DNA of 64,000 bases, taken from contig JACZUF010000011.1 in NCBI GenBank assembly GCA_022573285.1, forward strand, positions 1 through 64,000, in the 5' to 3' direction. The DNA comes from Chloroflexota bacterium. Lineage in GTDB: Bacteria; Chloroflexota; Dehalococcoidia; Lucifugimonadales; UBA3495. How positions within the stretch are numbered: the first letter of the stretch is position 1; every line of letters starts with the position of its first letter. The translations under genes were made by a program, and so were the position numbers. The notes under the pieces were generated by a model. That model ran no database searches. It saw only the letters and a list, made by a program, of their open reading frames with translations, and was not told the origin of the DNA. Below are positions 1 to 64,000 of this stretch, in pieces.

Positions 1-129
1 GGATTGCGAGAGAAAATTGCCAATACTCAAACTGGACCACTACCCAGGATTCCTGCAATTGACTTTTTAGGCAGGATCCGTGATTGCACAAAAGGTATGT
101 GGAAATTGGGACTATTTAGGCAAAGCCGT

Positions 130-151
130 AAAGGGGGACCGAGGGGGATTT
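130..151. repeat. Copy of a G-rich intergenic repeat arm
   Basis: This 22-bp stretch is identical to 13460-13481, the right arm of a larger palindromic element. It lies just upstream of the NHL-repeat gene. The identity is read directly; the interpretation as a dispersed repeat is inference. Nothing else is recognised in 1-201. Confidence 0.6.
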
Positions 152-201
152 AGGGGGACTTCCGCCCCGACCAACAACCAAGCCAACGGAGAGTAAGCCT
201 A

Positions 202-1236
202 ATGGAATTCGAACCAGGAAAGATTCAGACCTACGTGGGAACCGGCGAGAAGGGTTACGCCGGCGACGGCGGCCCGGCGGACCAGGCGCTCTGCACCGAG
301 CCGTTCATGTGCGATTTCGACTCCGCCGGTAACCTATTCTATTCCGAGTCCCGGAACAACGTGATCCGCCGGGTCGATAAGGCCACCGGCATCGTAACCA
401 CGGTGGCCGGGAACGGGGAGGCGGGCTATTCCGGCGACGGCGGTCCCGCCACCCAGGCCACCATGAGAGAACCCTATTCCCTCCAAGTGGACCGGGGCAA
501 CGGCGACATCTATATCGTCGACCGCCTGAACGCCGTGGTGCGTAAGGTAGACGCGGCCACCGGCATCATCACCACCGTGGCCGGCACCGGAGAGCAGGGT
601 TACAGCGGCGACGGCGGGCCGGGCAACCAGGCGATGTTCCGGGAGCCCAACGACTGTTTCCTGGACGGCAAGGGCGGCCTGCTCATCGCCGACATCCAAG
701 ACCAGCGGATCCGCCGACTGGACCTGGCCACCGGCATCATCAACACCTTCGCGGGGAACGGCGAAAAAGAACGCGCCGGAGACGGCAAACCGGCCCTGGA
801 AGCCAGCATCATGGGCGCCAGGGCCGTCTGCATGGACAGCAAGGGCAACACCTACATATGCGAACGTGAGGGCAACGGTGTCCGGAAGGTGGACGCCAAC
901 GGTGTGATGAGCACCGTGGCCGGCAACGGAGAGCGGGGTTATGAAGGAGACGGCGGGCCGGCTTTGACCGCCACCTGGGGTTCGCCCAAGGCCATCCGCT
1001 GCGACGCCCAGGACAACCTGGTGGTGGTGGACACCGAGAACCATGCCATCCGCCGCATCGACGCCGCCACCGGGATCGTCACCACCATCGCCGGCGGCCG
1101 GTTGGGCGGAGAGGGCGACGGCGGCCCGGCCACGGAGGCCGGCATGGACCGGCCCCACGGCTGCGGCATCGACGCCCAGGGCAACATCTTCGTGGCCGAC
1201 AGCAACAACCACCGGGTGCGGGTGGTGGGAGTCTAA
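202..1236 (+). CDS. NHL-repeat beta-propeller protein
   Basis: A 344-residue protein built of six blades of about 56 residues. Each blade carries a variant of AGNGExGYxGDGGPA followed by a D-x-x-G-N-x-x-x-x-D/E segment and a RRVD-ATGI strand, the pattern of NHL/SMP-30-like propellers. No signal peptide or membrane segment is visible, so it is probably cytoplasmic or exported by an unseen route. NHL propellers bind proteins, RNA or small ligands, and some have lactonase activity. No catalytic residues can be assigned here. The ATG start has a GGAGAG ribosome site 8 bases upstream. It is divergent from the next gene. Substrate or partner unknown. Confidence 0.85.
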   Translation: MEFEPGKIQTYVGTGEKGYAGDGGPADQALCTEPFMCDFDSAGNLFYSESRNNVIRRVDKATGIVTTVAGNGEAGYSGDGGPATQATMREPYSLQVDRGNGDIYIVDRLNAVVRKVDAATGIITTVAGTGEQGYSGDGGPGNQAMFREPNDCFLDGKGGLLIADIQDQRIRRLDLATGIINTFAGNGEKERAGDGKPALEASIMGARAVCMDSKGNTYICEREGNGVRKVDANGVMSTVAGNGERGYEGDGGPALTATWGSPKAIRCDAQDNLVVVDTENHAIRRIDAATGIVTTIAGGRLGGEGDGGPATEAGMDRPHGCGIDAQGNIFVADSNNHRVRVVGV

Positions 1237-1254
1237 CGGGAGCGCCAAAATGTT

Positions 1255-1366
1255 CCCTCCTCCTCGCAAGGGGGAGGGTTAGGGTGGGGGACACCCTGGG
1301 GGGAATGATAGTTTCTACTTCGAAGAGTCGCCCCCATCCTAACCTTCCCCCAAAAGGGGGAAGGGA
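1255..1366. repeat. Imperfect inverted-repeat element
   Basis: The segment begins with a C/G-rich arm (cctcctcgcaagggggag..., 1257 on) and ends with an arm whose reverse complement resembles it (1330-1366, cccccatcctaacc then cttcccccaaaaggggg). About 110 bp in all, with no coding capacity of its own. It resembles a miniature inverted-repeat element. A related stand-alone palindrome is at 29905-29928. Confidence 0.5.
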
Positions 1367-1397
1367 CAAGACGGTTCGAGTCCGGTGTACCGCGTGT

Positions 1398-2390
1398 TTA
1401 AGTCCCCAAGCCGGGAAAGATAACGTCCTTGAACGCCGCTACCTCTTTGTCCGGCATCTCGTAGCCCCCGTCCTGGGTGTGGGTCGGGAAGATAAACACC
1501 TGCTCGATTCCCGATTCCGAGGCCGCCCTTTTCAGGCGGTCCAAGCATTCTTGGGGCGTGCCGAATAGCCCGAAGGCGTCGCAGATCGCGTCCGCTTGGC
1601 TGTTGCCGATCTGCTCCGGAACGAAATCATCGGGGAGGTCGATGCCGGCCTCCCGCAGCCAGACCAGGTTCGAGTTGCTGGGGTACTTCAGATACGGCTG
1701 GTCGTCCCTGAACCACTGCTGGGGCCAGCGCCTGGCCCTTGGCCCGTCATCGTCCACGGTCGTGGGCGTGATGAATATCGTCTGAAAGTCTTTCAGATCG
1801 CGGTTGCCGCGCGCGGCCCCCGTTTCCAGCCGGCGGCGGGCCGCCGCTACGGACTCAGGATGCAGACCCACCAACATCAGCGCGCCGTCCGCGACCTCCC
1901 CGGCCAGTTCGACCATCCGGGGACCTGCCGCAGTCATGAAGATGGGCGTGGGGGGGTCGCTGACATTCCTTAATTTGGTCTCTGTGCCATTGAATACCAC
2001 GGTCTCTCCCCGCAGCAGCCGCCTCATGCCGAGGATGGCCTGCCGCATCGTCTCCAGAGTTGCCCGTGGACGCCCGATATTGCGCACCGCCAGATAGCCG
2101 GGGCCCACGGTCAGGCGGACCCGGCCCGGAGCGATCTCCTCCAGGGTATGGGCCAGGGACGCCAATACACCGGGATGCCTGGTTACCGGGTTGGTGGTGG
2201 CGGGGTAGATGGTGATCTTGGAGGTCCGTTGGGCGGCCAGCGCCAGGGTCAGGAAAACGTCCCGGCCGCTGTGCTGGTGGTCGTGAATCCCCACGCCCGA
2301 GAAGCCGGCGGCCTCACAACCGGCGATGAAATCCGCAGTCTCAATCACGGGCAACCCCACCGGTACCCTGATGTCTACCTTCATTGCCAT
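1398..2390 (-). CDS. LLM class flavin/F420-dependent oxidoreductase (Mer-like)
   Basis: A 330-residue single-domain TIM-barrel protein of the luciferase-like monooxygenase superfamily. The N-terminus (MAMKVDIRVPVG), the IHDHQHSGRD segment, the ATTNPVTRHP loop and the TVGPGYLAVRNIGRPRA segment match the branch containing F420-dependent methylene-tetrahydromethanopterin reductases and related bacterial oxidoreductases. The cofactor (FMN or F420) cannot be told from sequence alone. The ATG at 2390 has AAGGAGGG ten bases upstream; the ATG two codons later is less well placed. It is divergent from the amidohydrolase at 2506. The substrate is unknown. It is one of five LLM members in the window and the most distant from the others. 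Confidence 0.85.
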   Translation of the reverse strand: MAMKVDIRVPVGLPVIETADFIAGCEAAGFSGVGIHDHQHSGRDVFLTLALAAQRTSKITIYPATTNPVTRHPGVLASLAHTLEEIAPGRVRLTVGPGYLAVRNIGRPRATLETMRQAILGMRRLLRGETVVFNGTETKLRNVSDPPTPIFMTAAGPRMVELAGEVADGALMLVGLHPESVAAARRRLETGAARGNRDLKDFQTIFITPTTVDDDGPRARRWPQQWFRDDQPYLKYPSNSNLVWLREAGIDLPDDFVPEQIGNSQADAICDAFGLFGTPQECLDRLKRAASESGIEQVFIFPTHTQDGGYEMPDKEVAAFKDVIFPGLGT

Positions 2391-2505
2391 TGCCTGATTC
2401 CCTCCTTCCGTCTACCATGGCCCGCAGGCCGGGTTTGATCACACCGGGCCAGTCTGCGGCTGTATTTTGTCATAGAATACCGGAATCCAACGTCAAGGAG
2501 CACCC

Positions 2506-3465
2506 ATGCGGACCATCGATATCCACGCTCACATCACTCCGGAAGGTTTTGTGGCGGCCGGCAAGCGGGGCGAGACCTGGCACGGCATGCCTCCGGACAC
2601 CATGAACATACACCGGAACAACCCCAAGACCCACTGGACGCCCGAGGAACGCCTGGCCGACATGAACTCACTGGGAGTCGATGTCCAGGTACTGTCTACC
2701 AACGCCTATTTCTACAACTATGACGGGGACGCAGACACGGCCGCCCTCATGACCCAAGAGTGCAACGACTATGTCGCCGAACTGGTCAAAGACCACCCGG
2801 ACCGTTTCTCCGGGTTCGCCACCCTCCCGATGCAAGACATCAAGGCGTCCATCGCGGAGCTGGAGCGGGGCATGGAACTGGGGCTCAAGGGAGCGATGAT
2901 CGGCGACCACGTGAACGGCAAGGCCTACGACGAGAAGGAGTTTCTGCCGTTCTGGAAGGCGGCCGAAGACCTTGGGGCGGTGATTCTGGTGCACCAGGGC
3001 GGGGAAACCGTGGTGAACCACCGGATCAACCGTTACCACCTGCCCAACACCATCGGCAACCCGGCCGACCGGGCGTTGACCTTCGCGGCGTTGGTTTTCG
3101 GCGGGGTCATGGACGCCTGTCCCGGCCTCAAGGTCTGCCTGTGCCACGGCGGCGGCTACACCTGCTACGGCATCGGGCGCATGGACCGGGGCTGGCAGGT
3201 GCGTCAGGAGGCCAGGGTCAACATCCAGCAGCCGCCCAGCGCCTATCTCAACAGGTTCTACTACGATTGCCTCACCCACAGCGAGCCGGCGCTGCGCTAT
3301 CTCATCGACAGCGTGGGCATCGACCGGGTGGTCTTCGGCACCGACTGGCCCTTCGACATGGCGATCGACTGGCCGGTGTCATGGCTGCTGGGACTGGAGA
3401 GCCTGACCCAGGACGAGAAAGAGGCGATCCTACACAAGAACCTGGAAAAGTTGCTGGGTATCTGA
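2506..3465 (+). CDS. Amidohydrolase, ACMSD-like metal-dependent hydrolase/decarboxylase
   Basis: A 319-residue amidohydrolase-2 family TIM barrel. Metal and catalytic residues are visible: H7 and H9 in DIHAHIT, H163 in LVHQGG, H214 in CLCHGGG, and D280 in FGTDWPFD. This is the set used by 2-amino-3-carboxymuconate-6-semialdehyde decarboxylase and related o-pyrocatechuate decarboxylases. It is likely to act on an aromatic-derived or dicarboxylic substrate in the cytoplasm, but this is family-level inference. The length is normal for the family. The start ATG follows a GTCAAGGAGCACCC ribosome site. A TAGAAT -10-like hexamer lies at 2473-2478. Confidence 0.85.
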   Translation: MRTIDIHAHITPEGFVAAGKRGETWHGMPPDTMNIHRNNPKTHWTPEERLADMNSLGVDVQVLSTNAYFYNYDGDADTAALMTQECNDYVAELVKDHPDRFSGFATLPMQDIKASIAELERGMELGLKGAMIGDHVNGKAYDEKEFLPFWKAAEDLGAVILVHQGGETVVNHRINRYHLPNTIGNPADRALTFAALVFGGVMDACPGLKVCLCHGGGYTCYGIGRMDRGWQVRQEARVNIQQPPSAYLNRFYYDCLTHSEPALRYLIDSVGIDRVVFGTDWPFDMAIDWPVSWLLGLESLTQDEKEAILHKNLEKLLGI

Positions 3466-3494
3466 CCAGCGTCACAGCGGCTTCCAAGGACATT

Positions 3495-3696
3495 CGTAGG
3501 GGCAGGTTTCCAACCTGCCCTTTTACTTTGCCATAACGGCCTTCGAAGCGATGGGACCGCGAGGGAGAAGTGTGCCGTCCCGCGCCAGATTCATGACCGG
3601 AAACCCGGCGCCGGTGCTCGGATCGGCCAAAAATGGTTCCGGATAGAGAGGACGTGGTTTACGAGTGCCAGGGCGGGTTGGAAACCCGCCCCTACG
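3495..3696. repeat. MITE-like element with inverted terminal palindromes
   Basis: The left end (cgtaggggcaggtttccaac...) and the reverse complement of the right end (cgtaggggcgggtttccaac...) match over about 26 bp with one difference, enclosing roughly 150 bp without an ORF. Each end is also an internal palindrome around tttccaa. This is the layout of a non-autonomous inverted-repeat element. It fills the gap between the amidohydrolase and the convergent LLM gene. Confidence 0.65.
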
Positions 3697-3724
3697 CCGG
3701 TGCAACCAATTACAATACCTAAAT

Positions 3725-4894
3725 TTAGCTCCGCCGGTCGGCGTACACCTGCTTGGCCCGGTCGATGGCCCGGACGCGTCCGGCCACCAGGGTTTCCTTG
3801 CGCTCGGCTACCCACTGGTTGGAAGCGTAGGTGCTGGCCACGGTGCCTTGGAACTGGGGCATGACGTAACGGGCCAATAGTTCGTAGCTGCGCAGCATCT
3901 TCTCCCGTGAGGTCCAGTCGATGGTCTGGACCAAGAACCCGCCGAAACCGCCGCTCTGTTCCTGCAGCCGGTGGATCCCCTCGATGCAGTCGTCCGGAGT
4001 GCCCACGATCCATGAGCCCGACTCGGACATGTTGTCGACCACCTTGTCCATGGGACCGTCGAAGACCGCCTTCCGCCCGTTGGTGCCTTCCGAGTATTCC
4101 CGGAGATATTGGGCGGATCCCATGCGGATGTCGTCCAGGGCTTCTTTCCGCGTTTCGGCCAGATGGACGGGCAGGACCAATCTCCAATCGTGCCGGTTCA
4201 TCTGTTGGTTGTGCTGCTGGGCCGATTCCTCGGCTATCGCCCAGAGCCCTTTCAGGTCGGCGGGGCCGGCCGACGGGTCCCGGGGCACGGTGATCGTCAG
4301 CACGGCCGCGCCGTGCTTACCGGCCAATGTTACCCCGGCCGGACTCTGGATCGAGGCCACGGCCACCGGCATGTACGGCTGTTGGAACGGCCGCAGTTGG
4401 AGCAGGCCCTCGTTAAGCTCGAACCAGTCGCTCTTGTAGGTGATGGGCTCGGACTCGGTGAACAGCCGCAGGATGATTCCCAGCGACTCGTCCATCCGTT
4501 CCCGTTGGGTCTCGTGGGAGATTCCCATCATGTAGGCGTCGCCGGGCAGGGCTCCCGGCCCGACCCCAAACAGCACTCTGCCGTGGGTCATGTGGTCAAG
4601 CTGCACCATCCGGTCGGCGACCATGAGGGGGTGGTGATACGGCAGGCTCACGACGCCGGTGCCCAGTTTGATGTAACGGGTCCGTTGGGCCGCGGCGGCG
4701 ATGAACACCTCCGGCGAGGCGATAATCTCCCAGCCCGCCGAGTGGTGCTCGCCGATCCAGGCTTCGTCGAAACCCAGTTGGTCCATCCAGTCGATCAATT
4801 CCAGGTCCCGGTCCAAAGCCAGTGTTGGGTTCTCTCCGACCCGGTGAAATGGGCCCATGAAGGAACCGAATTTCATTCGCTTGGGCATATCCAT
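3725..4894 (-). CDS. LLM class flavin-dependent monooxygenase (LimB-like)
   Basis: A 389-residue bacterial-luciferase-like oxygenase. It shows the features of the class: MKFGSFMGPFH near the start, EAWIGEHHSAGWE with the His pair, GTGVVSLPYHHPLMVADR and HGRVLFGVGPGALP. A C-terminal YVMPQFQ segment follows. These proteins use reduced FMN to oxygenate organic substrates; relatives include limonene monooxygenase and alkanal oxygenases. The actual substrate is unknown. The start ATG (4894) is preceded by AGGAAGAG. It is convergent with the MITE-like element and the amidohydrolase. Expansion of this family is a known trait of SAR202 genomes. Confidence 0.85.
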   Translation of the reverse strand: MDMPKRMKFGSFMGPFHRVGENPTLALDRDLELIDWMDQLGFDEAWIGEHHSAGWEIIASPEVFIAAAAQRTRYIKLGTGVVSLPYHHPLMVADRMVQLDHMTHGRVLFGVGPGALPGDAYMMGISHETQRERMDESLGIILRLFTESEPITYKSDWFELNEGLLQLRPFQQPYMPVAVASIQSPAGVTLAGKHGAAVLTITVPRDPSAGPADLKGLWAIAEESAQQHNQQMNRHDWRLVLPVHLAETRKEALDDIRMGSAQYLREYSEGTNGRKAVFDGPMDKVVDNMSESGSWIVGTPDDCIEGIHRLQEQSGGFGGFLVQTIDWTSREKMLRSYELLARYVMPQFQGTVASTYASNQWVAERKETLVAGRVRAIDRAKQVYADRRS

Positions 4895-5027
4895 CTGTCT
4901 CTTCCTCCGGAGCTTTGTCCGCTCTCAGCGGTTAATTCAGTCTACTCTCAGTCGAGGTTGAATCCAAATCCAGCAGATTATCCGCTCCGTGCCCGGAGTG
5001 GCGGCGGCTCCGCTGGCCTGTGTATTT

Positions 5028-5036
5028 TGCTAGAAT
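5028..5036 (+). promoter_or_regulatory. Extended -10 promoter (TGCTAGAAT)
   Basis: TG-C-TAGAAT is an extended -10 hexamer without a convincing -35. It lies 37 bases before the TTG start of the class V aminotransferase gene. Similar TGC-TAT/G elements precede the genes at 12249, 17196 and 39467. Confidence 0.45.
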
Positions 5037-5072
5037 GCCTTAAATCAATCCGAGCCTGCCCGCTGAGCAAGA

Positions 5073-6509
5073 TTGACCATTCCGAACGGCTACATGGATG
5101 CCGCCTTTCAGGCGTTCTTGAAAGCGAATCCGGTGTTCGAGACCACCCGGCTGCTGGACGACCTGCGCCGCACGGACTACGGGCGTCTGGACCAACTGGG
5201 CCAGGTCTTCCTCGACTATACCGGCGGCGGGTTGTACGCCGACTCCCAGATTCGGGAGTTTTCCAAGTTGTTGGATGACGGCATATTTGGGAATCCCCAT
5301 TCGGACAGTCCCGCATCTTCGGCGACCACCGCCTTGGTGGACGGGGCCAGGGCTTCGGTCCTGGAGTATTTCAACGCTTCGCCGGACGAGTATGTGGCCA
5401 TCTTCACGGCCAATGCCACCGGCGCCATCAAGTTGGTGGCGGAAGCCTATCCATTCCAGGCCGGAGACCGGTACCTGCTGACCTTTGACAACCACAATTC
5501 CATCAACGGGGTCCGGGAGTTCGCCCGGGCGCGGGGCGCCGCTGTCACGTACGTGCCGGTGGTGCCTCCGGACCTGCGCTTGGACGAAGGCCAGTTAAGG
5601 GCTCAACTCGACCAGCCCAATGAAGGCGGTCACAATCTGTTCGCCTACCCGGCCCAGTCCAACTTCTCCGGCGTGCAGCATTCCATGGAGTGGACCGCTT
5701 ACGCCAGAGAGAGGGGGTGGGACGTCCTGCTGGACTGCGCGGCCTTCGCGCCATCCAACCGGCTGGACCTGAGTCAGGTCCTCCCCGATTTTGTGCCATT
5801 GTCTTTCTACAAGATGTTCGGTTACCCCACCGGCGTCGGGTGTTTGCTGGCCAGGAAAAGCGCCCTCGCCAAGCTCGTCAGACCGTGGTTCGCGGGCGGC
5901 ACCATCACCATCGCCTCGGTGCAGGCCGAAAGACACTACCTGGCTGAAGGCGAGCAGGCTTTCGAGGAAGGGACCCTGAATTACCTGAACATCCCCGGCG
6001 TCGAGATAGGACTGAAACACATCCAGTCCATCGGCATCGACATGATCCACGACCGTGTGATGAGCCTGACCTCATGGCTGCTGGAGAACCTGCTTGACCT
6101 GCGCCACAGCAGCGGAGCGCCGGTGGTCCGGGTCTACGGGCCCACCACCATGGAAGCCCGCGGGGGCACGTTGACCATAAATTTCTACGACCCCAAAGAG
6201 GCCCTGATCGACCACCGGCGCATCGACAGCCTGGCCGGGCGGGCCGGAATCTCCCTGCGCACCGGGTGCTTCTGCAATCCAGGCGCCGGCGAGATCGCCC
6301 ACGGCCTGACCGAGGAAGACATGGCCATGGCCTTCGAGAACAGCGAGCGCATGACCTTTGAGCAGTTCCTAAGCGTGTTGGAGGACCGGGATGGGAAGAG
6401 CGCCGGCGCGGTCCGTGTTTCTCTGGGCCTGGCCACCAACTTTGCCGATGTGTACCGGTTCTGGACTTTCGCCCGGAGTTTCATTGACCAGACCGCCGGA
6501 GAGGTCTGA
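5073..6509 (+). CDS. Class V aminotransferase, molybdenum cofactor sulfurase-like
   Basis: A 478-residue PLP enzyme of the NifS/Moco-sulfurase group. Visible features are FGNPHSDSPAS near residue 73, the NATGAIK loop, DNHNS, the PLP lysine in SFYKMFGYP (K247), and LRTGCFCNPGAGE near residue 400. This last motif is the cysteine motif of the NifS-like domain of eukaryotic Moco sulfurases (ABA3/MOCOS). The expected reaction is removal of sulfur from L-cysteine as a persulfide. No C-terminal MOSC domain is present. A role in sulfurating molybdenum hydroxylases such as the CoxSM enzyme encoded later is inference. The TTG start is uncertain; an ATG lies at 5094. Confidence 0.7.
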   Translation: MTIPNGYMDAAFQAFLKANPVFETTRLLDDLRRTDYGRLDQLGQVFLDYTGGGLYADSQIREFSKLLDDGIFGNPHSDSPASSATTALVDGARASVLEYFNASPDEYVAIFTANATGAIKLVAEAYPFQAGDRYLLTFDNHNSINGVREFARARGAAVTYVPVVPPDLRLDEGQLRAQLDQPNEGGHNLFAYPAQSNFSGVQHSMEWTAYARERGWDVLLDCAAFAPSNRLDLSQVLPDFVPLSFYKMFGYPTGVGCLLARKSALAKLVRPWFAGGTITIASVQAERHYLAEGEQAFEEGTLNYLNIPGVEIGLKHIQSIGIDMIHDRVMSLTSWLLENLLDLRHSSGAPVVRVYGPTTMEARGGTLTINFYDPKEALIDHRRIDSLAGRAGISLRTGCFCNPGAGEIAHGLTEEDMAMAFENSERMTFEQFLSVLEDRDGKSAGAVRVSLGLATNFADVYRFWTFARSFIDQTAGEV

Positions 6510-6555
6510 CCGTGACCGGCGCACCGCGAACTATAACGAGATGCTGGAGGCTCAG

Positions 6556-7914
6556 ATGCCCGGCCTAGAGAACTTGCTGGACCAGGTCGACGAGATGCGG
6601 GACGAGATCGTGGCGCTGGAGCAGGACTTGGTGCGCATACCCACCGTGAACACGGGATTCATGCCCACCGGGAACGAGACGGAAGTCTGCGAGTACCTGA
6701 AGAAGTGGCTGGCCGAAGACGGCATCGACTCCGAGATCATCGAGTCGGCGCCGGGACGGGGCAACTTCATCGCCCGGCTGGAAGGCAGTTCGGGCAAGGC
6801 CGGCCTCATGTTCATGTCCCACACCGACGTGGTGCCGGTGGAGGAAGAGGAGAAGTGGCGGTTCCCTCCCTTCAGCGCCACCGTGGCCGACGGCCGCGTC
6901 TACGGGCGCGGCGCATCGGACTGCAAGGGGCTTCTGACCTGCCAACTGATCGCCATGCGGCTCCTGAAGCGCAACGGTGTGGAGCTTGAGGACAGCCTGA
7001 TCCTGGCGTCCTGCGCCGACGAAGAGCACGGTGGTCGTTACGGGTTTGGCTGGATGGCCGAGCACCATCCGGAGAAGCTGGCGGCGCCCTATGCCGTGAA
7101 CGAGGGAGGCGGCGTGCCCATCGAAGCCGCTGGGAACCTGACCTATCTGCTGGGGGTGGGCGAGAAGGGCCGGTTGCAGTTGGAGATCGAGGTCCGCGGC
7201 GCCAGCGCCCACGCCTCCACTCCCTGGCAGGGCACCAACGCCTTATTCGCCCTGTCGGAGGTCGTCAAGCGCATCGAGGCCTACGAGCCGGAGCGGGACA
7301 CCTCCACCAGCCTGTTTCAGCACCTGTCCACCTTCGCCATCGAGGACAAGCCGTCGGCGGCCAACATCGACCAGATCATCGCTGACACCGAGAATAAGAA
7401 CCCCCGTTTCGCGTCAATCATGCGGGCGCTTTCGCGGATGACCATCACGCCCACCATGATTCAGGGAGGCATCAAGTCCAACAGCGTCCCCGAGTCCGTC
7501 CGGCTGACCTGCGACGTTAGGACGCTGCCCCACCAGGACGAGGCCTACGTGCGGCAGGAGTTGGCCAAGATACTGGACGGCATTCCCGGGGTGGAGATAG
7601 AGATCGACTACATGTCGATCCCCAACGCCTCTCCCTTCGAGACGGACTTCGCCCAGCGCATCCAGATCAGCACCGCCAACGCCCTGGAGCGGGACGACAT
7701 CCGGTGGGTGCCGTCGCTTAGCACCGGCTTCACCGACTCCCGGTTCACCCGCAACCTGGGCACCACGACCTACGGCATGGTGGGCTCCCACCCCGACGAC
7801 GATCCCATGCTGACCCGTCAACACGGCACCGATGAGTCGGTGGGTATCCGAAGCCTGATCAGCGGCACCAGGATAATGCTTGCGCTGGCCTACGACCTGC
7901 TGGCGGTGAAGTAG
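6556..7914 (+). CDS. M20 family metallopeptidase (ArgE/DapE/CPG2-like)
   Basis: A 452-residue zinc-dependent amidohydrolase. The metal site is visible in MSHTDVVPVE (His and Asp), GRGASDCKG (bridging Asp) and ADEEHGG (general-base Glu plus metal Glu). A C-terminal HGTDESVG segment supplies the last His. A dimerisation domain starts around GASAHASTPW. Family members cleave N-acyl amino acids or dipeptides; specificity is not readable. The ATG at 6556 has GGAGG five bases upstream, better than the in-frame ATG at 6541. It lies 46 bases after the aminotransferase gene and is probably co-transcribed with it. Confidence 0.85.
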   Translation: MPGLENLLDQVDEMRDEIVALEQDLVRIPTVNTGFMPTGNETEVCEYLKKWLAEDGIDSEIIESAPGRGNFIARLEGSSGKAGLMFMSHTDVVPVEEEEKWRFPPFSATVADGRVYGRGASDCKGLLTCQLIAMRLLKRNGVELEDSLILASCADEEHGGRYGFGWMAEHHPEKLAAPYAVNEGGGVPIEAAGNLTYLLGVGEKGRLQLEIEVRGASAHASTPWQGTNALFALSEVVKRIEAYEPERDTSTSLFQHLSTFAIEDKPSAANIDQIIADTENKNPRFASIMRALSRMTITPTMIQGGIKSNSVPESVRLTCDVRTLPHQDEAYVRQELAKILDGIPGVEIEIDYMSIPNASPFETDFAQRIQISTANALERDDIRWVPSLSTGFTDSRFTRNLGTTTYGMVGSHPDDDPMLTRQHGTDESVGIRSLISGTRIMLALAYDLLAVK

Positions 7915-7964
7915 GGCGCAGCGCCCGCTAAGATTCTGGTAGGCCTAATTTCGGAGGGACATAA

Positions 7965-8474
7965 ATGATTACCGACCCCGGTTCATACCTGAATTATTTC
8001 CAGTCGATACACCGGCGGACCCTCCGGGATATCGAGGCCCTCCCGGTGGCGGCTGCGGGTTGGGAGCCGTCGGCCGGAGAGGGCGAGAAGGCCTGGGGGA
8101 TCGCCCAGATCGTCCACCATATCGCCGAATCCAGGATCTATTTCGCCTCGGCGTACGTGGGAGACGGATGGCGCTACGATTGGGACACGCCCAGCACGAA
8201 ACACCAATCGGATTGGGTCCCGGCGCTGGAGGCCTCGGCGGCGGAGTTCCTAAAGCGGATCGAAGGGACCCCCAAAGAGTGGCTGAACCGCCGCATCAAG
8301 ATGATCGACACCGACGGCACTCTCAGCGGTTGGCGGATATTGATGATGCTCTTGGAGCACGAGGTGCACCACCGGTCACAGATCGACACCTACGCCGGTC
8401 TGGAAGGATGGGACGTGCCGCAGATCTACGGCCGCACCCGAGAGCAGATAGACGAATTGCAAGACCGGCAGTAG
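7965..8474 (+). CDS. DinB-like four-helix-bundle protein
   Basis: A 169-residue protein of the DinB/YfiT-like superfamily. The spaced histidines of the usual metal site are present: H46 and H47 in IVHHIAES, and a cluster in LLEHEVHHRSQID near residue 130. Such proteins bind a divalent metal and include thiol-dependent transferases such as bacillithiol or mycothiol enzymes. The function of this one cannot be assigned. GGAGGG precedes the ATG by 6 bases. It lies 50 bases after the M20 peptidase gene on the same strand. Confidence 0.75.
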   Translation: MITDPGSYLNYFQSIHRRTLRDIEALPVAAAGWEPSAGEGEKAWGIAQIVHHIAESRIYFASAYVGDGWRYDWDTPSTKHQSDWVPALEASAAEFLKRIEGTPKEWLNRRIKMIDTDGTLSGWRILMMLLEHEVHHRSQIDTYAGLEGWDVPQIYGRTREQIDELQDRQ

Positions 8475-8554
8475 AACGGGTCATCCTCAGGATAGCCTAG
8501 GTAGATATCAGATAAGCCGAATGCACATCATGCACTTCAAATACCAGGCGGGGA

Positions 8555-8560
8555 TATAAT
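8555..8560 (+). promoter_or_regulatory. Consensus TATAAT -10, probable leaderless start
   Basis: A perfect TATAAT ends six bases before the ATG of the gene at 8567, so transcription would begin at or next to the start codon. No ribosome site is present in the gap, consistent with a leaderless mRNA. No clear -35 is seen. Confidence 0.5.
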
Positions 8561-8566
8561 CGAAAA

Positions 8567-9283
8567 ATGGGGTTCATTCGACGGATTATCGACGCGATTA
8601 CAGCTCACATCGTCATTACGATGGGAGTTGGTGTCACGGTGGGCGTTGGGGTAGCAGTTTGGGCGTTTCTTACAGATTTGGGCGCATGGTCAGTCGTTAT
8701 TGGATTTGCTATTCCTATGATTTTGGTCCAAACCGCAAATGAAGTCCAGGAGTATTTTGAAAAGCGACCCCGGAGACTTACAGCCAGTGAGCTGGTTACA
8801 CAAATGTCTGATTGGCTTAATCAACAAGGGTATGACGTCGTAAGAAAGGCGTCCGATGGGGATTCTGAGATAGCCTTCGAGCTACAGGCGACGTTCCAAC
8901 CAGGAAAAGGAATACCACCAGACCTGCAGAAAATTGTCATTGAGAGATTCGATGATGACAAAGAACCATTAGTGCTTTCCGCAACTACTGGCTACGACGA
9001 AGTGATGCGCGAGAGATGGATGAGGTTACCAGTTATTACACGCGCCGACTGTATCGCCCAAGTCCAAATCGAAATGATGCGTTTTGGCTTCAACTTCACA
9101 GGGATAGGGGATGATCTGGGAGTACACACAATATTAAAACGACTTCCGGTGCGAATTTACTATGGTAATCGCGTGACAAGTGAAAAGGACTTTATAGAAG
9201 AGGTCCAATTAGTACGCCGGGCCAGCAAGATAATAGAACTGCTTGTTCGAAAAGCATTGGTTGCGGGAAATTCTAAATCTTGA
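8567..9283 (+). CDS. Hypothetical membrane protein
   Basis: A 238-residue protein of unknown function. Residues about 12-33 and 36-57 form two hydrophobic segments (IVITMGVGVTVGVG and WSVVIGFAIPMILV), followed by a soluble C-terminal domain of about 170 residues with no recognised motif. Base composition and codon use are clearly more A+T-rich than in its neighbours, which suggests recent acquisition. The only start signal is the leaderless TATAAT just upstream. It ends 12 bases before the stop of the convergent amidase gene. Confidence 0.7.
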   Translation: MGFIRRIIDAITAHIVITMGVGVTVGVGVAVWAFLTDLGAWSVVIGFAIPMILVQTANEVQEYFEKRPRRLTASELVTQMSDWLNQQGYDVVRKASDGDSEIAFELQATFQPGKGIPPDLQKIVIERFDDDKEPLVLSATTGYDEVMRERWMRLPVITRADCIAQVQIEMMRFGFNFTGIGDDLGVHTILKRLPVRIYYGNRVTSEKDFIEEVQLVRRASKIIELLVRKALVAGNSKS

Positions 9284-9294
9284 ACAAGCAGACC

Positions 9295-10728
9295 CTATAA
9301 AGCTGCAGGCGGGATACGGGTGGTCCAGCCAGACGCTTGCTCGTAGGCGTGGGCTACCCGTAGGACCGTTGCCTCGTCGAAGGGCCTTCCGGCGATCTGC
9401 ATGGCCAGGGGCAGGCCGCCGTCTCCTTCCGAGGTGAACCCGCAGAGGATGGATAGGGCGGGTGCGCCGCTCAGACTGTAAGGGCCACGGAACCCTCCGG
9501 CGGCCAATGCGCTTTTGGCGTGCTCTTGGCTCTCCACTTTCTGTTCCAGGTTGATGATGTTTGCCGGATAGCCGGAAGTGGGCTGGACTAACACATCCAC
9601 TTCCTCAAGAAGACCCAACACTTGTTGGCGCACCATGCTCCGCAGCTTCTGGGCTTTGTAGTAGACCTGGGCCGGAATCAGGTTGGCGGTGGTGAAGTGG
9701 ACTCGGGTGTTGTAGTGGTAGTCCTGGGGACGCTCCCGCAGCCACTGGGGGCGCAGGCTCACCCGGTCGACGTGGGTGATGGCGCGGGTGATGTATCCCG
9801 TCTTTTCGGCCAGTGGCATGGACACTTCTCTCACCTCCGCGCCCAGTTCGGCGAGCACTTCAATTGCGGTGAGTACCGCCTGGCGCATCTGAGGGTCAAG
9901 GTCCAGTTCTTCAGGGTCGATCAATTCCCGCACCACACCCACCTTCAGCCCCTTGATGTCGCCGGTCAGGGCTTCGCGGTAATCAGGCACCGGTGCCTGG
10001 CGGGTATAGGGGTCTTTGGGGTCGTAACCGGCGATCCCGCCGATGGTGATCGCGCAGTCCTCCACGGTGCGGGAGATGGGCCCGATGGTGTCGAACGACC
10101 ACCCGGCCCCGTCCACCCCGTAGCGGCTGACCCGGCCCCAGGTGGGCCGAAGCCCGACCAAGCCGCAGTTGGCGGCCGGGCCCCGGATGGAGCCGCCGGT
10201 ATCCTCGCCCAGGGAGGTGGCGCAGAGCCGGGCGGCGGTGGCGGCCCCGGAGCCGGTGCTGGAGACGCCTGGACTGCGTTCCAGGTCCCAGGGATTTCGG
10301 GCCGGACCGAAGGCCGAGCTCTGGGGTTCGCCGTGGGCAAACTCGCTCATGTTCAGCTTGCCCAGCACGATGGCCCCGGCCTTTTTCAGATTGGTCACCA
10401 CGGTGGCGTCCTCGCCGGGCACGAAGTCGGACCGAATCTTGGAGGCGTCGGTGGTGCGGACGCCCTTGGTGTAGATCTGGTCCTTGATGCCGATGGGGAT
10501 GCCGTGGAGGGGACCCCGGTATTCGCCGCGCCGGACCTCGGCCTCGGCCTGCAGGGCTTCCTGCCGGGCCTGGTCGGCGCAGACCGTGATGTAGGAGTTG
10601 ACCTTGGGGTCGATGCGTTCGATGCGCTCCAGATAGGATTCCACCGCCTCGACCGGAGATATCTGCTTCGCTTTGATGGCGGAACCCAGTTCCGTGGCTG
10701 ACAGGAACGCTATATCTTTGCTGACCAT
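9295..10728 (-). CDS. Amidase signature family protein (GatA-like)
   Basis: A 477-residue amidase signature enzyme. The Ser-cisSer-Lys triad is visible: lysine in GIPIGIKDQ (near residue 82), serines in STGSGAATAAR and in DTGGSIRGPAANCG. GatA shares this fold, but no gatB or gatC lies nearby, so a catabolic amide hydrolase is as likely as the glutamine amidotransferase subunit. The YYKAQKLRSMV and SGAPALSILCGF segments are typical of the family. The ATG has GAGG nine bases upstream. It is a single gene, convergent with the preceding hypothetical. Confidence 0.85.
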   Translation of the reverse strand: MVSKDIAFLSATELGSAIKAKQISPVEAVESYLERIERIDPKVNSYITVCADQARQEALQAEAEVRRGEYRGPLHGIPIGIKDQIYTKGVRTTDASKIRSDFVPGEDATVVTNLKKAGAIVLGKLNMSEFAHGEPQSSAFGPARNPWDLERSPGVSSTGSGAATAARLCATSLGEDTGGSIRGPAANCGLVGLRPTWGRVSRYGVDGAGWSFDTIGPISRTVEDCAITIGGIAGYDPKDPYTRQAPVPDYREALTGDIKGLKVGVVRELIDPEELDLDPQMRQAVLTAIEVLAELGAEVREVSMPLAEKTGYITRAITHVDRVSLRPQWLRERPQDYHYNTRVHFTTANLIPAQVYYKAQKLRSMVRQQVLGLLEEVDVLVQPTSGYPANIINLEQKVESQEHAKSALAAGGFRGPYSLSGAPALSILCGFTSEGDGGLPLAMQIAGRPFDEATVLRVAHAYEQASGWTTRIPPAAL

Positions 10729-10768
10729 CTCATACCTCGTAAAGTGTAGAGTTCAACTGCCCTACCCT

Positions 10769-10929
10769 AGTCATTCCGGCGCAGGCCGGAATCCAGAAAA
10801 CCTTTCGCCAGGTCACCTTTCTGCCGTCGCAAGCACTGAATCTGATAGAGCGGCGCACCGTTTTGTCTGCCCTCAAGGCGATAGCAACAGCGGAGTCTCT
10901 TTGGGTTCCGGCCTTCGCCGGAACGACGG
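10769..10929. repeat. MITE-like element with attccggc...gccggaat ends
   Basis: The left end (gtcattccggcgcaggccgg...) and the reverse complement of the right end (gtcgttccggcgaaggccgg...) match closely. They enclose about 110 bp without an ORF. It sits between the amidase and M42 peptidase genes. It has the layout of a short non-autonomous inverted-repeat element. Confidence 0.6.
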
Positions 10930-10980
10930 CGGTGACGGCCATGACGCTCCTCAAGAGTTGAATCCGAGATCAGTGGTTTA

Positions 10981-12087
10981 TCAACCGCCAGTGTCCAACA
11001 TGCGTTGTCTCATCTCTGCCGGCACTTCACGCAGCCGCTGGCGGAAGGCGGTGTTGGCCCGGTCCGAGACCCGGCGGGCAGCCTCCGTCAGCAACTCCAC
11101 GCCGCCCAGATAGTCGTCCACATGGATGTATTCGGCTTCGATGCGGCCCTCGGGCGCGCCGTTGTGGTAGTTGCCCAGAGGAAAGGCGATGCCGGTGGTC
11201 TGGTAGCCGAAGACGGCGAAGGCACTGGCCTCGCAGGTGCCGCCGCTCATCAATTGACGCTGGCATTTGAACCCGCTGTCCCGTTCCTTTAGGGTCTCGC
11301 GGGCGCGGACCAAGACCGACTCGGCGTCGGCGGTGAAGGTGAACCCGGCGTCGCCGACCCGGATGACCGGGCCCTCGCCCATCTCCGCGCCGGGCAGGGT
11401 ACGGCTGGACTCGGCGGAGATCACCAACGTCTCCAGCGGCAGGGTTCCCGCTTCGGCCATGAGCCGCGCTCCCACCAGACCCACCTCCTCGGCGCGGGTG
11501 AAGACGCCGTAGACGTCCCCCGGCGGCGGCTCGCCCGCCGTGAGCCGTGCCAAGGCCGTCAGTATGCTGCCGCAGCCAGCCAGGTCGTCCACGGCCCGCA
11601 TGCGGATGTACTGGCCGTCCAATTCAAAATCCACTAGGTCGAACACCACCGGCGTGGGCGGTTCCAAATCCAGAGGCTGCTCCAAGCGGATCAGCACCTG
11701 CCGTTCATTGTCATCACCAAACTTTCCGGCGGTTGCCCCGCTGACCCGGTTGCCATCGGGCAGCAACACCTGTACCGGCACGCCGGATTCAAAGCTGGAT
11801 GGAGGCACGCCGCCCATGGCCTTGGCGATGTAGCCATTCTCATTATTGCCAGTAATCTCGAAGCCGGGGTGGTCCATGTGGGCGACGATGGCCAGGGGGT
11901 TGACGGTGGAGTCGGTCCCCGCAACTTTGGCGATGATGTTCCCGAAGGCGTCCTGCCGGTGCTCCAGTCCCAACTCGGCCAGGATGGCCCTAACGGCCTT
12001 GGCCACTCCGTGTTCGTTGAAGGCCGTCGCCGGGTTGCTGCCCAGCCGGGATAGGTAGTCCAGCGCCTGTTCTCTGGGGTCGGTCAT
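10981..12087 (-). CDS. M42-family-like aminopeptidase
   Basis: A 368-residue dinuclear zinc peptidase of the M42 (glutamyl/tetrahedral aminopeptidase) type. Metal and catalytic residues are visible: AHMDHPGF, RAVDDLAGC (bridging Asp), TRAEEVGLVGA (Glu pair), and a late AEYIHVDDYLGG. The usual AHMDE-G is AHMDH-P-G here, a mild deviation outside the metal ligands. It is expected to trim peptides in the cytoplasm. Its gene is divergent from the Ldh-type dehydrogenase at 12249, with the shared 160-bp spacer holding promoters for both. Confidence 0.75.
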   Translation of the reverse strand: MTDPREQALDYLSRLGSNPATAFNEHGVAKAVRAILAELGLEHRQDAFGNIIAKVAGTDSTVNPLAIVAHMDHPGFEITGNNENGYIAKAMGGVPPSSFESGVPVQVLLPDGNRVSGATAGKFGDDNERQVLIRLEQPLDLEPPTPVVFDLVDFELDGQYIRMRAVDDLAGCGSILTALARLTAGEPPPGDVYGVFTRAEEVGLVGARLMAEAGTLPLETLVISAESSRTLPGAEMGEGPVIRVGDAGFTFTADAESVLVRARETLKERDSGFKCQRQLMSGGTCEASAFAVFGYQTTGIAFPLGNYHNGAPEGRIEAEYIHVDDYLGGVELLTEAARRVSDRANTAFRQRLREVPAEMRQRMLDTGG

Positions 12088-12184
12088 AGAGCACCTGTGG
12101 AGGAGGTCTGTGTTGTCCTGGGCTGGCGGGATTATAGCAACGTCTCACGCTGGGGCCAATGTGGGGTCCGGAGCGTGGCCTGAA

Positions 12185-12193
12185 TGCTATACT
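12185..12193 (+). promoter_or_regulatory. Extended -10 promoter (TGCTATACT)
   Basis: TG-C-TATACT is a good extended -10 site 56 bases before the TTG start of the Ldh-type dehydrogenase gene. No good -35 is seen. Confidence 0.45.
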
Positions 12194-12248
12194 GCCGTCA
12201 AAGTCGGCCGTCCAGCTTGGAGTTCGGGAAGGGCCGAGGAGAGATAAG

Positions 12249-13325
12249 TTGCTAGAGCAATTCAAGGTCAGCCACGATGACGCCGAATTCGTCCAGGGAG
12301 ACGACCTCAAGGGGACCGCAGCCGGGATATTCGAGAAGCTGGGCGTGCCCCCGGAGGACGCCCTGCTAGCTGCCGACGTGCTAGTTTTAGCCGACCTGCG
12401 CGGCGTAGACTCCCACGGCGTCTCCAACATGCTGAAGAGCTACATCACGGGGTATCAGGAAGGTTCCATCAATCCCCGGCCCAATTGGAAGGTGATACGG
12501 GAGATGCCCAGCACGGCAACCGTGGACTCCGACCGGGGCCTGGGGACCATCGTCACGCCCAAGGCCATGGACATCGCCATCGAGAAAGCCCGCAAGGTGG
12601 GCGTGGGCATGGTGACCATCGGCAACGCCCGGCACCTGGGGATGGCGTCTTACCACGCCATGATGGCCTTGGAGCACGACATGATCGGCATCTGCATGAC
12701 CAGTTGCCCGCCCACGGTGCTGCCCACCTTTGGCGCCGAGCCACGGCTGGGCACCAACCCCATCGCCATCGCGGTGCCGGCCAAGAACGAGCCGCCCTTC
12801 GTCTTCGACGCGGCCACCAGTTCCGTTGCGGTGAACAAGATACGCATCGCGGCCCGTTTAGGGTCGCCCATCCCCGGCGGTTGGCTGGCCGCCGAAGACG
12901 GCAGTCCGATCATGGAGGAGTCACCAGCGCCGGAGAAGGTTGTGTTGGTGCCCCTGGGCAGCAACCGTGAGTTGGGCTCCCACAAGGGTTACGGCTTTGC
13001 CTGCATGGTGGACATCCTGGCCGGGGTGTTGACCGGCTTCGGCTACGGCGCGGTGCCGGGGAGGCCCAACTTCGGGCATTACGTGGCGGCCTACAGCATC
13101 GAGGCGTTCACCGACGTGGAGCCCTTCAAGGTGCAGATGGACGAATGGCTGACGATGATGAAGACCACCAAGCCGGCTCCGGGCCACGACCGTGTGTTGG
13201 TGGCGGGCCAGCCCGAGGCCGAGGTGGAGGCGGTCCGCCGGGAGGAGGGCATCCCGCTGCATCCCGACGTGGCCGATTGGATCCGCGACACCTGCGGGGA
13301 GATGTCGGTCCCCTGCCTGTTCTAG
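12249..13325 (+). CDS. Ldh family oxidoreductase (malate/L-lactate/ureidoglycolate dehydrogenase type)
   Basis: A 358-residue NAD(P)-dependent dehydrogenase of the type II malate/lactate dehydrogenase family, which is unrelated to Rossmann LDHs. Typical motifs are RGVDSHGVSNM (catalytic His), NARHLGMASYHAM and GTNPIAIAVPA. Members reduce or oxidise 2-hydroxy/2-oxo acids such as malate, lactate or ureidoglycolate. Specificity cannot be told. The TTG at 12249 is chosen because GAGGAGA lies about 6 bases upstream and it matches the usual N-terminus; an in-frame ATG at 12159 would add an unconserved extension. Confidence 0.85.
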   Translation: MLEQFKVSHDDAEFVQGDDLKGTAAGIFEKLGVPPEDALLAADVLVLADLRGVDSHGVSNMLKSYITGYQEGSINPRPNWKVIREMPSTATVDSDRGLGTIVTPKAMDIAIEKARKVGVGMVTIGNARHLGMASYHAMMALEHDMIGICMTSCPPTVLPTFGAEPRLGTNPIAIAVPAKNEPPFVFDAATSSVAVNKIRIAARLGSPIPGGWLAAEDGSPIMEESPAPEKVVLVPLGSNRELGSHKGYGFACMVDILAGVLTGFGYGAVPGRPNFGHYVAAYSIEAFTDVEPFKVQMDEWLTMMKTTKPAPGHDRVLVAGQPEAEVEAVRREEGIPLHPDVADWIRDTCGEMSVPCLF

Positions 13326-13392
13326 TAGACGCCGGGTTTGAATCTCCGGCTCAGCAGGTATGACTAGTGCCTTTAGCTTGGATGGCGGGCCG

Positions 13393-13481
13393 AAATCCCC
13401 CTAAATCCCCCTTTGTCCCGATTCAGATCGGGAGGGGACTTGTGACCTCCCCCTTTCGAAAAGGGGGACCGAGGGGGATTT
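13393..13481. repeat. Palindromic intergenic element (aaatccccc arms)
   Basis: The left arm (aaatccccctaaatcccc) and right arm (gggggaccgagggggattt) are inverted repeats. They flank an internal hairpin cccgat-tcag-atcggg (13418-13433). The right arm recurs exactly at 130-151. The rest of the 13326-13620 gap shows no gene. Confidence 0.65.
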
Positions 13482-13620
13482 CTGTCTCTTTCCACTATCA
13501 AATCCCAGCTGCCAGAATACACCGCCACCGGCAGATGAAGCTGAAATCTGATGTTTGCCAGACTCTAAATCCCCAGCGCCTTCAGCCTGATCTTCGCCAG
13601 GTCTTAATTATCTTGGGCCT

Positions 13621-14754
13621 CTAATCCTGCAACGCCGGAATCACTTCCTCACCCAACAGTTTCAGGCACCGGATGGTGTCCTCGTGGGACAGCGGGCCTC
13701 CCTGGGCCTCCAGCAGCAATGAGCCGATGCCCAGTTCTTCTTTGATGTAGCGCAGCTTCTTGATGACCGTGTCCGGGCTGCCCACCACCAGGTGGTAGTT
13801 GTCCTGCAAGTCCTGATAGGACATTTCGTTCATCGGCCGCTGCCGGCGTTGGGCGGCGGCGACGGTGCCGGCCCGGGAGAAATATCCCGGCGGCGCCCAA
13901 TATTCCTTGGGCCCCTTGAGGGGATGGCCCATGCGCCACATGAAAGCCTTGCCCGATTCCTGGGCTTTCTCGTCGGTCTCGTTGACGTGGACGCAGATCA
14001 TGAAGGCGAACTTGTCCGGGCCCGCCTCCCAGCCGTCCTGGGCGGCGTGTTCGCGGTAGTTCCCGAACAACTGTTTGGCCCGGCTGATCTCGGTCAGGAA
14101 TGCAGCGTAGGTGTAGTGGTTCTTGGCCGCCCACTGCACCGTCTCCGGACTGCCCGTCCCCGGCACCCACACCGGCGGATGGGGTTTCTGCACGGGCATC
14201 ATCCACGGGTTCACCGCCCGGTAGTTGTAGTGCTTGCCCTCCCAGCGGAAGGGGCCGGGCGTCGTCCAAGTCTTGATTATCAGATCGTGGCACTCTTCGA
14301 ACCGCTCCCGGTTATGCACCGGGTTGGTGTTGTTGGCCCAAGTCTCGATGCCGATGCCACGGACGAACCCGGAGACGATCCGGCCGCCGGATATGACGTC
14401 CAACATGGCGATCTCCTCGGCCAGCCGGGGCGGGTTGTCCGAGGTGGGCAGCATGTTGCCCAGCATCAATATCTTGACCTTGGAGGTCAGGCGGGCCAGG
14501 ATGCCGCCGGTGATATTCACCTCAACGTCCATGCATGACGGGGTGTTGTGGTGCTCGTTGATCATCAACCCCTGGAAGCCCACCTCCTCGGCGTACTGGA
14601 ACTCGTCCAGATACCGCTTGAACAGGTCGGTGGCCTTGTTGGGGTCGAAGTAGCTGTTGGGGAAGGTGAGCCGCAGGGATGGCCACTGCTCCGCCAACTC
14701 ATCGGTGATGTAGTGGTAGGGCATCTCGGTGAAGTAATAAACGTCCAGACTCAA
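13621..14754 (-). CDS. LLM class flavin-dependent monooxygenase, paralogue B
   Basis: A 377-residue luciferase-like monooxygenase. Visible landmarks are LSLDVYYFTEMPYHY, GLMINEHHNTPSCMDVE, GNMLPTSDNPPRLAEE, SGGRIVSGFVRGIGIE and PPVWVPGTGSPET. It is closely related to the LLM gene at 15750 (shared TWTTPGPFRWEGKHY and QKPHPPVW blocks). TTG at 14754 is taken as start because AAAGGAG lies six bases upstream; a longer frame to 14874 overlaps the hydrolase gene. It is the last gene of an LLM / hydrolase / LLM operon. Presumed FMN-dependent oxygenation; substrate unknown. Confidence 0.85.
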   Translation of the reverse strand: MSLDVYYFTEMPYHYITDELAEQWPSLRLTFPNSYFDPNKATDLFKRYLDEFQYAEEVGFQGLMINEHHNTPSCMDVEVNITGGILARLTSKVKILMLGNMLPTSDNPPRLAEEIAMLDVISGGRIVSGFVRGIGIETWANNTNPVHNRERFEECHDLIIKTWTTPGPFRWEGKHYNYRAVNPWMMPVQKPHPPVWVPGTGSPETVQWAAKNHYTYAAFLTEISRAKQLFGNYREHAAQDGWEAGPDKFAFMICVHVNETDEKAQESGKAFMWRMGHPLKGPKEYWAPPGYFSRAGTVAAAQRRQRPMNEMSYQDLQDNYHLVVGSPDTVIKKLRYIKEELGIGSLLLEAQGGPLSHEDTIRCLKLLGEEVIPALQD

Positions 14755-14784
14755 CGTGGTTCTCCTTTGGAGAAAGCTGTCAGT

Positions 14785-14800
14785 CCCGATTCCATCGGGG
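14785..14800. repeat. CCCGAT...ATCGGGG hairpin
   Basis: A short hairpin (cccgat, loop tcc, atcggg) lies in the 58-bp gap between the hydrolase and the downstream LLM gene. The same core recurs at 13418-13433, 15719-15735 and in the terminator at 21232-21245. Confidence 0.45.
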
Positions 14801-14812
14801 CTGTTGGCTTGG

Positions 14813-15595
14813 CTACGCCAAAAATTCCAGGGCGGTCTTGATAAACTCTTGCGGTTTTTCCACCTGGGGCACATGGCCGCAGTTGTCGATCACCACCAGG
14901 TCGGAGCCTTTGATGGCCTTCTTGTAGAGCTCGCCGCACTCCACCGGCACGATCGCGTCGTTCCGTCCCCAGACCATTCTCGTGGGGATTTTGACCCGTT
15001 GCAGCAGGCCGGTCAGGCGAGGGTCGTGCATGTAGGGCTTCCAGCAGAGGCGCACCGCCATCTCGCGGTTGCCCTCCGCGGCCATCGTCTCTTCGGGCGT
15101 GAACTCTCTGCCGTAGACCGCCTGGTATTCGGGGGCCTGGCCGGGGTCGTGGAACATCAGCTCCAGCACCTGGGCGGGACTGATGATGAACAGGTCGGTG
15201 ATCTCAGATTCGTTGGGCTTGATTCCCACCGCGCCCACCAGCATCAGCTTGCTGAAGGAGTGGTTGCACATGGCGGCGATCTCGGAGGCGATCCACCCGC
15301 CCATGGAGAACCCGATGGTGCGGATGCCCTCCAGACCCAGGGTTTCCAGGTACCAATTGTAGAAGCAGGCCATGTCGGGGATGGTCTCCAGCCAGTCGGG
15401 CCGGTCCGACTTCCCGTAACCGGGATGGGAGGGGTAGTAGACCGTGTACTTCTCGGCGAGGGCGTCGGCGAAGCGCAACCAACCGTTATTCCCGCCGGCG
15501 CCGTGGAGCAGCAGCAGGGGCTCCCCTGAGCCGCCCTTCAGTGTGTGGACCTTGGTTCCGCCCACGTCCACCATCTCTTCGGTAAAGGCAACCAT
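14813..15595 (-). CDS. Alpha/beta hydrolase
   Basis: A 260-residue alpha/beta-hydrolase-fold enzyme. The triad is visible: nucleophile Ser in GFSMGG, Asp in WGRNDAIVP and His in DNCGHVPQVEKP. The oxyanion HGAGG motif is in LLLHGAGGNNGW. This resembles meta-cleavage product hydrolases and lactone or ester hydrolases. It is flanked on both sides by paralogous LLM monooxygenases in the same direction. Hydrolysis of an ester or lactone made by those enzymes is a reasonable inference, not shown. The ATG at 15595 has AAGGAG seven bases upstream. Confidence 0.85.
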   Translation of the reverse strand: MVAFTEEMVDVGGTKVHTLKGGSGEPLLLLHGAGGNNGWLRFADALAEKYTVYYPSHPGYGKSDRPDWLETIPDMACFYNWYLETLGLEGIRTIGFSMGGWIASEIAAMCNHSFSKLMLVGAVGIKPNESEITDLFIISPAQVLELMFHDPGQAPEYQAVYGREFTPEETMAAEGNREMAVRLCWKPYMHDPRLTGLLQRVKIPTRMVWGRNDAIVPVECGELYKKAIKGSDLVVIDNCGHVPQVEKPQEFIKTALEFLA

Positions 15596-15718
15596 GTTTT
15601 TCTCCTTCGGAGGCTGTGAGCTTTTAGTCTTCAGCCGGGCCGGGCCAGGCCCGGCCCTTCTTTCTCGTGGATTTCGTGTTGCGAGTGTTCTGTCGGCAGC
15701 CAACCCGAGAGCTGATCA

Positions 15719-15735
15719 CCCCGATAGAATCGGGG
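15719..15735. repeat. CCCCGAT...ATCGGGG hairpin
   Basis: A perfect 7-bp stem (ccccgat / atcgggg) with a 3-base loop lies in the gap between the first LLM gene of the operon and the hydrolase gene. It could attenuate the operon or be a dispersed repeat. Confidence 0.5.
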
Positions 15736-15749
15736 CTGATTGCTGTCAG

Positions 15750-16970
15750 CTAGGCCGTCTGCGCCGCCTTCTGGAACGGGTCGGTCAGCTCCAAGTCTTC
15801 GCCGATCTCACGGAGGGCGGGCAGCACTTCCTGCCCCATGAGTTCCAGGCAGCGCATGGTGTCCGCATGGCTGGTGTCGCCGTCGTTGGTCCAGACGCCT
15901 AGTATCCCCGGGCGAACGACGGACAGCACCTCCCGCAGCTTCTTGACCACGGTCTCCGGGCTGCCCACGATCCAGCGGTTCGAGGCCAGTATCTCGTCGT
16001 AGGACGCGGTTTCCAGACCCAGTCCCAAGAAGGGGTCTTTGCGGATACGGCCCTGATATTTGGCCACCCTGGGATCATTGCGGTTTCCACTGTAGCCGAC
16101 GGGCAACATGTAGTCTTTGGGCACCGGGACCCGGCCCACGCCCACGTTGCCGGTGAGGAAGCCCTTGGCGGCTTCGTAGGCCTTCTCGTCGGTGTCCTGC
16201 ACGTGGATGCGGCATAGGTAGCCGAAATTCTCGGGGCCCGGCTCGTAGCCGTTCTCCCGGGCGGTCTCGGTATAGATGTCCATCATGTCCTGGGTGCTCT
16301 CGGGGTCGGTCTCCAGGTAGATGTAGGGGTAGCCCCGCTCGGCGGCCCAGACCAGGGTCTGCGGGCTGCCCAGGCCGGGGATCCACACCGGCGGATGGGG
16401 CTTCTGCAGGGGAGTCTCGAAGGGGTTGACCACCCGGAAGTGGTAATGCTTACCCTCCCAGCGGAAGGGGCCCGGCGTGGTCCAGATCTTGATTATCAGG
16501 TCATGGGCCTCTTCGAACCGCTCCCGGTTGTGGAGGGGGTTCACGTTGGCGGCCAGGCTCTCCACGCCGGTGCCGCGCACGAATCCCGACACCAGCCGGC
16601 CGTTGGAGATCATGTCGATCTCCGCCAGTTCCTCGGCCAGGCGCAGGGGATTCTCAAACGTGGGCAGGGGATTGCCCAGAAGCACGATCTTGGGCTTGGT
16701 GGTGGTGCGGGCCAGGATTGCCGCCTCCAGGTTCATGGCGGCGCCCAGGCAGGTGGGCGTGTTGTGGTGCTCGTTGAGCATCAGCCCGTCGAATCCCGCC
16801 TCTTCGCAGTACTCGTACTCGTCCAGGTACTCGCTGTACTGGCGGGCGCCGACCTTGGGGTCGAAGTTGCTGTTGGAGAAGGTCAGCCGCACCGCTTGGT
16901 TGGGACTGTTCCTCACGGCCTCTTCGGTGTAGTTGGTGTAGGCCCGCTCGGTGAACCGCATCAAGAACAT
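15750..16970 (-). CDS. LLM class flavin-dependent monooxygenase, paralogue A
   Basis: A 406-residue luciferase-like monooxygenase and the first gene of the LLM / hydrolase / LLM operon. Landmarks are MRFTERAYTNY, GLMLNEHHNTPTCLGAAM, GNPLPTFENPLRLAEELAE, SNGRLVSGFVRGTGVES and WIPGLGSPQT. It aligns over its whole length with the gene at 13621, with shared blocks such as NRERFEE-HDLIIK-WTTPG. This points to a duplication with subsequent divergence. It is expected to use reduced FMN and O2. The ATG start has a GGGGG stretch upstream as a weak ribosome site. Confidence 0.85.
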   Translation of the reverse strand: MFLMRFTERAYTNYTEEAVRNSPNQAVRLTFSNSNFDPKVGARQYSEYLDEYEYCEEAGFDGLMLNEHHNTPTCLGAAMNLEAAILARTTTKPKIVLLGNPLPTFENPLRLAEELAEIDMISNGRLVSGFVRGTGVESLAANVNPLHNRERFEEAHDLIIKIWTTPGPFRWEGKHYHFRVVNPFETPLQKPHPPVWIPGLGSPQTLVWAAERGYPYIYLETDPESTQDMMDIYTETARENGYEPGPENFGYLCRIHVQDTDEKAYEAAKGFLTGNVGVGRVPVPKDYMLPVGYSGNRNDPRVAKYQGRIRKDPFLGLGLETASYDEILASNRWIVGSPETVVKKLREVLSVVRPGILGVWTNDGDTSHADTMRCLELMGQEVLPALREIGEDLELTDPFQKAAQTA

Positions 16971-17102
16971 GTCAGTACCCCCGGGATTTTTGGTTTGGGT
17001 TCGCCTGGGAGGGCCGCGGGTCAGCGCCTATCCTAGCCTGCAAGGACACCGGGGTCAAGCAGGCTGCAAACGGCCATGCCAGCCACCGTTCGACCCCGGT
17101 TG

Positions 17103-17111
17103 TGCTATAGT
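17103..17111 (+). promoter_or_regulatory. Extended -10 promoter (TGCTATAGT)
   Basis: TG-C-TATAGT lies 85 bases before serA, leaving an untranslated leader of about 75 bases. No convincing -35 is seen. Confidence 0.4.
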
Positions 17112-17195
17112 TCATGCGCCGTCTTGGCACGCTTGGAACGCAGTGGAATTTGATCCCGGCGGCGTTAAATCCTAACGATTATCAGGAAGATTTCC

Positions 17196-18782
17196 ATGCC
17201 CAAAATTCTGGTGGCGGACCCCATCGGCGCCGAGGGAGTTGAGCTACTTAAGTCCTGCGCCGAGGTCGACGTTAAAACGGGAATGAAACCCCCGGAACTA
17301 CTGGCCGTGATCAGCGAGTACGACGGCTTGGTGGTCCGCAGCGAGACCAAGGTGACTAAAAAGGTCATCAAGGCCGCCAAGAAATTGCGGGTTGTCGGCC
17401 GCGCCGGCATCGGCGTCGATAACATAGACCTGGACGCGGCCACCAGCGCCGGCATCGCCGTGGTCAACGCCCCCACGGGCAACACCGTGGCCGCGGCCGA
17501 GCATACCATGGCTTTGATGCTGGCCCTGTCTAGAAACGTGCCCGCTGCCCACCAGTCACTGAAATCTGGCGAGTGGAAGCGCAGCGCCTTCATGGGCGTC
17601 GAGGTCCGAAACAAGACCCTGGGCATCTGCGGACTGGGGCGGGTGGGCTCGGAAGTGGCCCGCCGCGCCCAGAGCTTCGACATGAGACTGATCGGGTACG
17701 ACCCCTTCGTGTCTCCCGACTACGCCATGCGCATGGGCGTCCAACTGCTCTCATTGCAAGAACTGTTGGCTGAGTGCGATTTCATCACCCTGCACACGCC
17801 GCTGACCGATGGCACCCGGCACATGATCGGCAGTAAAGAGGTGGGCATGCTCAAGCCCGGAGCGCGCCTCATCAATGTGGCCCGGGGCGAGCTGGTGGAC
17901 GAAAAAGCGCTCTTGGACGGGCTGGAATCGGGCCAATTGGGCGGCGTCGCCCTGGACGTTTTCGCCCAGGAACCTCCGGAGAACACCGCGCTGATCAGGC
18001 ACCCCAAGGTCGTGGTGACGCCCCACCTGGGCGCCTCCACCGAAGAGGCCCAGCGGGAGGTGGCCATCGAGGCGGCCGAGCAGGTGTTGGCGGTGTTGAA
18101 CGGCGAACCGGCCCGGAACACGGTCAACGCCCCGTTCGTCGCTCCCGAGGTGCATGCGGTCCTGGCCCCCTATATGCCGGTTGCCACCGTGGTGGGAAAA
18201 CTGTTGACCCACCTGGCCGAGGGCCAGTTCCTGGGTATCACCATCAGCTACGAGGGCGAGATTGCCGAACACGACACCCGCACTCTGCAGGCCGCGGTCT
18301 TGGCCGGCTTGTTGGAGCCCATCACCACGGGACAGGTGAACCTGATCAACGCTCCGGTGTTGGCCAGGGACCGGGGCCTAAACATAACCGAGCAACATAA
18401 CACCTCGGCCAAGGAGTACTCCAGCATAATCAGCGCTACGATTGAGACCAGCGAAGGCAAGATTACCCTGGCTGGGACGTCCATGCGCAATGAGCCCCAT
18501 ATCGTCAAGATCGACGATTATTGGCTTGATATCGTGCCCACCACACCCTACATGCTGTTCGTGGACAATCAGGACCAGCCGGGTTCCATCGGCGCCGTGG
18601 GCACCATCGCTGGCCGCCACAACATCAACATCAGCTTCATGGAAGTGGGACGCCTGAAGCTTAGGGGGCGGGCCATGATGGTCATCGGACTGGACGACCC
18701 CGTGCCCCCCAATGTTATGGAAGAGATTCAGAACCTGGACCAGATCTACAACGTCAAGCTGGCCCATTTGGGGCCTCTGTAA
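17196..18782 (+). CDS. serA: D-3-phosphoglycerate dehydrogenase
   Basis: A 528-residue SerA of the long type. The order is substrate/NAD-binding domain (GRAGIGVDNID, then GICGLGRVGSEVARR as Rossmann motif), HTPLTDGTRHMIG, NVARGELVDEKAL, HLGASTEEAQ with catalytic His, an intervening domain from about residue 320, and a C-terminal ACT domain (MLFVDNQDQPGSIGAVGTI). It performs the first step of serine synthesis from 3-phosphoglycerate. The ACT domain suggests serine feedback. The ATG follows AGGAAGATTTCC. It is monocistronic or followed by the ketopantoate-reductase-like gene after 82 bases. Confidence 0.95.
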   Translation: MPKILVADPIGAEGVELLKSCAEVDVKTGMKPPELLAVISEYDGLVVRSETKVTKKVIKAAKKLRVVGRAGIGVDNIDLDAATSAGIAVVNAPTGNTVAAAEHTMALMLALSRNVPAAHQSLKSGEWKRSAFMGVEVRNKTLGICGLGRVGSEVARRAQSFDMRLIGYDPFVSPDYAMRMGVQLLSLQELLAECDFITLHTPLTDGTRHMIGSKEVGMLKPGARLINVARGELVDEKALLDGLESGQLGGVALDVFAQEPPENTALIRHPKVVVTPHLGASTEEAQREVAIEAAEQVLAVLNGEPARNTVNAPFVAPEVHAVLAPYMPVATVVGKLLTHLAEGQFLGITISYEGEIAEHDTRTLQAAVLAGLLEPITTGQVNLINAPVLARDRGLNITEQHNTSAKEYSSIISATIETSEGKITLAGTSMRNEPHIVKIDDYWLDIVPTTPYMLFVDNQDQPGSIGAVGTIAGRHNINISFMEVGRLKLRGRAMMVIGLDDPVPPNVMEEIQNLDQIYNVKLAHLGPL

Positions 18783-18864
18783 TCAGCCATACCTAGACCA
18801 ACTGAGTTAAACAGGCCGGCGCCTGTAGCGACCACCGTGGCGCCGGACACGGAAGAGGACCGAT

Positions 18865-19914
18865 ATGGGCGACAAGATCGGAATCATGGGAGCCGGAGCG
18901 CTGGGCAGCTACGTCGGGGCCTTCTTGACTAAGGTGGGCGAGGACGTGACCTTCGTGGACATGTGGCCGGAGCACGTCGAGAAGATGCGGAAGGACGGTC
19001 TCCACGTCACGGGCAGCCAGGGACCGTTCACCGTGCCGGTCAAGGCCATGCACCTGACCGACGCCCAGAGAATCTCGGAACCCTTCGATTTCGTCTTCAT
19101 CTCCGTAAAGTCCTACGACACCGAGTGGGCCACCCACTTCATCAAGCGTTACGTGCGGGACGACGGGTTCTTTGTCTCCCTGCAGAACTGCTGGAACGAT
19201 GTGCCAATGGGCGAAATCGTAGGACCCACGCGGCAGCTCGGCTGCATCGCTTCCCACATCGAGGTTGCGCTGTGGGAGCCGGGGCTCGTCACCCGAGGCG
19301 GCGCGGTGGGCCGGGACTCGGGTCACCACGTGTTCCGCGTCGGAGAGCAGGACGGCCGCATCACGCCCCGCGCCGAGAAAGTAGCCGCGCTATTGGACAA
19401 CATCGACGGGGCCTATGCTTCGGATAACCTATGGGGCGAACGGTGGGCCAAGCTGTGTCAGAACTCCATGGGCAACGGGCTCTCCGCCTCCACCGGACTG
19501 GGTTCGCAACAGATGGCCGAAGACCCCCGCTGCCGTTTGATCCGCATCAACCTGGCCAAGGAGGGAGCGAAGGTCGGCCTGGCCATGGGGCTGGACGTGG
19601 TCAGCATCCAGGGCACGCCCGCCCAGACTTGGGCCGACGCCGACAAGGGAGACGTGTTCGAGGAACTGGACGCCTTTATGTCCTCCCACGGAGGCCGGGT
19701 CAACTGGCTGGCGTCCATGGCCCAGGATGTTAAAAAGGGACGCCGCTCGGAGATCAACTTGATGAACGGCCTGGTCGCCCAGAAGGGCCTGGAGGTGGCC
19801 ATTCCAACTCCCTACAACGACGCCGTGATCGAGGTGATGAACGGCATCGACAATGGTACGCTAACCCAAGACGAATCCCATGTGGACCGGATCCTAAAGG
19901 CGGTGGGCCGCTAA
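18865..19914 (+). CDS. Ketopantoate reductase family protein
   Basis: A 349-residue NADPH-dependent reductase of the PanE/ApbA family. The Rossmann glycine motif is GIMGAGALGSYVGAF at the N-terminus; SVKSYDTEWA and WAKLCQNSMGN supply the Lys and Asn of the family's active site. It is longer than classical PanE (about 300). The surrounding genes are not for pantothenate synthesis, so another 2-oxo or 3-oxo acid may be the substrate. The ATG has GAAGAGGA about 6 bases upstream. It is downstream of serA on the same strand. Confidence 0.75.
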   Translation: MGDKIGIMGAGALGSYVGAFLTKVGEDVTFVDMWPEHVEKMRKDGLHVTGSQGPFTVPVKAMHLTDAQRISEPFDFVFISVKSYDTEWATHFIKRYVRDDGFFVSLQNCWNDVPMGEIVGPTRQLGCIASHIEVALWEPGLVTRGGAVGRDSGHHVFRVGEQDGRITPRAEKVAALLDNIDGAYASDNLWGERWAKLCQNSMGNGLSASTGLGSQQMAEDPRCRLIRINLAKEGAKVGLAMGLDVVSIQGTPAQTWADADKGDVFEELDAFMSSHGGRVNWLASMAQDVKKGRRSEINLMNGLVAQKGLEVAIPTPYNDAVIEVMNGIDNGTLTQDESHVDRILKAVGR

Positions 19915-19956
19915 GGGTGGCCGAAGGCGATTCTTGGGGCCACCTGGCTGAACGGA

Positions 19957-20580
19957 TTACCAGCCTTGAGGCTTTGTAAAATTGCCGTTGGTGTCCGAGA
20001 GAGACGTTGGGAATTGGCTGGCGCTCAATGGCCCTTTCCGGATTGGCCGGTAAAAATCAACGGCATTGAAAAGGGTCCAGCTCCGGTTCTTTTGGGGGTT
20101 GAAAATGCCGACCCGGACTCCAAATAGTTCGCGGACGAATTGAATCGGGGTCAACAAGTCCGAATCATTGGAAATGATAACGGCCTGGTCGCAGTCGTGA
20201 TCGAACGCGTCAACGAGGAGGAAAGTCGCCAGATTCACATCTGAGCCCTTTTCCTCGGTCTTGATAACAGCCACATTTCGGGGACCGGTTGCAGGCGGAC
20301 GCGCAAGCCGCATGTTGGTTTCGTTGGAAAGGAAATGGCCGAAGTGCAGAGAAACTGACGGAAGGGTTCTGAGCGCCCGGAGGTAGGTCTGTTGTCTTTG
20401 AGGCTGATTCGGATCATCCGGCCTGGCATTCACCAATGCTGTAAAATACCGGATGCGATTGATTTCGTGCGAAGGCAGGAGCAATCTGCATAATATCTCG
20501 AGGTCGAGCCAACGCCAAGGCGTGCCTCTTATGCAGCCATAGTAGAAATTAAAACCATCAACGTAGACGTTGGTTTTCAA
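19957..20580 (-). CDS. NYN domain protein (LabA/DUF88 family)
   Basis: A 207-residue PIN-like NYN domain. The acidic residues of the predicted nuclease site are visible in VYVDGFNFYYG near the N-terminus, EEKGSDVNLATFLLVD, and VIISNDSDLLTPIQ. Family members are thought to act on RNA. The TTG at 20580 gives the usual MKTNVYVDGFN-type start; a longer frame begins at a TTG at 20652. Neither has a good ribosome site. The gene is somewhat more A+T-rich than its neighbours, hinting at transfer. Confidence 0.8.
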   Translation of the reverse strand: MKTNVYVDGFNFYYGCIRGTPWRWLDLEILCRLLLPSHEINRIRYFTALVNARPDDPNQPQRQQTYLRALRTLPSVSLHFGHFLSNETNMRLARPPATGPRNVAVIKTEEKGSDVNLATFLLVDAFDHDCDQAVIISNDSDLLTPIQFVRELFGVRVGIFNPQKNRSWTLFNAVDFYRPIRKGPLSASQFPTSLSDTNGNFTKPQGW

Positions 20581-20736
20581 GTTAGCCAAAAAAGCTAAGG
20601 CCGCCCGGAGGCGACCTTGCGCCCTGGAACCGAAGCACCAGGGGGGATACAACTTTAGTCTATTGGGTTGTCAAGACAGATGTCAAGACGTGTTGCGCGA
20701 CGAACGTGAGTCAACGCGCATACTTGGGGTGACGAC

Positions 20737-21192
20737 ATGATTATCAAGGTAGAGCCGGCCGATATGTTCATGTACCGGGTCATAATGATTGCCAACCTGG
20801 AAAGCCCGGACCCGGAAGACCAGGAGATACGGGACTACATGGAAGCCCAGGAGTTGGAGCCCAAGTACCGCAGCGAGGGCGACTTCGAAGGGCGTCACAG
20901 CGAGTCCATTCAGTTCGGCGGGTGTTACCTGGGCAAGCACCTTGGCGAGATCAACCTGATCCAACAGCGGTACGTCGAACAGGAACTCATCACCTACGAG
21001 ATAAACCGCCACCTGGGCGAGTCCGACCGGCCGGTGGAGATCCCGGAGGAAAGGCGCGAAGGGGCCTTGGCGGAACTTCTAAAGAGCTTCAACAACGATT
21101 CGGCGTTCAGAAAGATGGATGATGGGAAGTACGAGGTGGCGCTGGACGGGGAAGCGGTCCGGGAGGCCGCCAGAGGTCTGCTGGCGGATTAA
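20737..21192 (+). CDS. Hypothetical protein
   Basis: A 151-residue, highly charged, soluble protein with no recognised motif. It has a single central cysteine (FGGCYLGKHLG) and ends in an acidic/basic helical region. No signal peptide or membrane helix is seen. It is followed by a strong terminator shared with the convergent tRNA-Gly gene. The ATG start has no clear ribosome site. Function not assigned. Confidence 0.6.
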   Translation: MIIKVEPADMFMYRVIMIANLESPDPEDQEIRDYMEAQELEPKYRSEGDFEGRHSESIQFGGCYLGKHLGEINLIQQRYVEQELITYEINRHLGESDRPVEIPEERREGALAELLKSFNNDSAFRKMDDGKYEVALDGEAVREAARGLLAD

Positions 21193-21218
21193 GAACCTGG
21201 CCTGATGTTGGGAAGAAC

Positions 21219-21263
21219 AAAAGAGGCCCCTCCCGATGAATCGGGAGGGGCCTCTTTTGTTTT
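21219..21263. terminator. Bidirectional rho-independent terminator
   Basis: A long perfect stem (gaggcccctcccga / tcgggaggggcctc, loop tgaa) is flanked by aaaa on the left and ttttgtttt on the right. It can terminate the gene at 20737 on the plus strand and tRNA-Gly on the minus strand. Its core is the same CCCGAT-n-ATCGGG hairpin seen in other gaps. Confidence 0.85.
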
Positions 21264-21269
21264 GCGGTG

Positions 21270-21343
<74 letters not shown>

Positions 21344-21358
21344 CTCAGGGACTTACGA

Positions 21359-21387
21359 ATTATAGTGGGTAGCGGTGCGCCGTGCCA
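21359..21387 (-). promoter_or_regulatory. Promoter of tRNA-Gly
   Basis: On the minus strand a perfect TATAAT (21364-21359) lies 15 bases before the tRNA 5' end. A weak -35 (TGGCAC, 21387-21382) is 17 bases further upstream. Confidence 0.55.
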
Positions 21388-21474
21388 GACCGAAGGGTGA
21401 CTCAGTCTCGCTGATTGATTAAAATCCGTCTGGAAGAAGAATCACCGATTTAACCACGACGCAGGAGGCCGAAG

Positions 21475-21864
21475 ATGGCATTGGAACGAAAGGAATATCC
21501 CAACATCGCCCCCGCAGGCCCCACCTACAGCCGGGCGGTGAAGGCGGGCAACCTGCTCTTCATCTCCGGGTGCACCGCTCGGGGGACGGACTCGCAGGGC
21601 AAATCCATGATGGAACAACTGGACGTGACCCTTGGGCGTCTGGTGGCCGTGGCCGCGGCGGAAGGCGCCGGCCCCGGGAACTTCGCCAAGTTGACCTGTT
21701 TCGTGACCAGCATCGCCGGCTACCAGCTCGACTCCGAGCAGCAGAGGGCGCTATTCGCCAAGCACTTCCAGGAGCAGTATCCGGCCAACTCGCTGATCGA
21801 GATCAGCGCTTTGGCCGAGCCGGGACTCGACGTGGAGATCGAAGCGATAGTGGTCCTGGACTAG
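21475..21864 (+). CDS. RidA/YjgF family protein
   Basis: A 129-residue single-domain Rid protein. It has the expected AVKAGNLLFISG strand and the closing VEIEAIVVLD strand. Canonical RidA enamine deaminases carry an essential Arg in PAR-x-x-V; here the segment reads QYPANSLIEI, so the Arg is replaced by Asn. It is therefore probably a Rid paralogue with another activity rather than a classical 2-aminoacrylate deaminase. The ATG follows CAGGAGGCCGAAG. It is a single gene. Confidence 0.85.
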   Translation: MALERKEYPNIAPAGPTYSRAVKAGNLLFISGCTARGTDSQGKSMMEQLDVTLGRLVAVAAAEGAGPGNFAKLTCFVTSIAGYQLDSEQQRALFAKHFQEQYPANSLIEISALAEPGLDVEIEAIVVLD

Positions 21865-21866
21865 AA

Positions 21867-21942
21867 GGTCCGTGGTTCGACAGGCTCACCATGAACGGAT
21901 AGCAGCCTCTTTGACGTTCGTCCTGAGCATGTCGAAGGACCG
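21867..21942. repeat. Short inverted repeat (gttcgacaggctcac / gagcatgtcgaa)
   Basis: Two arms, ggttcgacaggctcaccatg (21874 on) and cctgagcatgtcgaagg (21922 on), are imperfect inverted repeats of the widespread gttcgtcctgagc-type intergenic element. It lies between ridA and the convergent oxidoreductase gene. Confidence 0.5.
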
Positions 21943-21953
21943 TCAGACCGGCC

Positions 21954-22652
21954 CTACCAGACGTCGCCCACATCACCGCGGTCGGGGAGGCCCAACTGGG
22001 CCCAGTAGCCCTTTCGGCCGTCGGTTACCACCTCCAGCCGCTGGACCCACTTAGCCCACTGGTACCCGTACTTGCCCGGCATGGCCAGGCGCAGGGGAAA
22101 CCCGAACTTGGGCAATTCTTCCCCGTTGGTGATGCTGGCCAAGAAAGCCTCCCCCTCCCGCAAATCCTCTAGCTCCAAAGAAACGTAGTACCCGTCGAGG
22201 CAGTGGAATACGACCCGGCGGGCCTGCGGACTCACGCCGGCCAAGTCCAGCAGGTGGCTGACCGTAACGCCGGACATGACCGAGTTGTTGCGAAACCCGC
22301 CGACGCAGTCCATGCGCACCTGCCGGTCGGTCCGGGGCAGGGCCTGTACCTCCGGCCAAGACAGCGACAACGGGCGGTCCACTGCCCCGTCCACGGTCAG
22401 GATGAAGCGGTCGAGGTCAACTTTGGGGAATCCCCAGTACGCCAGGCTGCCCAGGTCCTTGATGGGCGTGATCTCGGTCTGCTCGTCAATCTTAAGGAGC
22501 CTTTTTTCGAACAACACAGCCTTTATGAACAGAAAGGTCACCCCCCGGCGGGGCCGATAGGGGATCGCCTTCCAAAGGAACGCCATGGCCCGAAGCAAGG
22601 TGGCGTTCCCGCCCACGGTGATCAGCGCTTTCCGGTAGGCGCGAGCAAACAA
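21954..22652 (-). CDS. Sulfite-oxidase-fold molybdopterin oxidoreductase (YedY-like)
   Basis: A 232-residue protein containing the sulfite oxidase Moco domain. The Mo-coordinating Cys is in RMDCVGGFRNN. The surrounding GSLAYWGFPKVD, WPEVQALPR and GVTVSHLLDLAGV segments are typical. A YGYQWAKWV motif near the C-terminus is present as in MsrP/YedY and plant-type enzymes. No Tat signal and no separate heme domain are seen. The TTG at 22652 has AAGGAGG five bases upstream and is preferred. A GTG at 22769 opens the longest frame. Electron partner and substrate unknown. Confidence 0.8.
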   Translation of the reverse strand: MFARAYRKALITVGGNATLLRAMAFLWKAIPYRPRRGVTFLFIKAVLFEKRLLKIDEQTEITPIKDLGSLAYWGFPKVDLDRFILTVDGAVDRPLSLSWPEVQALPRTDRQVRMDCVGGFRNNSVMSGVTVSHLLDLAGVSPQARRVVFHCLDGYYVSLELEDLREGEAFLASITNGEELPKFGFPLRLAMPGKYGYQWAKWVQRLEVVTDGRKGYWAQLGLPDRGDVGDVW

Positions 22653-22909
22653 GAGGGCCTCCTTTGTATCGACGGGGGCTTGCCGGTGAGTAGGGGGCAG
22701 GCAAACTTTGAGTCTGTGTTTACCACATATTAGATTCCCCAAGTCCGATACAGTTGCAGGGCCGCGCACCCAGCTTCGTTTCGCGGCATCAAAATCTACA
22801 ACAAGTCGATGAATAGTCAGCAGGCCGTATTCAGGTGGAGGCGAGTCGGGGCCGGTCTCGATTTAATGGACCGATGTACCAGACCGATGTATCGGGCAGA
22901 CCCAACGTT

Positions 22910-24037
22910 ATGGAAAACATTATCGGCAAGTCCGGTTGGATCATTGTCATACTTTTGGTGGTCGTGGTGTTTGCTGCGATATTCTTGCCGCAGTCACGTC
23001 AGTTCTTTCTGAACCTCCGGGCCGAAACGGTCACCATCGTCGACACGTCGGCCCGGCCCACGCCCGGGTCCAGCGGCACCCGTGAACTCAAGATCATCAC
23101 CGTTCTGGGCCGCGACGGCATCCCGGCGATCCTGGAGCCGCAGTTCATCACCCCAACCGAAGCCGTGGGGCAGATGGACCCCTCCGAGAGGGTGATTGGG
23201 GTGTCCATCAACGGCGAGCACCGGGCCTACCCATTGAACCTGCTCTCGCGCCACGAGATCGTCAACGACATAGTGGGCGGAAAGCCGATCGCCGTCACCT
23301 GGTGACCCCTCTGCTTCACGGGCATTGTATATGCCCGAGAGATCGAGGGAAGGGTGCTCACCTTCGGGGTGTCGGGCAAGCTCATCATGAATGCCGTGGT
23401 CATGTACGACCACCAGACCGATACGTTGTGGAGTCAATTCCTGAGCCGGGGCGTCAAGGGCCCCCTGACCAACACGGCCCTGGAGATCGTTCCGGCGGTA
23501 CAGACCACCTGGCAGCAATGGCTCAACCTGCACCCTGACACCTTGGTCCTGGACAAGCGGGGAGGCTACGGGTTCGACACCTACGAGGGTTACTACAGCG
23601 GCGGTTCGGCGGGGATCCTGGGCGAGTCCAACAAGGACAAACGCCTGCCGAAGAAAGAGTTGGTCATGGGCATGACCGTCTCCGGTTTCGCCAAGGCCTA
23701 TCCCTTCAGCGTCATCTCCCAACAGACCATCATCAATGACCACTTCGCCGGGCAAGAGGTGGTCATCACCTTCGAGCCCGAATCCGAGAGCGGAGCGGCC
23801 TTCCAGCGGCGGCTGGACGGCAGGACACTAACCTTTGAGCCTGCCGAGGGGCGGGCGGGCATCGCGTTGATGCGGGACCTGGAAACCAGTAGCCTTTGGC
23901 AGGTGCTGACCGGCCAGGCCGTGGAGGGGCCAATGTTCGGTCAACGACTGGAAAGGCTACCCTCTCACTACTCCTTCTGGTTCGCCTGGAGCGACTTCCA
24001 TCCGGAGACTGAACTTTACGGGTCGGCCGCCGGCTAA
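22910..24037 (+). CDS. DUF3179 membrane-anchored protein with probable selenocysteine (UPLC)
   Basis: A single reading frame of about 375 residues is broken only by a TGA at 23303-23305. The frame is the same before and after it, with no frameshift. Upstream are a membrane helix ([17 protein letters not shown], residues 11-27) and [19 protein letters not shown]. Downstream are [24 protein letters not shown] and a WxxW segment, all DUF3179 hallmarks. At the TGA the family has the first Cys of TW-CPLC. The protein therefore reads TW-U-PLCFTG, with Sec132 and Cys135. A SECIS-like hairpin follows at 23319-23337. Selenocysteine is inferred; the alternative is a nonsense mutation. The start is uncertain (ATG 22910, ATG 22874 or GTG 22835). 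Function of DUF3179 is unknown; a redox role is plausible. It is convergent with the Cld-like gene, overlapping by 4 bases. Confidence 0.85.
23303..23305 (+). other. In-frame TGA, probable selenocysteine codon
   Basis: This is the only stop in the DUF3179 frame between 22835 and 24035. It sits between the Trp of AVTW and PLCFTG, at the position of a family-conserved cysteine. TGA differs from the Cys codon TGC by one base, so a mutation is possible, but position and hairpin both favour recoding. Confidence 0.8.
23319..23337 (+). promoter_or_regulatory. Candidate bacterial SECIS element
   Basis: A perfect 7-bp stem (cgggcat / atgcccg) closes a 5-base loop, tgtat. The loop begins 20 bases after the TGA, and G is its second base followed by T. 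Both traits match the general bacterial SECIS model (apical G in the first two loop bases, 16-37 bases from UGA). The hairpin uses codons such as gta, tat and cga that are uncommon in neighbouring genes. Confidence 0.75.
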
Positions 24038-24867
24038 GCCCTCTCCAAAAACGCGGCTGCACCGCTGACCCGGCGACCCCACCATTCCGGGCCTTCCAGC
24101 ACGTACTTCCACTCGGGGTTCTGACTGGTGTCTCGGAGCCCGGCCATGACTTCCCGAAAGACCGGAGCGTCGGCCTCGGCGAACTCGAAGTACCCAACGA
24201 AGTCGTAGTTCCCCTCCAGGCCGTAGCCTTCCGGGGCGTGGACCAGCCGGCGGTTGATGTTGGGGACGCCGGCCGCCGAGGCCAGAGCGTGTCCCTTCAC
24301 GACCATGTTCTCGTTCTCGTCGTACCGGGGTAGGAAGAAGCTCTCCCGGTGCAGGAAGTCCATCTGCCACCAGGCGTCGGTCTTGTTCATGGGGGTCACC
24401 GCCGCCAACGGGTATTTTTCACCCTTGCCGGGCGGGAGAGCATGGGCGTAGGCGAACTCGGTCATGGCGTGGCTGGTGTAACTGCGCGGCCGCATCACCC
24501 CGGCCAGGGTCTCGACCGAACCACCCGCGGCCTCCATCAGCGTCCGGAGACCAGTCTCGTATTCTTTGAGGGGTCCCAGAGAAGCGCCTTCCAATCGTAT
24601 AAGCCCATGGGCCTCGGTCAGCGCCGGATGGACGATCTGTTGTTCGGAGGTCAGCCCGGCCTCCGCCCGCAGCAACTGGAACCGGCCCCGCTCAAACGCC
24701 TCGTCCGACGGCCCCCCATCGACGTCATGCATGTTCTCCATGTGCTGCCCCAGCAGGTCTATTGCGTCGGCCAACTTCCCGTCGACTTCGCCGTCAGCCA
24801 AACTAAAAAATAGGAATAGCTGGTGGCCGGTGACGGTGGTTGTCATGTTGAGGTGTTGGGGTTGCAT
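24034..24867 (-). CDS. Chlorite dismutase family heme protein
   Basis: A 277-residue protein with the two-domain ferredoxin-like layout of the chlorite dismutase/HemQ family. The C-terminal half is most telling: [27 protein letters not shown] (candidate proximal heme His, about residue 193), [12 protein letters not shown], and the closing [15 protein letters not shown]. Members bind heme b and act as chlorite dismutases, coproheme decarboxylases or peroxidases. Which of these applies here cannot be told. The ATG at 24867 has GAGGAG 12 bases upstream; longer in-frame starts lack one. It is tail-to-tail with the DUF3179 gene. Confidence 0.75.
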
Positions 24868-24916
24868 CGTTGGTGATTTCTCCTCGGCGGCGTGGAAGTG
24901 CGGCTGAGTTAGACGG

Positions 24917-26731
24917 TCAGTCTTGTTTGAACAGGGCATTAGCATCAGCATCGCGACCCAGGGCTCGGTAAGCCTCGGCCAGGTTGTTGCGGCTGTTCAG
25001 GGTGTTGGGGTGGTTCGGTCCCAACACCCGCTGCCGGACCTCCAGGTTTTCTTGGTGAATCGTGGCGGCCTCTTCGAAGCGTCCGGCGCTGTCGTAGGCA
25101 TTGGCCAGGTTGTTGCGGCTGGTAAGGGTGTCGGGGTGCTCCGGCCCCAACACCCGCTGCCGGACCTCCAGGTTTTCTTGGTGGAGCGTTGCGGCCTCTT
25201 CGAAGCGTCCGGCGCTGTTGTAGGCACTGGCCAGGTTGTTGCGGCTGTTCAGGGTGTTGGGGTGGTTCGGTCCCAACACCCGCTGCCGGACCTCCAGGTT
25301 TTCTTGGTGAATCGTGGCGGCCTCTTCGAAGCGTCCGGCGCTGTCGTAGGCACTGGCCAGGTTGTTGCGGCTGGTAAGGGTGTCGGGGTGCTCCGGTCCC
25401 AACACCCGCTGCCGGACCTCCAGGTTTTCTTGGTGAATCGTGGCGGCCTCTTCGAAGCGTCCGGCGCTGTCGTAGGCATTGGCCAGGTTGTTTGAAAAAG
25501 CCCTAATCACCTCATCTTCTTGGTCCAACAGCGGCGACGCCCAGGATAGCATGTGTTCATAATGGTTCATTTCCTCGGCGGGAACGAAGTTGCGGGATTC
25601 GCTGATCGCGCCGAGCCGTGAGGCAGCGCGCGCCAGGGCGGTTTGAAGGCTACCATTGGGATTGGTGGCGGCAATTACCGCGGTGGTCAAAGAGTGGAGA
25701 GCGATTTGGTCTCGATCTGCAGACAACACCGACTTGCTGGAACATTCTTTTAAGAAATTAATCAATCCCCCGCCGGTCAGCCCGGTCAGCGCCTTTGCTA
25801 GGAGAATCGGTATAGGCGCGTCGGCGGTATACCCGAGAGGCGCCAAGGGTTCCTTGATGTCATCTGTTAATGCGTCAACGGGCCCCCGCAACGCGTTGAA
25901 CAAAGAATCGGTTTGGGGAATTTGCAATCCGGGGGTCTGCTTACGGAATATTTCCAACTCTAGGCGGTCGGGAGCCGCCCGTAGTTCCTCCAGGAGCCGG
26001 CCGGGGGTCTCCCCCGGTGAATCGAGTTGCACCGCCAGGGCTTCCACGGCGCGGGGGAGGCGGCCTACTTCTTCCACGATTTCGAAGAACACGGAATCCT
26101 CAAGATTGTGGTGCCCGCTTCTACAAAGAAGGCGGACTGCTGGTTCCGGACCCAGAACTCCTATTGGTATATATTCGACGCCTTCAGGGATAACGGCCCG
26201 ACCGTCCTTGGAGGTGACCAGAATCGAGATTTTTTCGGTTTCGTTCAGCAGTGTATTCAAAAGGTCTAGGTCGGATAGATTGTCAATTACCCAAAGTGTC
26301 TTTGCGGGCAGCGCTTGGAGTCTTCGTCGGGTTTGGACAAGAAGTTCGTCGTCGCTCCGTTCCCCGCGTTCAATTCCCAGATGGGGGGCTAGCGAGATTA
26401 AGGTTTGCGCCGGTGTCTCGCCACCTGGGGTCCAGAACCCTTTACGCGTGGATTTTTTCGCGTACTCAGCAGCCAGTTGGGACTTGCCGATACCGGGTCC
26501 CCCCGAGAGGACCACCACGTTCAGCCGCTCGAAAGAGTTGGTGATTTTCTTTAGCTCCGCCTCTCGTCCCAAAAATCGGCCACTAATGGACCGGGGCCTA
26601 CCGGCCCAATGGGTTAGCTCGGACTTCCAAACGGCGTATTCACCATTCCTTCGTTCCAACCACCTTTTCAATGGTGGAATAGCTTTTCCGACCAGACCTA
26701 CGATTGCGAGAATCAGTTCAGGAATGCCCAT
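24917..26731 (-). CDS. NB-ARC STAND ATPase with C-terminal TPR repeats
   Basis: A 604-residue regulatory or defence-type ATPase. Residues 3-20 form a hydrophobic N-terminal segment (IPELILAIVGLVG). The NTPase follows: Walker A GGPGIGKS (77-84), Walker B TLWVIDNL, sensor LVTSKDGR and a GRLPRAVEALA motif. From about residue 420 the protein has kinesin-light-chain-type TPRs, four of them nearly identical 42-residue units. The ATG at 26731 is chosen because the longer frame to 27067 overlaps the mutase gene and has no conserved sequence. The trigger and output are unknown; STAND proteins of this layout act in signalling or phage defence. Confidence 0.85.
   Translation of the reverse strand: MGIPELILAIVGLVGKAIPPLKRWLERRNGEYAVWKSELTHWAGRPRSISGRFLGREAELKKITNSFERLNVVVLSGGPGIGKSQLAAEYAKKSTRKGFWTPGGETPAQTLISLAPHLGIERGERSDDELLVQTRRRLQALPAKTLWVIDNLSDLDLLNTLLNETEKISILVTSKDGRAVIPEGVEYIPIGVLGPEPAVRLLCRSGHHNLEDSVFFEIVEEVGRLPRAVEALAVQLDSPGETPGRLLEELRAAPDRLELEIFRKQTPGLQIPQTDSLFNALRGPVDALTDDIKEPLAPLGYTADAPIPILLAKALTGLTGGGLINFLKECSSKSVLSADRDQIALHSLTTAVIAATNPNGSLQTALARAASRLGAISESRNFVPAEEMNHYEHMLSWASPLLDQEDEVIRAFSNNLANAYDSAGRFEEAATIHQENLEVRQRVLGPEHPDTLTSRNNLASAYDSAGRFEEAATIHQENLEVRQRVLGPNHPNTLNSRNNLASAYNSAGRFEEAATLHQENLEVRQRVLGPEHPDTLTSRNNLANAYDSAGRFEEAATIHQENLEVRQRVLGPNHPNTLNSRNNLAEAYRALGRDADANALFKQD
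24962..25465 (-). repeat. Four tandem 126-bp TPR-coding repeats
   Basis: Four 42-codon units each encode AGRFEEAAT-I/L-HQENLEVRQ followed by RVLGP. Units 1 and 3 continue EHPDTLTS and units 2 and 4 continue NHPNTLNS. The alternation suggests duplication of an 84-codon pair. DNA identity between units is very high, indicating recent or homogenised duplication. Confidence 0.9.
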
Positions 26732-26849
26732 CGCGCCACCTGGTGGTTGTCTACTGCGAACTGGCTTCGCCAGCACTATCCAAGATAGTAACACGGAGGG
26801 TTTTGATTTCTGAGTGGAGGATGTCCGCGTCACTTCGAGCCCACCAACC

Positions 26850-26878
26850 TTGAGTGCCCCCATATATGAAGGTACAAT
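26850..26878 (+). promoter_or_regulatory. Sigma-70-type promoter of the mutase operon
   Basis: TTGAGT (26850-26855) and TACAAT (26873-26878) are separated by 17 bases. This site lies about 80 bases before the methylmalonyl-CoA mutase start. Confidence 0.55.
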
Positions 26879-26960
26879 TGGTGGGCCGAGCCGACCTGGG
26901 GACCAGGTTATGTCAATCGACCCCTTTAATCGGCGGCTCAGCGATTTTTTGGAGTTGGGC

Positions 26961-28622
<1,662 letters not shown>

Positions 28623-28726
28623 CCGGCCGGCCGGCTAAGCCGGGTTTCCTACCGTCCGGCGGACACATTGGACTCACCGGACTTACGTGCCAAGTGGACA
28701 TAACCGGGTATAAATGGAGAAATGTC

Positions 28727-29884
28727 ATGCCTGATTTGATACTGACTGAAGAAGAGCAGATGCTCCAAACAACGGTCAGGGATTTCGTCGACCGCGAGAT
28801 AGCCCCCAGGGCCAAAGAGGCGGATGAGAAGGGCGAGTTCCAATGGGACAACTGGCGCGGCCTTGCCGATCTGGGGCTCACCGGCCTGGGCATCGACACC
28901 AAATACGGGGGCAGCGGCCCGGCCGGCTATCGTCAGGTGGCCATCGCCGCCGAGGAAGTGGCCCGGGGCGACGCCTCCACCAGCGTAAGCTGGCTCGCTC
29001 ACCTGGCCCTGGGGACAGCCTGCATCGCCCGGTTTGGCACCGGCGATCAGAAGGAACGGCTGCTCACTCATCTGGCGTCCGGAGAAGGAGTGGCCGCATT
29101 TGCTCTCACCGAACCCAGCGGTGGTTCCGACGCGGCGGCGCTCCAGACCACCGCCACCGAGCGGGACGGGACCTACTTCCTCAACGGAAGCAAGATGTTC
29201 ATCACCAACGGTTCCGTGGCATCGACCATCGTGGTCTTCGCCACCGAGGACCGGTCCAAGGGATATAAGGGCATCAGCGCCTTCTTGGTGCAAAAAGACT
29301 CGCCGGGGCTGACCATCAACCCCATGCACGGCAAGCTGGGCATGCGGAGTTCCACCACCGATGAGATCGTCTTCCAGGACACGCCGGTCAGCTCCGATAA
29401 CCTATTGGGCGAGCGGGGCCGCGGCTTCAACCTGGCCATGGAGATACTGACCCAAAGCCGCATCATCATCGCCGCCCAGAGCGTGGGCATCGGCCAATCG
29501 GCCCTGGAAGCGGCGGTGCGTTTCGCCCAACTTCGGGAGACCTTCGGCAAACCCATCGCCCAGCACCAGGGCATCCAGTTCATGCTGGCCGACATGGCCG
29601 TGGGAGTCCACGGCTCACGGGTGGCGACCATGAACGCCGCGAGCCTGATGGACGAAGGACTGCCTTTCCTGCAGGAAGCGTCCATCGCCAAGCTGATGGC
29701 GTCCGAGATGTGCATCGACGTGGCCAACAAGGCCATCCAGATACACGGCGGCGCCGGTTATTTCCAGGAGGCCGGGGTGGAGCGGATCTTCCGGGATGCC
29801 CGGGTGACTACTATCTATGAAGGAACGTCGGAGGTACAGCGCCTGCTCATCGCCAAGGAACTGTTGGCCCAGTACCCGGTATAA
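28727..29884 (+). CDS. Acyl-CoA dehydrogenase
   Basis: A 385-residue FAD-dependent acyl-CoA dehydrogenase. It has the FAD-binding block FALTEPSGGSDAA and the KMFITNGS segment, with RGFNLAMEILTQSR and IQIHGGAGYFQEAGVERIFRDARVTTIYEGTSEVQ at the C-terminus (positions 29728-29850). The catalytic Glu is in IYEGTSE, as in short-chain and butyryl-CoA enzymes. It introduces a 2,3-double bond into an acyl-CoA. Its place between the mutase large subunit and epimerase suggests branched-chain or odd-chain acyl-CoA breakdown. The ATG has a GGAG ribosome site. Confidence 0.92.
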   Translation: MPDLILTEEEQMLQTTVRDFVDREIAPRAKEADEKGEFQWDNWRGLADLGLTGLGIDTKYGGSGPAGYRQVAIAAEEVARGDASTSVSWLAHLALGTACIARFGTGDQKERLLTHLASGEGVAAFALTEPSGGSDAAALQTTATERDGTYFLNGSKMFITNGSVASTIVVFATEDRSKGYKGISAFLVQKDSPGLTINPMHGKLGMRSSTTDEIVFQDTPVSSDNLLGERGRGFNLAMEILTQSRIIIAAQSVGIGQSALEAAVRFAQLRETFGKPIAQHQGIQFMLADMAVGVHGSRVATMNAASLMDEGLPFLQEASIAKLMASEMCIDVANKAIQIHGGAGYFQEAGVERIFRDARVTTIYEGTSEVQRLLIAKELLAQYPV

Positions 29885-29904
29885 CAATAACGCCCCCACC
29901 TTAA

Positions 29905-29928
29905 TCCTCCCCCACGCTTGGGGGAGGA
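29905..29928. repeat. Palindrome tcctccccc...gggggagga
   Basis: A 9-bp perfect stem with a 6-base loop lies between the acyl-CoA dehydrogenase and epimerase genes. No T-run follows it, so it is not a standard terminator. It resembles the arms of the element at 1255-1366. Confidence 0.5.
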
Positions 29929-29957
29929 GACTGCTTATATAAGGAGACAATCTTAAC

Positions 29958-30380
29958 GTGACCGAGGTCTGCACCGTTAACTACATCGACCACGTGGGCG
30001 TGGCCGTGAAAGACATCGAGGCGTCTTTGGCGTTCTTTAAGAAGGTCTTCGACGTGCCCGACGCCCAGATCGAACTATTGGAAGACCAGGGTGTCCGCGC
30101 CACCCTGATCGAGGTGGGCCAGACGCGGTTGGAGTTGCTGGAGCCCACCGGTCCGGAATCGGGCGTCGGGCGGTTCATCGAACGCCGGGGCGAGGGCCTG
30201 CACCACCTGGCCTTCAACGTCACCGATATCTCCGGGAAGCTGCAGACGTTGCGGACCTTGGGCGTTGACCTGATCGACCAGACCCCCAGGGAGGGCCTGT
30301 CCGGCGCCATCGCCTTTGTCCATCCCAGGTCGGTGTTCGGCATATTGACCGAGCTGGTGGAGAGCAATCCCAAATCATGA
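29958..30380 (+). CDS. mce: Methylmalonyl-CoA epimerase
   Basis: A 140-residue VOC-fold enzyme of normal length. Metal ligands are visible: H12 in NYIDHVGVAV and His in GLHHLAFNV, with a late Glu in LTELVE. It epimerises (R)- and (S)-methylmalonyl-CoA, feeding the mutase encoded by the flanking genes. The GTG start follows ATAAGGAGAC. It is 27 bases before the B12 subunit gene. Confidence 0.92.
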   Translation: MTEVCTVNYIDHVGVAVKDIEASLAFFKKVFDVPDAQIELLEDQGVRATLIEVGQTRLELLEPTGPESGVGRFIERRGEGLHHLAFNVTDISGKLQTLRTLGVDLIDQTPREGLSGAIAFVHPRSVFGILTELVESNPKS

Positions 30381-30407
30381 TCGAGATGAAAAAACACGCA
30401 GGGAACC

Positions 30408-30836
30408 ATGCAAGATAACCGTCCCAATAACAACCGTCCCATCAGGGTGCTGGTGGCGAAACCGGGATTGGACGGTCACGACCGAGGCGCCAAGGTTATC
30501 GCCAGGGCCCTCCGGGACTCGGGCATGGAAGTGATCTACACCGGAATCAGGCAGAGCCCCCAGATGATTGCTCAAGCTGCGGCCCAAGAAGACGTGGACG
30601 TGATTGGGATGAGCATCCTCTCCGGCGCCCACCTCGAGATATTGCCGGAGATCATGGGTCTGTTGCGGGAGCAGGGCATGGACGACGTGATCGTGGTGGT
30701 CGGTGGAATCATCCCCGAGGTTGACCGCCAGCCGTTGAAAGACCTGGGTGTATCCGAGGTATTCGGTCCCGGCACTTCAACCAGCGCCATCATCGAATTC
30801 ATCCAAACGAGCGTCAAGAACCGGGCCGGGGCCTAG
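30408..30836 (+). CDS. Methylmalonyl-CoA mutase, B12-binding subunit
   Basis: A 142-residue cobalamin-binding protein. The B12 signature is present as [12 protein letters not shown] (His ligand in DGHDRG), MSILSGAH and [11 protein letters not shown]. This corresponds to the C-terminal domain of single-chain mutases. It should pair with the 553-residue subunit at 26961 to form the active enzyme. Co-location with the epimerase and mutase large subunit supports this. Genes for propionyl-CoA carboxylase and the MeaB chaperone are not in the window. Confidence 0.93.
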
Positions 30837-31025
30837 CAAGACCCTCCTGGGTTGCCCGACGAATGGCCCGGCGGTCCGCCCGCCGGAGTCATAGACATAA
30901 CACGGCTGTCCAAGTAACGAACAAAAAGGGAATTGCCACGCCCGAAAAACCGTTTACCCTTGACATTCAACCACCGGGGGTAACTATAATTACCACCGGC
31001 CATCAACGAGTTTTGGATCGGCTCG

Positions 31026-31538
31026 ATGCATTACAACTTGGCTCAGTTGTTGAAAGAGCCTACCGGATCGGCGAGAGACTACGAAGTAGACGACTCGTTT
31101 GCCGGCCCTGAAAATGACACGGACCGGGCCCACGGATGGGTCCGGGTGATTCGGACCCATCAAAGTGTGCTGGTCCGAGCCGAGCTGGAGACCCAGGTCA
31201 AATTGACCTGCAGCAGGTGCATCAGCCAGTTCGAATTACGCTCCGTGTTGATAATGGAAGAAGAGTCCTTCCCGACGATTGACCCGGCGACGGGTAGGAA
31301 GACAGATCCCCCGGAAGAGGCGGAGGGCGTGATTCACCTGGATGCCCAGCATGTTCTGGACATGACCGAGGTGGTGCGCCAATACGTTCTAACCGAGGCA
31401 CCGATCAAACCCTTGTGCCGAGAGGATTGTCCGGGCCTGTGCCCGGAATGTGGGAGCAATTTAAACAAGGAAAAATGTAAATGTAACGCAACTCCAATGG
31501 AATCCCCGGTGGGGATCTCTGGCAGAGTTGTTGACTGA
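31026..31538 (+). CDS. DUF177/YceD family protein
   Basis: A 170-residue protein of the YceD family, usually encoded next to rpmF as here. It has LTCSRCISQFEL in the middle and a Cys-rich C-terminus (CREDCPGLCPECGSNL). These could bind zinc. E. coli YceD has been linked to rRNA accumulation; plant relatives act in 23S rRNA processing. The ATG start has no strong ribosome site. The gap to rpmF (207 bp) holds the rpmF promoter. Confidence 0.85.
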   Translation: MHYNLAQLLKEPTGSARDYEVDDSFAGPENDTDRAHGWVRVIRTHQSVLVRAELETQVKLTCSRCISQFELRSVLIMEEESFPTIDPATGRKTDPPEEAEGVIHLDAQHVLDMTEVVRQYVLTEAPIKPLCREDCPGLCPECGSNLNKEKCKCNATPMESPVGISGRVVD

Positions 31539-31663
31539 GAAGCGGGAATAGCCGGTCTTCTCTATTTCGCAATACTACATTAATACTCAAGCGGTTCTTT
31601 ACTTCAGGCTGTTTCCCAGAACCGTAACTGTTTCCCCTTCTTAGCCTCCCATTTTGGCAAAAG

Positions 31664-31692
31664 TGTACACCTTGGCGTCTGCCTGGTAGAAT
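31664..31692 (+). promoter_or_regulatory. Promoter of rpmF
   Basis: TGTACA (31664-31669), 17 bases, then TAGAAT (31687-31692), with TGG directly before the -10. It gives a leader of about 45 bases before rpmF. Confidence 0.5.
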
Positions 31693-31745
31693 GACCGGCG
31701 GCGATATATGGCGTGCCGACCTAAAGAAAAAGGATGTGACCAGCC

Positions 31746-31928
31746 ATGGGTGCGGTACCCAAAAAAAAATTGACCAGGGCTAGGAAGGGGCGCCGATTAG
31801 CTTCATATAGGCTCAGTCCGATGCACCCAGCTTTGTGCCCCCGCTGCCGCGGCGCCAAGAGGCCGCACGTAGTATGTCCTCATTGTGGGTTCTACCGGGG
31901 ACGCCAGGTCATAGAGGAGACGGTCTAA
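31746..31928 (+). CDS. rpmF: 50S ribosomal protein L32
   Basis: A 60-residue L32. It has the basic KKKLTRARKGRR start and the two CxxC zinc pairs, LCPRCRGAK and VCPHCGFYRG. It is the Cys-containing form of L32 that does not need the zinc-free paralogue. Length and sequence are typical. The ATG follows AAAGGATGTGACCAGCC. Confidence 0.97.
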   Translation: MGAVPKKKLTRARKGRRLASYRLSPMHPALCPRCRGAKRPHVVCPHCGFYRGRQVIEETV

Positions 31929-32039
31929 CCAGGCCTGGAGGCATCGTGCCTCATGGATTTTGTCCATCGTTTGCAGGCCCAGACCATGCGTTATGTTCGT
32001 TAAGCACGAAAAAAGGGGAATTGAGGAGTGGATTTCAAG

Positions 32040-32069
32040 TTGTACTCTTTTGGCGCTCTGCCCTAAAAT
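32040..32069 (+). promoter_or_regulatory. Promoter of fabD-nusB-acpP
   Basis: TTGTAC (32040-32045) and TAAAAT (32064-32069) are 18 bases apart. The site is about 30 bases before the fabD start. Confidence 0.5.
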
Positions 32070-32099
32070 CCCTAGGGTGTCGAAAACCGGCATGAGCCG

Positions 32100-33059
32100 G
32101 TGGAGGTAGCTACGAGTACCGAAGAAGCGAATAACCGGGCGTACGTTTTCCCTGGACAAGGGTCGCAAAGCGTAGGAATGGGGGCTGAACTCTTCGAGTC
32201 CTCTCAGGCCGCGCGGGAGACCTTTGAAGAAGCAGACGACAGTCTGGGGTTCCCACTGTCCCGATTGATATTTGAAGGGCCAGCCAAGGATCTTCAAAAT
32301 ACAGCGAACTCCCAGCCGGCAATTATGACCGTGAGCGTTGCCGCTTGGAGGACCTGGCAGGAGATGCAGGGCCCGCAGGCGATGGACGCCAAGGCCGTCG
32401 CCGGCCACAGTTTGGGCGAATACACTTCCCTGGTGGCGGCCGGCGTTATCGAATTTTCCGATGCCGTGCGGTTGGTCCGCAAGCGCGGAGAATTGATGAA
32501 CCAGGCTGCGGTCAACCGCCCCGGCGCCATGGCGGCCATACTGGGGCTCAATGAACTGGCCTTCGCGCAGATCTGCGACGAGACCGGAGTGGAACTGGCG
32601 AATATCAACACCGACGACCAGGTCGTGATCAGCGGCGACAAGATCGCCGTGGCCCGGGCCATGGACCTGGCCTCCGCCCGCGGCGCCAGGAAGACGATCC
32701 CTCTGCCCGTCAGCGGGGCGTTCCATTCCTCGCTGATGGCTGAAGCCAAAGCAGGTCTGGCCGACGCGGTCCAGGCCCTCAATTTCAAAGCGCCCAAGAT
32801 GCCAATTGTTGGCAATTGTGATTCCAAGTCGTTGTCCAACGCGGACGAAATCCGCACCGAGTTGGTAAACGGCCTCTGCCAGTGCGTTCAGTGGAAGGAT
32901 TCGGTCCGCCATCTAGTCGATTCTGGGGTGACCCAGTTTGTGGAGTTTGGCTCCGGCGGTGTGCTGGCAGGTCTGATTAAAAGAATCGACCGGGGAGTCA
33001 AGGTAACCACCGTGTCAGACACCGCTTCCATGCGGAAGCTGGCCGAAGACAAATCCTAG
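32100..33059 (+). CDS. fabD: Malonyl-CoA:ACP transacylase
   Basis: A 319-residue FabD. Visible are YVFPGQGSQ near the N-terminus, the nucleophile motif GHSLGEYTS (S104), and SGAFHSSLM with the catalytic His. It loads malonyl groups onto acyl carrier protein for fatty acid synthesis; acpP lies two genes downstream. The GTG start at 32100 has weak upstream signals; no better start is apparent. Confidence 0.95.
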   Translation: MEVATSTEEANNRAYVFPGQGSQSVGMGAELFESSQAARETFEEADDSLGFPLSRLIFEGPAKDLQNTANSQPAIMTVSVAAWRTWQEMQGPQAMDAKAVAGHSLGEYTSLVAAGVIEFSDAVRLVRKRGELMNQAAVNRPGAMAAILGLNELAFAQICDETGVELANINTDDQVVISGDKIAVARAMDLASARGARKTIPLPVSGAFHSSLMAEAKAGLADAVQALNFKAPKMPIVGNCDSKSLSNADEIRTELVNGLCQCVQWKDSVRHLVDSGVTQFVEFGSGGVLAGLIKRIDRGVKVTTVSDTASMRKLAEDKS

Positions 33060-33094
33060 ACCGCTCGGGGTTTTAGGGGTTTTATCGGTGACCC

Positions 33095-33559
33095 ATGGTA
33101 AGGGTTAAATACACGGACCAAAGGCGACGATCAAGAACGGCGGCGCTGCAATCCCTGTTCGCTGCCGATGTGCGGGGCGTTTGGAACGACCCGCAATTGG
33201 AGTGGTTGGACGAGGACGAAGCGTTGCCCGACAGCACGATCGATTTCGCTCAGAAGCTCCTGAGCGGCGTGTCTAAAAACCGTTCGGGGTTGGACAACGT
33301 GATCACCCGCTATGCTCCGGCGTGGCCGGTTAGCCAATTGTCCGTCATTGACCGCAATATCCTTCGCATAGCCTTATTTGAACTTATCTACACCCCTGGA
33401 ACTCCAAGAAAAACGGCCATCAACGAGGCCGTGGAATTGGCGAAAATCTTTGGCAGCGAGAGTTCGGCACGGTTTGTCAACGGAGTTTTAGGCTCCGCCA
33501 TGTCAGGACTGGAGTCGGGCGAGATCGCGCCCATCGAGCCGGTGCCTGAAGGGAGATGA
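33095..33559 (+). CDS. nusB: Transcription antitermination protein NusB
   Basis: A 154-residue all-helical NusB. Typical segments are [15 protein letters not shown] at the start, [20 protein letters not shown] in the middle and [28 protein letters not shown] near the end (33414-33500). It binds boxA RNA with NusE in antitermination of rRNA operons. Placement between fabD and acpP is unusual and may couple growth-related expression. It ends 4 bases before acpP. Confidence 0.93.
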
Positions 33560-33563
33560 TTCA

Positions 33564-33821
33564 TTGACCACTGTATATGACAGAGTTAAAACCATCGTGG
33601 TCGATAAGTTGGGAGTTGACGAGGACGAGGTGACCGAGTCCGCGTCTTTCATCGAGAACCTGAATGCTGACTCCCTCGACCTGGTGGAATTAATCATGGC
33701 CTTTGAAGAGGAGTTCTCCACCGACGATGATCAGTTGGAGATTTCCGACGAGGATGCCGCCAATATCGCAACGGTCAACGATGCGGTAAAATATCTGAAG
33801 GATCACGGCGTTAAAGACTAA
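33564..33821 (+). CDS. acpP: Acyl carrier protein
   Basis: An 85-residue acidic ACP. The phosphopantetheine serine is S37 in [13 protein letters not shown]. The TTG start has GGGAG 8 bases upstream and directly follows nusB. It carries fatty acyl chains and is loaded by FabD. Confidence 0.96.
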
Positions 33822-34172
33822 AGCCTGGTTGGCCGGTGCTTGGCTGTGGGCTGAGGTGCGGCGGTGGTGGGAGCCAATAATTGAAGATCACCACTTCGGG
33901 ACACGATTCCGGTTTCGTCTTTCCCCCTGTCGCCCCATCCCTGATGTTGTTTGACACCCCAGCCTCCCACCGCCCGGTCCCACATGGATTAACGGGTAAA
34001 AATGGTTAAACCATGCCTGATGATATCGATATTAGGCGTGGCGGCCGGGTAAAAAAGCAGTCTCGGCGAAGCGTACTTTTCAAATAGAACGGTCAAATGG
34101 CGCCGCCAGCGGCCCCGGTATCGGCCGCATACCCCAGTTGGCTTACTTAGTCTAACCGGGAGGTTGGAAACC
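33822..34172. other. 351-bp gap without a gene
   Basis: No ORF with coding character is seen on either strand. Loose inverted repeats (ggcggtggtgggag at 33861-33874 and cctcccaccgcc at 33962-33973) may fold. No known RNA family was recognised. A GGGAGG ribosome site for the UDG gene lies at its end. Confidence 0.4.
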
Positions 34173-35006
34173 ATGACTTCGACGGGTAACGGGATTGGCA
34201 ATGATGGGACTGACCCAGAATTGGGGCCTGAACGACTAAATGCCACCGGTCCGGATAACGCCGGTGTTAGTCCGATGAAGACCCTCGATCAAGTCGCCGA
34301 CTTGGTCAGGAATTGCACCGATTGTCCCTTGTCCGGAGGCCGCACCAACGCGGTGCCTGGGGAAGGCAACCCCCAGGCCGAGGTGATGTTCATTGGCGAA
34401 GGTCCCGGCTTTCAGGAAGACCGGCAAGGAAGGCCATTTGTCGGCCCCGCCGGTAAATTATTGGATGGCCTCTTGGCGTCCATCGGCACCAACCGGGAAG
34501 ATGTATTTATCGCCAACGTGGTCAAATGCCGGCCTCCGGATAACCGGGACCCGGCCCCGGCGGAAATGGCCGCCTGCGCGAAGTACCTAGACCGGCAGAT
34601 AGAGCTGGTCAACCCCAAACTCATCGTGACCTTGGGCCGCTTCGCCTTTGGCCGGTATTTCCCCGGGGAGGGCATCACCAAGGCCCGGGGAAAATTGAGA
34701 GAGAAAGACGGGCGCAAGATCTTCCCAGTGCTTCACCCAGCCGCGGTGTTGCGCCGGGAAGAGCTAAGGCCCACAATGATAGACGACTTCAAAGCGATTT
34801 CGGAGATATTGGAAGGCGGAACGGAGGGTCCGGGCAGAGTGCCGGACGCCAGGGAACCGGACGGCATGACGCCCGAGGCCCCACAACCAGCCCAGTTGTC
34901 CTTCGTTAACGCCCCTGTCCGCGCAGACGTTCCTGAGACGTCGGCTGAGACACCCACCGTCAACGTGGAAGAAGCATCCCGGCCCGAGCAGTTGACCCTG
35001 TTCTAA
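34173..35006 (+). CDS. Family 4 uracil-DNA glycosylase with clamp-binding-like tail
   Basis: A 277-residue type 4 (UDGa) glycosylase. The four cluster cysteines are C48, C51, C119 and C135. The catalytic region is FIGEGPGFQED and the C-terminal motif is LHPAAVLR (188-194). It removes uracil from DNA. After about residue 212 a low-complexity Pro/Glu-rich tail extends some 65 residues and ends in QLTLF at the extreme C-terminus. This closely fits the bacterial sliding-clamp motif QL-S/D-LF. The ATG at 34173 has GGGAGG nine bases upstream; the TTG at 34164 overlaps that site. Confidence 0.9.
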   Translation: MTSTGNGIGNDGTDPELGPERLNATGPDNAGVSPMKTLDQVADLVRNCTDCPLSGGRTNAVPGEGNPQAEVMFIGEGPGFQEDRQGRPFVGPAGKLLDGLLASIGTNREDVFIANVVKCRPPDNRDPAPAEMAACAKYLDRQIELVNPKLIVTLGRFAFGRYFPGEGITKARGKLREKDGRKIFPVLHPAAVLRREELRPTMIDDFKAISEILEGGTEGPGRVPDAREPDGMTPEAPQPAQLSFVNAPVRADVPETSAETPTVNVEEASRPEQLTLF

Positions 35007-35045
35007 GAACCGGCCGGCAAACCAAATCTAGGAACGATTAACACG

Positions 35046-36704
35046 GTGACATCTCCGCTACGCATCATTCCCCTGGGGGGCCTCGGGGAGATCGGCAAGA
35101 ACATGATGGCCCTGGAGTACGAGGACGACATCATAGTCGTCGACTGCGGGGTCCAATTCCCCGAAGAGGGAATGTTTGGGGTCGACCTGATCATCCCCGA
35201 CGTTTCATATTTGGTGGAGCGGGCCGACAAGGTCCGCGCCATCCTCATCACCCACGGCCACGAAGATCACATCGGAGCGTTGCCGTTCATCCTGCCGAAG
35301 CTGCAGGTCCCGGTCTATGCGCCGCGCCTGGCCCACGGCCTGATCACCGCCAAGTTGAAGGAACGGCGGGCGGCCCGCGACGCGGTCGTACATCCCATCG
35401 ACCCCGGCGTGATCCACCACATCGGCGAAAGCTTCGAGGTGTCGTGGTTCCGGGTGTGCCATAGCATCCCCGACGCCATGGGCATCGCCATCGGGACCCC
35501 GCTGGGCACGGTGATCCACACCGGAGACTTCAAGATCGACCATACCCCGGTGGATGGCCGCATCTTCGACCTGCCCGCCTTGGCCCACTATGGGGATGAC
35601 GGCGTTCTGCTGCTTTTTTCTGACTCCACCTACGCCGAGGTGCCCGGGTACACCACCTCGGAGCGGGTGGTGGGCGAGGCCCTTGACCGGGCCATCGGCG
35701 AAGCGGAAGGCCGGGTGATGGTCGCCACCTTCGCCTCGTTGGTCTCCAGGGTCCAGCAAGTGCTGGACGCCGCCGAGAAGCACGGCCGTAAAGTCAGTAT
35801 CGTCGGCCGGAGCATGGTGGACACCGTGAAAGTGGCCACCGAACTCGGCTATCTGACCGTGCCGCCCGGAATACTGGTGCCCCTGGGTGAGACTAGGAAG
35901 TTGCCCCCGGAAAAAGTGATCCTGATGACCACCGGCAGCCAGGGTGAGCCGACATCAGCCTTGGTGCGCATCGCCAAACAGGAACACCGCGACGTTAACA
36001 TCATGGCTGGAGACACGGTGATCATCTCCGCCACTCCCATCCCCGGCAATGAGTTGGCGGTCAGCCACACCATAGACAACCTGCTGCGCCAGGGGGCCAA
36101 GGTGCTCTACGACCGGATCGCCACGGTCCACGTTCACGGGCACGCCAGCCAAGAGGAACTCAAGCTGGTGCTGCGCCTGGTGCGGCCGCGCTACTTCGTT
36201 CCGGTGCACGGAGAATACCGGCACCTGACCGCCCACGCCCAACTGGCTTGGGACCTAGACGTGGCCAAAGACGGGATCTTCGTCATGGAAGACGGCGACG
36301 TTCTGGAATTGTCCGAAAGCGGCGCAAGGATGGATGACCGTATCTCCGCCGGGCCCATCTTCGTGGACGGTCTGACCACCCGGGACACCCAGAGCCCGGT
36401 GCTCAGCCAACGGCGCAGTCTCTCCAAGGACGGCGTCGTGGTGCTGGTGGTAACCACGGACAAGAAGAACGGCGGTCTCATGGGCGAGCCCGTGATCGTG
36501 GCCAGCGGGTTCCTGGACGAATCGGAAACGGGCACACTATTTGAGGAATTGAGCGCCGCCGTAGCCAAGAAATTGACCAGCGGCGACGTCCGCCACGAAG
36601 AAATCGACGAATTAAGGGCAAAAGTCAGGGAAACTGCCCGTAGCTTCATAGCTGGCGCCGCGCGCCGTTCGCCTATGATAATCCCAGTGGTTTTGGAGGT
36701 TTAG
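35046..36704 (+). CDS. rnj: Ribonuclease J
   Basis: A 552-residue metallo-beta-lactamase/beta-CASP ribonuclease. The metal motif is LITHGHEDHIG (H70, H72, D74, H75), with HTGDFKID following. The beta-CASP region has GRSMVDTVKVA and TTGSQGEP, and the C-terminal domain begins near residue 450. RNase J has 5' exonuclease and endonuclease activity in mRNA decay and rRNA maturation in bacteria lacking RNase E. The start is GTG. The next gene, ftsK, follows after 52 bases. Confidence 0.95.
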   Translation: MTSPLRIIPLGGLGEIGKNMMALEYEDDIIVVDCGVQFPEEGMFGVDLIIPDVSYLVERADKVRAILITHGHEDHIGALPFILPKLQVPVYAPRLAHGLITAKLKERRAARDAVVHPIDPGVIHHIGESFEVSWFRVCHSIPDAMGIAIGTPLGTVIHTGDFKIDHTPVDGRIFDLPALAHYGDDGVLLLFSDSTYAEVPGYTTSERVVGEALDRAIGEAEGRVMVATFASLVSRVQQVLDAAEKHGRKVSIVGRSMVDTVKVATELGYLTVPPGILVPLGETRKLPPEKVILMTTGSQGEPTSALVRIAKQEHRDVNIMAGDTVIISATPIPGNELAVSHTIDNLLRQGAKVLYDRIATVHVHGHASQEELKLVLRLVRPRYFVPVHGEYRHLTAHAQLAWDLDVAKDGIFVMEDGDVLELSESGARMDDRISAGPIFVDGLTTRDTQSPVLSQRRSLSKDGVVVLVVTTDKKNGGLMGEPVIVASGFLDESETGTLFEELSAAVAKKLTSGDVRHEEIDELRAKVRETARSFIAGAARRSPMIIPVVLEV

Positions 36705-36756
36705 TCCAGCCACTCGCCGGAAACCGGCCGATAGTAACTGCCACTGGAGGGATTGA

Positions 36757-39093
36757 GTGGCCAGTTCAATTGGGAGGAAGCGGCGCAATACCGCTTCGCC
36801 ATCGATCAAGGATCTCATCCACGGAGCCCCCGGTTCGCTGATAGATGCCCTGGCCATATTGGCTATCGGCCTGTCTGTCGGACTGTTCTTCGGTTTCTCT
36901 AGGGACGCGCGGGAATGGGCCATCGAGGCCCTGGGATACGGTTGGGTGCCCGCGGGCCTGTGGGTTGCCGTAACTCTCGCCACACTCCGCTACAACCGCC
37001 AAATCGTGTTCGCCCACTGGCGCCACTGGACCGTGGCCGCGGCCTTGGCCGCCATCTCCATCGCTGTCCTCTCCACCATATTTCCCCCGGACGGCGCCCT
37101 GGAAGACGTGAGCCTTGGCGGCAAGTGGGGCAGTGTCTTGGGCGGCACCCCGGCAATACTCGCCGCCCTCAAGATAGTGGGAATAGCGTTGGCTGTGCCC
37201 ATTGTAATCAGGCCCAAGAAGGCCGGCCCAGTTTATTTCCGCTACGCCAGAAGAGGACTCTCCGGGCTTCAGTTAAGCCTAATCTATCTCTACATCGGCG
37301 CCCACCTGAGCGCCCGGTTCCTGGACCGGAGATTTCGGATCTTGCGTTACGGCATGCACCGTAATTCTTCGGGTGGCAAGCTGCTGAAGATGTTGATCCT
37401 TGGCCCGTCCAGGACCTCCGTGCGCACCCGGGCCTATCAAGGGGACCGTGAACCAGCCACCGACTTTGGTTTTCGCCCTGAGTCGGACGGGGATTCGGAA
37501 CTCTCGGCGCGGCCGGGTCTGGACGGCGAGCCGAGTTTTGGCAGTGAGATTGAAGAGGAATGGGAGATGCCCGACTCAGGACTGATCCCCGCCTGGGACA
37601 CCACAGAGCCCGTTCCGAGAAAAGCCCCCAAACTGCCCCGTTCCAACGGCACCGGAAAAGAGGGCAAGAAACGCTGGCAGATACCCTCGGTGGACCTGCT
37701 TGCTCCGCCCGACCCCCATCATGCCCCGGAAGCCGCCCTTCAAGAGATGGCGCGGCTGGTGGAAAGCACCCTGGGCGACCACGGTGTAATGGTCGAGGTC
37801 ACCGACATCAAAGCCGGCCCTAGGGTCGTGCGCTTCGGTCTGGTCCCCGGCTGGGTGCCCAAGCGGAGAGAGGCTGGCCGTGGCGCCATCGGCCTCGAAA
37901 AAGACAATTCCGACCCGTCGGCCCTGGAACGCAGCCGGGTCAAGGTCCAGAGCATCTTGATCCGGGAGAAGGACATGGCCCTGGCCCTGAAGACACCCTA
38001 TCTGAGGATCGAGGCGCCGGTGCCCGGCGAGGCGTTGGTGGGCCTGGAAGTGCCCAGCCCCTCGCCCAGCAAGGTGCACCTGCGGGAGGTTATGGAGACT
38101 CCGGCTTTCAGCAGGTTGGCGGCCAAGGGCGGTCTGCCCATCGCCCTGGGCCAGGACACCGGAGGCAGCCCCGTGGTACTGGACCTGGCCGCGTTGCCCC
38201 ACGTGTTGATTGCCGGGGCCACCGGCAGCGGAAAGAGCGTCTGCATCAACTCCATCATTGCGTCATTCCTGCTTACCAAGACGCCGGAACAGCTGCGCAT
38301 CCTCATGGTGGACCCCAAGCGGGTCGAGTTGACCCCGTTCAACGGAATCCCCCACCTTGTGGGCCCGGTAATCGTCGACGTCGATGAGGTCAACACCGCT
38401 CTCCGCGGGCTGATCCGGGAGATGCTGAACCGGTACAAGCTGATGGAAGAGACCGGCGCCAGGAACATTGATGGGTACAACAAACGGGCCAAAGAGAAGA
38501 TGCCCTTCCTGGTATTGATAGTCGATGAGTTGGCCGACCTGATGATGGTTGGCGGGTTCGAAGTCGAGCAGAACCTGGTGCGGCTGGCCCAACTGGGGCG
38601 GGCCACCGGCATCCACCTGGTTCTGGCAACGCAGAGGCCGTCGGTCAATGTGGTGACCGGCCTGCTCAAAGCCAACATACCGGCCCGCGTCGCCTTTGCC
38701 GTGGCTTCCCAGGTCGACTCCAGGGTCATTCTTGACGCCGTCGGGGCGGAGAAGCTGTTGGGCAAGGGCGATATGTTGCTGTTGCACAACGAGTCGCCCA
38801 AACCCAGCCGGATTCAAGGCACCTTGGTCTACGACCAGGAGATTGACCAGATGGTTGAGTTCTGGCTGGGCCAAGACGGGCCACCGTTGCCGGTAATAAA
38901 CATGGGCGAGCCCGAAGCAGATGAGAACGAGGACCAAGTGGACGCCCGCATCATGGAAGAAGCCAGGGAGTTGGCCGCGAGAAATCCCCAATTGACCATC
39001 TCCTATCTGGAGCGGCGGCTAAAGATCGGCAGCGGAAAGGCTCAAGAAGTGATGGAAACTCTTGAAGAAGAAGGGTTCTTCGACGCGCGCTAA
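36757..39093 (+). CDS. ftsK: DNA translocase FtsK/SpoIIIE
   Basis: A 778-residue DNA pump. Hydrophobic segments lie within residues 25-150, followed by a variable linker to about 320. The RecA-like motor has Walker A IAGATGSGKSVCIN (about 484-497), MVDPKRVEL, Walker B LVLIVDELADLMM and ATQRPSVNVVTG. A winged-helix gamma domain forms the C-terminus (ITISYLERRLKIGSGKAQ). It segregates chromosomes at the division septum. The GTG start follows CTGGAGGGATTGA. Confidence 0.95.
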   Translation: MASSIGRKRRNTASPSIKDLIHGAPGSLIDALAILAIGLSVGLFFGFSRDAREWAIEALGYGWVPAGLWVAVTLATLRYNRQIVFAHWRHWTVAAALAAISIAVLSTIFPPDGALEDVSLGGKWGSVLGGTPAILAALKIVGIALAVPIVIRPKKAGPVYFRYARRGLSGLQLSLIYLYIGAHLSARFLDRRFRILRYGMHRNSSGGKLLKMLILGPSRTSVRTRAYQGDREPATDFGFRPESDGDSELSARPGLDGEPSFGSEIEEEWEMPDSGLIPAWDTTEPVPRKAPKLPRSNGTGKEGKKRWQIPSVDLLAPPDPHHAPEAALQEMARLVESTLGDHGVMVEVTDIKAGPRVVRFGLVPGWVPKRREAGRGAIGLEKDNSDPSALERSRVKVQSILIREKDMALALKTPYLRIEAPVPGEALVGLEVPSPSPSKVHLREVMETPAFSRLAAKGGLPIALGQDTGGSPVVLDLAALPHVLIAGATGSGKSVCINSIIASFLLTKTPEQLRILMVDPKRVELTPFNGIPHLVGPVIVDVDEVNTALRGLIREMLNRYKLMEETGARNIDGYNKRAKEKMPFLVLIVDELADLMMVGGFEVEQNLVRLAQLGRATGIHLVLATQRPSVNVVTGLLKANIPARVAFAVASQVDSRVILDAVGAEKLLGKGDMLLLHNESPKPSRIQGTLVYDQEIDQMVEFWLGQDGPPLPVINMGEPEADENEDQVDARIMEEARELAARNPQLTISYLERRLKIGSGKAQEVMETLEEEGFFDAR

Positions 39094-39466
39094 CCGGCAG
39101 CCCCAAATGGGTTGAACCAGGAAGGGGACCGGACCCACTCCAAGCAGAATTTCCCATCGGCGCCGTATGCCCGGAAGTCTCCTCCATTAAAGCGGCTGGC
39201 AAAGCTGCCGGATACCCGCTTGACCGCTGCGGGTTTGCCAACCGGCAGGCGGCCGTCGAAAATTGATATATCTCAGAGTCAGCGGTTCTGCGTCTTTTTC
39301 GATGCCCCTGGGGAATATCTCCTACGACGCCTAATTGGAGGTGCCCGGAACGGGCAGATCATGTGAAAGCGCATCAGTCCTTGGCCCCACCACACGTGGT
39401 TTCTCATCCAAGCTCCCGTTTGCTATCATGGGCCTACTTAGTGTGCCCGCGTTCATGAAATAAACC
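39094..39466. other. 373-bp gap without a gene
   Basis: A short open frame at 39112-39366 has no conserved character and no ribosome site. No structured RNA was recognised. The right end holds the extended -10 for the PHP gene. Confidence 0.4.
39421..39429 (+). promoter_or_regulatory. Extended -10 promoter (TGCTATCAT)
   Basis: TG-C-TATCAT lies 37 bases before the TTG start of the PHP gene. It has the same form as the sites before the genes at 12249 and 17196. Confidence 0.45.
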
Positions 39467-40123
39467 TTGCTGATTGACCTCCATACCCATAGCTACCCTA
39501 ACTCTGACGACAGTTTCATGAGCGTGGACGAGTTGATCGAGGGCTCAAAGTCGCGGGGACTGGACGGTATATGCCTCACCGATCACGACAATTTCTGGAC
39601 TGACGAGCAGGTCCGGGAACTTTCCAGCAAGCACGATTTCCTGGTGATCCCAGGCTGTGAGATCAATACCGAGGCCGGCCACGTATTGGTGTTTGGCCTA
39701 ACACAGTACGAATTCGGTATGCATAAACCCGAATTCCTACAGGCATCCGTAGACCGGGCAGAGGGCGTAATGATTGCGGCACATCCCTATCGGCGGCGCT
39801 TTCTAGAGGAACCGGCGGTTCGGCCCGAAATCAGGGAAGAGATGCTGGAGCGGGCCAGCGGCGACGAGTTCTTCCGGATGTGCCAGGGTATCGAGGCGCT
39901 GAACGGACGGGGGTTGGCGGTCCAGAACCAGTTCTCTCTGGACTTGGGCGGACGCTTGAGCGTCAATATGACGGCGGGCAGCGACGCCCATAAGGTTGAG
40001 CAGATCGGCACCGTGGCAACCGAATTCCAGCGGCCGGTATCCTGCCTGGTAGACCTGATACGGGAGCTGCGTGAGGGCCGTTACCGGCCCGTGGACCTGA
40101 GACAAAAAGCCGCACCAAATTAA
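39467..40123 (+). CDS. PHP domain phosphoesterase
   Basis: A 218-residue PHP-fold metal-dependent enzyme. Metal ligands are visible: LIDLHTHSYPNSD, LTDHDNFW, PGCEINTEAG, AAHPYRR and AGSDAHKVEQIG. PHP proteins hydrolyse phosphate esters or nucleotides; examples are histidinol phosphatase and RNase AM/YciV. The specific substrate is unknown. The start is TTG. The ABC ATPase gene follows after 13 bases, so the two may be co-transcribed. Confidence 0.88.
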   Translation: MLIDLHTHSYPNSDDSFMSVDELIEGSKSRGLDGICLTDHDNFWTDEQVRELSSKHDFLVIPGCEINTEAGHVLVFGLTQYEFGMHKPEFLQASVDRAEGVMIAAHPYRRRFLEEPAVRPEIREEMLERASGDEFFRMCQGIEALNGRGLAVQNQFSLDLGGRLSVNMTAGSDAHKVEQIGTVATEFQRPVSCLVDLIRELREGRYRPVDLRQKAAPN

Positions 40124-40136
40124 CCGAGGAGACCCT

Positions 40137-41123
40137 TTGGCGCAAACGACTGATCTGCTCACAATAGAAGACCTCACGGTGAGTTTCGGCACCTCCGCCG
40201 GACGGGTAAAAGCCTTGAACAACGTGAGCCTCACCCTGAGCGAGGGCGAGGTCTATTGCATGGTCGGGGAAAGCGGCGCCGGAAAAAGCACGCTGGCCCT
40301 TGCGGTCATGGGGCTTTTGCCGCGGAACGCAGTGGTTTCCGACGGCCGGATAATGTACCGGGACATCGACCTTCTGCACGCTGGCCCGGCGCAGATGCGG
40401 GACCTGCGAGGCCGGGAGATATCGATGGTGTTCCAGGACGCTAAGTCCGCGCTGAACCCCATCGAGTCCATCGGACCCCAGTTGGAGGAGGTGATCCTGG
40501 AGCATAGCGACGTCTCGCTCCGAACCGCCAACCGGATGGCGCAGGACATACTCTTTGAGATGGGCATGCCCGACCCCAAGCGAATCATGGGCCAGTACCC
40601 ATTTGCCCTGAGCGGCGGCATGTGCCAGAGAGTGATGATGGCCATCGCCCTGGTCCTGCGCCCCAAGTTGTTGATCGCCGACGAGCCTACCTCGGGACTG
40701 GACGTTACCCTTCAGGCTGAGATACTGCAGCGGATCAGGGACCTGGTGAAGGAGATGAACTCATCGGTCCTGCTCATCACCCACGACATGGGGGTGGTTG
40801 CGTCCATGGCCAACAGAGTGGGTGTGATCTACGCGGGAAACGTGGTGGAGAGCGCCCAGGTTAGGCCGTTGTTCAGCCGCTCCCAACACCCTTACACCTG
40901 GTCGCTGCTACAGGCGTTGCCCCGTCTGGACGACCCAGACCGGAGGATCGAGCCTTTGCCCGGCAGCCCCCCCAACATGATTACGCTGCCGGACGAGTGC
41001 CCCTTTTTGCCCCGCTGTTTCAAAGCGCAGAACCAATGCCGGGAGGAACCGAAGCCCAAATTACGCGAGATCGAAGACCGTCACTATGTCTCTTGCTACA
41101 ACCCGGTGGTTCACCAGGACTAG
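40137..41123 (+). CDS. Oligopeptide/dipeptide ABC transporter ATPase (OppD/DppD-like)
   Basis: A 328-residue peptide-transporter ATPase. It shows Walker A GESGAGKSTLA, the Q-loop VFQDAKSALNP, the signature LSGGMCQRV and Walker B LLIADEPTSGLD. The C-terminal oligopeptide-type extension has CPFLPRC and EDRHYVSCYNP, where cysteines may bind an iron-sulfur cluster as in DppD. No permease, binding protein or second ATPase lies beside it, so it is an orphan here. The TTG start follows GAGGAGACCC. Confidence 0.88.
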   Translation: MAQTTDLLTIEDLTVSFGTSAGRVKALNNVSLTLSEGEVYCMVGESGAGKSTLALAVMGLLPRNAVVSDGRIMYRDIDLLHAGPAQMRDLRGREISMVFQDAKSALNPIESIGPQLEEVILEHSDVSLRTANRMAQDILFEMGMPDPKRIMGQYPFALSGGMCQRVMMAIALVLRPKLLIADEPTSGLDVTLQAEILQRIRDLVKEMNSSVLLITHDMGVVASMANRVGVIYAGNVVESAQVRPLFSRSQHPYTWSLLQALPRLDDPDRRIEPLPGSPPNMITLPDECPFLPRCFKAQNQCREEPKPKLREIEDRHYVSCYNPVVHQD

Positions 41124-41135
41124 TCTCCCGCCGTT

Positions 41136-42134
41136 CTAACGGTGGGCCACTTCGTCGCCCACCAGCAATTCCAAGGCCAGGTCAGGTTCCAGTCTCCCTC
41201 GCTTGATGGCCAAATCGGTCTCCAATAACCGGTTGTAACGCCGGATGATGTCCGGCATGGAATGACGCCGGGCTTGCTCCACAGTCTTCCGCACCACAAA
41301 GTCGGACGACGTCCCCAGCCGTCCCCGCAGCTCGCTCTGCGGCACGCCCCGGTCCATGGAATCGCGGGCCAATGCAAGCAGGCGCAGTTGGCGCTCGACC
41401 ATGCTGATGATATAGGGGGCTTCCCGGCCGTCCTCTTTCAACTGGTGCAGCAGGCGCAGGGCCACGCCGGGGCGGCCGTCGATCATGGCGTCTACCGCCG
41501 CGAAGATGCTGGCCTCCCGGACCTGGGAGACCATCTCGCCCACGTCCGCTTCTCCTATCTCCCGCCCCGAGCAATAGAGGGCCAACTTTTCCAGCTCCTG
41601 GGTCAGTGTCCACAGGTCGTTGCCGACCAGGTCAGTCATTGAGCGGATCGCCGATGGGCTGATGGACGAGCCCTTAGCCTCGGCTGCGGATTTTACCCAT
41701 CGGGCCAGCGCCTCGCCGGAGGGAGCGGACAATTCTTCCACCTGGGCCACGGGCCGCAGCAGGCGCAGCAGCGGATTGTTGGCGCTGAGGGGACCGTCGG
41801 TGAACACCAAGACAGTGGTGTCCGGCATCAGGGGTATGGCGTCTCCCAGTGCTTGCCATTGGCCGGCGACTCCCGAATCCCCGGAGGAACCGCGCCGGCG
41901 GCCCCGGCCTTGGGACTCAGCCGTGCCCAGCAGCCCCTCTACGACCACCAGACGGTAGTCGTCCATGAAAGGGAGGGCGTTGCACATGCTCAACAGCTCG
42001 CCCGGCTTGGTCTGCGACCCAACGAGGCGGTGCCGGTTGGCTTCCAGCACGTCCGAGGCCCCGGATTCGGCGATCAACTCGTCCAGCCGTCTGGGCACCA
42101 AGAAACTATCGCCGTGGAGCAGGTGTGCGGGCAA
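41136..42134 (-). CDS. holA: DNA polymerase III subunit delta
   Basis: A 332-residue HolA. Typical features are the LLHGDSFLVPRRLDEL start, YRLVVVEGLL, LVFTDGPLS, the LTQELEKLALY block and a C-terminal helical domain (MVERQLRLLALA). It opens the beta clamp within the clamp loader. The Walker-type loop is degenerate as usual for delta. It is convergent with the ABC ATPase gene. Confidence 0.9.
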   Translation of the reverse strand: MPAHLLHGDSFLVPRRLDELIAESGASDVLEANRHRLVGSQTKPGELLSMCNALPFMDDYRLVVVEGLLGTAESQGRGRRRGSSGDSGVAGQWQALGDAIPLMPDTTVLVFTDGPLSANNPLLRLLRPVAQVEELSAPSGEALARWVKSAAEAKGSSISPSAIRSMTDLVGNDLWTLTQELEKLALYCSGREIGEADVGEMVSQVREASIFAAVDAMIDGRPGVALRLLHQLKEDGREAPYIISMVERQLRLLALARDSMDRGVPQSELRGRLGTSSDFVVRKTVEQARRHSMPDIIRRYNRLLETDLAIKRGRLEPDLALELLVGDEVAHR

Positions 42135-42358
42135 TGGGGACTCCGGCGGGCCGGGATGGGCTTATAAATCAGGTCAAATGAAGGTCTAGCGGGCCGGATT
42201 ATATCACCGGCCTCCTTGGCCTACGCCCGGCGACTGGAGGGGAGATATCGGCAATCTTGGCCGGACTGACCCCGGTGGCGGAGGCCCCAGTTGTGTGGTT
42301 TAATGGTGCCTGTTTTGCTAGGAAGCATCAAGATTCCCGAAGGAGACGCCTTTTACAG

Positions 42359-43399
42359 ATGGATTTTGCCCTTTTCTCCCACGTGCCCTGGCCCGAAGGC
42401 ACCGATCCCAAGCAGGTTATCGACAACATCACGGAAGAGTTTGTGCTGGGCGAGGAGCTGGGATTCAAAAGCGCCTGGATGGCGGAGCACCACTTTACAC
42501 GGTATGGATTGGGCTCCGCATCCCTGGTGGTGGCCAGCAACATCGCCGCCAAGACCACGACTCTGAGACTGGGAACGGCGGTGCTGATCCCGCCCCTGCA
42601 TCTCCCGACAAAATTGGCCGAGGAAACCGCCACTCTCGACCTGCTTAGCGGAGGTCGCTTCGACGCCGGGTTCGGACGTGGGGCCGCCGGGTCCGAATAC
42701 AACATTGCCAACATTCCCGGCGACGAGAGCCAGACCCGCTTCCAAGAGGCCATCACCATCGTCGAGGGCCTCTGGACCACTCGGAACTACTCTTTCAAGG
42801 GCCAGCACTACCAGGTGCACAACGCCAACTTGGTGCCGCCGCCGGTACAGAAACCACACCCGCCCATGTACATCGCGGCCACCCGGACCAAGGCGACCCA
42901 GGAATTCGTCGCCGGAACGGGCCACCCGCTGATCATCGGCGTGGTGCTGGACACGGTGGACGCCGTGGCGCTGTGCCACACCATGGTCGATCTGGCCAAG
43001 GAGAAGGGCAAGAGCATGAGCATGGGCCAGATCCCCTTCTTCCGCTATTTCTACGTGGCGGAGACCGAGGAACAGGCCAAGGCCGACTCCAAGGCGGCGC
43101 TGGAGTGGAACCTAGATATGATCCAGTGGCGGCGCACCTTCGAGTTCGGCAGCGAAGTGTGGGAGAAGATGGAAGACTTCCGGAAGACCCGGACGGAGCT
43201 TCCGCCCAGCTATGAATATCTGTACGAGAACCGGGCCTTCATCGGCTCCCCGGACCAGATCATCGCCAAGATCAAGCAGTTGCAGGACCATGGCATCGAA
43301 TACTTCGGCTGCAACTTCTCCTTCGGCGGCATGCCCCAGGGCAAGGTGACCGAGTCCATGCGGCTATTCGCCAAAGAAGTGATGCCGGCGTTCAAGTAG
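42359..43399 (+). CDS. LLM class flavin-dependent monooxygenase
   Basis: A 346-residue luciferase-like monooxygenase. Landmarks are MDFALFSHVPWPEG, SAWMAEHHFTRYG, GTAVLIPPLHLPTKLAEE, GGRFDAGFGRGAAGSEYN and EYFGCNFSFGGMPQGKV. It belongs to the alkanal-monooxygenase-like branch. The ATG at 42359 has AAGGAG 12 bases upstream; the longer frame to 42257 is unlikely. It is the fifth LLM gene in the window and stands alone. The substrate is unknown. Confidence 0.85.
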   Translation: MDFALFSHVPWPEGTDPKQVIDNITEEFVLGEELGFKSAWMAEHHFTRYGLGSASLVVASNIAAKTTTLRLGTAVLIPPLHLPTKLAEETATLDLLSGGRFDAGFGRGAAGSEYNIANIPGDESQTRFQEAITIVEGLWTTRNYSFKGQHYQVHNANLVPPPVQKPHPPMYIAATRTKATQEFVAGTGHPLIIGVVLDTVDAVALCHTMVDLAKEKGKSMSMGQIPFFRYFYVAETEEQAKADSKAALEWNLDMIQWRRTFEFGSEVWEKMEDFRKTRTELPPSYEYLYENRAFIGSPDQIIAKIKQLQDHGIEYFGCNFSFGGMPQGKVTESMRLFAKEVMPAFK

Positions 43400-43426
43400 G
43401 TGTTCTGTCGTTTCGGCCTGCCGGCG

Positions 43427-43738
43427 TTACAGGTTTGGACCTTCGCCGCGGTTGGAGTGCCATAGGGCCAATATCTCGACCTGTTCCCCATCTGTTGGTT
43501 CGGGCCGAACCCGGTAATAGAGGAAGTAGCGGACGCGCGCCAAGTACACCCGGCGGACATTTTGTAGTGCCACGTTCTCCGCTGCAGCACCGATGCCGGG
43601 CTGTTGTGAGATTAGGCCGAAGGCCTGTCGCAGGTCATCCCGGAATGCCCGGGGAGCGGAAGTCCTGTTAGCCGCCCACCAGACTGCCGCCTCTTGAATC
43701 TGAAGAGAGGCGCTACCAGTGACCCTGATCGGCAACAT
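43427..43738 (-). CDS. RelE/ParE-family toxin
   Basis: A 103-residue small basic protein with ParE-type segments: IQEAAVWWAANRTSA, ISQQPGIG and VYLARVRYFLYYRV, ending in EILALWHSNRG. ParE toxins poison gyrase, RelE toxins cut mRNA; which applies is unclear. It is preceded at 8 bases by a small acidic protein in the same operon, the usual antitoxin-toxin order. Confidence 0.8.
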   Translation of the reverse strand: MLPIRVTGSASLQIQEAAVWWAANRTSAPRAFRDDLRQAFGLISQQPGIGAAAENVALQNVRRVYLARVRYFLYYRVRPEPTDGEQVEILALWHSNRGEGPNL

Positions 43739-43746
43739 GAGGCCGG

Positions 43747-43956
43747 CTACGAGATGTTCTGAATCACGTCATCGCCGTCGACCAGGTCGTCCCGGTCCGC
43801 TTCGGTGATGGCTAGGAGAAGAGCAGCCTCGTCTTCGTCGCCCAGCGTGAAGGTGCGCTCATCGGATATCAGAACCGTGACTGTTGACCCCTCGTCCAGA
43901 GGTTCCCCTTCGACAATCACATGCCCACCCACGACTTTGCCTTTACTAATCCGCAT
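43747..43956 (-). CDS. Putative antitoxin of ParE-like pair
   Basis: A 69-residue acidic protein just upstream of the toxin gene. Its N-terminus (KGKVVGGHVIVEGEPLDEGS) is a beta-rich segment seen in small antitoxin-like proteins. The C-terminal half is strongly acidic and could wrap the toxin. No DNA-binding motif is obvious. The role rests on gene order and size. Confidence 0.65.
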   Translation of the reverse strand: MRISKGKVVGGHVIVEGEPLDEGSTVTVLISDERTFTLGDEDEAALLLAITEADRDDLVDGDDVIQNIS

Positions 43957-43988
43957 GCTTAGATTTTACCCTTGATTCCCGGCAATGG

Positions 43989-44399
43989 CTACGGATGAGC
44001 CGGCAGGCGCTCTCCGTGGAAGCCGGAGCGGTCCTCGAAGGACGTGCCGGTCTCGGGATAGACTTGGTGGTAGAGGCCCCGGGTCCTGGCTTTGATGGTC
44101 TTGTTGACCCGCAGGTAGAGCTCCGTGGGCCGGGCGTTCTGGTCCTTGTACATCTCGCTCTGCAACGGGCTGCCGTCTTCCATCTCCCAGATGCACAGGT
44201 ACTTGAGCGCGTTGTTCCCGTCTTCCAGCTTGAACCGGCGGGCGCTGACGTAGCCGGGGATGGCCATGCGCTCGGGCAGGTGCTGCTCGTTGTACCACTC
44301 GTTGAACTCTTCTTCGTCCGCTTCGTCCACTTCCATGGTCACGACCAACACGGTATTGCCGATGTGCTGTGAAGGGGCGTTGCCGTTCTTCTGCGCCAT
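43989..44399 (-). CDS. Dimeric alpha-beta barrel protein (EthD/DUF4286-like)
   Basis: A 136-residue protein with the ferredoxin-like barrel pattern: VLVVTMEVDEADEEEFNEWY, then NEQHLPERMAIPGYVSARRF. This EEEFNEWYNEQH...PG layout occurs in EthD, DUF4286 and stress-related barrel proteins. A catalytic or binding role cannot be given. The ATG at 44399 is chosen with GGTGAGAAAG upstream; a start 5 codons earlier exists. It is divergent from coxS. Confidence 0.6.
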   Translation of the reverse strand: MAQKNGNAPSQHIGNTVLVVTMEVDEADEEEFNEWYNEQHLPERMAIPGYVSARRFKLEDGNNALKYLCIWEMEDGSPLQSEMYKDQNARPTELYLRVNKTIKARTRGLYHQVYPETGTSFEDRSGFHGERLPAHP

Positions 44400-44560
44400 C
44401 TTTCTCACCATCATTCTGAAATATTGGAGGCGATGCCTGGGTAAAATCCGCCCATGAAAACGCTGCGAGCGGCTTGCGGGTAGGTGAGGGGTAGTATAAC
44501 ATTAGGCGTGGTTTTTTCCGGCGTAAATGCAGGATTTAATAAGACTGACAAGGGGATGGA

Positions 44561-45040
44561 ATGAACCAAAAGGTCCGCCTCAAGGTCAACGGCACCGACC
44601 ACGAATTGGACATCCCGGCCCGGCGTTTGCTGGTCGATTGCATCCGCTACGATATCGGCCTCACCGGCACCAAAGAGGGCTGTAGCGTCGGGGTCTGCGG
44701 GTCCTGCGCCGTGTTGGTGGACGGCGAGATGTTCGCCTCCTGCATCACCCTGGCCGTGGCCGTGGACGGTTCGGAGATCACCACCATCGAGGGTATCGCC
44801 GAGAATGGCAAGCTTCACCCCGTGCAGCAGGCCTTCATCGACAACGGCGGGTTCCAATGCGGCATCTGCACCCCCGGCCAGGTGATTGCCGCCAAGTCGC
44901 TGTTGGACGAGAACCCCAACCCCACGGAAGACGAGATCAAAAAGTGGATGATGGGCAATCTGTGCCGCTGCACCGGTTACTACGGCATCCTCAACTCGGT
45001 TGCCGCCGCCGCCAAGGAGATGTCTGGGGGCGGCGAATGA
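44561..45040 (+). CDS. coxS: CO-dehydrogenase-type [2Fe-2S] subunit
   Basis: A 159-residue small subunit of the xanthine oxidase/CO dehydrogenase family. The plant-type cluster is in GCSVGVCGSCAVLVDG and the second cluster in CGICTPGQVIAAK and NLCRCTGYYG. It passes electrons from the molybdenum site to FAD. The ATG follows AAGGGGATGGA. Its stop overlaps the coxM start as ATGA. The large molybdenum subunit is not encoded nearby. Confidence 0.92.
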   Translation: MNQKVRLKVNGTDHELDIPARRLLVDCIRYDIGLTGTKEGCSVGVCGSCAVLVDGEMFASCITLAVAVDGSEITTIEGIAENGKLHPVQQAFIDNGGFQCGICTPGQVIAAKSLLDENPNPTEDEIKKWMMGNLCRCTGYYGILNSVAAAAKEMSGGGE

Positions 45041-45918
45041 TCGACTTCGAGTACCACAATCCCACCAGCCTGGACGAGGTGTTTGGGCTCTTGGACCAAT
45101 ATGGCGAGGACGCCCGGGTCATGGCCGGTGGCACCGCGCTGGTCATCCAGATGAAGCAGCGCCTGGTCCAGCCTTCCCACGTCGTCGGACTGCGCCGGGT
45201 CGGCAATCTCAACACCATCGAGTCCACCTCCGAGGGCGTGAGGATCGGCGCCCTCTGCACCCAGCGCCAGATAGAGAATAGCCCCATCGTCGGCGGTGAG
45301 TTGCCCCTATTGGCCGATACCTTCCGCAAGGTGGCGACGCCCAGGATCCGCAACATGGCCACCATCGGCGGCGGGTTGGTCAACGGCGACCCCAACCAGG
45401 ACCCGCCTCCCGCGCTGATCGCCCTGGGAGCGTCCGCGGTGATGACCTCCAAGGACGGAGACCGGGTCGTGTCGTTGGAAGACCTGTTCATCGACTACTA
45501 CGAGACCGACGTGCAGCCAGGCGAAGTGCTGACCAGTGTGTTGGTCCCCCAGGCTCCCGCCGGGTCTGGCTCGGTGTACCTGAAGTTTCTACCACGCACC
45601 GCCGACGACTACGGCACCGTTACCGTGGCGGCGGTGGTCTCCAGGGAACAGGACGGCACATGCAAGGACGCCCGGATTGTCCTGGGCTCGGTGGGCGTCA
45701 CGCCGGTCAGGGCCACGCAGGCCGAAGACGCCCTGCGGGGAAAACCGCTGACCGACGAGAACATCCGGGCCGCCGCCGCATTGGTGAAAGACGCAGTCGA
45801 CCCGCTGGAGGACTTCCGGGGTTCCGCCGAATACAAGACCGAGATGGCCGAGGTCTTCGCCCGCCGCGCCGTAGAACAGGCCATCGAGTTGATCCCATCT
45901 GGCCCGGCGGGAAGCTAG
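45037..45918 (+). CDS. coxM: CO-dehydrogenase-type FAD-binding subunit
   Basis: A 293-residue FAD-binding medium subunit. The FAD motifs are RVMAGGTALVIQMKQR and the TIGGGLVNGDPNQDPPP segment. A C-terminal CO-dehydrogenase flavoprotein domain follows from about residue 180. The start ATG overlaps the coxS stop by 4 bases, showing translational coupling. It accepts electrons from CoxS. Actual substrate of the enzyme is not known. Confidence 0.92.
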   Translation: MIDFEYHNPTSLDEVFGLLDQYGEDARVMAGGTALVIQMKQRLVQPSHVVGLRRVGNLNTIESTSEGVRIGALCTQRQIENSPIVGGELPLLADTFRKVATPRIRNMATIGGGLVNGDPNQDPPPALIALGASAVMTSKDGDRVVSLEDLFIDYYETDVQPGEVLTSVLVPQAPAGSGSVYLKFLPRTADDYGTVTVAAVVSREQDGTCKDARIVLGSVGVTPVRATQAEDALRGKPLTDENIRAAAALVKDAVDPLEDFRGSAEYKTEMAEVFARRAVEQAIELIPSGPAGS

Positions 45919-45922
45919 TTCC

Positions 45923-46381
45923 TTGAAGCTGGAGATTCATTCGATCGTACCCGCCAGCCGAGAGGCTACCTGGGCGCTGGTCATGGACATCCCCAGGGCC
46001 GCTGCCTGCATCCCCGGTATCAAGGATGTCACCCCGGACGGCGAGGGCCGCTACCAAGCCACCCTCCACGCCAGGGTCGGCCCCATGGGCATGACCTTGA
46101 GCGGGACCATCACCGTCCTGTCCCAAGACGCCGAATCCGGCGAGGCCCAATTCCTGGTCGAAGCCAACGACCGGCGGGTGGGCGGAGGGATCAAGACCAG
46201 CATGACCATGAAAGTGACCGCCCGATCGCCCAACGAGACCGAACTTGAGATCGTTAGCGACACCACCTTCATGGGCCGCCTCGGCGAACTGGGCCAGCCC
46301 ATCATCCGCAGAAAGGCCCGCAACACCCTGGAAGAGTTCTCCAGGAACCTGAGCAAGCTGTTGGCCTCAGAGCCCGGATGA
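45923..46381 (+). CDS. coxG: CoxG-like SRPBCC protein
   Basis: A 152-residue START/SRPBCC-fold protein of the carbon monoxide dehydrogenase subunit G family. Landmarks are VPASREATWALVMDIPRAAACIPG and TSMTMKVTARSPNETEL. It has no C-terminal membrane helix, unlike longer CoxG proteins. CoxG helps in membrane recruitment of CO dehydrogenase in some bacteria. The TTG start is 4 bases after coxM, so it is in the same operon. Confidence 0.85.
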   Translation: MKLEIHSIVPASREATWALVMDIPRAAACIPGIKDVTPDGEGRYQATLHARVGPMGMTLSGTITVLSQDAESGEAQFLVEANDRRVGGGIKTSMTMKVTARSPNETELEIVSDTTFMGRLGELGQPIIRRKARNTLEEFSRNLSKLLASEPG

Positions 46382-46562
46382 CCGCCCGGATGACCGCCTG
46401 GATAACCGCGCGTTGGCCGCACCGGGAGTCCGAGTCCATTGACACCAAATTCCAGCGGTTTCTATACTGGTTAACAGCGCTTGTCGTTTTCCAAGTTGGG
46501 TTTCATGGCGCGATTCATCTTGATCCTGAGGCTCGGCGCATTGAGCGTGGCCGGGAGGGCCT

Positions 46563-48425
46563 GTGTGCGGCATAGTCGGGTACGTTGGAGGGCAAGAAGC
46601 CTGGCCCATAATCTATGAGGGGCTGAGACGGCTTGAGTACCGGGGCTACGATAGCGCCGGAATCGTCATCGTCGGTCCCCAAGGGGCCATCCAACTGCGA
46701 AAGACCGTCGGCAAGGTCGACGGCCTGGACGAAGACGGCGCCGGACCCCATCCCAGTGGCACCATAGGGTTGGGCCACACCCGCTGGGCCACCCACGGGC
46801 GCCCCTCCTACGAGAATGCTCATCCCCATACCGACTGTCAGCAGCGCATCGCCGTGGTCCACAACGGTATCGTTGAGAACTACCTTGAGCTGAAACGCCG
46901 GCTGATGGATGCCGGCCATGAATTTGGATCGGAGACTGACTCCGAAGTCCTCACCCACCTGGTTGAAGAGGGGATGGACCGAGGCCTGAGCTTCCAAGAA
47001 GCATTTAGGCGCATGGGCCGCATGGTGAAGGGCTCACAAGCCATCTCCGCCGTCCTGCAGGGGGATTCGGCCGAGATCTGCGCCCTCCGTTTGGGGCACG
47101 CCGGCGGCATCGTGGTGGCCCAAGCCGAGGGCCAGGCAATCATCGGCAGCGACCTGCCGGCGTTGCTGCCCATCCTTCAGACCAAGTCCAATATGGGCCA
47201 AGTGGGGTTCTTGGAGAGCGGTGAGATGGTGGTGGTTACCCGGGGCGGCGTCGAGTACCAGGACCTGGAAGGTAACCACATCGACAAGCAGCCCCGGATG
47301 GTCTCCCAGGAAGAAGTGCTGGTCGATAAAGCCGGATACCGGCACTTCATGTTGAAGGAGATCATGGAACAGCCCCAGGCGGTGGCCAGCGCCATGCGGG
47401 AGCGGGTCGACTTTGAGACCCGGCGGGTGGACCTGCCCGACTTTCCCTTCTCAGCCCAGGAGATAGCCGAACTGGACCGGGTGATGCTAATCGGTTGCGG
47501 CACCAGCCTGAACGCCGCCCGGGTGGGCCGTCACCTGGTTGAGCGCTATAGCGGTCTCCCCGCGGAGGCGGAGAGCGCATCCGAGTTCCGTTACCGGAAC
47601 CCCTACATCGGCCCCCGCACGCTGGTGGTGTCCATCGGCCAGTCCGGAGAGACGGCCGACACGGTCGCCGCCATGCAGATGGTTAAAGACAAAGGCGGGA
47701 AATTGGTCAACATCTGCAATTCCGAGGGCAGCCAGGCGTCCCGCATCGCCGACGGCAACCTCTACATGCGGGCCGGCATCGAGATTGGCGTCGCCAGCAC
47801 CAAGACCTTCATGGCTTCCCTGACCATCTTGAACCTGCTGGCGATCTTTTTGGGCCAGTCCAGGGGCGTTTTGGACACGGCGAAGACGCAAGAAATGGTG
47901 GACGGCCTGGCCCAGGCACCAAGGCTTATCGGCGACTTGCTGGCCGACGCGGCAGTATACCGGCACCTGGCCCAGGAATACGTGGGCTTCGACAATTTTC
48001 TGTTCTTGGGCCGGGGAATAAACGCGCCCATCGCCTCCGAGGGCGCATTGAAACTCAAAGAGATCAGTTATGTCCATGCCGAGGGATATCCAGCGGGCGA
48101 GATGAAACACGGGCCCATCGCCCTCATCGACGACGCCATGGCCACCGTGGCCTTGGCGCCAAAGGACTCGCTCTACGACAAGGTCGTGAACAACGTGAAA
48201 GAGGTCAAGGCCCGGGACGGCCAAGTCCTTGCCGTCCTGACCGAGGGAGACACCGAGTTGGCGGCCGACGTGGACCACGTGTTGTACATACCGGAAGCCC
48301 CGGAGCACTTGATCCCTCTGCTCATCACCGTGCCGCTGCAACTACTGGCCTACCATATCGCCCTGTTGCGGGACCGGGACGTGGACCAACCCCGGAACCT
48401 GGCCAAGTCCGTTACCGTCGAATAG
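46563..48425 (+). CDS. glmS: Glutamine-fructose-6-phosphate aminotransferase
   Basis: A 620-residue GlmS. The N-terminal glutamine amidotransferase begins with the nucleophile Cys2 in MCGIVGYVG and has HTRWATHGRPS. Two SIS domains follow (CGTSLNAARV, GQSGETADTV, then GINAPIASEGALKLKEISY), and it ends in QPRNLAKSVTVE, the normal C-terminus. It makes glucosamine-6-phosphate. The start is GTG with GGGAGG upstream. No glmS ribozyme core is seen in the 180 bp before it. Confidence 0.96.
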   Translation: MCGIVGYVGGQEAWPIIYEGLRRLEYRGYDSAGIVIVGPQGAIQLRKTVGKVDGLDEDGAGPHPSGTIGLGHTRWATHGRPSYENAHPHTDCQQRIAVVHNGIVENYLELKRRLMDAGHEFGSETDSEVLTHLVEEGMDRGLSFQEAFRRMGRMVKGSQAISAVLQGDSAEICALRLGHAGGIVVAQAEGQAIIGSDLPALLPILQTKSNMGQVGFLESGEMVVVTRGGVEYQDLEGNHIDKQPRMVSQEEVLVDKAGYRHFMLKEIMEQPQAVASAMRERVDFETRRVDLPDFPFSAQEIAELDRVMLIGCGTSLNAARVGRHLVERYSGLPAEAESASEFRYRNPYIGPRTLVVSIGQSGETADTVAAMQMVKDKGGKLVNICNSEGSQASRIADGNLYMRAGIEIGVASTKTFMASLTILNLLAIFLGQSRGVLDTAKTQEMVDGLAQAPRLIGDLLADAAVYRHLAQEYVGFDNFLFLGRGINAPIASEGALKLKEISYVHAEGYPAGEMKHGPIALIDDAMATVALAPKDSLYDKVVNNVKEVKARDGQVLAVLTEGDTELAADVDHVLYIPEAPEHLIPLLITVPLQLLAYHIALLRDRDVDQPRNLAKSVTVE

Positions 48426-48701
48426 GGCGTTACCCATCCCCAGTTCCCACCCCTGAATGCCCGATCGCCTGGGCGTGGACTCTAATTCGACGCCTACCCT
48501 ACCGATTCCGGCGCCGATTCAGTGCGGCTGCCGCTTTGGCGTTATGTTAGGTCGAATTCCTGCAACATCCGCCGGTTAGAGGATTGCAGTTGTGTCCCAA
48601 TGGTGCAATCATGGTATTAATCATGGTATTGATGACGGGCCCGTAATATCGCCCGAAATTTTCCATCTATTTCGACGCACGGATAGGGACACACACCACA
48701 G

Positions 48702-49994
48702 ATGTTTTCCAGGCTTGATCACCCGCCGGTTTCCTACGAGGACTACCGCCCATTGCTTGACCCCAAACTGGCCGATGAGTTGGCCGCCATTGCGGGAGAG
48801 ATGGGCCAACTACGGGTGTTGCATCTGAATAGCACCGCCACCGGCGGTGGGGTCGCCGAGATACTACAGTCCCTGGTGCCCCTGGGCAACTCCCTTGGTA
48901 TCGAGACTGAAAGGATCGTGATCTATCCAGACTCGGCGGAGTTCTTCCGGGTCACCAAGAAGATTCACAACTTGCTCCAGGGCGCCGAGGGTTCACTCTC
49001 TCCGGAGGAGTTGGACATCTACTTCGGCTGCCTCCAGACGGTGGCTGACGACATGCGCGCCAAGGGGCTTTCGGCCGACGTCTGGTTCGTGCACGACCCG
49101 CAGTTACTGCCGTTAGCCAGGATGTTGCCCAAGAAAGAGGGTGAGACTTGGATCTGGATCTGCCACATCGACCTCACGACGCCCAACAGGTCGGTGCTGG
49201 ACGCCCTGATGCCCCTGATCGAGGACTATGACCAAGTGATCTTTTCACAGACCGACTACGTGCCCGAGGGCCTGGCAGACAAGGTCCCGGTGCTCATCGC
49301 ACCTCCGGCCATCGACCCGCTTTCGGTCAAGAACACCCCCATGGACCTGCCCCAAGCCCAGAAAGTGGTCCGCGCCATGGGCATCGACACGGACCGCCCG
49401 CTGATCACCCAGGTCTCACGTTTCGACTTGTGGAAAGACCCTTGGGGCGTCATCGACGCCTACCGCATCGCCAGGGAGTCGGTGCCGGGCCTGCAATTGG
49501 CTCTCTTGGGCCTGAGCCAAGCCACCGACGACCCCGAGGCGTTGGGGGTCCTAAAGACCGTGGCCGAACTCGCCGGCGGCGACCCGGACATCCACATGTA
49601 CTTCGACCCCAGCGAGATGCCGGTCTCGGTGGATGAGGTGGTCAACGCCATCCAGGTGGCCTCCCAGGTGCTGATCCAGAAGTCCACCAGGGAAGGTTTC
49701 GGCCTCACCGTCACCGAGGGCATGTGGAAGGGCAAGCCGGTCATCGGCGGCGATGCCGGCGGCATCCGCGTCCAGATAGACGACGGCGTCAGCGGATTCC
49801 TGGTGTCATCACCTGAGCAGTGCGCCGAGAGATTGGTGGAACTGCTTCAAGACGAGGCCCTCAGTGCCCGCATCGGCGAAGCAGCCAAAGAGAGCGTGCG
49901 CCGGCTGTTCCTTCTGCCCCGGCTGGCCCTGGACTACCTGAGCATTGCCAGGGTCCACGTGAACGGCCGGATACCAGCGGTCAGCGGAGACTAG
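48702..49994 (+). CDS. GT4 glycosyltransferase, trehalose synthase TreT-like
   Basis: A 430-residue GT-B glycosyltransferase. Features are VLHLNSTATGGGVAEILQSLVPL (donor site loop), WICHIDLT, QVSRFDLWKDPWGVIDAYR and the QKSTREGFGLTVTEGMWKGKPV C-terminal GT4 E-x7-E motif (49676-49745). This fits the TreT/trehalose phosphorylase branch, which joins NDP-glucose and glucose or related sugars. The exact product is not established. ATG start; no clear ribosome site. Confidence 0.85.
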   Translation: MFSRLDHPPVSYEDYRPLLDPKLADELAAIAGEMGQLRVLHLNSTATGGGVAEILQSLVPLGNSLGIETERIVIYPDSAEFFRVTKKIHNLLQGAEGSLSPEELDIYFGCLQTVADDMRAKGLSADVWFVHDPQLLPLARMLPKKEGETWIWICHIDLTTPNRSVLDALMPLIEDYDQVIFSQTDYVPEGLADKVPVLIAPPAIDPLSVKNTPMDLPQAQKVVRAMGIDTDRPLITQVSRFDLWKDPWGVIDAYRIARESVPGLQLALLGLSQATDDPEALGVLKTVAELAGGDPDIHMYFDPSEMPVSVDEVVNAIQVASQVLIQKSTREGFGLTVTEGMWKGKPVIGGDAGGIRVQIDDGVSGFLVSSPEQCAERLVELLQDEALSARIGEAAKESVRRLFLLPRLALDYLSIARVHVNGRIPAVSGD

Positions 49995-50284
49995 GTTTCC
50001 GCGCCCTATCGACCCTCCCGCCCGACCGGCCGCTCGCCCATTCTCCTTTCGGCCGTCTAGGCCCCTGCCCCTTTGCCTGCCCCCTTGTTTTACTGGCGGC
50101 CTAGCTTGCCGGCAACCTGGCTTGCCGGCCATTTGATGTTAGAGTAGAGTCTAATCCGCGGTCCGGGCTTGCGTTGAATCCGCACGGTTTGTACGGCCAT
50201 AATTCGCATGAAAACCCGGGCATAAACCGGGAAATAAACCTGAAAACGCGTTCGGCAAGAAAGTTTCGGCGAGAAATAACAGGG

Positions 50285-51208
50285 ATGAGTCTAGTCCGCG
50301 TCAAAGCCCCCGCCACCACCGCCAACCTGGGCCCCGGATACGATTGTCTGGGCCTGGCGCTCGACGTTTGGAATACCCTGGAGATCGAGACCAATAGCGG
50401 CGGCGAGCCGGTGGTTGAAGTCTCCGGAGAGGGCGCCGGTGAGCTGGGAACAGGGCGGGACAACCTGGTCTACCGGTCCATGGAGTTTCTGTTTCACGAG
50501 GCCGGTCAGGAAATGCCCGTGGTCCACATCCGGTGCGAGAACGAAATTCCTTTGGCCCGGGGCCTGGGCAGCAGCGCCGCCGCCATCGCCGGGGGACTGG
50601 TGGCGGCCAACGCCATCTGCTCCCAGGATTTCACCGCCAACGACCTGCTGGAGATGGCTGCGACCATCGAAGGGCACCCCGACAACGTCGCTGCCGCGGT
50701 GATGGGCGGGATGCAGTTGGTTATCGTCGATGAAACGGACGATGGCCGACGGCTTTACACCGTGCCGGTGAACGTCCCGCCGGAGTTGCGTGCCGTGGTC
50801 TTCGTTCCTGACGTTAGAATCGCCACCGAAGACGCACGGGCCGTTCTCCCGGAAAAGATACCCATGGCCGACGCAGTGCATAACATGGGCCGCGTCGGGC
50901 TTCTGGTGGCCAGTATGGCCACAAACCACCTGGAGTATCTAGCCATCGCCACCCAGGACCGGCTGCACCAGCCCTACCGCCAACCGCTGTTCCCGGCCAT
51001 GAAAGTGATCTTTAAAGCCGCCCTGGATGCCGGCGCGTTGGGGGTTTTCCTATCCGGCAGCGGTTCCACCATTTTGGCTTTGACCCAGGGGAGGGAGATG
51101 ACGGTGGCTTATGAAATGGCGGAAGCCGCCCGCCAGGCTTGCGTTGAGGGCAATGTCCGCGTCACCCAGCCCACGGTGCGCGGCGCCCACCTGATTGCCC
51201 AGGAATAA
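50285..51208 (+). CDS. thrB: Homoserine kinase
   Basis: A 307-residue GHMP kinase. Typical motifs are VRVKAPATTANLGPGYDCLG and the ATP loop PLARGLGSSAAAIAGG, with a C-terminal GVFLSGSGSTILAL. It phosphorylates homoserine in threonine synthesis. The ATG at 50285 has an AGGG signal; a longer frame from 50174 is not conserved in character. lysC begins 10 bases downstream. Confidence 0.94.
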   Translation: MSLVRVKAPATTANLGPGYDCLGLALDVWNTLEIETNSGGEPVVEVSGEGAGELGTGRDNLVYRSMEFLFHEAGQEMPVVHIRCENEIPLARGLGSSAAAIAGGLVAANAICSQDFTANDLLEMAATIEGHPDNVAAAVMGGMQLVIVDETDDGRRLYTVPVNVPPELRAVVFVPDVRIATEDARAVLPEKIPMADAVHNMGRVGLLVASMATNHLEYLAIATQDRLHQPYRQPLFPAMKVIFKAALDAGALGVFLSGSGSTILALTQGREMTVAYEMAEAARQACVEGNVRVTQPTVRGAHLIAQE

Positions 51209-51218
51209 ATTAGACATC

Positions 51219-52445
51219 ATGCCACTTGTAGTCCATAAATACGGTGGGTCATCCATGGGCGACGCCGAAAAGATACGGAACGTGGCCCGCCGCATCGCCG
51301 ATGTGAGAAAGAGCGGGACCAGTGTGGTGGCCGTGGTTTCCGCCATGGGCGATACCACCGACGAGCTGATCGAACTGGCCCATTCCGTCTCCAAGCAGTC
51401 CCATCCCAGGGAGTTGGACCTGCTGCTATCCACCGGCGAGTTGGTGTCCTGTACGCTGTTGACCATGGCCCTGGCGGACCTGGGTCAAGAGGCGGTGGGC
51501 CTCACCGGTTCCCAGGCCGGGATCCACACAGACACCAGCTACGGCCGGGCCCGGATCGACCGGGTGGACACGAGCCGGATGCAGAAAGAGATGGAAGAGG
51601 GCCGCATCGTGGTGGTGGCGGGATTCCAAGGGATAACCGAAGACGAGGACATAACCACTCTGGGGCGGGGCGGCTCCGACACCACGGCGGTGGCCCTAGC
51701 GGTGGCCCTGGAGGCAGACCGGTGCGAGATATACACTGATGTGGACGGCATCTACACTGCGGACCCCAAGATTGTCCCAGAGGCGCGCAAGCTGGATGAG
51801 ATCGGCTACGATGAGATGCTGGAACTGGCCTACTACGGCTTCAAGAGGCACCCCCGGTCCATCGAGTTGGGCCGTCTTTACAACGTGCCGATATACGTGG
51901 CTTCCAGCTTCAACCAGACTCCCGGGACATTGATACACGGCAATGCGGACAAGAAAATTATGGAAAATAGAATCAAAGTAACGGGTATCGCCTGCACCAC
52001 CAACGTGGCCAAGATTACCGTGCGCAGTGTCCCGGACCGTCCCGGTGTGGCTGCCGCCCTGTTTGAACCCTTGGCCCAGTCCGGGATCAGCGTGGACACC
52101 ATTGTCCAGAACACCAGCCAGGACCGGACCACCGACATCAGCTTCACCGTCAGCGGCACGGACCTGAAGGCCGCCCTGGCAAAGGTCGAGGAATTGACCA
52201 AGGAGATCGGCGCTGGAGGCCTGGCCAGCGAGGCCAATCTGGCGGCGGTGAGCGTCGTCGGGTCCGGGATGCAGAACACCCCTGGCTATGCCTCGCGCAT
52301 GTTCCGGATGCTGGCCGACGGCAACGTGAACATAGACATGATCACGACCTCGGAGATCCGCATCTCCTGCATCATCAAGGAAGATCAGGCCGAGGAAGCG
52401 GTGAGGCTTCTGCACCGGGGCTTTCAATTGGACCAGCCGGAATAG
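51219..52445 (+). CDS. lysC: Aspartate kinase
   Basis: A 408-residue monofunctional aspartokinase. It opens with VVHKYGGSSMGDAEKI and has GRGGSDTTAVALAVALEAD and EIYTDVDGIYTADP. Two C-terminal ACT domains (VTGIACTTNVAKITV and NVNIDMITTSEIRISC) point to feedback by lysine or threonine. It begins the aspartate family pathway, matching its pairing with thrB. ATG start 10 bases after thrB. Confidence 0.95.
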   Translation: MPLVVHKYGGSSMGDAEKIRNVARRIADVRKSGTSVVAVVSAMGDTTDELIELAHSVSKQSHPRELDLLLSTGELVSCTLLTMALADLGQEAVGLTGSQAGIHTDTSYGRARIDRVDTSRMQKEMEEGRIVVVAGFQGITEDEDITTLGRGGSDTTAVALAVALEADRCEIYTDVDGIYTADPKIVPEARKLDEIGYDEMLELAYYGFKRHPRSIELGRLYNVPIYVASSFNQTPGTLIHGNADKKIMENRIKVTGIACTTNVAKITVRSVPDRPGVAAALFEPLAQSGISVDTIVQNTSQDRTTDISFTVSGTDLKAALAKVEELTKEIGAGGLASEANLAAVSVVGSGMQNTPGYASRMFRMLADGNVNIDMITTSEIRISCIIKEDQAEEAVRLLHRGFQLDQPE

Positions 52446-52522
52446 CCAGGTGGACGAACCCGAATAGCCCGGCCTGGCATTCTTCGATACCTCAGCCCTT
52501 TATCCCATAGGGAGTAGGCCCC

Positions 52523-53239
52523 TTGCCTCAGCCATTTCTATCAGTTGTGATTCCCGCGTTCAACGAAGAACCGCGGATCTCGGGCACCCTCTCCCAGGTG
52601 ATTGAATACCTCGCGGGTCAGGATTACGGTTGGGAGATTGTGGTGGCCGACGACGGCAGCCGGGACCACACCGCTCAACTGGTGGGCCGCGTGATCGTAG
52701 AACACCCCAACGTCCGTATCCTGCGCCTTTCTCACCGGGGCAAGGGATGGGCGGTGAAGCACGGCATGCTGGCGGCCCAGGGCGAGTACCGTTTGCTTTG
52801 CGACGCCGACCTATCGGTCCCCATCGAGCAGGTGGAGCGTCTTCTGCCTCCCCTGGGGCCGGGCTCCGACATCGTATTGGGCTCACGCGAGGCCCCCGGC
52901 GCCGCCCGGATCGGTGAACCGGCGCGCCGCCATCTGATGGGCCGGGTCTTCAACCGTCTGGTGAGCCGGCTGGCTGTGCCTGGCCTGTCCGACACCCAGT
53001 GCGGTTTCAAGTGCTTCCGGGGCGAGGCGGCCCAAGATCTTTTTGGGCGGCTGACCATCGATGGGTTCGCCTTTGACGTTGAATTGTTGTATCTAGCCCG
53101 CAAGCGTGGGCTGACCTTCGCAGAAGTTGGCGTGGACTGGTATTACCGGCCCGAGAGCAAAGTCCGGCCCTTCCGGGACTCATTGGCCATGACCCTGGAC
53201 CTGCTCAAGATACGCTGGCGGCACCGCGGTCCGGCCTGA
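52523..53239 (+). CDS. GT2 glycosyltransferase (dolichyl-phosphate glucosyltransferase-like)
   Basis: A 238-residue GT-A enzyme. It has SVVIPAFNEEPRIS, VADDGSRDHTAQL, CDADLSVPIEQ (DxD-type metal site), and the TQCGFKCFRGEAAQDLF segment of polyprenyl-phosphate sugar transferases. It likely transfers a sugar to a lipid carrier at the membrane face. There is no membrane domain in the protein itself. TTG start with GGGAG upstream. Confidence 0.88.
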   Translation: MPQPFLSVVIPAFNEEPRISGTLSQVIEYLAGQDYGWEIVVADDGSRDHTAQLVGRVIVEHPNVRILRLSHRGKGWAVKHGMLAAQGEYRLLCDADLSVPIEQVERLLPPLGPGSDIVLGSREAPGAARIGEPARRHLMGRVFNRLVSRLAVPGLSDTQCGFKCFRGEAAQDLFGRLTIDGFAFDVELLYLARKRGLTFAEVGVDWYYRPESKVRPFRDSLAMTLDLLKIRWRHRGPA

Positions 53240-53555
53240 CTCTGCCTTCGCATTAACCCCTGGCGCCAAGCTGCACAGGCCCTGCCGTGCGCCCTGGTTT
53301 GAGGATGTTGCATCAAAGCCGGCAGGAAATTGCATAATTTACGTGTTTTACGGCTTGACCTTTGGCGGAGCGATAGTGTAATTACTAGATAGACCCTAGG
53401 CATGAAACGAGCCTCGGTAGACCATAGGCTGGCGCGCCGATAACCGGGTCTAGCGGTCAATACCATCTGGTAGGCATAAAAGGCTTGCTGGACTGTGATG
53501 CGGCCCCTTCCAGGTGGCCCGGTCAACGGGAATGCAGCAGCAGACAGGAGACGGG
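53240..53555. other. 316-bp gap before the TPR gene
   Basis: No convincing gene is seen on either strand. It holds a promoter at 53355-53384 and a ribosome site AGGAG just before the TPR gene. Confidence 0.4.
53355..53384 (+). promoter_or_regulatory. Sigma-70-like promoter
   Basis: TTGACC (53355-53360) and TAATTA (53379-53384) are 18 bases apart, about 170 bases before the TPR gene. Confidence 0.4.
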
Positions 53556-54365
53556 ATGGACTCGGAAGCTATAAGGACACCCGGCAGCGTCAGGTTGAAG
53601 CGGAACCTCGAACGCGAGGCGGTGAATCTCGCCCTTCAAGGGGAGTGGGAGCGTGCCACCGAGGTTAACAGGGCCATCTTGGTGTTGTTCCCCGACGGGG
53701 TCGAGGCCATGAACCGCCTGGTAAAGGCGCTGATCGAGTTGGGCAGCTATGTGGACGCCCGGGCTGTCTTGGAACAGGTCTTTGAGGTGGCACCGTACAA
53801 CAACATCGCCAAGAAGAACCGGGCGCGGCTTGACCAACTGACCGCCAATCCCAGACCGGTTGATACAGGTCCCGCAAAACAGACGAAGAAAACTACCGGA
53901 ATGCCACAGATATTCATTGAAGAAAGCGGTAAATCGGGCACCACCGTCCTGCGGAACACGGCTGGGAGCAAGGCCGTGGTTCATATATCGCCCAGTGACC
54001 AGGTTGTCTTGTCTCAGGACAAGAACACCGTAACCGTGCGGACATTGGGCGGGCAATTACTGGGTCAGGTGGAACCTAAGCTGGGCAATAGGCTGGCCCG
54101 GTTGATGGACGGCGGGAACAAATACACCGCTGCGGTGGTGGCGGTGAACGAGCAGGGAGTCTCCGTTATCATCCGGGAGACCTTCAAACACCGCAGTCTC
54201 CAGAACGTCTGCTCCTTCCCGTCCAAGGCCAAGGAAGTAGACCGGGTGTACCTGAACGAGACCGTGGCCCGGTTCATGCGGGAAGAGGACGCGGACGATG
54301 ATGACGAAGAAGCGAACATCATCGATGAAGACGAGATCGACACCGGCTGGTCTGAGGACGAATAA
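53556..54365 (+). CDS. TPR-containing protein with acidic tail
   Basis: A 269-residue protein. Residues about 10-95 form TPR-like helices (LALQGEWERATEVNRAIL, then LGSYVDARAVLEQVFEVAP). A central domain with beta-strand character (TVTVRTLGGQLLGQVEPKLGNRLARL) follows. The C-terminus is very acidic with Asp/Glu runs from about residue 245. The central part resembles HIRAN-type DNA-end-binding folds only loosely; this is a guess. The ATG at 53556 has AGGAGACGGG directly upstream. Function unknown. Confidence 0.65.
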   Translation: MDSEAIRTPGSVRLKRNLEREAVNLALQGEWERATEVNRAILVLFPDGVEAMNRLVKALIELGSYVDARAVLEQVFEVAPYNNIAKKNRARLDQLTANPRPVDTGPAKQTKKTTGMPQIFIEESGKSGTTVLRNTAGSKAVVHISPSDQVVLSQDKNTVTVRTLGGQLLGQVEPKLGNRLARLMDGGNKYTAAVVAVNEQGVSVIIRETFKHRSLQNVCSFPSKAKEVDRVYLNETVARFMREEDADDDDEEANIIDEDEIDTGWSEDE

Positions 54366-54404
54366 CCTCTTTTCACCGCCCCTATGGTTGCCGGCGTTCC
54401 TTGG

Positions 54405-55811
54405 CTAACTTAGGTCCCAGGTATTTATCACTCCGTTTTCGTCTCCGATCCACACCTGTAGCGCGATCACCAGGATGTTGCCGTCATCGTCGGTCGCGAT
54501 CACGTCGTAGACGTCTTTGACCGAAACCAAGGCTGCGGGCCAGGTATATCTGTCCTCGGAGAAGGACCCTCCGCCGAAGTCGACCAGAAGGTCGCTCCAG
54601 TAATCCCCCAGGGTAACGGTCGCGGTAGTCGAGAATTTGAGGGTTTTAGACGTCCCCGAATCGAGTTGGACGTCTGGGTTAAATTTCCAGGTTATCCGCT
54701 GGCGGTCGACCTGGCTTTCCTGGTGCAGTTGGTCCGGAACGTCGGTGATGTCACCTGAAGGGCTGGTGGAAACGTAGGAAAAGCCCGTCGGCAGCAGATC
54801 GATGAACTCACGGATCGTCAGGTCGCCGGTACCGATGTTGTCTATCTTGATGGCGAAGTCGATGTCGAAGGTATAGGTATAGGGACTGGTGTTGGTGTTG
54901 GTCGACACCAAGTTCGCGGAATCCACGGTCTTGCTCACCGCTACCGCTTCTCCGGAGCACAGACCGCTGTCGGGGCCGATCTGCACGATGGCCGTTTTGC
55001 CGCTTCTGGTCTTGTTGCCACCAGGCCCAACCTGGACCTCATTGCAGTAGGTGCCGGGGTTCACGCTGGTCACGGCCGTAAAGGTCAGGGTGACGGCTCC
55101 GCCAGGCTGGATGCTGGTGCCCGGTGGCATGTCCCACTCGATACCACTGCCTCCGGGACATGGCCCAGCGTCTGGCTCAATGTCCTGAGGCGACATTCCC
55201 GGCAGGCTTAATTGGTCCGCCGGAGCGTTGCAATCGTAAGAGAATCCGGGAGGTAGGGTCTCTTCGATTCTATTCAGGGTAGTGGCGGTGTCGTCCCGGT
55301 TGATCACCGTGATCGTGTAGGTGACGGAATCGCCGCCGTTGGGATTGGGATCTGACACGGTCTTGAAGGTCTGGAAGTCCCTGTTGCTGTAGGACGAAAG
55401 GGGTGGGATCGTGGTCGAAGGACCTCCCACCGAGTCGGTGGGACCTCCCACTGGGTCGGTGGTCGAGCCGGGGGGCAGGGCTGGCTGCTGGATCACCGTG
55501 ATGGTGATGATCTTCCCGCAGGGGTTCACCGTCTCAGTGGACGTGGCGCCCGAAAGGTCGTTGGGGTCCACGTTGGCCGTCAGCCAATTGGCCCAACGGG
55601 CGTTGTCCGACAGCAGGTAATTGAGGTATTCCTCCACCGCCAGGCCGCAGTATTGCCGGTGCGCGATGTTGGTTTTCACCCGGGAGTCGATGCTGGTGTT
55701 CTGGGCCAGATTTAACGACGCCGTGATGAGGGGCACGGAGAATAACAGAAAGCCCAATGCGGTCAGGATGGCCAGTCCGCCCCGTTGCCCTTTCAATATA
55801 GACCGGATCAA
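54405..55811 (-). CDS. PilX-like pilus protein with DUF11-type domains
   Basis: A 468-residue surface protein. An N-terminal membrane helix follows QRGGLAILTALGFLLFSV, the PilX-like pattern without the Glu of class III pilins. It then has Ig-like repeats of the DUF11 type (TYTITVINRDDTATTLNRIEETLPPGFS and DFAIKIDNIGTGDLTIREFIDLLPTGFSY) rich in Thr/Ser. The TTG start overlaps the stop of the previous pilin by 4 bases. It is likely a minor pilin or adhesin at the pilus tip. Confidence 0.75.
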   Translation of the reverse strand: MIRSILKGQRGGLAILTALGFLLFSVPLITASLNLAQNTSIDSRVKTNIAHRQYCGLAVEEYLNYLLSDNARWANWLTANVDPNDLSGATSTETVNPCGKIITITVIQQPALPPGSTTDPVGGPTDSVGGPSTTIPPLSSYSNRDFQTFKTVSDPNPNGGDSVTYTITVINRDDTATTLNRIEETLPPGFSYDCNAPADQLSLPGMSPQDIEPDAGPCPGGSGIEWDMPPGTSIQPGGAVTLTFTAVTSVNPGTYCNEVQVGPGGNKTRSGKTAIVQIGPDSGLCSGEAVAVSKTVDSANLVSTNTNTSPYTYTFDIDFAIKIDNIGTGDLTIREFIDLLPTGFSYVSTSPSGDITDVPDQLHQESQVDRQRITWKFNPDVQLDSGTSKTLKFSTTATVTLGDYWSDLLVDFGGGSFSEDRYTWPAALVSVKDVYDVIATDDDGNILVIALQVWIGDENGVINTWDLS

Positions 55812-56332
55812 TCGAGTTTCCTCACGTAGGTGATCAGGTCCAGACTATCGGTGGTGTTGCGGTCCGCCAGAACGTCCAAATTCAATCGGAGTGTGTTCCC
55901 GCAGAGGGTGAAGCTGACCGAATTTGCGACCACCCGGTCGGCCATGGTCAGCGGTGAACCGTTGTTGTCAAAGTCCCGGAGCAATTCTTCTCCTGAGACG
56001 CTGTAGACGACGTTATGGGAGGCGCCGGAAGTATCGGTCCAGGTCAGGGTCACCTGTTGTACCGAAGGGTTGGGCGTGCAGGTGAGGCGGGTCACGCCAC
56101 CGGCATCCAATACGTCCGTGGCGTTCAGCGCATCCCCCGCGAACCAACTGGCGGCATGGCGGACCTCTCTGACCGCTTTAACGTCGTCGGTCCAGAACCG
56201 TTGGATCGACAGCACCTGGAACATGCCAGCCCCGAATATACCCACTACCACAATCAATATGCTGACGGAGACCAGCAATTCGATGAGGGTGAACCCCTGT
56301 GAGGAGCCCATGATCTGACGGATCGGCTTCAT
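55808..56332 (-). CDS. Type IV pilin-like protein (PilW/PulJ type)
   Basis: A 174-residue prepilin. The leader is short and ends in SSQG, cleaved before FTLIELLVSVSILIVVVG, with Glu at +5. This gives the N-terminal methylated helix of a minor pilin. The rest is beta-rich. It is the third pilin of the set and overlaps the DUF11-type gene. Confidence 0.85.
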   Translation of the reverse strand: MKPIRQIMGSSQGFTLIELLVSVSILIVVVGIFGAGMFQVLSIQRFWTDDVKAVREVRHAASWFAGDALNATDVLDAGGVTRLTCTPNPSVQQVTLTWTDTSGASHNVVYSVSGEELLRDFDNNGSPLTMADRVVANSVSFTLCGNTLRLNLDVLADRNTTDSLDLITYVRKLD

Positions 56333-56335
56333 GGG

Positions 56336-56794
56336 TCACGGCCCCGACCGCAGGGACTCTAGAACTAGGATGCTCTGCCCGTCTCGGGTGACGGTCACCA
56401 CCACTTTCTGGATGGAACCGCTGAACCCGTCATCGGCCACGTAAGTCTCCGCAGCGGCGCCTACGGCAAAACCGGATGGTATGGTGATGTTTAGGTCGGG
56501 GTCATCGGCGATGGAGGTGTAGCTGTCCCCCGGCGCCACGTATGACTGGGAAAACACGTACTCCATCTGGTTACGGGCCAAGTTCTCGGCGATGGCACTG
56601 GCCTTTACGACGCTGCTGGAATTGTGGGCCGCGCCAACGCCCAGTAATACCGCGGTTCCCGCCGATGAAAACATCGCCAAGGCGATGACCATTTCCATCA
56701 ATGTTATGCCCGCCGAGTTGAACACGGCGGACCGGAAACGGCCGGCTACCGTTTTTGCCGCTTGGTAATTGAGAGTTGGGTGACGGCTCATCAA
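56336..56794 (-). CDS. Type IV pilin-like protein (PilV type)
   Basis: A 152-residue minor pilin. The prepilin site is N-S-A-G before ITLMEMVIALAMFSSAGTA, again with Glu near +5. The leader is longer than usual (about 29 residues). The remainder has no recognised domain. It is 3 bases upstream of the PilW-type gene. Confidence 0.8.
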   Translation of the reverse strand: MMSRHPTLNYQAAKTVAGRFRSAVFNSAGITLMEMVIALAMFSSAGTAVLLGVGAAHNSSSVVKASAIAENLARNQMEYVFSQSYVAPGDSYTSIADDPDLNITIPSGFAVGAAAETYVADDGFSGSIQKVVVTVTRDGQSILVLESLRSGP

Positions 56795-56946
56795 GGTTTT
56801 CCGGGCTATTGCCGCTCTCGTTCGGGGCGGAGTGGCCGGAATCGGAGCATATCTTAGGCTAGGGATGGGCGGAGACTCTGAGAATGTCTCCGCCAGGGGC
56901 TGGCTGAACTGGGTCCAGCACGCCCCTGGCGTTGGAGGCTATTCGG

Positions 56947-57351
56947 TTATGGGCAAACGCCTGGGCTGGCGGCGGTGAATTGGGCCGTGATCCGGCCCGT
57001 GCCGTCCCAGGTGTAACAGTAAACGGTGGTGAGGTCGCGCACGTAGGCCGACAAGTCCTGGTCGACGGCGCCGACCCCTAAGTCTAAGGTACGGGTGATA
57101 AAATCCGAGGTCCCGGGATTTATTTCGATTAACGGGACGTCAGCCATCATGGTGTCGATGGCGGACTGGATGGCGTCCCACTCGGCGCTGGCGGCGCCTA
57201 TCTCGCCGCGGCCCGCGAACTGAATCACCAAGGGCACGATGACCGCGGCCAAAGCCACGATGATGCCCACGACGACCAGCAATTCGATCAGGGTAAATCC
57301 CTTTTGGTCCTCTGATCCTCTTCCCAGAGTTCTCTTCAGTATACTTCGCAT
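56947..57351 (-). CDS. Major-pilin-like prepilin (PilA/GspG type)
   Basis: A 134-residue prepilin. The site is EDQKG before FTLIELLVVVGIIVALAAVIVPL, the classic class III signal with Glu at +5. The C-terminal part carries two cysteines (VYCYTW and GVCP) that could form the pilin disulfide loop. The ATG at 57351 has TAGGAG about 12 bases upstream; a longer frame from 57432 is less likely. It is the best candidate for the main pilus subunit. Confidence 0.87.
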   Translation of the reverse strand: MRSILKRTLGRGSEDQKGFTLIELLVVVGIIVALAAVIVPLVIQFAGRGEIGAASAEWDAIQSAIDTMMADVPLIEINPGTSDFITRTLDLGVGAVDQDLSAYVRDLTTVYCYTWDGTGRITAQFTAASPGVCP

Positions 57352-57997
57352 TAGTCTTCTGCTCCTAGAGGGTGCATATGGCGTCGGGTCAGGGTATTCC
57401 GGCGTCGACCCGATTATCCAACGCCACATCATTCAGGTCTGTGATCTGCCCCTCTGATTCGGTGTGATGAACGTCACATTTGAACCGCTAAGTTCGTTGG
57501 TGGCTGGTACGCCAATATCCAGCGGCGCCCTGGCGGAGTGTCAAACCTGCCCGGCTGATTATCAGGACCGTGCCAAGCGGAATCCGTTTTCGTACCGGAG
57601 CTTCAAAGAGGTGTTCGAGCGTTCACCCATTGGATCCCTCCGGAGTGATTGCGTTATCCAGAATTATATGCCGCACCCCATCCAGTCTAGCATACGAATT
57701 GACCATGATACCCATCTGTGTGGCTCAACGGCGCGGCATTCTTACCGGATTACGACGCACCAATCAGGCTGATCTGGGAGACGTGGGCTGATTATATAAT
57801 CTGTGTGTGTTCACGCCTGCATAACCGGTCGATTTTTTCAATGTTAAATCGGCGGTTATTTAAGTTCAAGCCGGTTTTTTGGTAAGCACCGGACGAGGGG
57901 GGACCAGCGTGTTTGGCGGGCTAGATTGCCAGCGGGAAGGACGGGTCCGGCAACCGGATTTAGGCCGGATTCAAGGGCTCTGGGCCGGTGTTTCCGT
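57352..57997. other. 646-bp gap upstream of the pilins
   Basis: No protein-coding gene with convincing character is seen. Short frames here lack ribosome sites. A possible minus-strand promoter for the pilin gene is TTGACA (57544-57539) with GGATAT 18 bases on. No c-di-GMP riboswitch pattern could be recognised by eye. Confidence 0.4.
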
Positions 57998-60106
57998 TTA
58001 TTCACCATCCTCCCCTTCGGACGTTGGGATGGTCGCCATAATGGTGAATGCCAACCGCGTTCCGGTGGAGTCGGCTACTTGAAGGACCGTTGCGTCTTCG
58101 AAGTTCGGCGAAGACCGAATCGACGCGGCGTATGCCAGCACATCAGAGTAGCTATCCGCGCTGCCGGAAATGGAGAACCCTTCCGGTATGGGCCCAAAAC
58201 GGGACAGTTCCACATTCGACGAATCGGCGTTGCCGGTGATGTCGCTGATCCGGGACAACAAAATGTTCATTTCCCGTTCCAGCGACAGCAGGTTGGCCTC
58301 CAGGTCTGCTGTCTCTAGGTCCACATCGGAAATCCGCTGGTCGATGACGCTCTGCCTTGCAATCGACAGGCGGTACTCGCGGGCTTGGCCCTCTCTGATA
58401 TCCAATCTGGCGTCCAATAAGTCTAGTTCTCCCGCCACGCCTGAGACCCATCCGGTGAGGTTGAACGCCAGGAACGCCAGGGCCATCAGTCCGGCGAAAA
58501 CGGCCGTCGGCGCCACGGGAAGCGGCCTGGGTCGATGGCGCTCGGGCAGCACGTTCTGCGCCGCGATCACCTTGGCTGATTCCTTGGACCGGGCAGCCAG
58601 AAAAAGGCCGATGTTGGAGGCGTATTCGGCGGGCTCGAACCCTTCAGGGCACTCTAGGTCCGGTTCAAAGGGATGGACTCGGCGGTCAAGGATCGTAGCC
58701 AGCATCCCGACCAATTCCCTCACCTGTTCGACCTCGCCGGTGACTACAACGGGCAGATCCCCTACATCGTCGTCAGGGCGTTGCGAACGGTGGTATCCGG
58801 CGACCTGCCCCACACCCATGGCGATGGCTTCCGCCTGCTCTGTGGTGTCCCCCACCAGTTCCAGCCGGTGCACGATCCTGGGGACGCCGTCGCGCACCAG
58901 CACTACCGCGGTTTGAGCCTTGGTCATGTGTAGGATAAAAACGTCGGGGCGCGCCACGGCGGCGGCCAACGAGGCGGCTTTGGAGTAGACGGCCGAGGTG
59001 GCGAGTTGGGAGTCGCGGACGGTCCTGATTTGGGCGTTCATACGGTCCCTGGGAACGGCTATAACCGAGGCTTCCCTGATGCCGTCTCCCTGTTCGATCC
59101 GCCACTGTATATCCACCTCGTCTTGTGCGAATGGGACAGAGTCCAGGACTTCAGCGGTGACGATCTCCTTCAGATACCGGCCTTTAACATCGGGAAGGGG
59201 AATATGCCGCAGCAGTGGGACGTATAACGGCAGGTCGGTAATTACCTTCTTGCTGCGGGCGGGCAGGCCTTCAAGCAGCGATCCTAAGGGGTTGAAAACA
59301 AGCGCCTCGGCCCTTGCTTCAGGTCCGATTTCATCGAGACTCGCGACCTCCGGTCGCAGCTCAGTTGTGGCTTCCGGGACCGCGGCCGGCTCTTCCGGCG
59401 GCTCGGCAATCTGGCCTGAACGCCAGGCGATGATCCGGTCTCCCTTTAGAACCAGCAAACGGGCGTGGCCGTCTTCCAGGCTGAGGGTCATGGTGGTGGA
59501 CGCCAAACCGAAGACGAAGGCCCGGTATCTTGTGCCGATGAAGATGCCTACACGCCTCGCCAAGCTCCCGGTGGCGCGGTAGACGGCGACAAAGGGCATC
59601 GTCGCCAGCCTGGCGGCGATAATAGCTCCGGCGGCGGTCATATGCCGGATCCAGCCCATGGATCTCAGGATCGCCCGCCCCACGGACAAGATTCCAATCG
59701 CTATTAATTGCCGGGTCTTGGTCACCGCGTTGATCAAAGACCTGAAGACCCAGGCAATTGCGGAACCGATCCCAAGGACCGTCCGTCGTATACCGCGTCC
59801 GGTGGCGAGAATACCAGCTACGATTCCGTCTTTAATCGTGGTGTAGACCCACCAGATCGCCAGAACGATCCCGCGGGCGCCCCGGTACAGCATCCGGGCG
59901 GCAGCATAAACCGCGCGCCGGATGCTGCGTCCGGTTATTTGAATACCGGCTACAATTCCGTCTCTGGTTGCGGCGTAGACCCGCCAGACCGCCCGAACAA
60001 TTCCGCGGGCGCCCCGGTACAGCATCCGGCCGGCGGCATGAAATGGAAAAGTGACGCGTAGGTAGGTCGTGCGGATTGCGCCGTTCAATGTGTGCCCAAT
60101 GATCAT
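57998..60106 (-). CDS. Fused PilM-PilN-like pilus assembly protein with repeated N-terminus
   Basis: A 702-residue protein. Residues 1-170 are basic and hydrophobic, with two near-identical 44-residue repeats (23-66 and 67-110) and a degenerate third. Residues about 195-520 resemble the actin-like PilM ATPase fold (FVFGLASTTMTLSLEDG; VPLLRHIPLPDVKGRYL). A membrane helix (VAPTAVFAGLMALAFLAFNL, 531-550), a coiled coil to about 620 and a PilN-like C-terminal domain follow. Normal PilM and PilN are separate genes. It follows the PilO-like gene by 13 bases in the same operon. No ribosome site is clear. Confidence 0.75.
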   Translation of the reverse strand: MIIGHTLNGAIRTTYLRVTFPFHAAGRMLYRGARGIVRAVWRVYAATRDGIVAGIQITGRSIRRAVYAAARMLYRGARGIVLAIWWVYTTIKDGIVAGILATGRGIRRTVLGIGSAIAWVFRSLINAVTKTRQLIAIGILSVGRAILRSMGWIRHMTAAGAIIAARLATMPFVAVYRATGSLARRVGIFIGTRYRAFVFGLASTTMTLSLEDGHARLLVLKGDRIIAWRSGQIAEPPEEPAAVPEATTELRPEVASLDEIGPEARAEALVFNPLGSLLEGLPARSKKVITDLPLYVPLLRHIPLPDVKGRYLKEIVTAEVLDSVPFAQDEVDIQWRIEQGDGIREASVIAVPRDRMNAQIRTVRDSQLATSAVYSKAASLAAAVARPDVFILHMTKAQTAVVLVRDGVPRIVHRLELVGDTTEQAEAIAMGVGQVAGYHRSQRPDDDVGDLPVVVTGEVEQVRELVGMLATILDRRVHPFEPDLECPEGFEPAEYASNIGLFLAARSKESAKVIAAQNVLPERHRPRPLPVAPTAVFAGLMALAFLAFNLTGWVSGVAGELDLLDARLDIREGQAREYRLSIARQSVIDQRISDVDLETADLEANLLSLEREMNILLSRISDITGNADSSNVELSRFGPIPEGFSISGSADSYSDVLAYAASIRSSPNFEDATVLQVADSTGTRLAFTIMATIPTSEGEDGE
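59777..60040 (-). repeat. Tandem 132-bp coding repeat in the PilM-PilN gene
   Basis: Two 44-codon units, residues 23-66 and 67-110, share RMLYRGARGIV, DGIVAGI and TGR-IRR. The DNA is nearly identical in places, such as the cgcgggcgccccggtacagc block. A third unit (111-150) is diverged. Confidence 0.8.
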
Positions 60107-60119
60107 TTGCTAAGACCAA

Positions 60120-60716
60120 TCAACCAGCGGTATCGTCGCCTTCCTCAGGCAGCGGTTCTGGAGACAGGTAGAACCGGAGCTGAAGCTGGGTTGACGGTGA
60201 GGTGTCCAGGTTCACCATCCTGGCGCGGGATGCCACTACCACCGGCACCCGGTCATAGAGTATGGCAAGGAACTCCTGAACATTGGCGGTGGGTCCGTCC
60301 ATGATCACGGAGATGGGCCGGACCTGGTATTGATGGTCTCCCCGAGGTTCAGCCTTAACCTCTTCCGCCGTCATCGATACCAGGTCAAGGCCGACATCCC
60401 CAGCGATATCCGACACGATGGACATAAGGGTGTCTGTGGCTGGATAAACAAAAAGACGGTGCAGGTTTTCCAATCGGAGCCTTGTGGCCTCCAACCGTGC
60501 CTCCTGCTCTTCGATGTCCTCTAGCTGCGGCCCGGTAGCCCGCTCCAGGCGCGCAATCTGGTCCCTAACAGACGAGTTGTTCCCGGAGGCTTGCCAATAC
60601 CGCACTCCTTGGGCGGCGAAGTACAGAGATAGTCCTGCCGCCACGATAATGGCGGCGACGATCCACGGCCGGGCGCCGGCTAACGTCAGCCGGAATTGAT
60701 GAATCACTCTTTCCAT
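60120..60716 (-). CDS. PilO-like pilus assembly protein
   Basis: A 198-residue inner-membrane protein. One transmembrane helix (WIVAAIIVAAGLSLYFAAQG, residues 18-37) is followed by a coiled coil (RDQIARLERATGPQLED) and a C-terminal ferredoxin-like domain. This is the PilO layout. It sits between PilC and PilMN genes and probably forms the alignment complex with the fused protein. Confidence 0.8.
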   Translation of the reverse strand: MERVIHQFRLTLAGARPWIVAAIIVAAGLSLYFAAQGVRYWQASGNNSSVRDQIARLERATGPQLEDIEEQEARLEATRLRLENLHRLFVYPATDTLMSIVSDIAGDVGLDLVSMTAEEVKAEPRGDHQYQVRPISVIMDGPTANVQEFLAILYDRVPVVVASRARMVNLDTSPSTQLQLRFYLSPEPLPEEGDDTAG

Positions 60717-60762
60717 GAGCCTTATCCGAGCGGCCGGGTGTTCAGCCTAGCTGATGAGGCGG

Positions 60763-61971
60763 CTAGCCCAGGTCCTCCATGCCGGAATAGATGGGCAGGA
60801 ACATGGAGAGGGCCATAAATAATACCACCCCGCCGACCACTATTGTGGACGCTGGTTCCAACATGGATATGAGTGAACTCAGACGGTTATCCACCTCTTT
60901 CTCGTAGGAGGTAGCTAGGTCGGAAAGGGTCTTTCCCATAACGTTGTTCTCCTCTCCGACTGAGACCAACTCCACCCACAGCCTGGGCATCACTGGATAA
61001 CGCCCCACCGCCGATGCGAACCCGTGGCCGCTCATCAGGCTCTCTTCTCCGGCGTTGAAAGCCCGCAGCAGGGCCAGGTTCTTGCAGCCGCTGATGGCCA
61101 ATGGAAGAGACCTGGCCAGGGGCACTCCGGCCTCGAGCAGCATGGCATTGGTGCGGGAGAACTGGGCCATCTCTTTGGTCACTAACAGTTCTCCGAAGAC
61201 GGGCAGGCGGGTCATCATGAGGTGCAGGGCGTATTTTGTGCTTGGTATGCGGCGTACCGCGGCGATGGTCACACCAAATATCAAGATTGCCGACCCAATA
61301 TAGATCAGGTTGCTCTGGATTCCGCCGACGATCGCCATGGCGATCTGGGTGATTAGCGGCACGTCCGTGCCCCGGCTTTCAAAGGCTTCCAGGAGGGGAG
61401 GCAGCATCACTGTCATCATCAAGACCAGCATCGCGATCGACGCTCCCATGGTGAAGGCCGGCATCATCATGGTCCGCTTGAATTTCTGGACCGCCTCGTG
61501 CTCTCGCTCAAGGGCGTCGGCCAACTGTTCCAGGGATGCGGCCAGGTTCCCGGTGTGTTCTCCCACCTCCACCACGGAGGTGTACCGGGTGCTGAACACT
61601 TTGGGAAACAGGGCAAACGCCGAAGAGAGGCTGCCACCTTGGTCAATAGTCTTGCGGACGCTGCCCAACACCCGCCTCATGACCCTGTTGTTGGTTTCGC
61701 CCTCCAGCATCTCCAGGGCCCGCTGCAGGCTGCTGCCACCCCGTGCCATCGTGGCCAACTGGCGGGAGAACCGGACCAACTGGCCGGTGCCCACTTTGAA
61801 TAAGGAGGGGAACATCTCCTCCAGCCCAGGGATGGAACGGGAGGGCCTGATCCGAAGGACCTTGTATCCTAGGCGGACCACCTCACCCCTGGCTTCGCCT
61901 TCGGTGTCCGCTTCAATCTGGCCCTTGATCAGTCCGTCTTCCAGCGTGTAAGCCACGTAGTTATAGAACAT
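60763..61971 (-). CDS. pilC: Type IV pilus/type II secretion inner-membrane protein PilC/GspF
   Basis: A 402-residue PilC/GspF. It has two cytoplasmic domains and three membrane segments (near 170-195, 220-240 and 370-395). Conserved stretches are LVRFSRQLATMARGGSSLQRAL and AQFSRTNAMLLEAGVPLARSL. It anchors the pilus ATPase at the membrane. The ATG is 6 bases after the PilB stop. Confidence 0.92.
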   Translation of the reverse strand: MFYNYVAYTLEDGLIKGQIEADTEGEARGEVVRLGYKVLRIRPSRSIPGLEEMFPSLFKVGTGQLVRFSRQLATMARGGSSLQRALEMLEGETNNRVMRRVLGSVRKTIDQGGSLSSAFALFPKVFSTRYTSVVEVGEHTGNLAASLEQLADALEREHEAVQKFKRTMMMPAFTMGASIAMLVLMMTVMLPPLLEAFESRGTDVPLITQIAMAIVGGIQSNLIYIGSAILIFGVTIAAVRRIPSTKYALHLMMTRLPVFGELLVTKEMAQFSRTNAMLLEAGVPLARSLPLAISGCKNLALLRAFNAGEESLMSGHGFASAVGRYPVMPRLWVELVSVGEENNVMGKTLSDLATSYEKEVDNRLSSLISMLEPASTIVVGGVVLFMALSMFLPIYSGMEDLG

Positions 61972-61977
61972 GGCGGG

Positions 61978-63753
61978 TTATTCCAGGCTGAACATCACTC
62001 GCATCACTTCGTATGGAGTGGTCATGTTTTGTTGCACCTTCATCATACCGTCCTTCCGCAGCAGAACGATGCCCTCGTCCATCGCATGGCTGAACAATTG
62101 GTGCCGGGGCGCGTCGTCGAGGAAGAGTTGCCGGATCCCGTCGGTTATGTTGAGGACCTCAAACACACCGATACGGCCTACGTAGCCGGTCTGGGCACAG
62201 GCGTTGCAGCCCGACCCGTATTGGAACCGTGTTTGTTGCCCGCCCATTTCCTCGGCGTAGGCCTGCTGCTCGGCCAAGGGCCGGTCAGTGAGGGTCATAC
62301 AGGTCTGGCACACTGCCCTGACCATCCGCTGGGCGACGATGCCCGCCACCGAAGACGCCACCAGGTAGGGCGGGACGCCCAGTTCCCTGAGCCGGATCAA
62401 TGCGGAGACGGTGTCGTTGGCGTGGAGCGTCGTCAGCACTAGGTGCCCAGTCATTGCCGCTTGGGTGGCGATGATCGCCGTTTCTTGGTCGCGGATCTCA
62501 CCGACCAGGATTACGTCCGGGTCCAAACGCAGGATGCTGCGGAGCTGGGAGGCGAAGGTGATGCCGGCTTCGGCGTTCACCTGCATCTGGTTGACGTCGG
62601 CCATGTGGTACTCCACCGGGTCTTCGATGGAGATGACTTTGTTCTCGGACCGGTTCATCTGCAACACCGACGCATAGAGGGTGGTGCTTTTGCCGGACCC
62701 CGTGGGGCCGCAGACAATCACCATCCCGTATGGCAAACGCAGCAGCTTCCGGAAGGCCTCTTCCGTCTCGGACCGGAACCCCAGTTGGTCCAAGGTAAGG
62801 ATGGTGAACGTCTTATCGTCCAGCAGACGCAGCACCGCCATCTCGCCGACCACGGTGCCGCTGATGGCGACGCGGACATCCACCGTCCGGTCGACGACCT
62901 CAAAGGTCAATTGACCGTCCTGGGGACGGCGGCGCTCTGCGATGTTCATCCCGCACATGATCTTCAAGCGGCTGATGATGGTCGGGTGCATGTCCAGAGG
63001 CAGGTTCATGACCTCGTGGAGGATGCCGTCGATCCTGAACCGGATCCGCAGGCGGGAGTCGGAGGGCTCGATATGGATGTCCGACGCCCGGTCCTGCAGC
63101 GCTTGTTGCAAGAGGAGATCGATAACCTGGGCCGGCCCCGATTCCCGCAGAGTCCGGGCGGTGAGGCGGTCCACAGAAAGGTCGCTGTCGCGGACGCCGG
63201 ATAGAGGTTGTGCCGTGATGCGGTAGGCCCGGTCCACGTGTTCCTGCAGGTCCTCTTCGGTGGTGATCACCGGGTCGATGGTGTATCCGGTCCTGGAGGC
63301 CAGGTTCTGCAGCACTTGGAGGTCCGTGGGGTCGGTCATCGCCACCGTGAGACGGTCTTCGGTGCGGGAGAGAGGCAGAACCAGATAGCGGCGGGCCACG
63401 TCTTCGGGAATCAGGGCCACCGACGCCGGGTCAATCTTTTCGCTGCGCAGGTCGACCAGGGCCACGCCGAGGTGAAGGGCAGTTAGCGTGGCCAGTTCCG
63501 TGGACAGCACCATGCCCTCTTTGACTAGGACGCGGCCCAGGGGAAGCCGCTCTTTCCAGGCCATCTCTTGCGCGTTGGCGACCTGTTCGGGAGTCAAGAT
63601 GCCGGCCTCGGTTATCATCTGCCCGAGGGAGGCCGGGCGGGTGCGGCCAGCCGGTTCTCCGCCAGAGCGGTGGCCGTCGGACCCGGATGAATTATTGGAG
63701 GGTTCTTCGGCTATTTCTTGGGGGGTTTCGGTTTCGGTATTTTCTATCATCAA
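61978..63753 (-). CDS. pilB: Type IV pilus assembly ATPase PilB/GspE
   Basis: A 591-residue secretion ATPase. An N-terminal MshEN-type domain (LGQMITEAGILTPEQVANA) leads to the motor: Walker A CGPTGSGKSTTLYAS, the Asp box IEDPVEYHMADVNQMQV, Walker B DPDVILVGEIRDQETA and the His box TGHLVLTTLHANDT. The tetracysteine zinc site is CQTC and CNAC near the C-terminus. It powers pilus polymerisation. No PilT retraction ATPase is seen in the window. Confidence 0.94.
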   Translation of the reverse strand: MMIENTETETPQEIAEEPSNNSSGSDGHRSGGEPAGRTRPASLGQMITEAGILTPEQVANAQEMAWKERLPLGRVLVKEGMVLSTELATLTALHLGVALVDLRSEKIDPASVALIPEDVARRYLVLPLSRTEDRLTVAMTDPTDLQVLQNLASRTGYTIDPVITTEEDLQEHVDRAYRITAQPLSGVRDSDLSVDRLTARTLRESGPAQVIDLLLQQALQDRASDIHIEPSDSRLRIRFRIDGILHEVMNLPLDMHPTIISRLKIMCGMNIAERRRPQDGQLTFEVVDRTVDVRVAISGTVVGEMAVLRLLDDKTFTILTLDQLGFRSETEEAFRKLLRLPYGMVIVCGPTGSGKSTTLYASVLQMNRSENKVISIEDPVEYHMADVNQMQVNAEAGITFASQLRSILRLDPDVILVGEIRDQETAIIATQAAMTGHLVLTTLHANDTVSALIRLRELGVPPYLVASSVAGIVAQRMVRAVCQTCMTLTDRPLAEQQAYAEEMGGQQTRFQYGSGCNACAQTGYVGRIGVFEVLNITDGIRQLFLDDAPRHQLFSHAMDEGIVLLRKDGMMKVQQNMTTPYEVMRVMFSLE

Positions 63754-63837
63754 AAGAGTGTCGGGCGGTCAGGTCGATCTGGGTAAGCCGCCGGCAGCAA
63801 TAGAGGGCCATCGGTGGCGGAGCGATGGGCCGGGAGA

Positions 63838-64000
63838 TTAGTCCAGCGACACCTTCAAAATAGGCATCTCGACGCCCGTTTCGGGGTCAAACTCGGAACT
63901 CTCCACGGCTCTGACTTTCGAGACTCCTGCGGTTGCCAACAGGGTGGTCCGGAGCGGCTCGGGCGAGCGGAGGCGAATCCAGACATCCATGCCGTCTCTC
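63838..64000 (-). CDS. C-terminal fragment of an unidentified gene
   Basis: The frame is open from the right edge to a TAA at 63840-63838, encoding at least 53 residues. It has DVWIRLRSPEPLRTTLLATAG and ends in EMPILKVSLD. No family could be recognised from this piece. It lies upstream of pilB in the same direction and may belong to the pilus operon. The start lies outside the window. Confidence 0.6.
   Translation of the reverse strand, partial: RDGMDVWIRLRSPEPLRTTLLATAGVSKVRAVESSEFDPETGVEMPILKVSLD

Follow-up and report, generated by a model that had tools for sequence, protein, structure and literature searches.

The window, as we call the whole 64-kb stretch of marine bacterial DNA analysed here, carries a DUF3179 gene with a single in-frame TGA on its forward strand. 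The gene and the features within it are as follows.

22910-24037, forward strand: predicted DUF3179 selenoprotein gene of 375 residues, with Sec132 in the motif WUPLC and a TAA stop, drawn from the read-through translation and the PF11376 match across the TGA
22922-23005, forward strand: N-terminal helix (residues 5-32) with a hydrophobic core, seen in the AlphaFold2 model; presumed membrane anchor
23105-23617, forward strand: first half of a duplicated domain (residues 66-236), with UPLC, matched to the second half by hhalign; modelled alone by AlphaFold2 at pLDDT 92.3
23303-23305, forward strand: in-frame TGA (predicted Sec132), which is TGA in dozens of homologues and TGC or TGT at the same codon in the rest
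23312-23314, forward strand: Cys135 (TGC), presumed resolving partner in U-x-x-C, at a position that never varies in alignments A1 and A2
23319-23337, forward strand: putative apical SECIS hairpin, with stem 23319-23325/23331-23337 and loop UGUAU at 23326-23330
23618-24025, forward strand: second half of the duplicated domain (residues 237-372), matched to the first half by hhalign, with no Cys/Sec pair and EPESES at the equivalent place

Translation of 22910-24037 begins at an ATG at 22910, a start supported by homologues that have Met at the same place. The TGA is codon 132 and is followed by 243 sense codons and a TAA at 24035-24037; apart from the TGA, the read-through translation contains no stop or frameshift. 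The preliminary description of this DNA had likewise found the frame continuous on both sides of the TGA; the downstream codons that it put at 244 are indeed intact but number 243. The read-through protein matches the DUF3179 profile PF11376 in a single stretch (residues 68-367, profile positions 1-292 of 292) with 309 bits and an E-value of 3.8e-92. The curated cut-off is 27 bits, and the protein is thus a member of DUF3179 whose family sequence continues past the stop codon. It has no NCBIfam match. Since the window contains 66 TGA junctions flanked, by these loose limits, by 70 or more open codons upstream and 60 or more downstream, being open on both sides is by itself weak evidence, and the case rests on comparison. 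Three things set the TGA at 23303 apart from a chance junction: one family match spans it, dozens of relatives have TGA at the same codon, and a conserved hairpin follows.

The divergent gene upstream (21954-22769, reverse strand) encodes a PF00174 molybdopterin oxidoreductase domain; it also adjoins DUF3179 in genomes G005 and G006 and was not seen beside the G008 copy. Downstream lie a gene at 24034-24951 (reverse strand), whose product has no Pfam or NCBIfam match and is about 77-86% conserved beside DUF3179 in close relatives, and one at 24917-27067 (reverse strand) for an AAA-domain protein with near-identical TPR repeats, on several of which the tblastn matches of relatives land. No conserved operon surrounds DUF3179 beyond the PF00174 gene and the 24034-24951 gene in close relatives.

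DUF3179 matches were found in 76 of 99 related genomes, and many rows of the result contain one in-frame TGA. When Chloroflexota orthologues were read singly, at identities from 81% down to about 36-50%, the TGA was found at exactly the same codon, with the domain otherwise open. The named loci of a second collection come from Chloroflexota, with SAR202 MAGs among them, from one Poribacteria and from one MAG labelled Actinomycetes; they have at most one TGA, always at the motif, and those that lack it have Cys at this codon. U/C-x-x-C is the only conserved Cys/Sec pair of the protein. The preliminary description had read the TGA as replacing the first Cys of a CPLC motif and had suggested looking in homologues for TGA or TGC there; exchange between the two is seen at precisely this codon.

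A tree built from 86 rows, of which 60 are Sec and 26 are Cys, needs six changes of state, against a mean of 22.6 for shuffled states; there is a small bias in that the Sec rows, unlike the Cys rows, had the motif column set to missing. One Cys copy, L080, lies inside the Sec clade of the window gene at a starred node, so that at least one Sec/Cys exchange took place there. Elsewhere, L141 (G075:C13:18140-19072) has a TGA at the motif (UPLCNSA) within an otherwise Cys subfamily, and its sequence suggests another such exchange. The window genome, G000, holds three Sec paralogues with the motifs UPLC, UTLC and UIKC; its three other DUF3179 genes are of the Cys type. Besides the window gene, the Sec paralogues are:

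G000:C73:56939-57877: L135, predicted second Sec DUF3179 gene, with a single TGA in the corresponding motif, here UTLC, and a hairpin after the TGA
G000:C16:6778-7746: L136, predicted third Sec DUF3179 gene, with a single TGA in the corresponding motif, here UIKC, and a hairpin after the TGA

In bacterial selenoproteins the SECIS element lies just 3' of the UGA (PMC9312934). The window hairpin begins 13 nt past the TGA, with a distance of 20 nt from TGA to loop, and the 48 nt of RNA 3' of the TGA fold with a minimum free energy (MFE) of -22.8 kcal/mol (z = -4.29). Bacterial SECIS elements have a G as the first or second base of the loop; here it is the second. Taken alone, the MFE of this region is a poor discriminator between Sec and Cys genes (p = 0.04); the informative test is whether bases pair in a fixed register. 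By that test the seven stem pairs are formed in 92.9% of cells across 44 distinct UPLx sequences, compared with a mean of 83% in shuffles, none of 2000 of which reached as high. They are formed in 91.2% of cells in 21 UTLC sequences and in 41.2% of cells in 26 Cys homologues, the latter on par with their shuffles. L080, the Cys copy in the Sec clade, retains just two of the seven. Among UPLC-type Sec genes the inner pairs alternate between C-G, T-A and A-T, and between G-C and C-G, which are two-sided compensatory changes. These pairs link the sixth codon past the TGA with the tenth, and there the combinations Gly/Ala, Ala/Gly, Ala/Ser and Gly/Ser all retain pairing. The reciprocal codon pairs GGC/GCC, GCC/GGC, GCT/AGC and GGA/TCC alter the amino acids on both sides; because pairing is kept at that cost, codon use alone does not explain it.

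The genome is equipped to use such an element. It encodes a tRNA-Sec with anticodon tca, a selB match above cut-off, selA (E = 5.6e-168) and a selD that itself contains Sec (CAGUASK), and thus all four of the genes that the preliminary description had proposed to look for. Since selB is present in 87 of the 99 genomes of the order, its co-occurrence with Sec genes has little power. Still, in three near-complete genomes that gave no hit for either selB or selA (G077, G080 and G091), DUF3179 is absent or free of TGA, and selB is above cut-off in 16 of the 18 named genomes with Sec copies, the exceptions being G099 and G102. Five incomplete MAGs (G011, G021, G025, G034 and G075) have TGA copies and no selB match, two of them (G021 and G025) with selA. 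It is very unlikely that the TGA is instead decoded as another amino acid through a change of code, or passed by leaky readthrough: TGA terminates two of 12 neighbouring genes examined, the position swaps with Cys in homologues, the tRNA with the tca anticodon is tRNA-Sec, and a SECIS-like hairpin follows the TGA.

Selection also reaches past the TGA. There, dN/dS of the window copy is 0.115 against G005, 0.091 against G008 and 0.120 against G006, and it is higher before the TGA; the low values indicate that translation runs on past the TGA and that purifying selection acts on what follows. Orthologues in three genomes of the same genus are damaged, each beside conserved neighbours: that of G004 (L035) has three stops and has lost the motif, that of G003 (L147) has frameshifts, and that of G009 (L156) has frameshifts and a motif that reads UPLR. 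The frameshifts in G003 and G009 may be assembly errors. Judged from these sequences, the gene seems to be dispensable in parts of the genus and to be in the course of loss in places. Such damage could speak for the window copy being itself a recent pseudogene, a Cys-type DUF3179 gene struck by a nonsense mutation, and the preliminary description had named decayed close relatives as evidence against a selenoprotein. Decayed relatives do exist, but purifying selection acts on the copies in the window, G005, G006 and G008, all of which are intact. Intact copies with the same TGA are spread over many genera, in several of the order's families; together with the covarying hairpin, the dN/dS of about 0.1 after the TGA and the Sec machinery of the genome, this makes a nonsense mutation extremely improbable. 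The earlier preference for a candidate selenoprotein is therefore well supported by the machinery, the TGA/TGC exchange and the hairpin, and we are confident that the window gene is a DUF3179 selenoprotein in which the UGA at 23303-23305 is read as Sec.

The two halves of the domain match each other with a probability of 99.9% (E = 1.6e-35, hhalign), which reveals an internal duplication; the Sec/Cys pair survives in the first half alone. The AlphaFold2 model (pLDDT 93.1) is all-beta after the N-terminal helix, consisting mostly of strands with a few short helices, and it places UPLC between two strands, 125-132 and 137-142. In place of the helix many relatives have lipobox-like N-termini, and the two kinds of start make an extracytoplasmic location probable. 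No sequence relative was found in the PDB, and Foldseek gave no significant match there. The preliminary description had called the pair thioredoxin-like, which is apt for its spacing but not for the fold: the model is not alpha/beta, and no thioredoxin occurs among the 50 best PDB matches. Of the matches from the two structure searches, the best plausible ones were of the NirD/Rieske type (3c0d, probability 0.93-0.99, TM-score by target about 0.53), with E-values of 0.07-0.26 that are not significant. Compared with Rieske by profile, the Sec-bearing half did not rise above chance or above a reversed control, and the protein has no CxH motif and lacks the Rieske cluster ligands CxH...CxxH. It is a rather speculative idea, to which we give little credence, that DUF3179 is a duplicated and remodelled Rieske/NirD-like beta domain without an iron-sulfur cluster, whose former ligand loop serves as a Sec/Cys redox pair; if true, a selenoenzyme centre would sit on an extracytoplasmic scaffold other than the thioredoxin fold. 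In the BFVD database, the DUF3179 model finds a functionally uncharacterized protein of the giant virus Indivirus ILV1, A0A1V0SD44, with a Foldseek E-value of 3.1e-8.

By the logic of its motif, U132-C135 is probably a selenol/thiol redox centre. The pair might instead, perhaps with the conserved His115, bind a metal within a tight beta turn of the selenoprotein, since in the model UPLC sits between two strands as in metal knuckles, and the HExxND motif upstream is almost invariant. We consider this possible but unlikely: the protein has a single conserved Cys/Sec pair, no sequence-profile link to the metal-binding family compared (Rieske) was found, and Sec is rarely a structural ligand. Under the preferred redox reading, the ribosome of this SAR202-type Chloroflexota bacterium would read the UGA at 23303-23305 as Sec, with the hairpin 13 nt downstream recruiting SelB and its Sec-tRNA(Sec). 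The N-terminal helix would anchor the product and leave the two-repeat all-beta domain exposed outside the membrane, where the U-P-L-C pair of the first repeat would most likely perform selenol/thiol redox chemistry through a U132-C135 selenenylsulfide.

The preliminary description knew of no selenoproteins in DUF3179, but the family (PF11376, motif UxxC/T) is already on published selenoprotein lists (PMC9312934, PMC13188914), the first of which cites a 2007 study for it. No description of DUF3179 selenoproteins from SAR202 or Chloroflexota was found in the literature searched. The source cited for them is reportedly the work of Zhang and Gladyshev in 2007 on the deltaproteobacterial symbiont of Olavius algarvensis. 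The window protein shares with the listed selenoproteins the Pfam family and Sec in UxxC, a likeness by published listing rather than by sequences, and differs in its host phylum, Chloroflexota, and in the presence of three Sec paralogues in one genome. Cys-type members from Anaerolineae, Gemmatimonadales, Acidobacteria, Actinomycetota and archaea share family and motif position but, unlike the window gene, have TGC or TGT at the codon and SECIS pairing not above chance. Thioredoxin-fold UxxC selenoproteins share the U-x-x-C spacing, whereas the window model is all-beta with two repeats, and for Rieske or NirD-type beta domains any likeness lies in weak structure matches.

What is added here appears to be a radiation in SAR202-type Chloroflexota, the window genome holding three Sec paralogues, and a duplication with the Sec/Cys pair in its first half only, an all-beta predicted fold and a probable extracytoplasmic location. 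The gene is a trap for annotation: taking the TGA as a stop truncates the protein at residue 131, and Sec copies occur across the Chloroflexota. DUF3179, a family of unknown function, gains a testable active site and a domain architecture, and offers a natural experiment in Sec/Cys exchange with SECIS loss. For the SAR202-type bacteria, these findings suggest a sizeable and little-described use of selenium.
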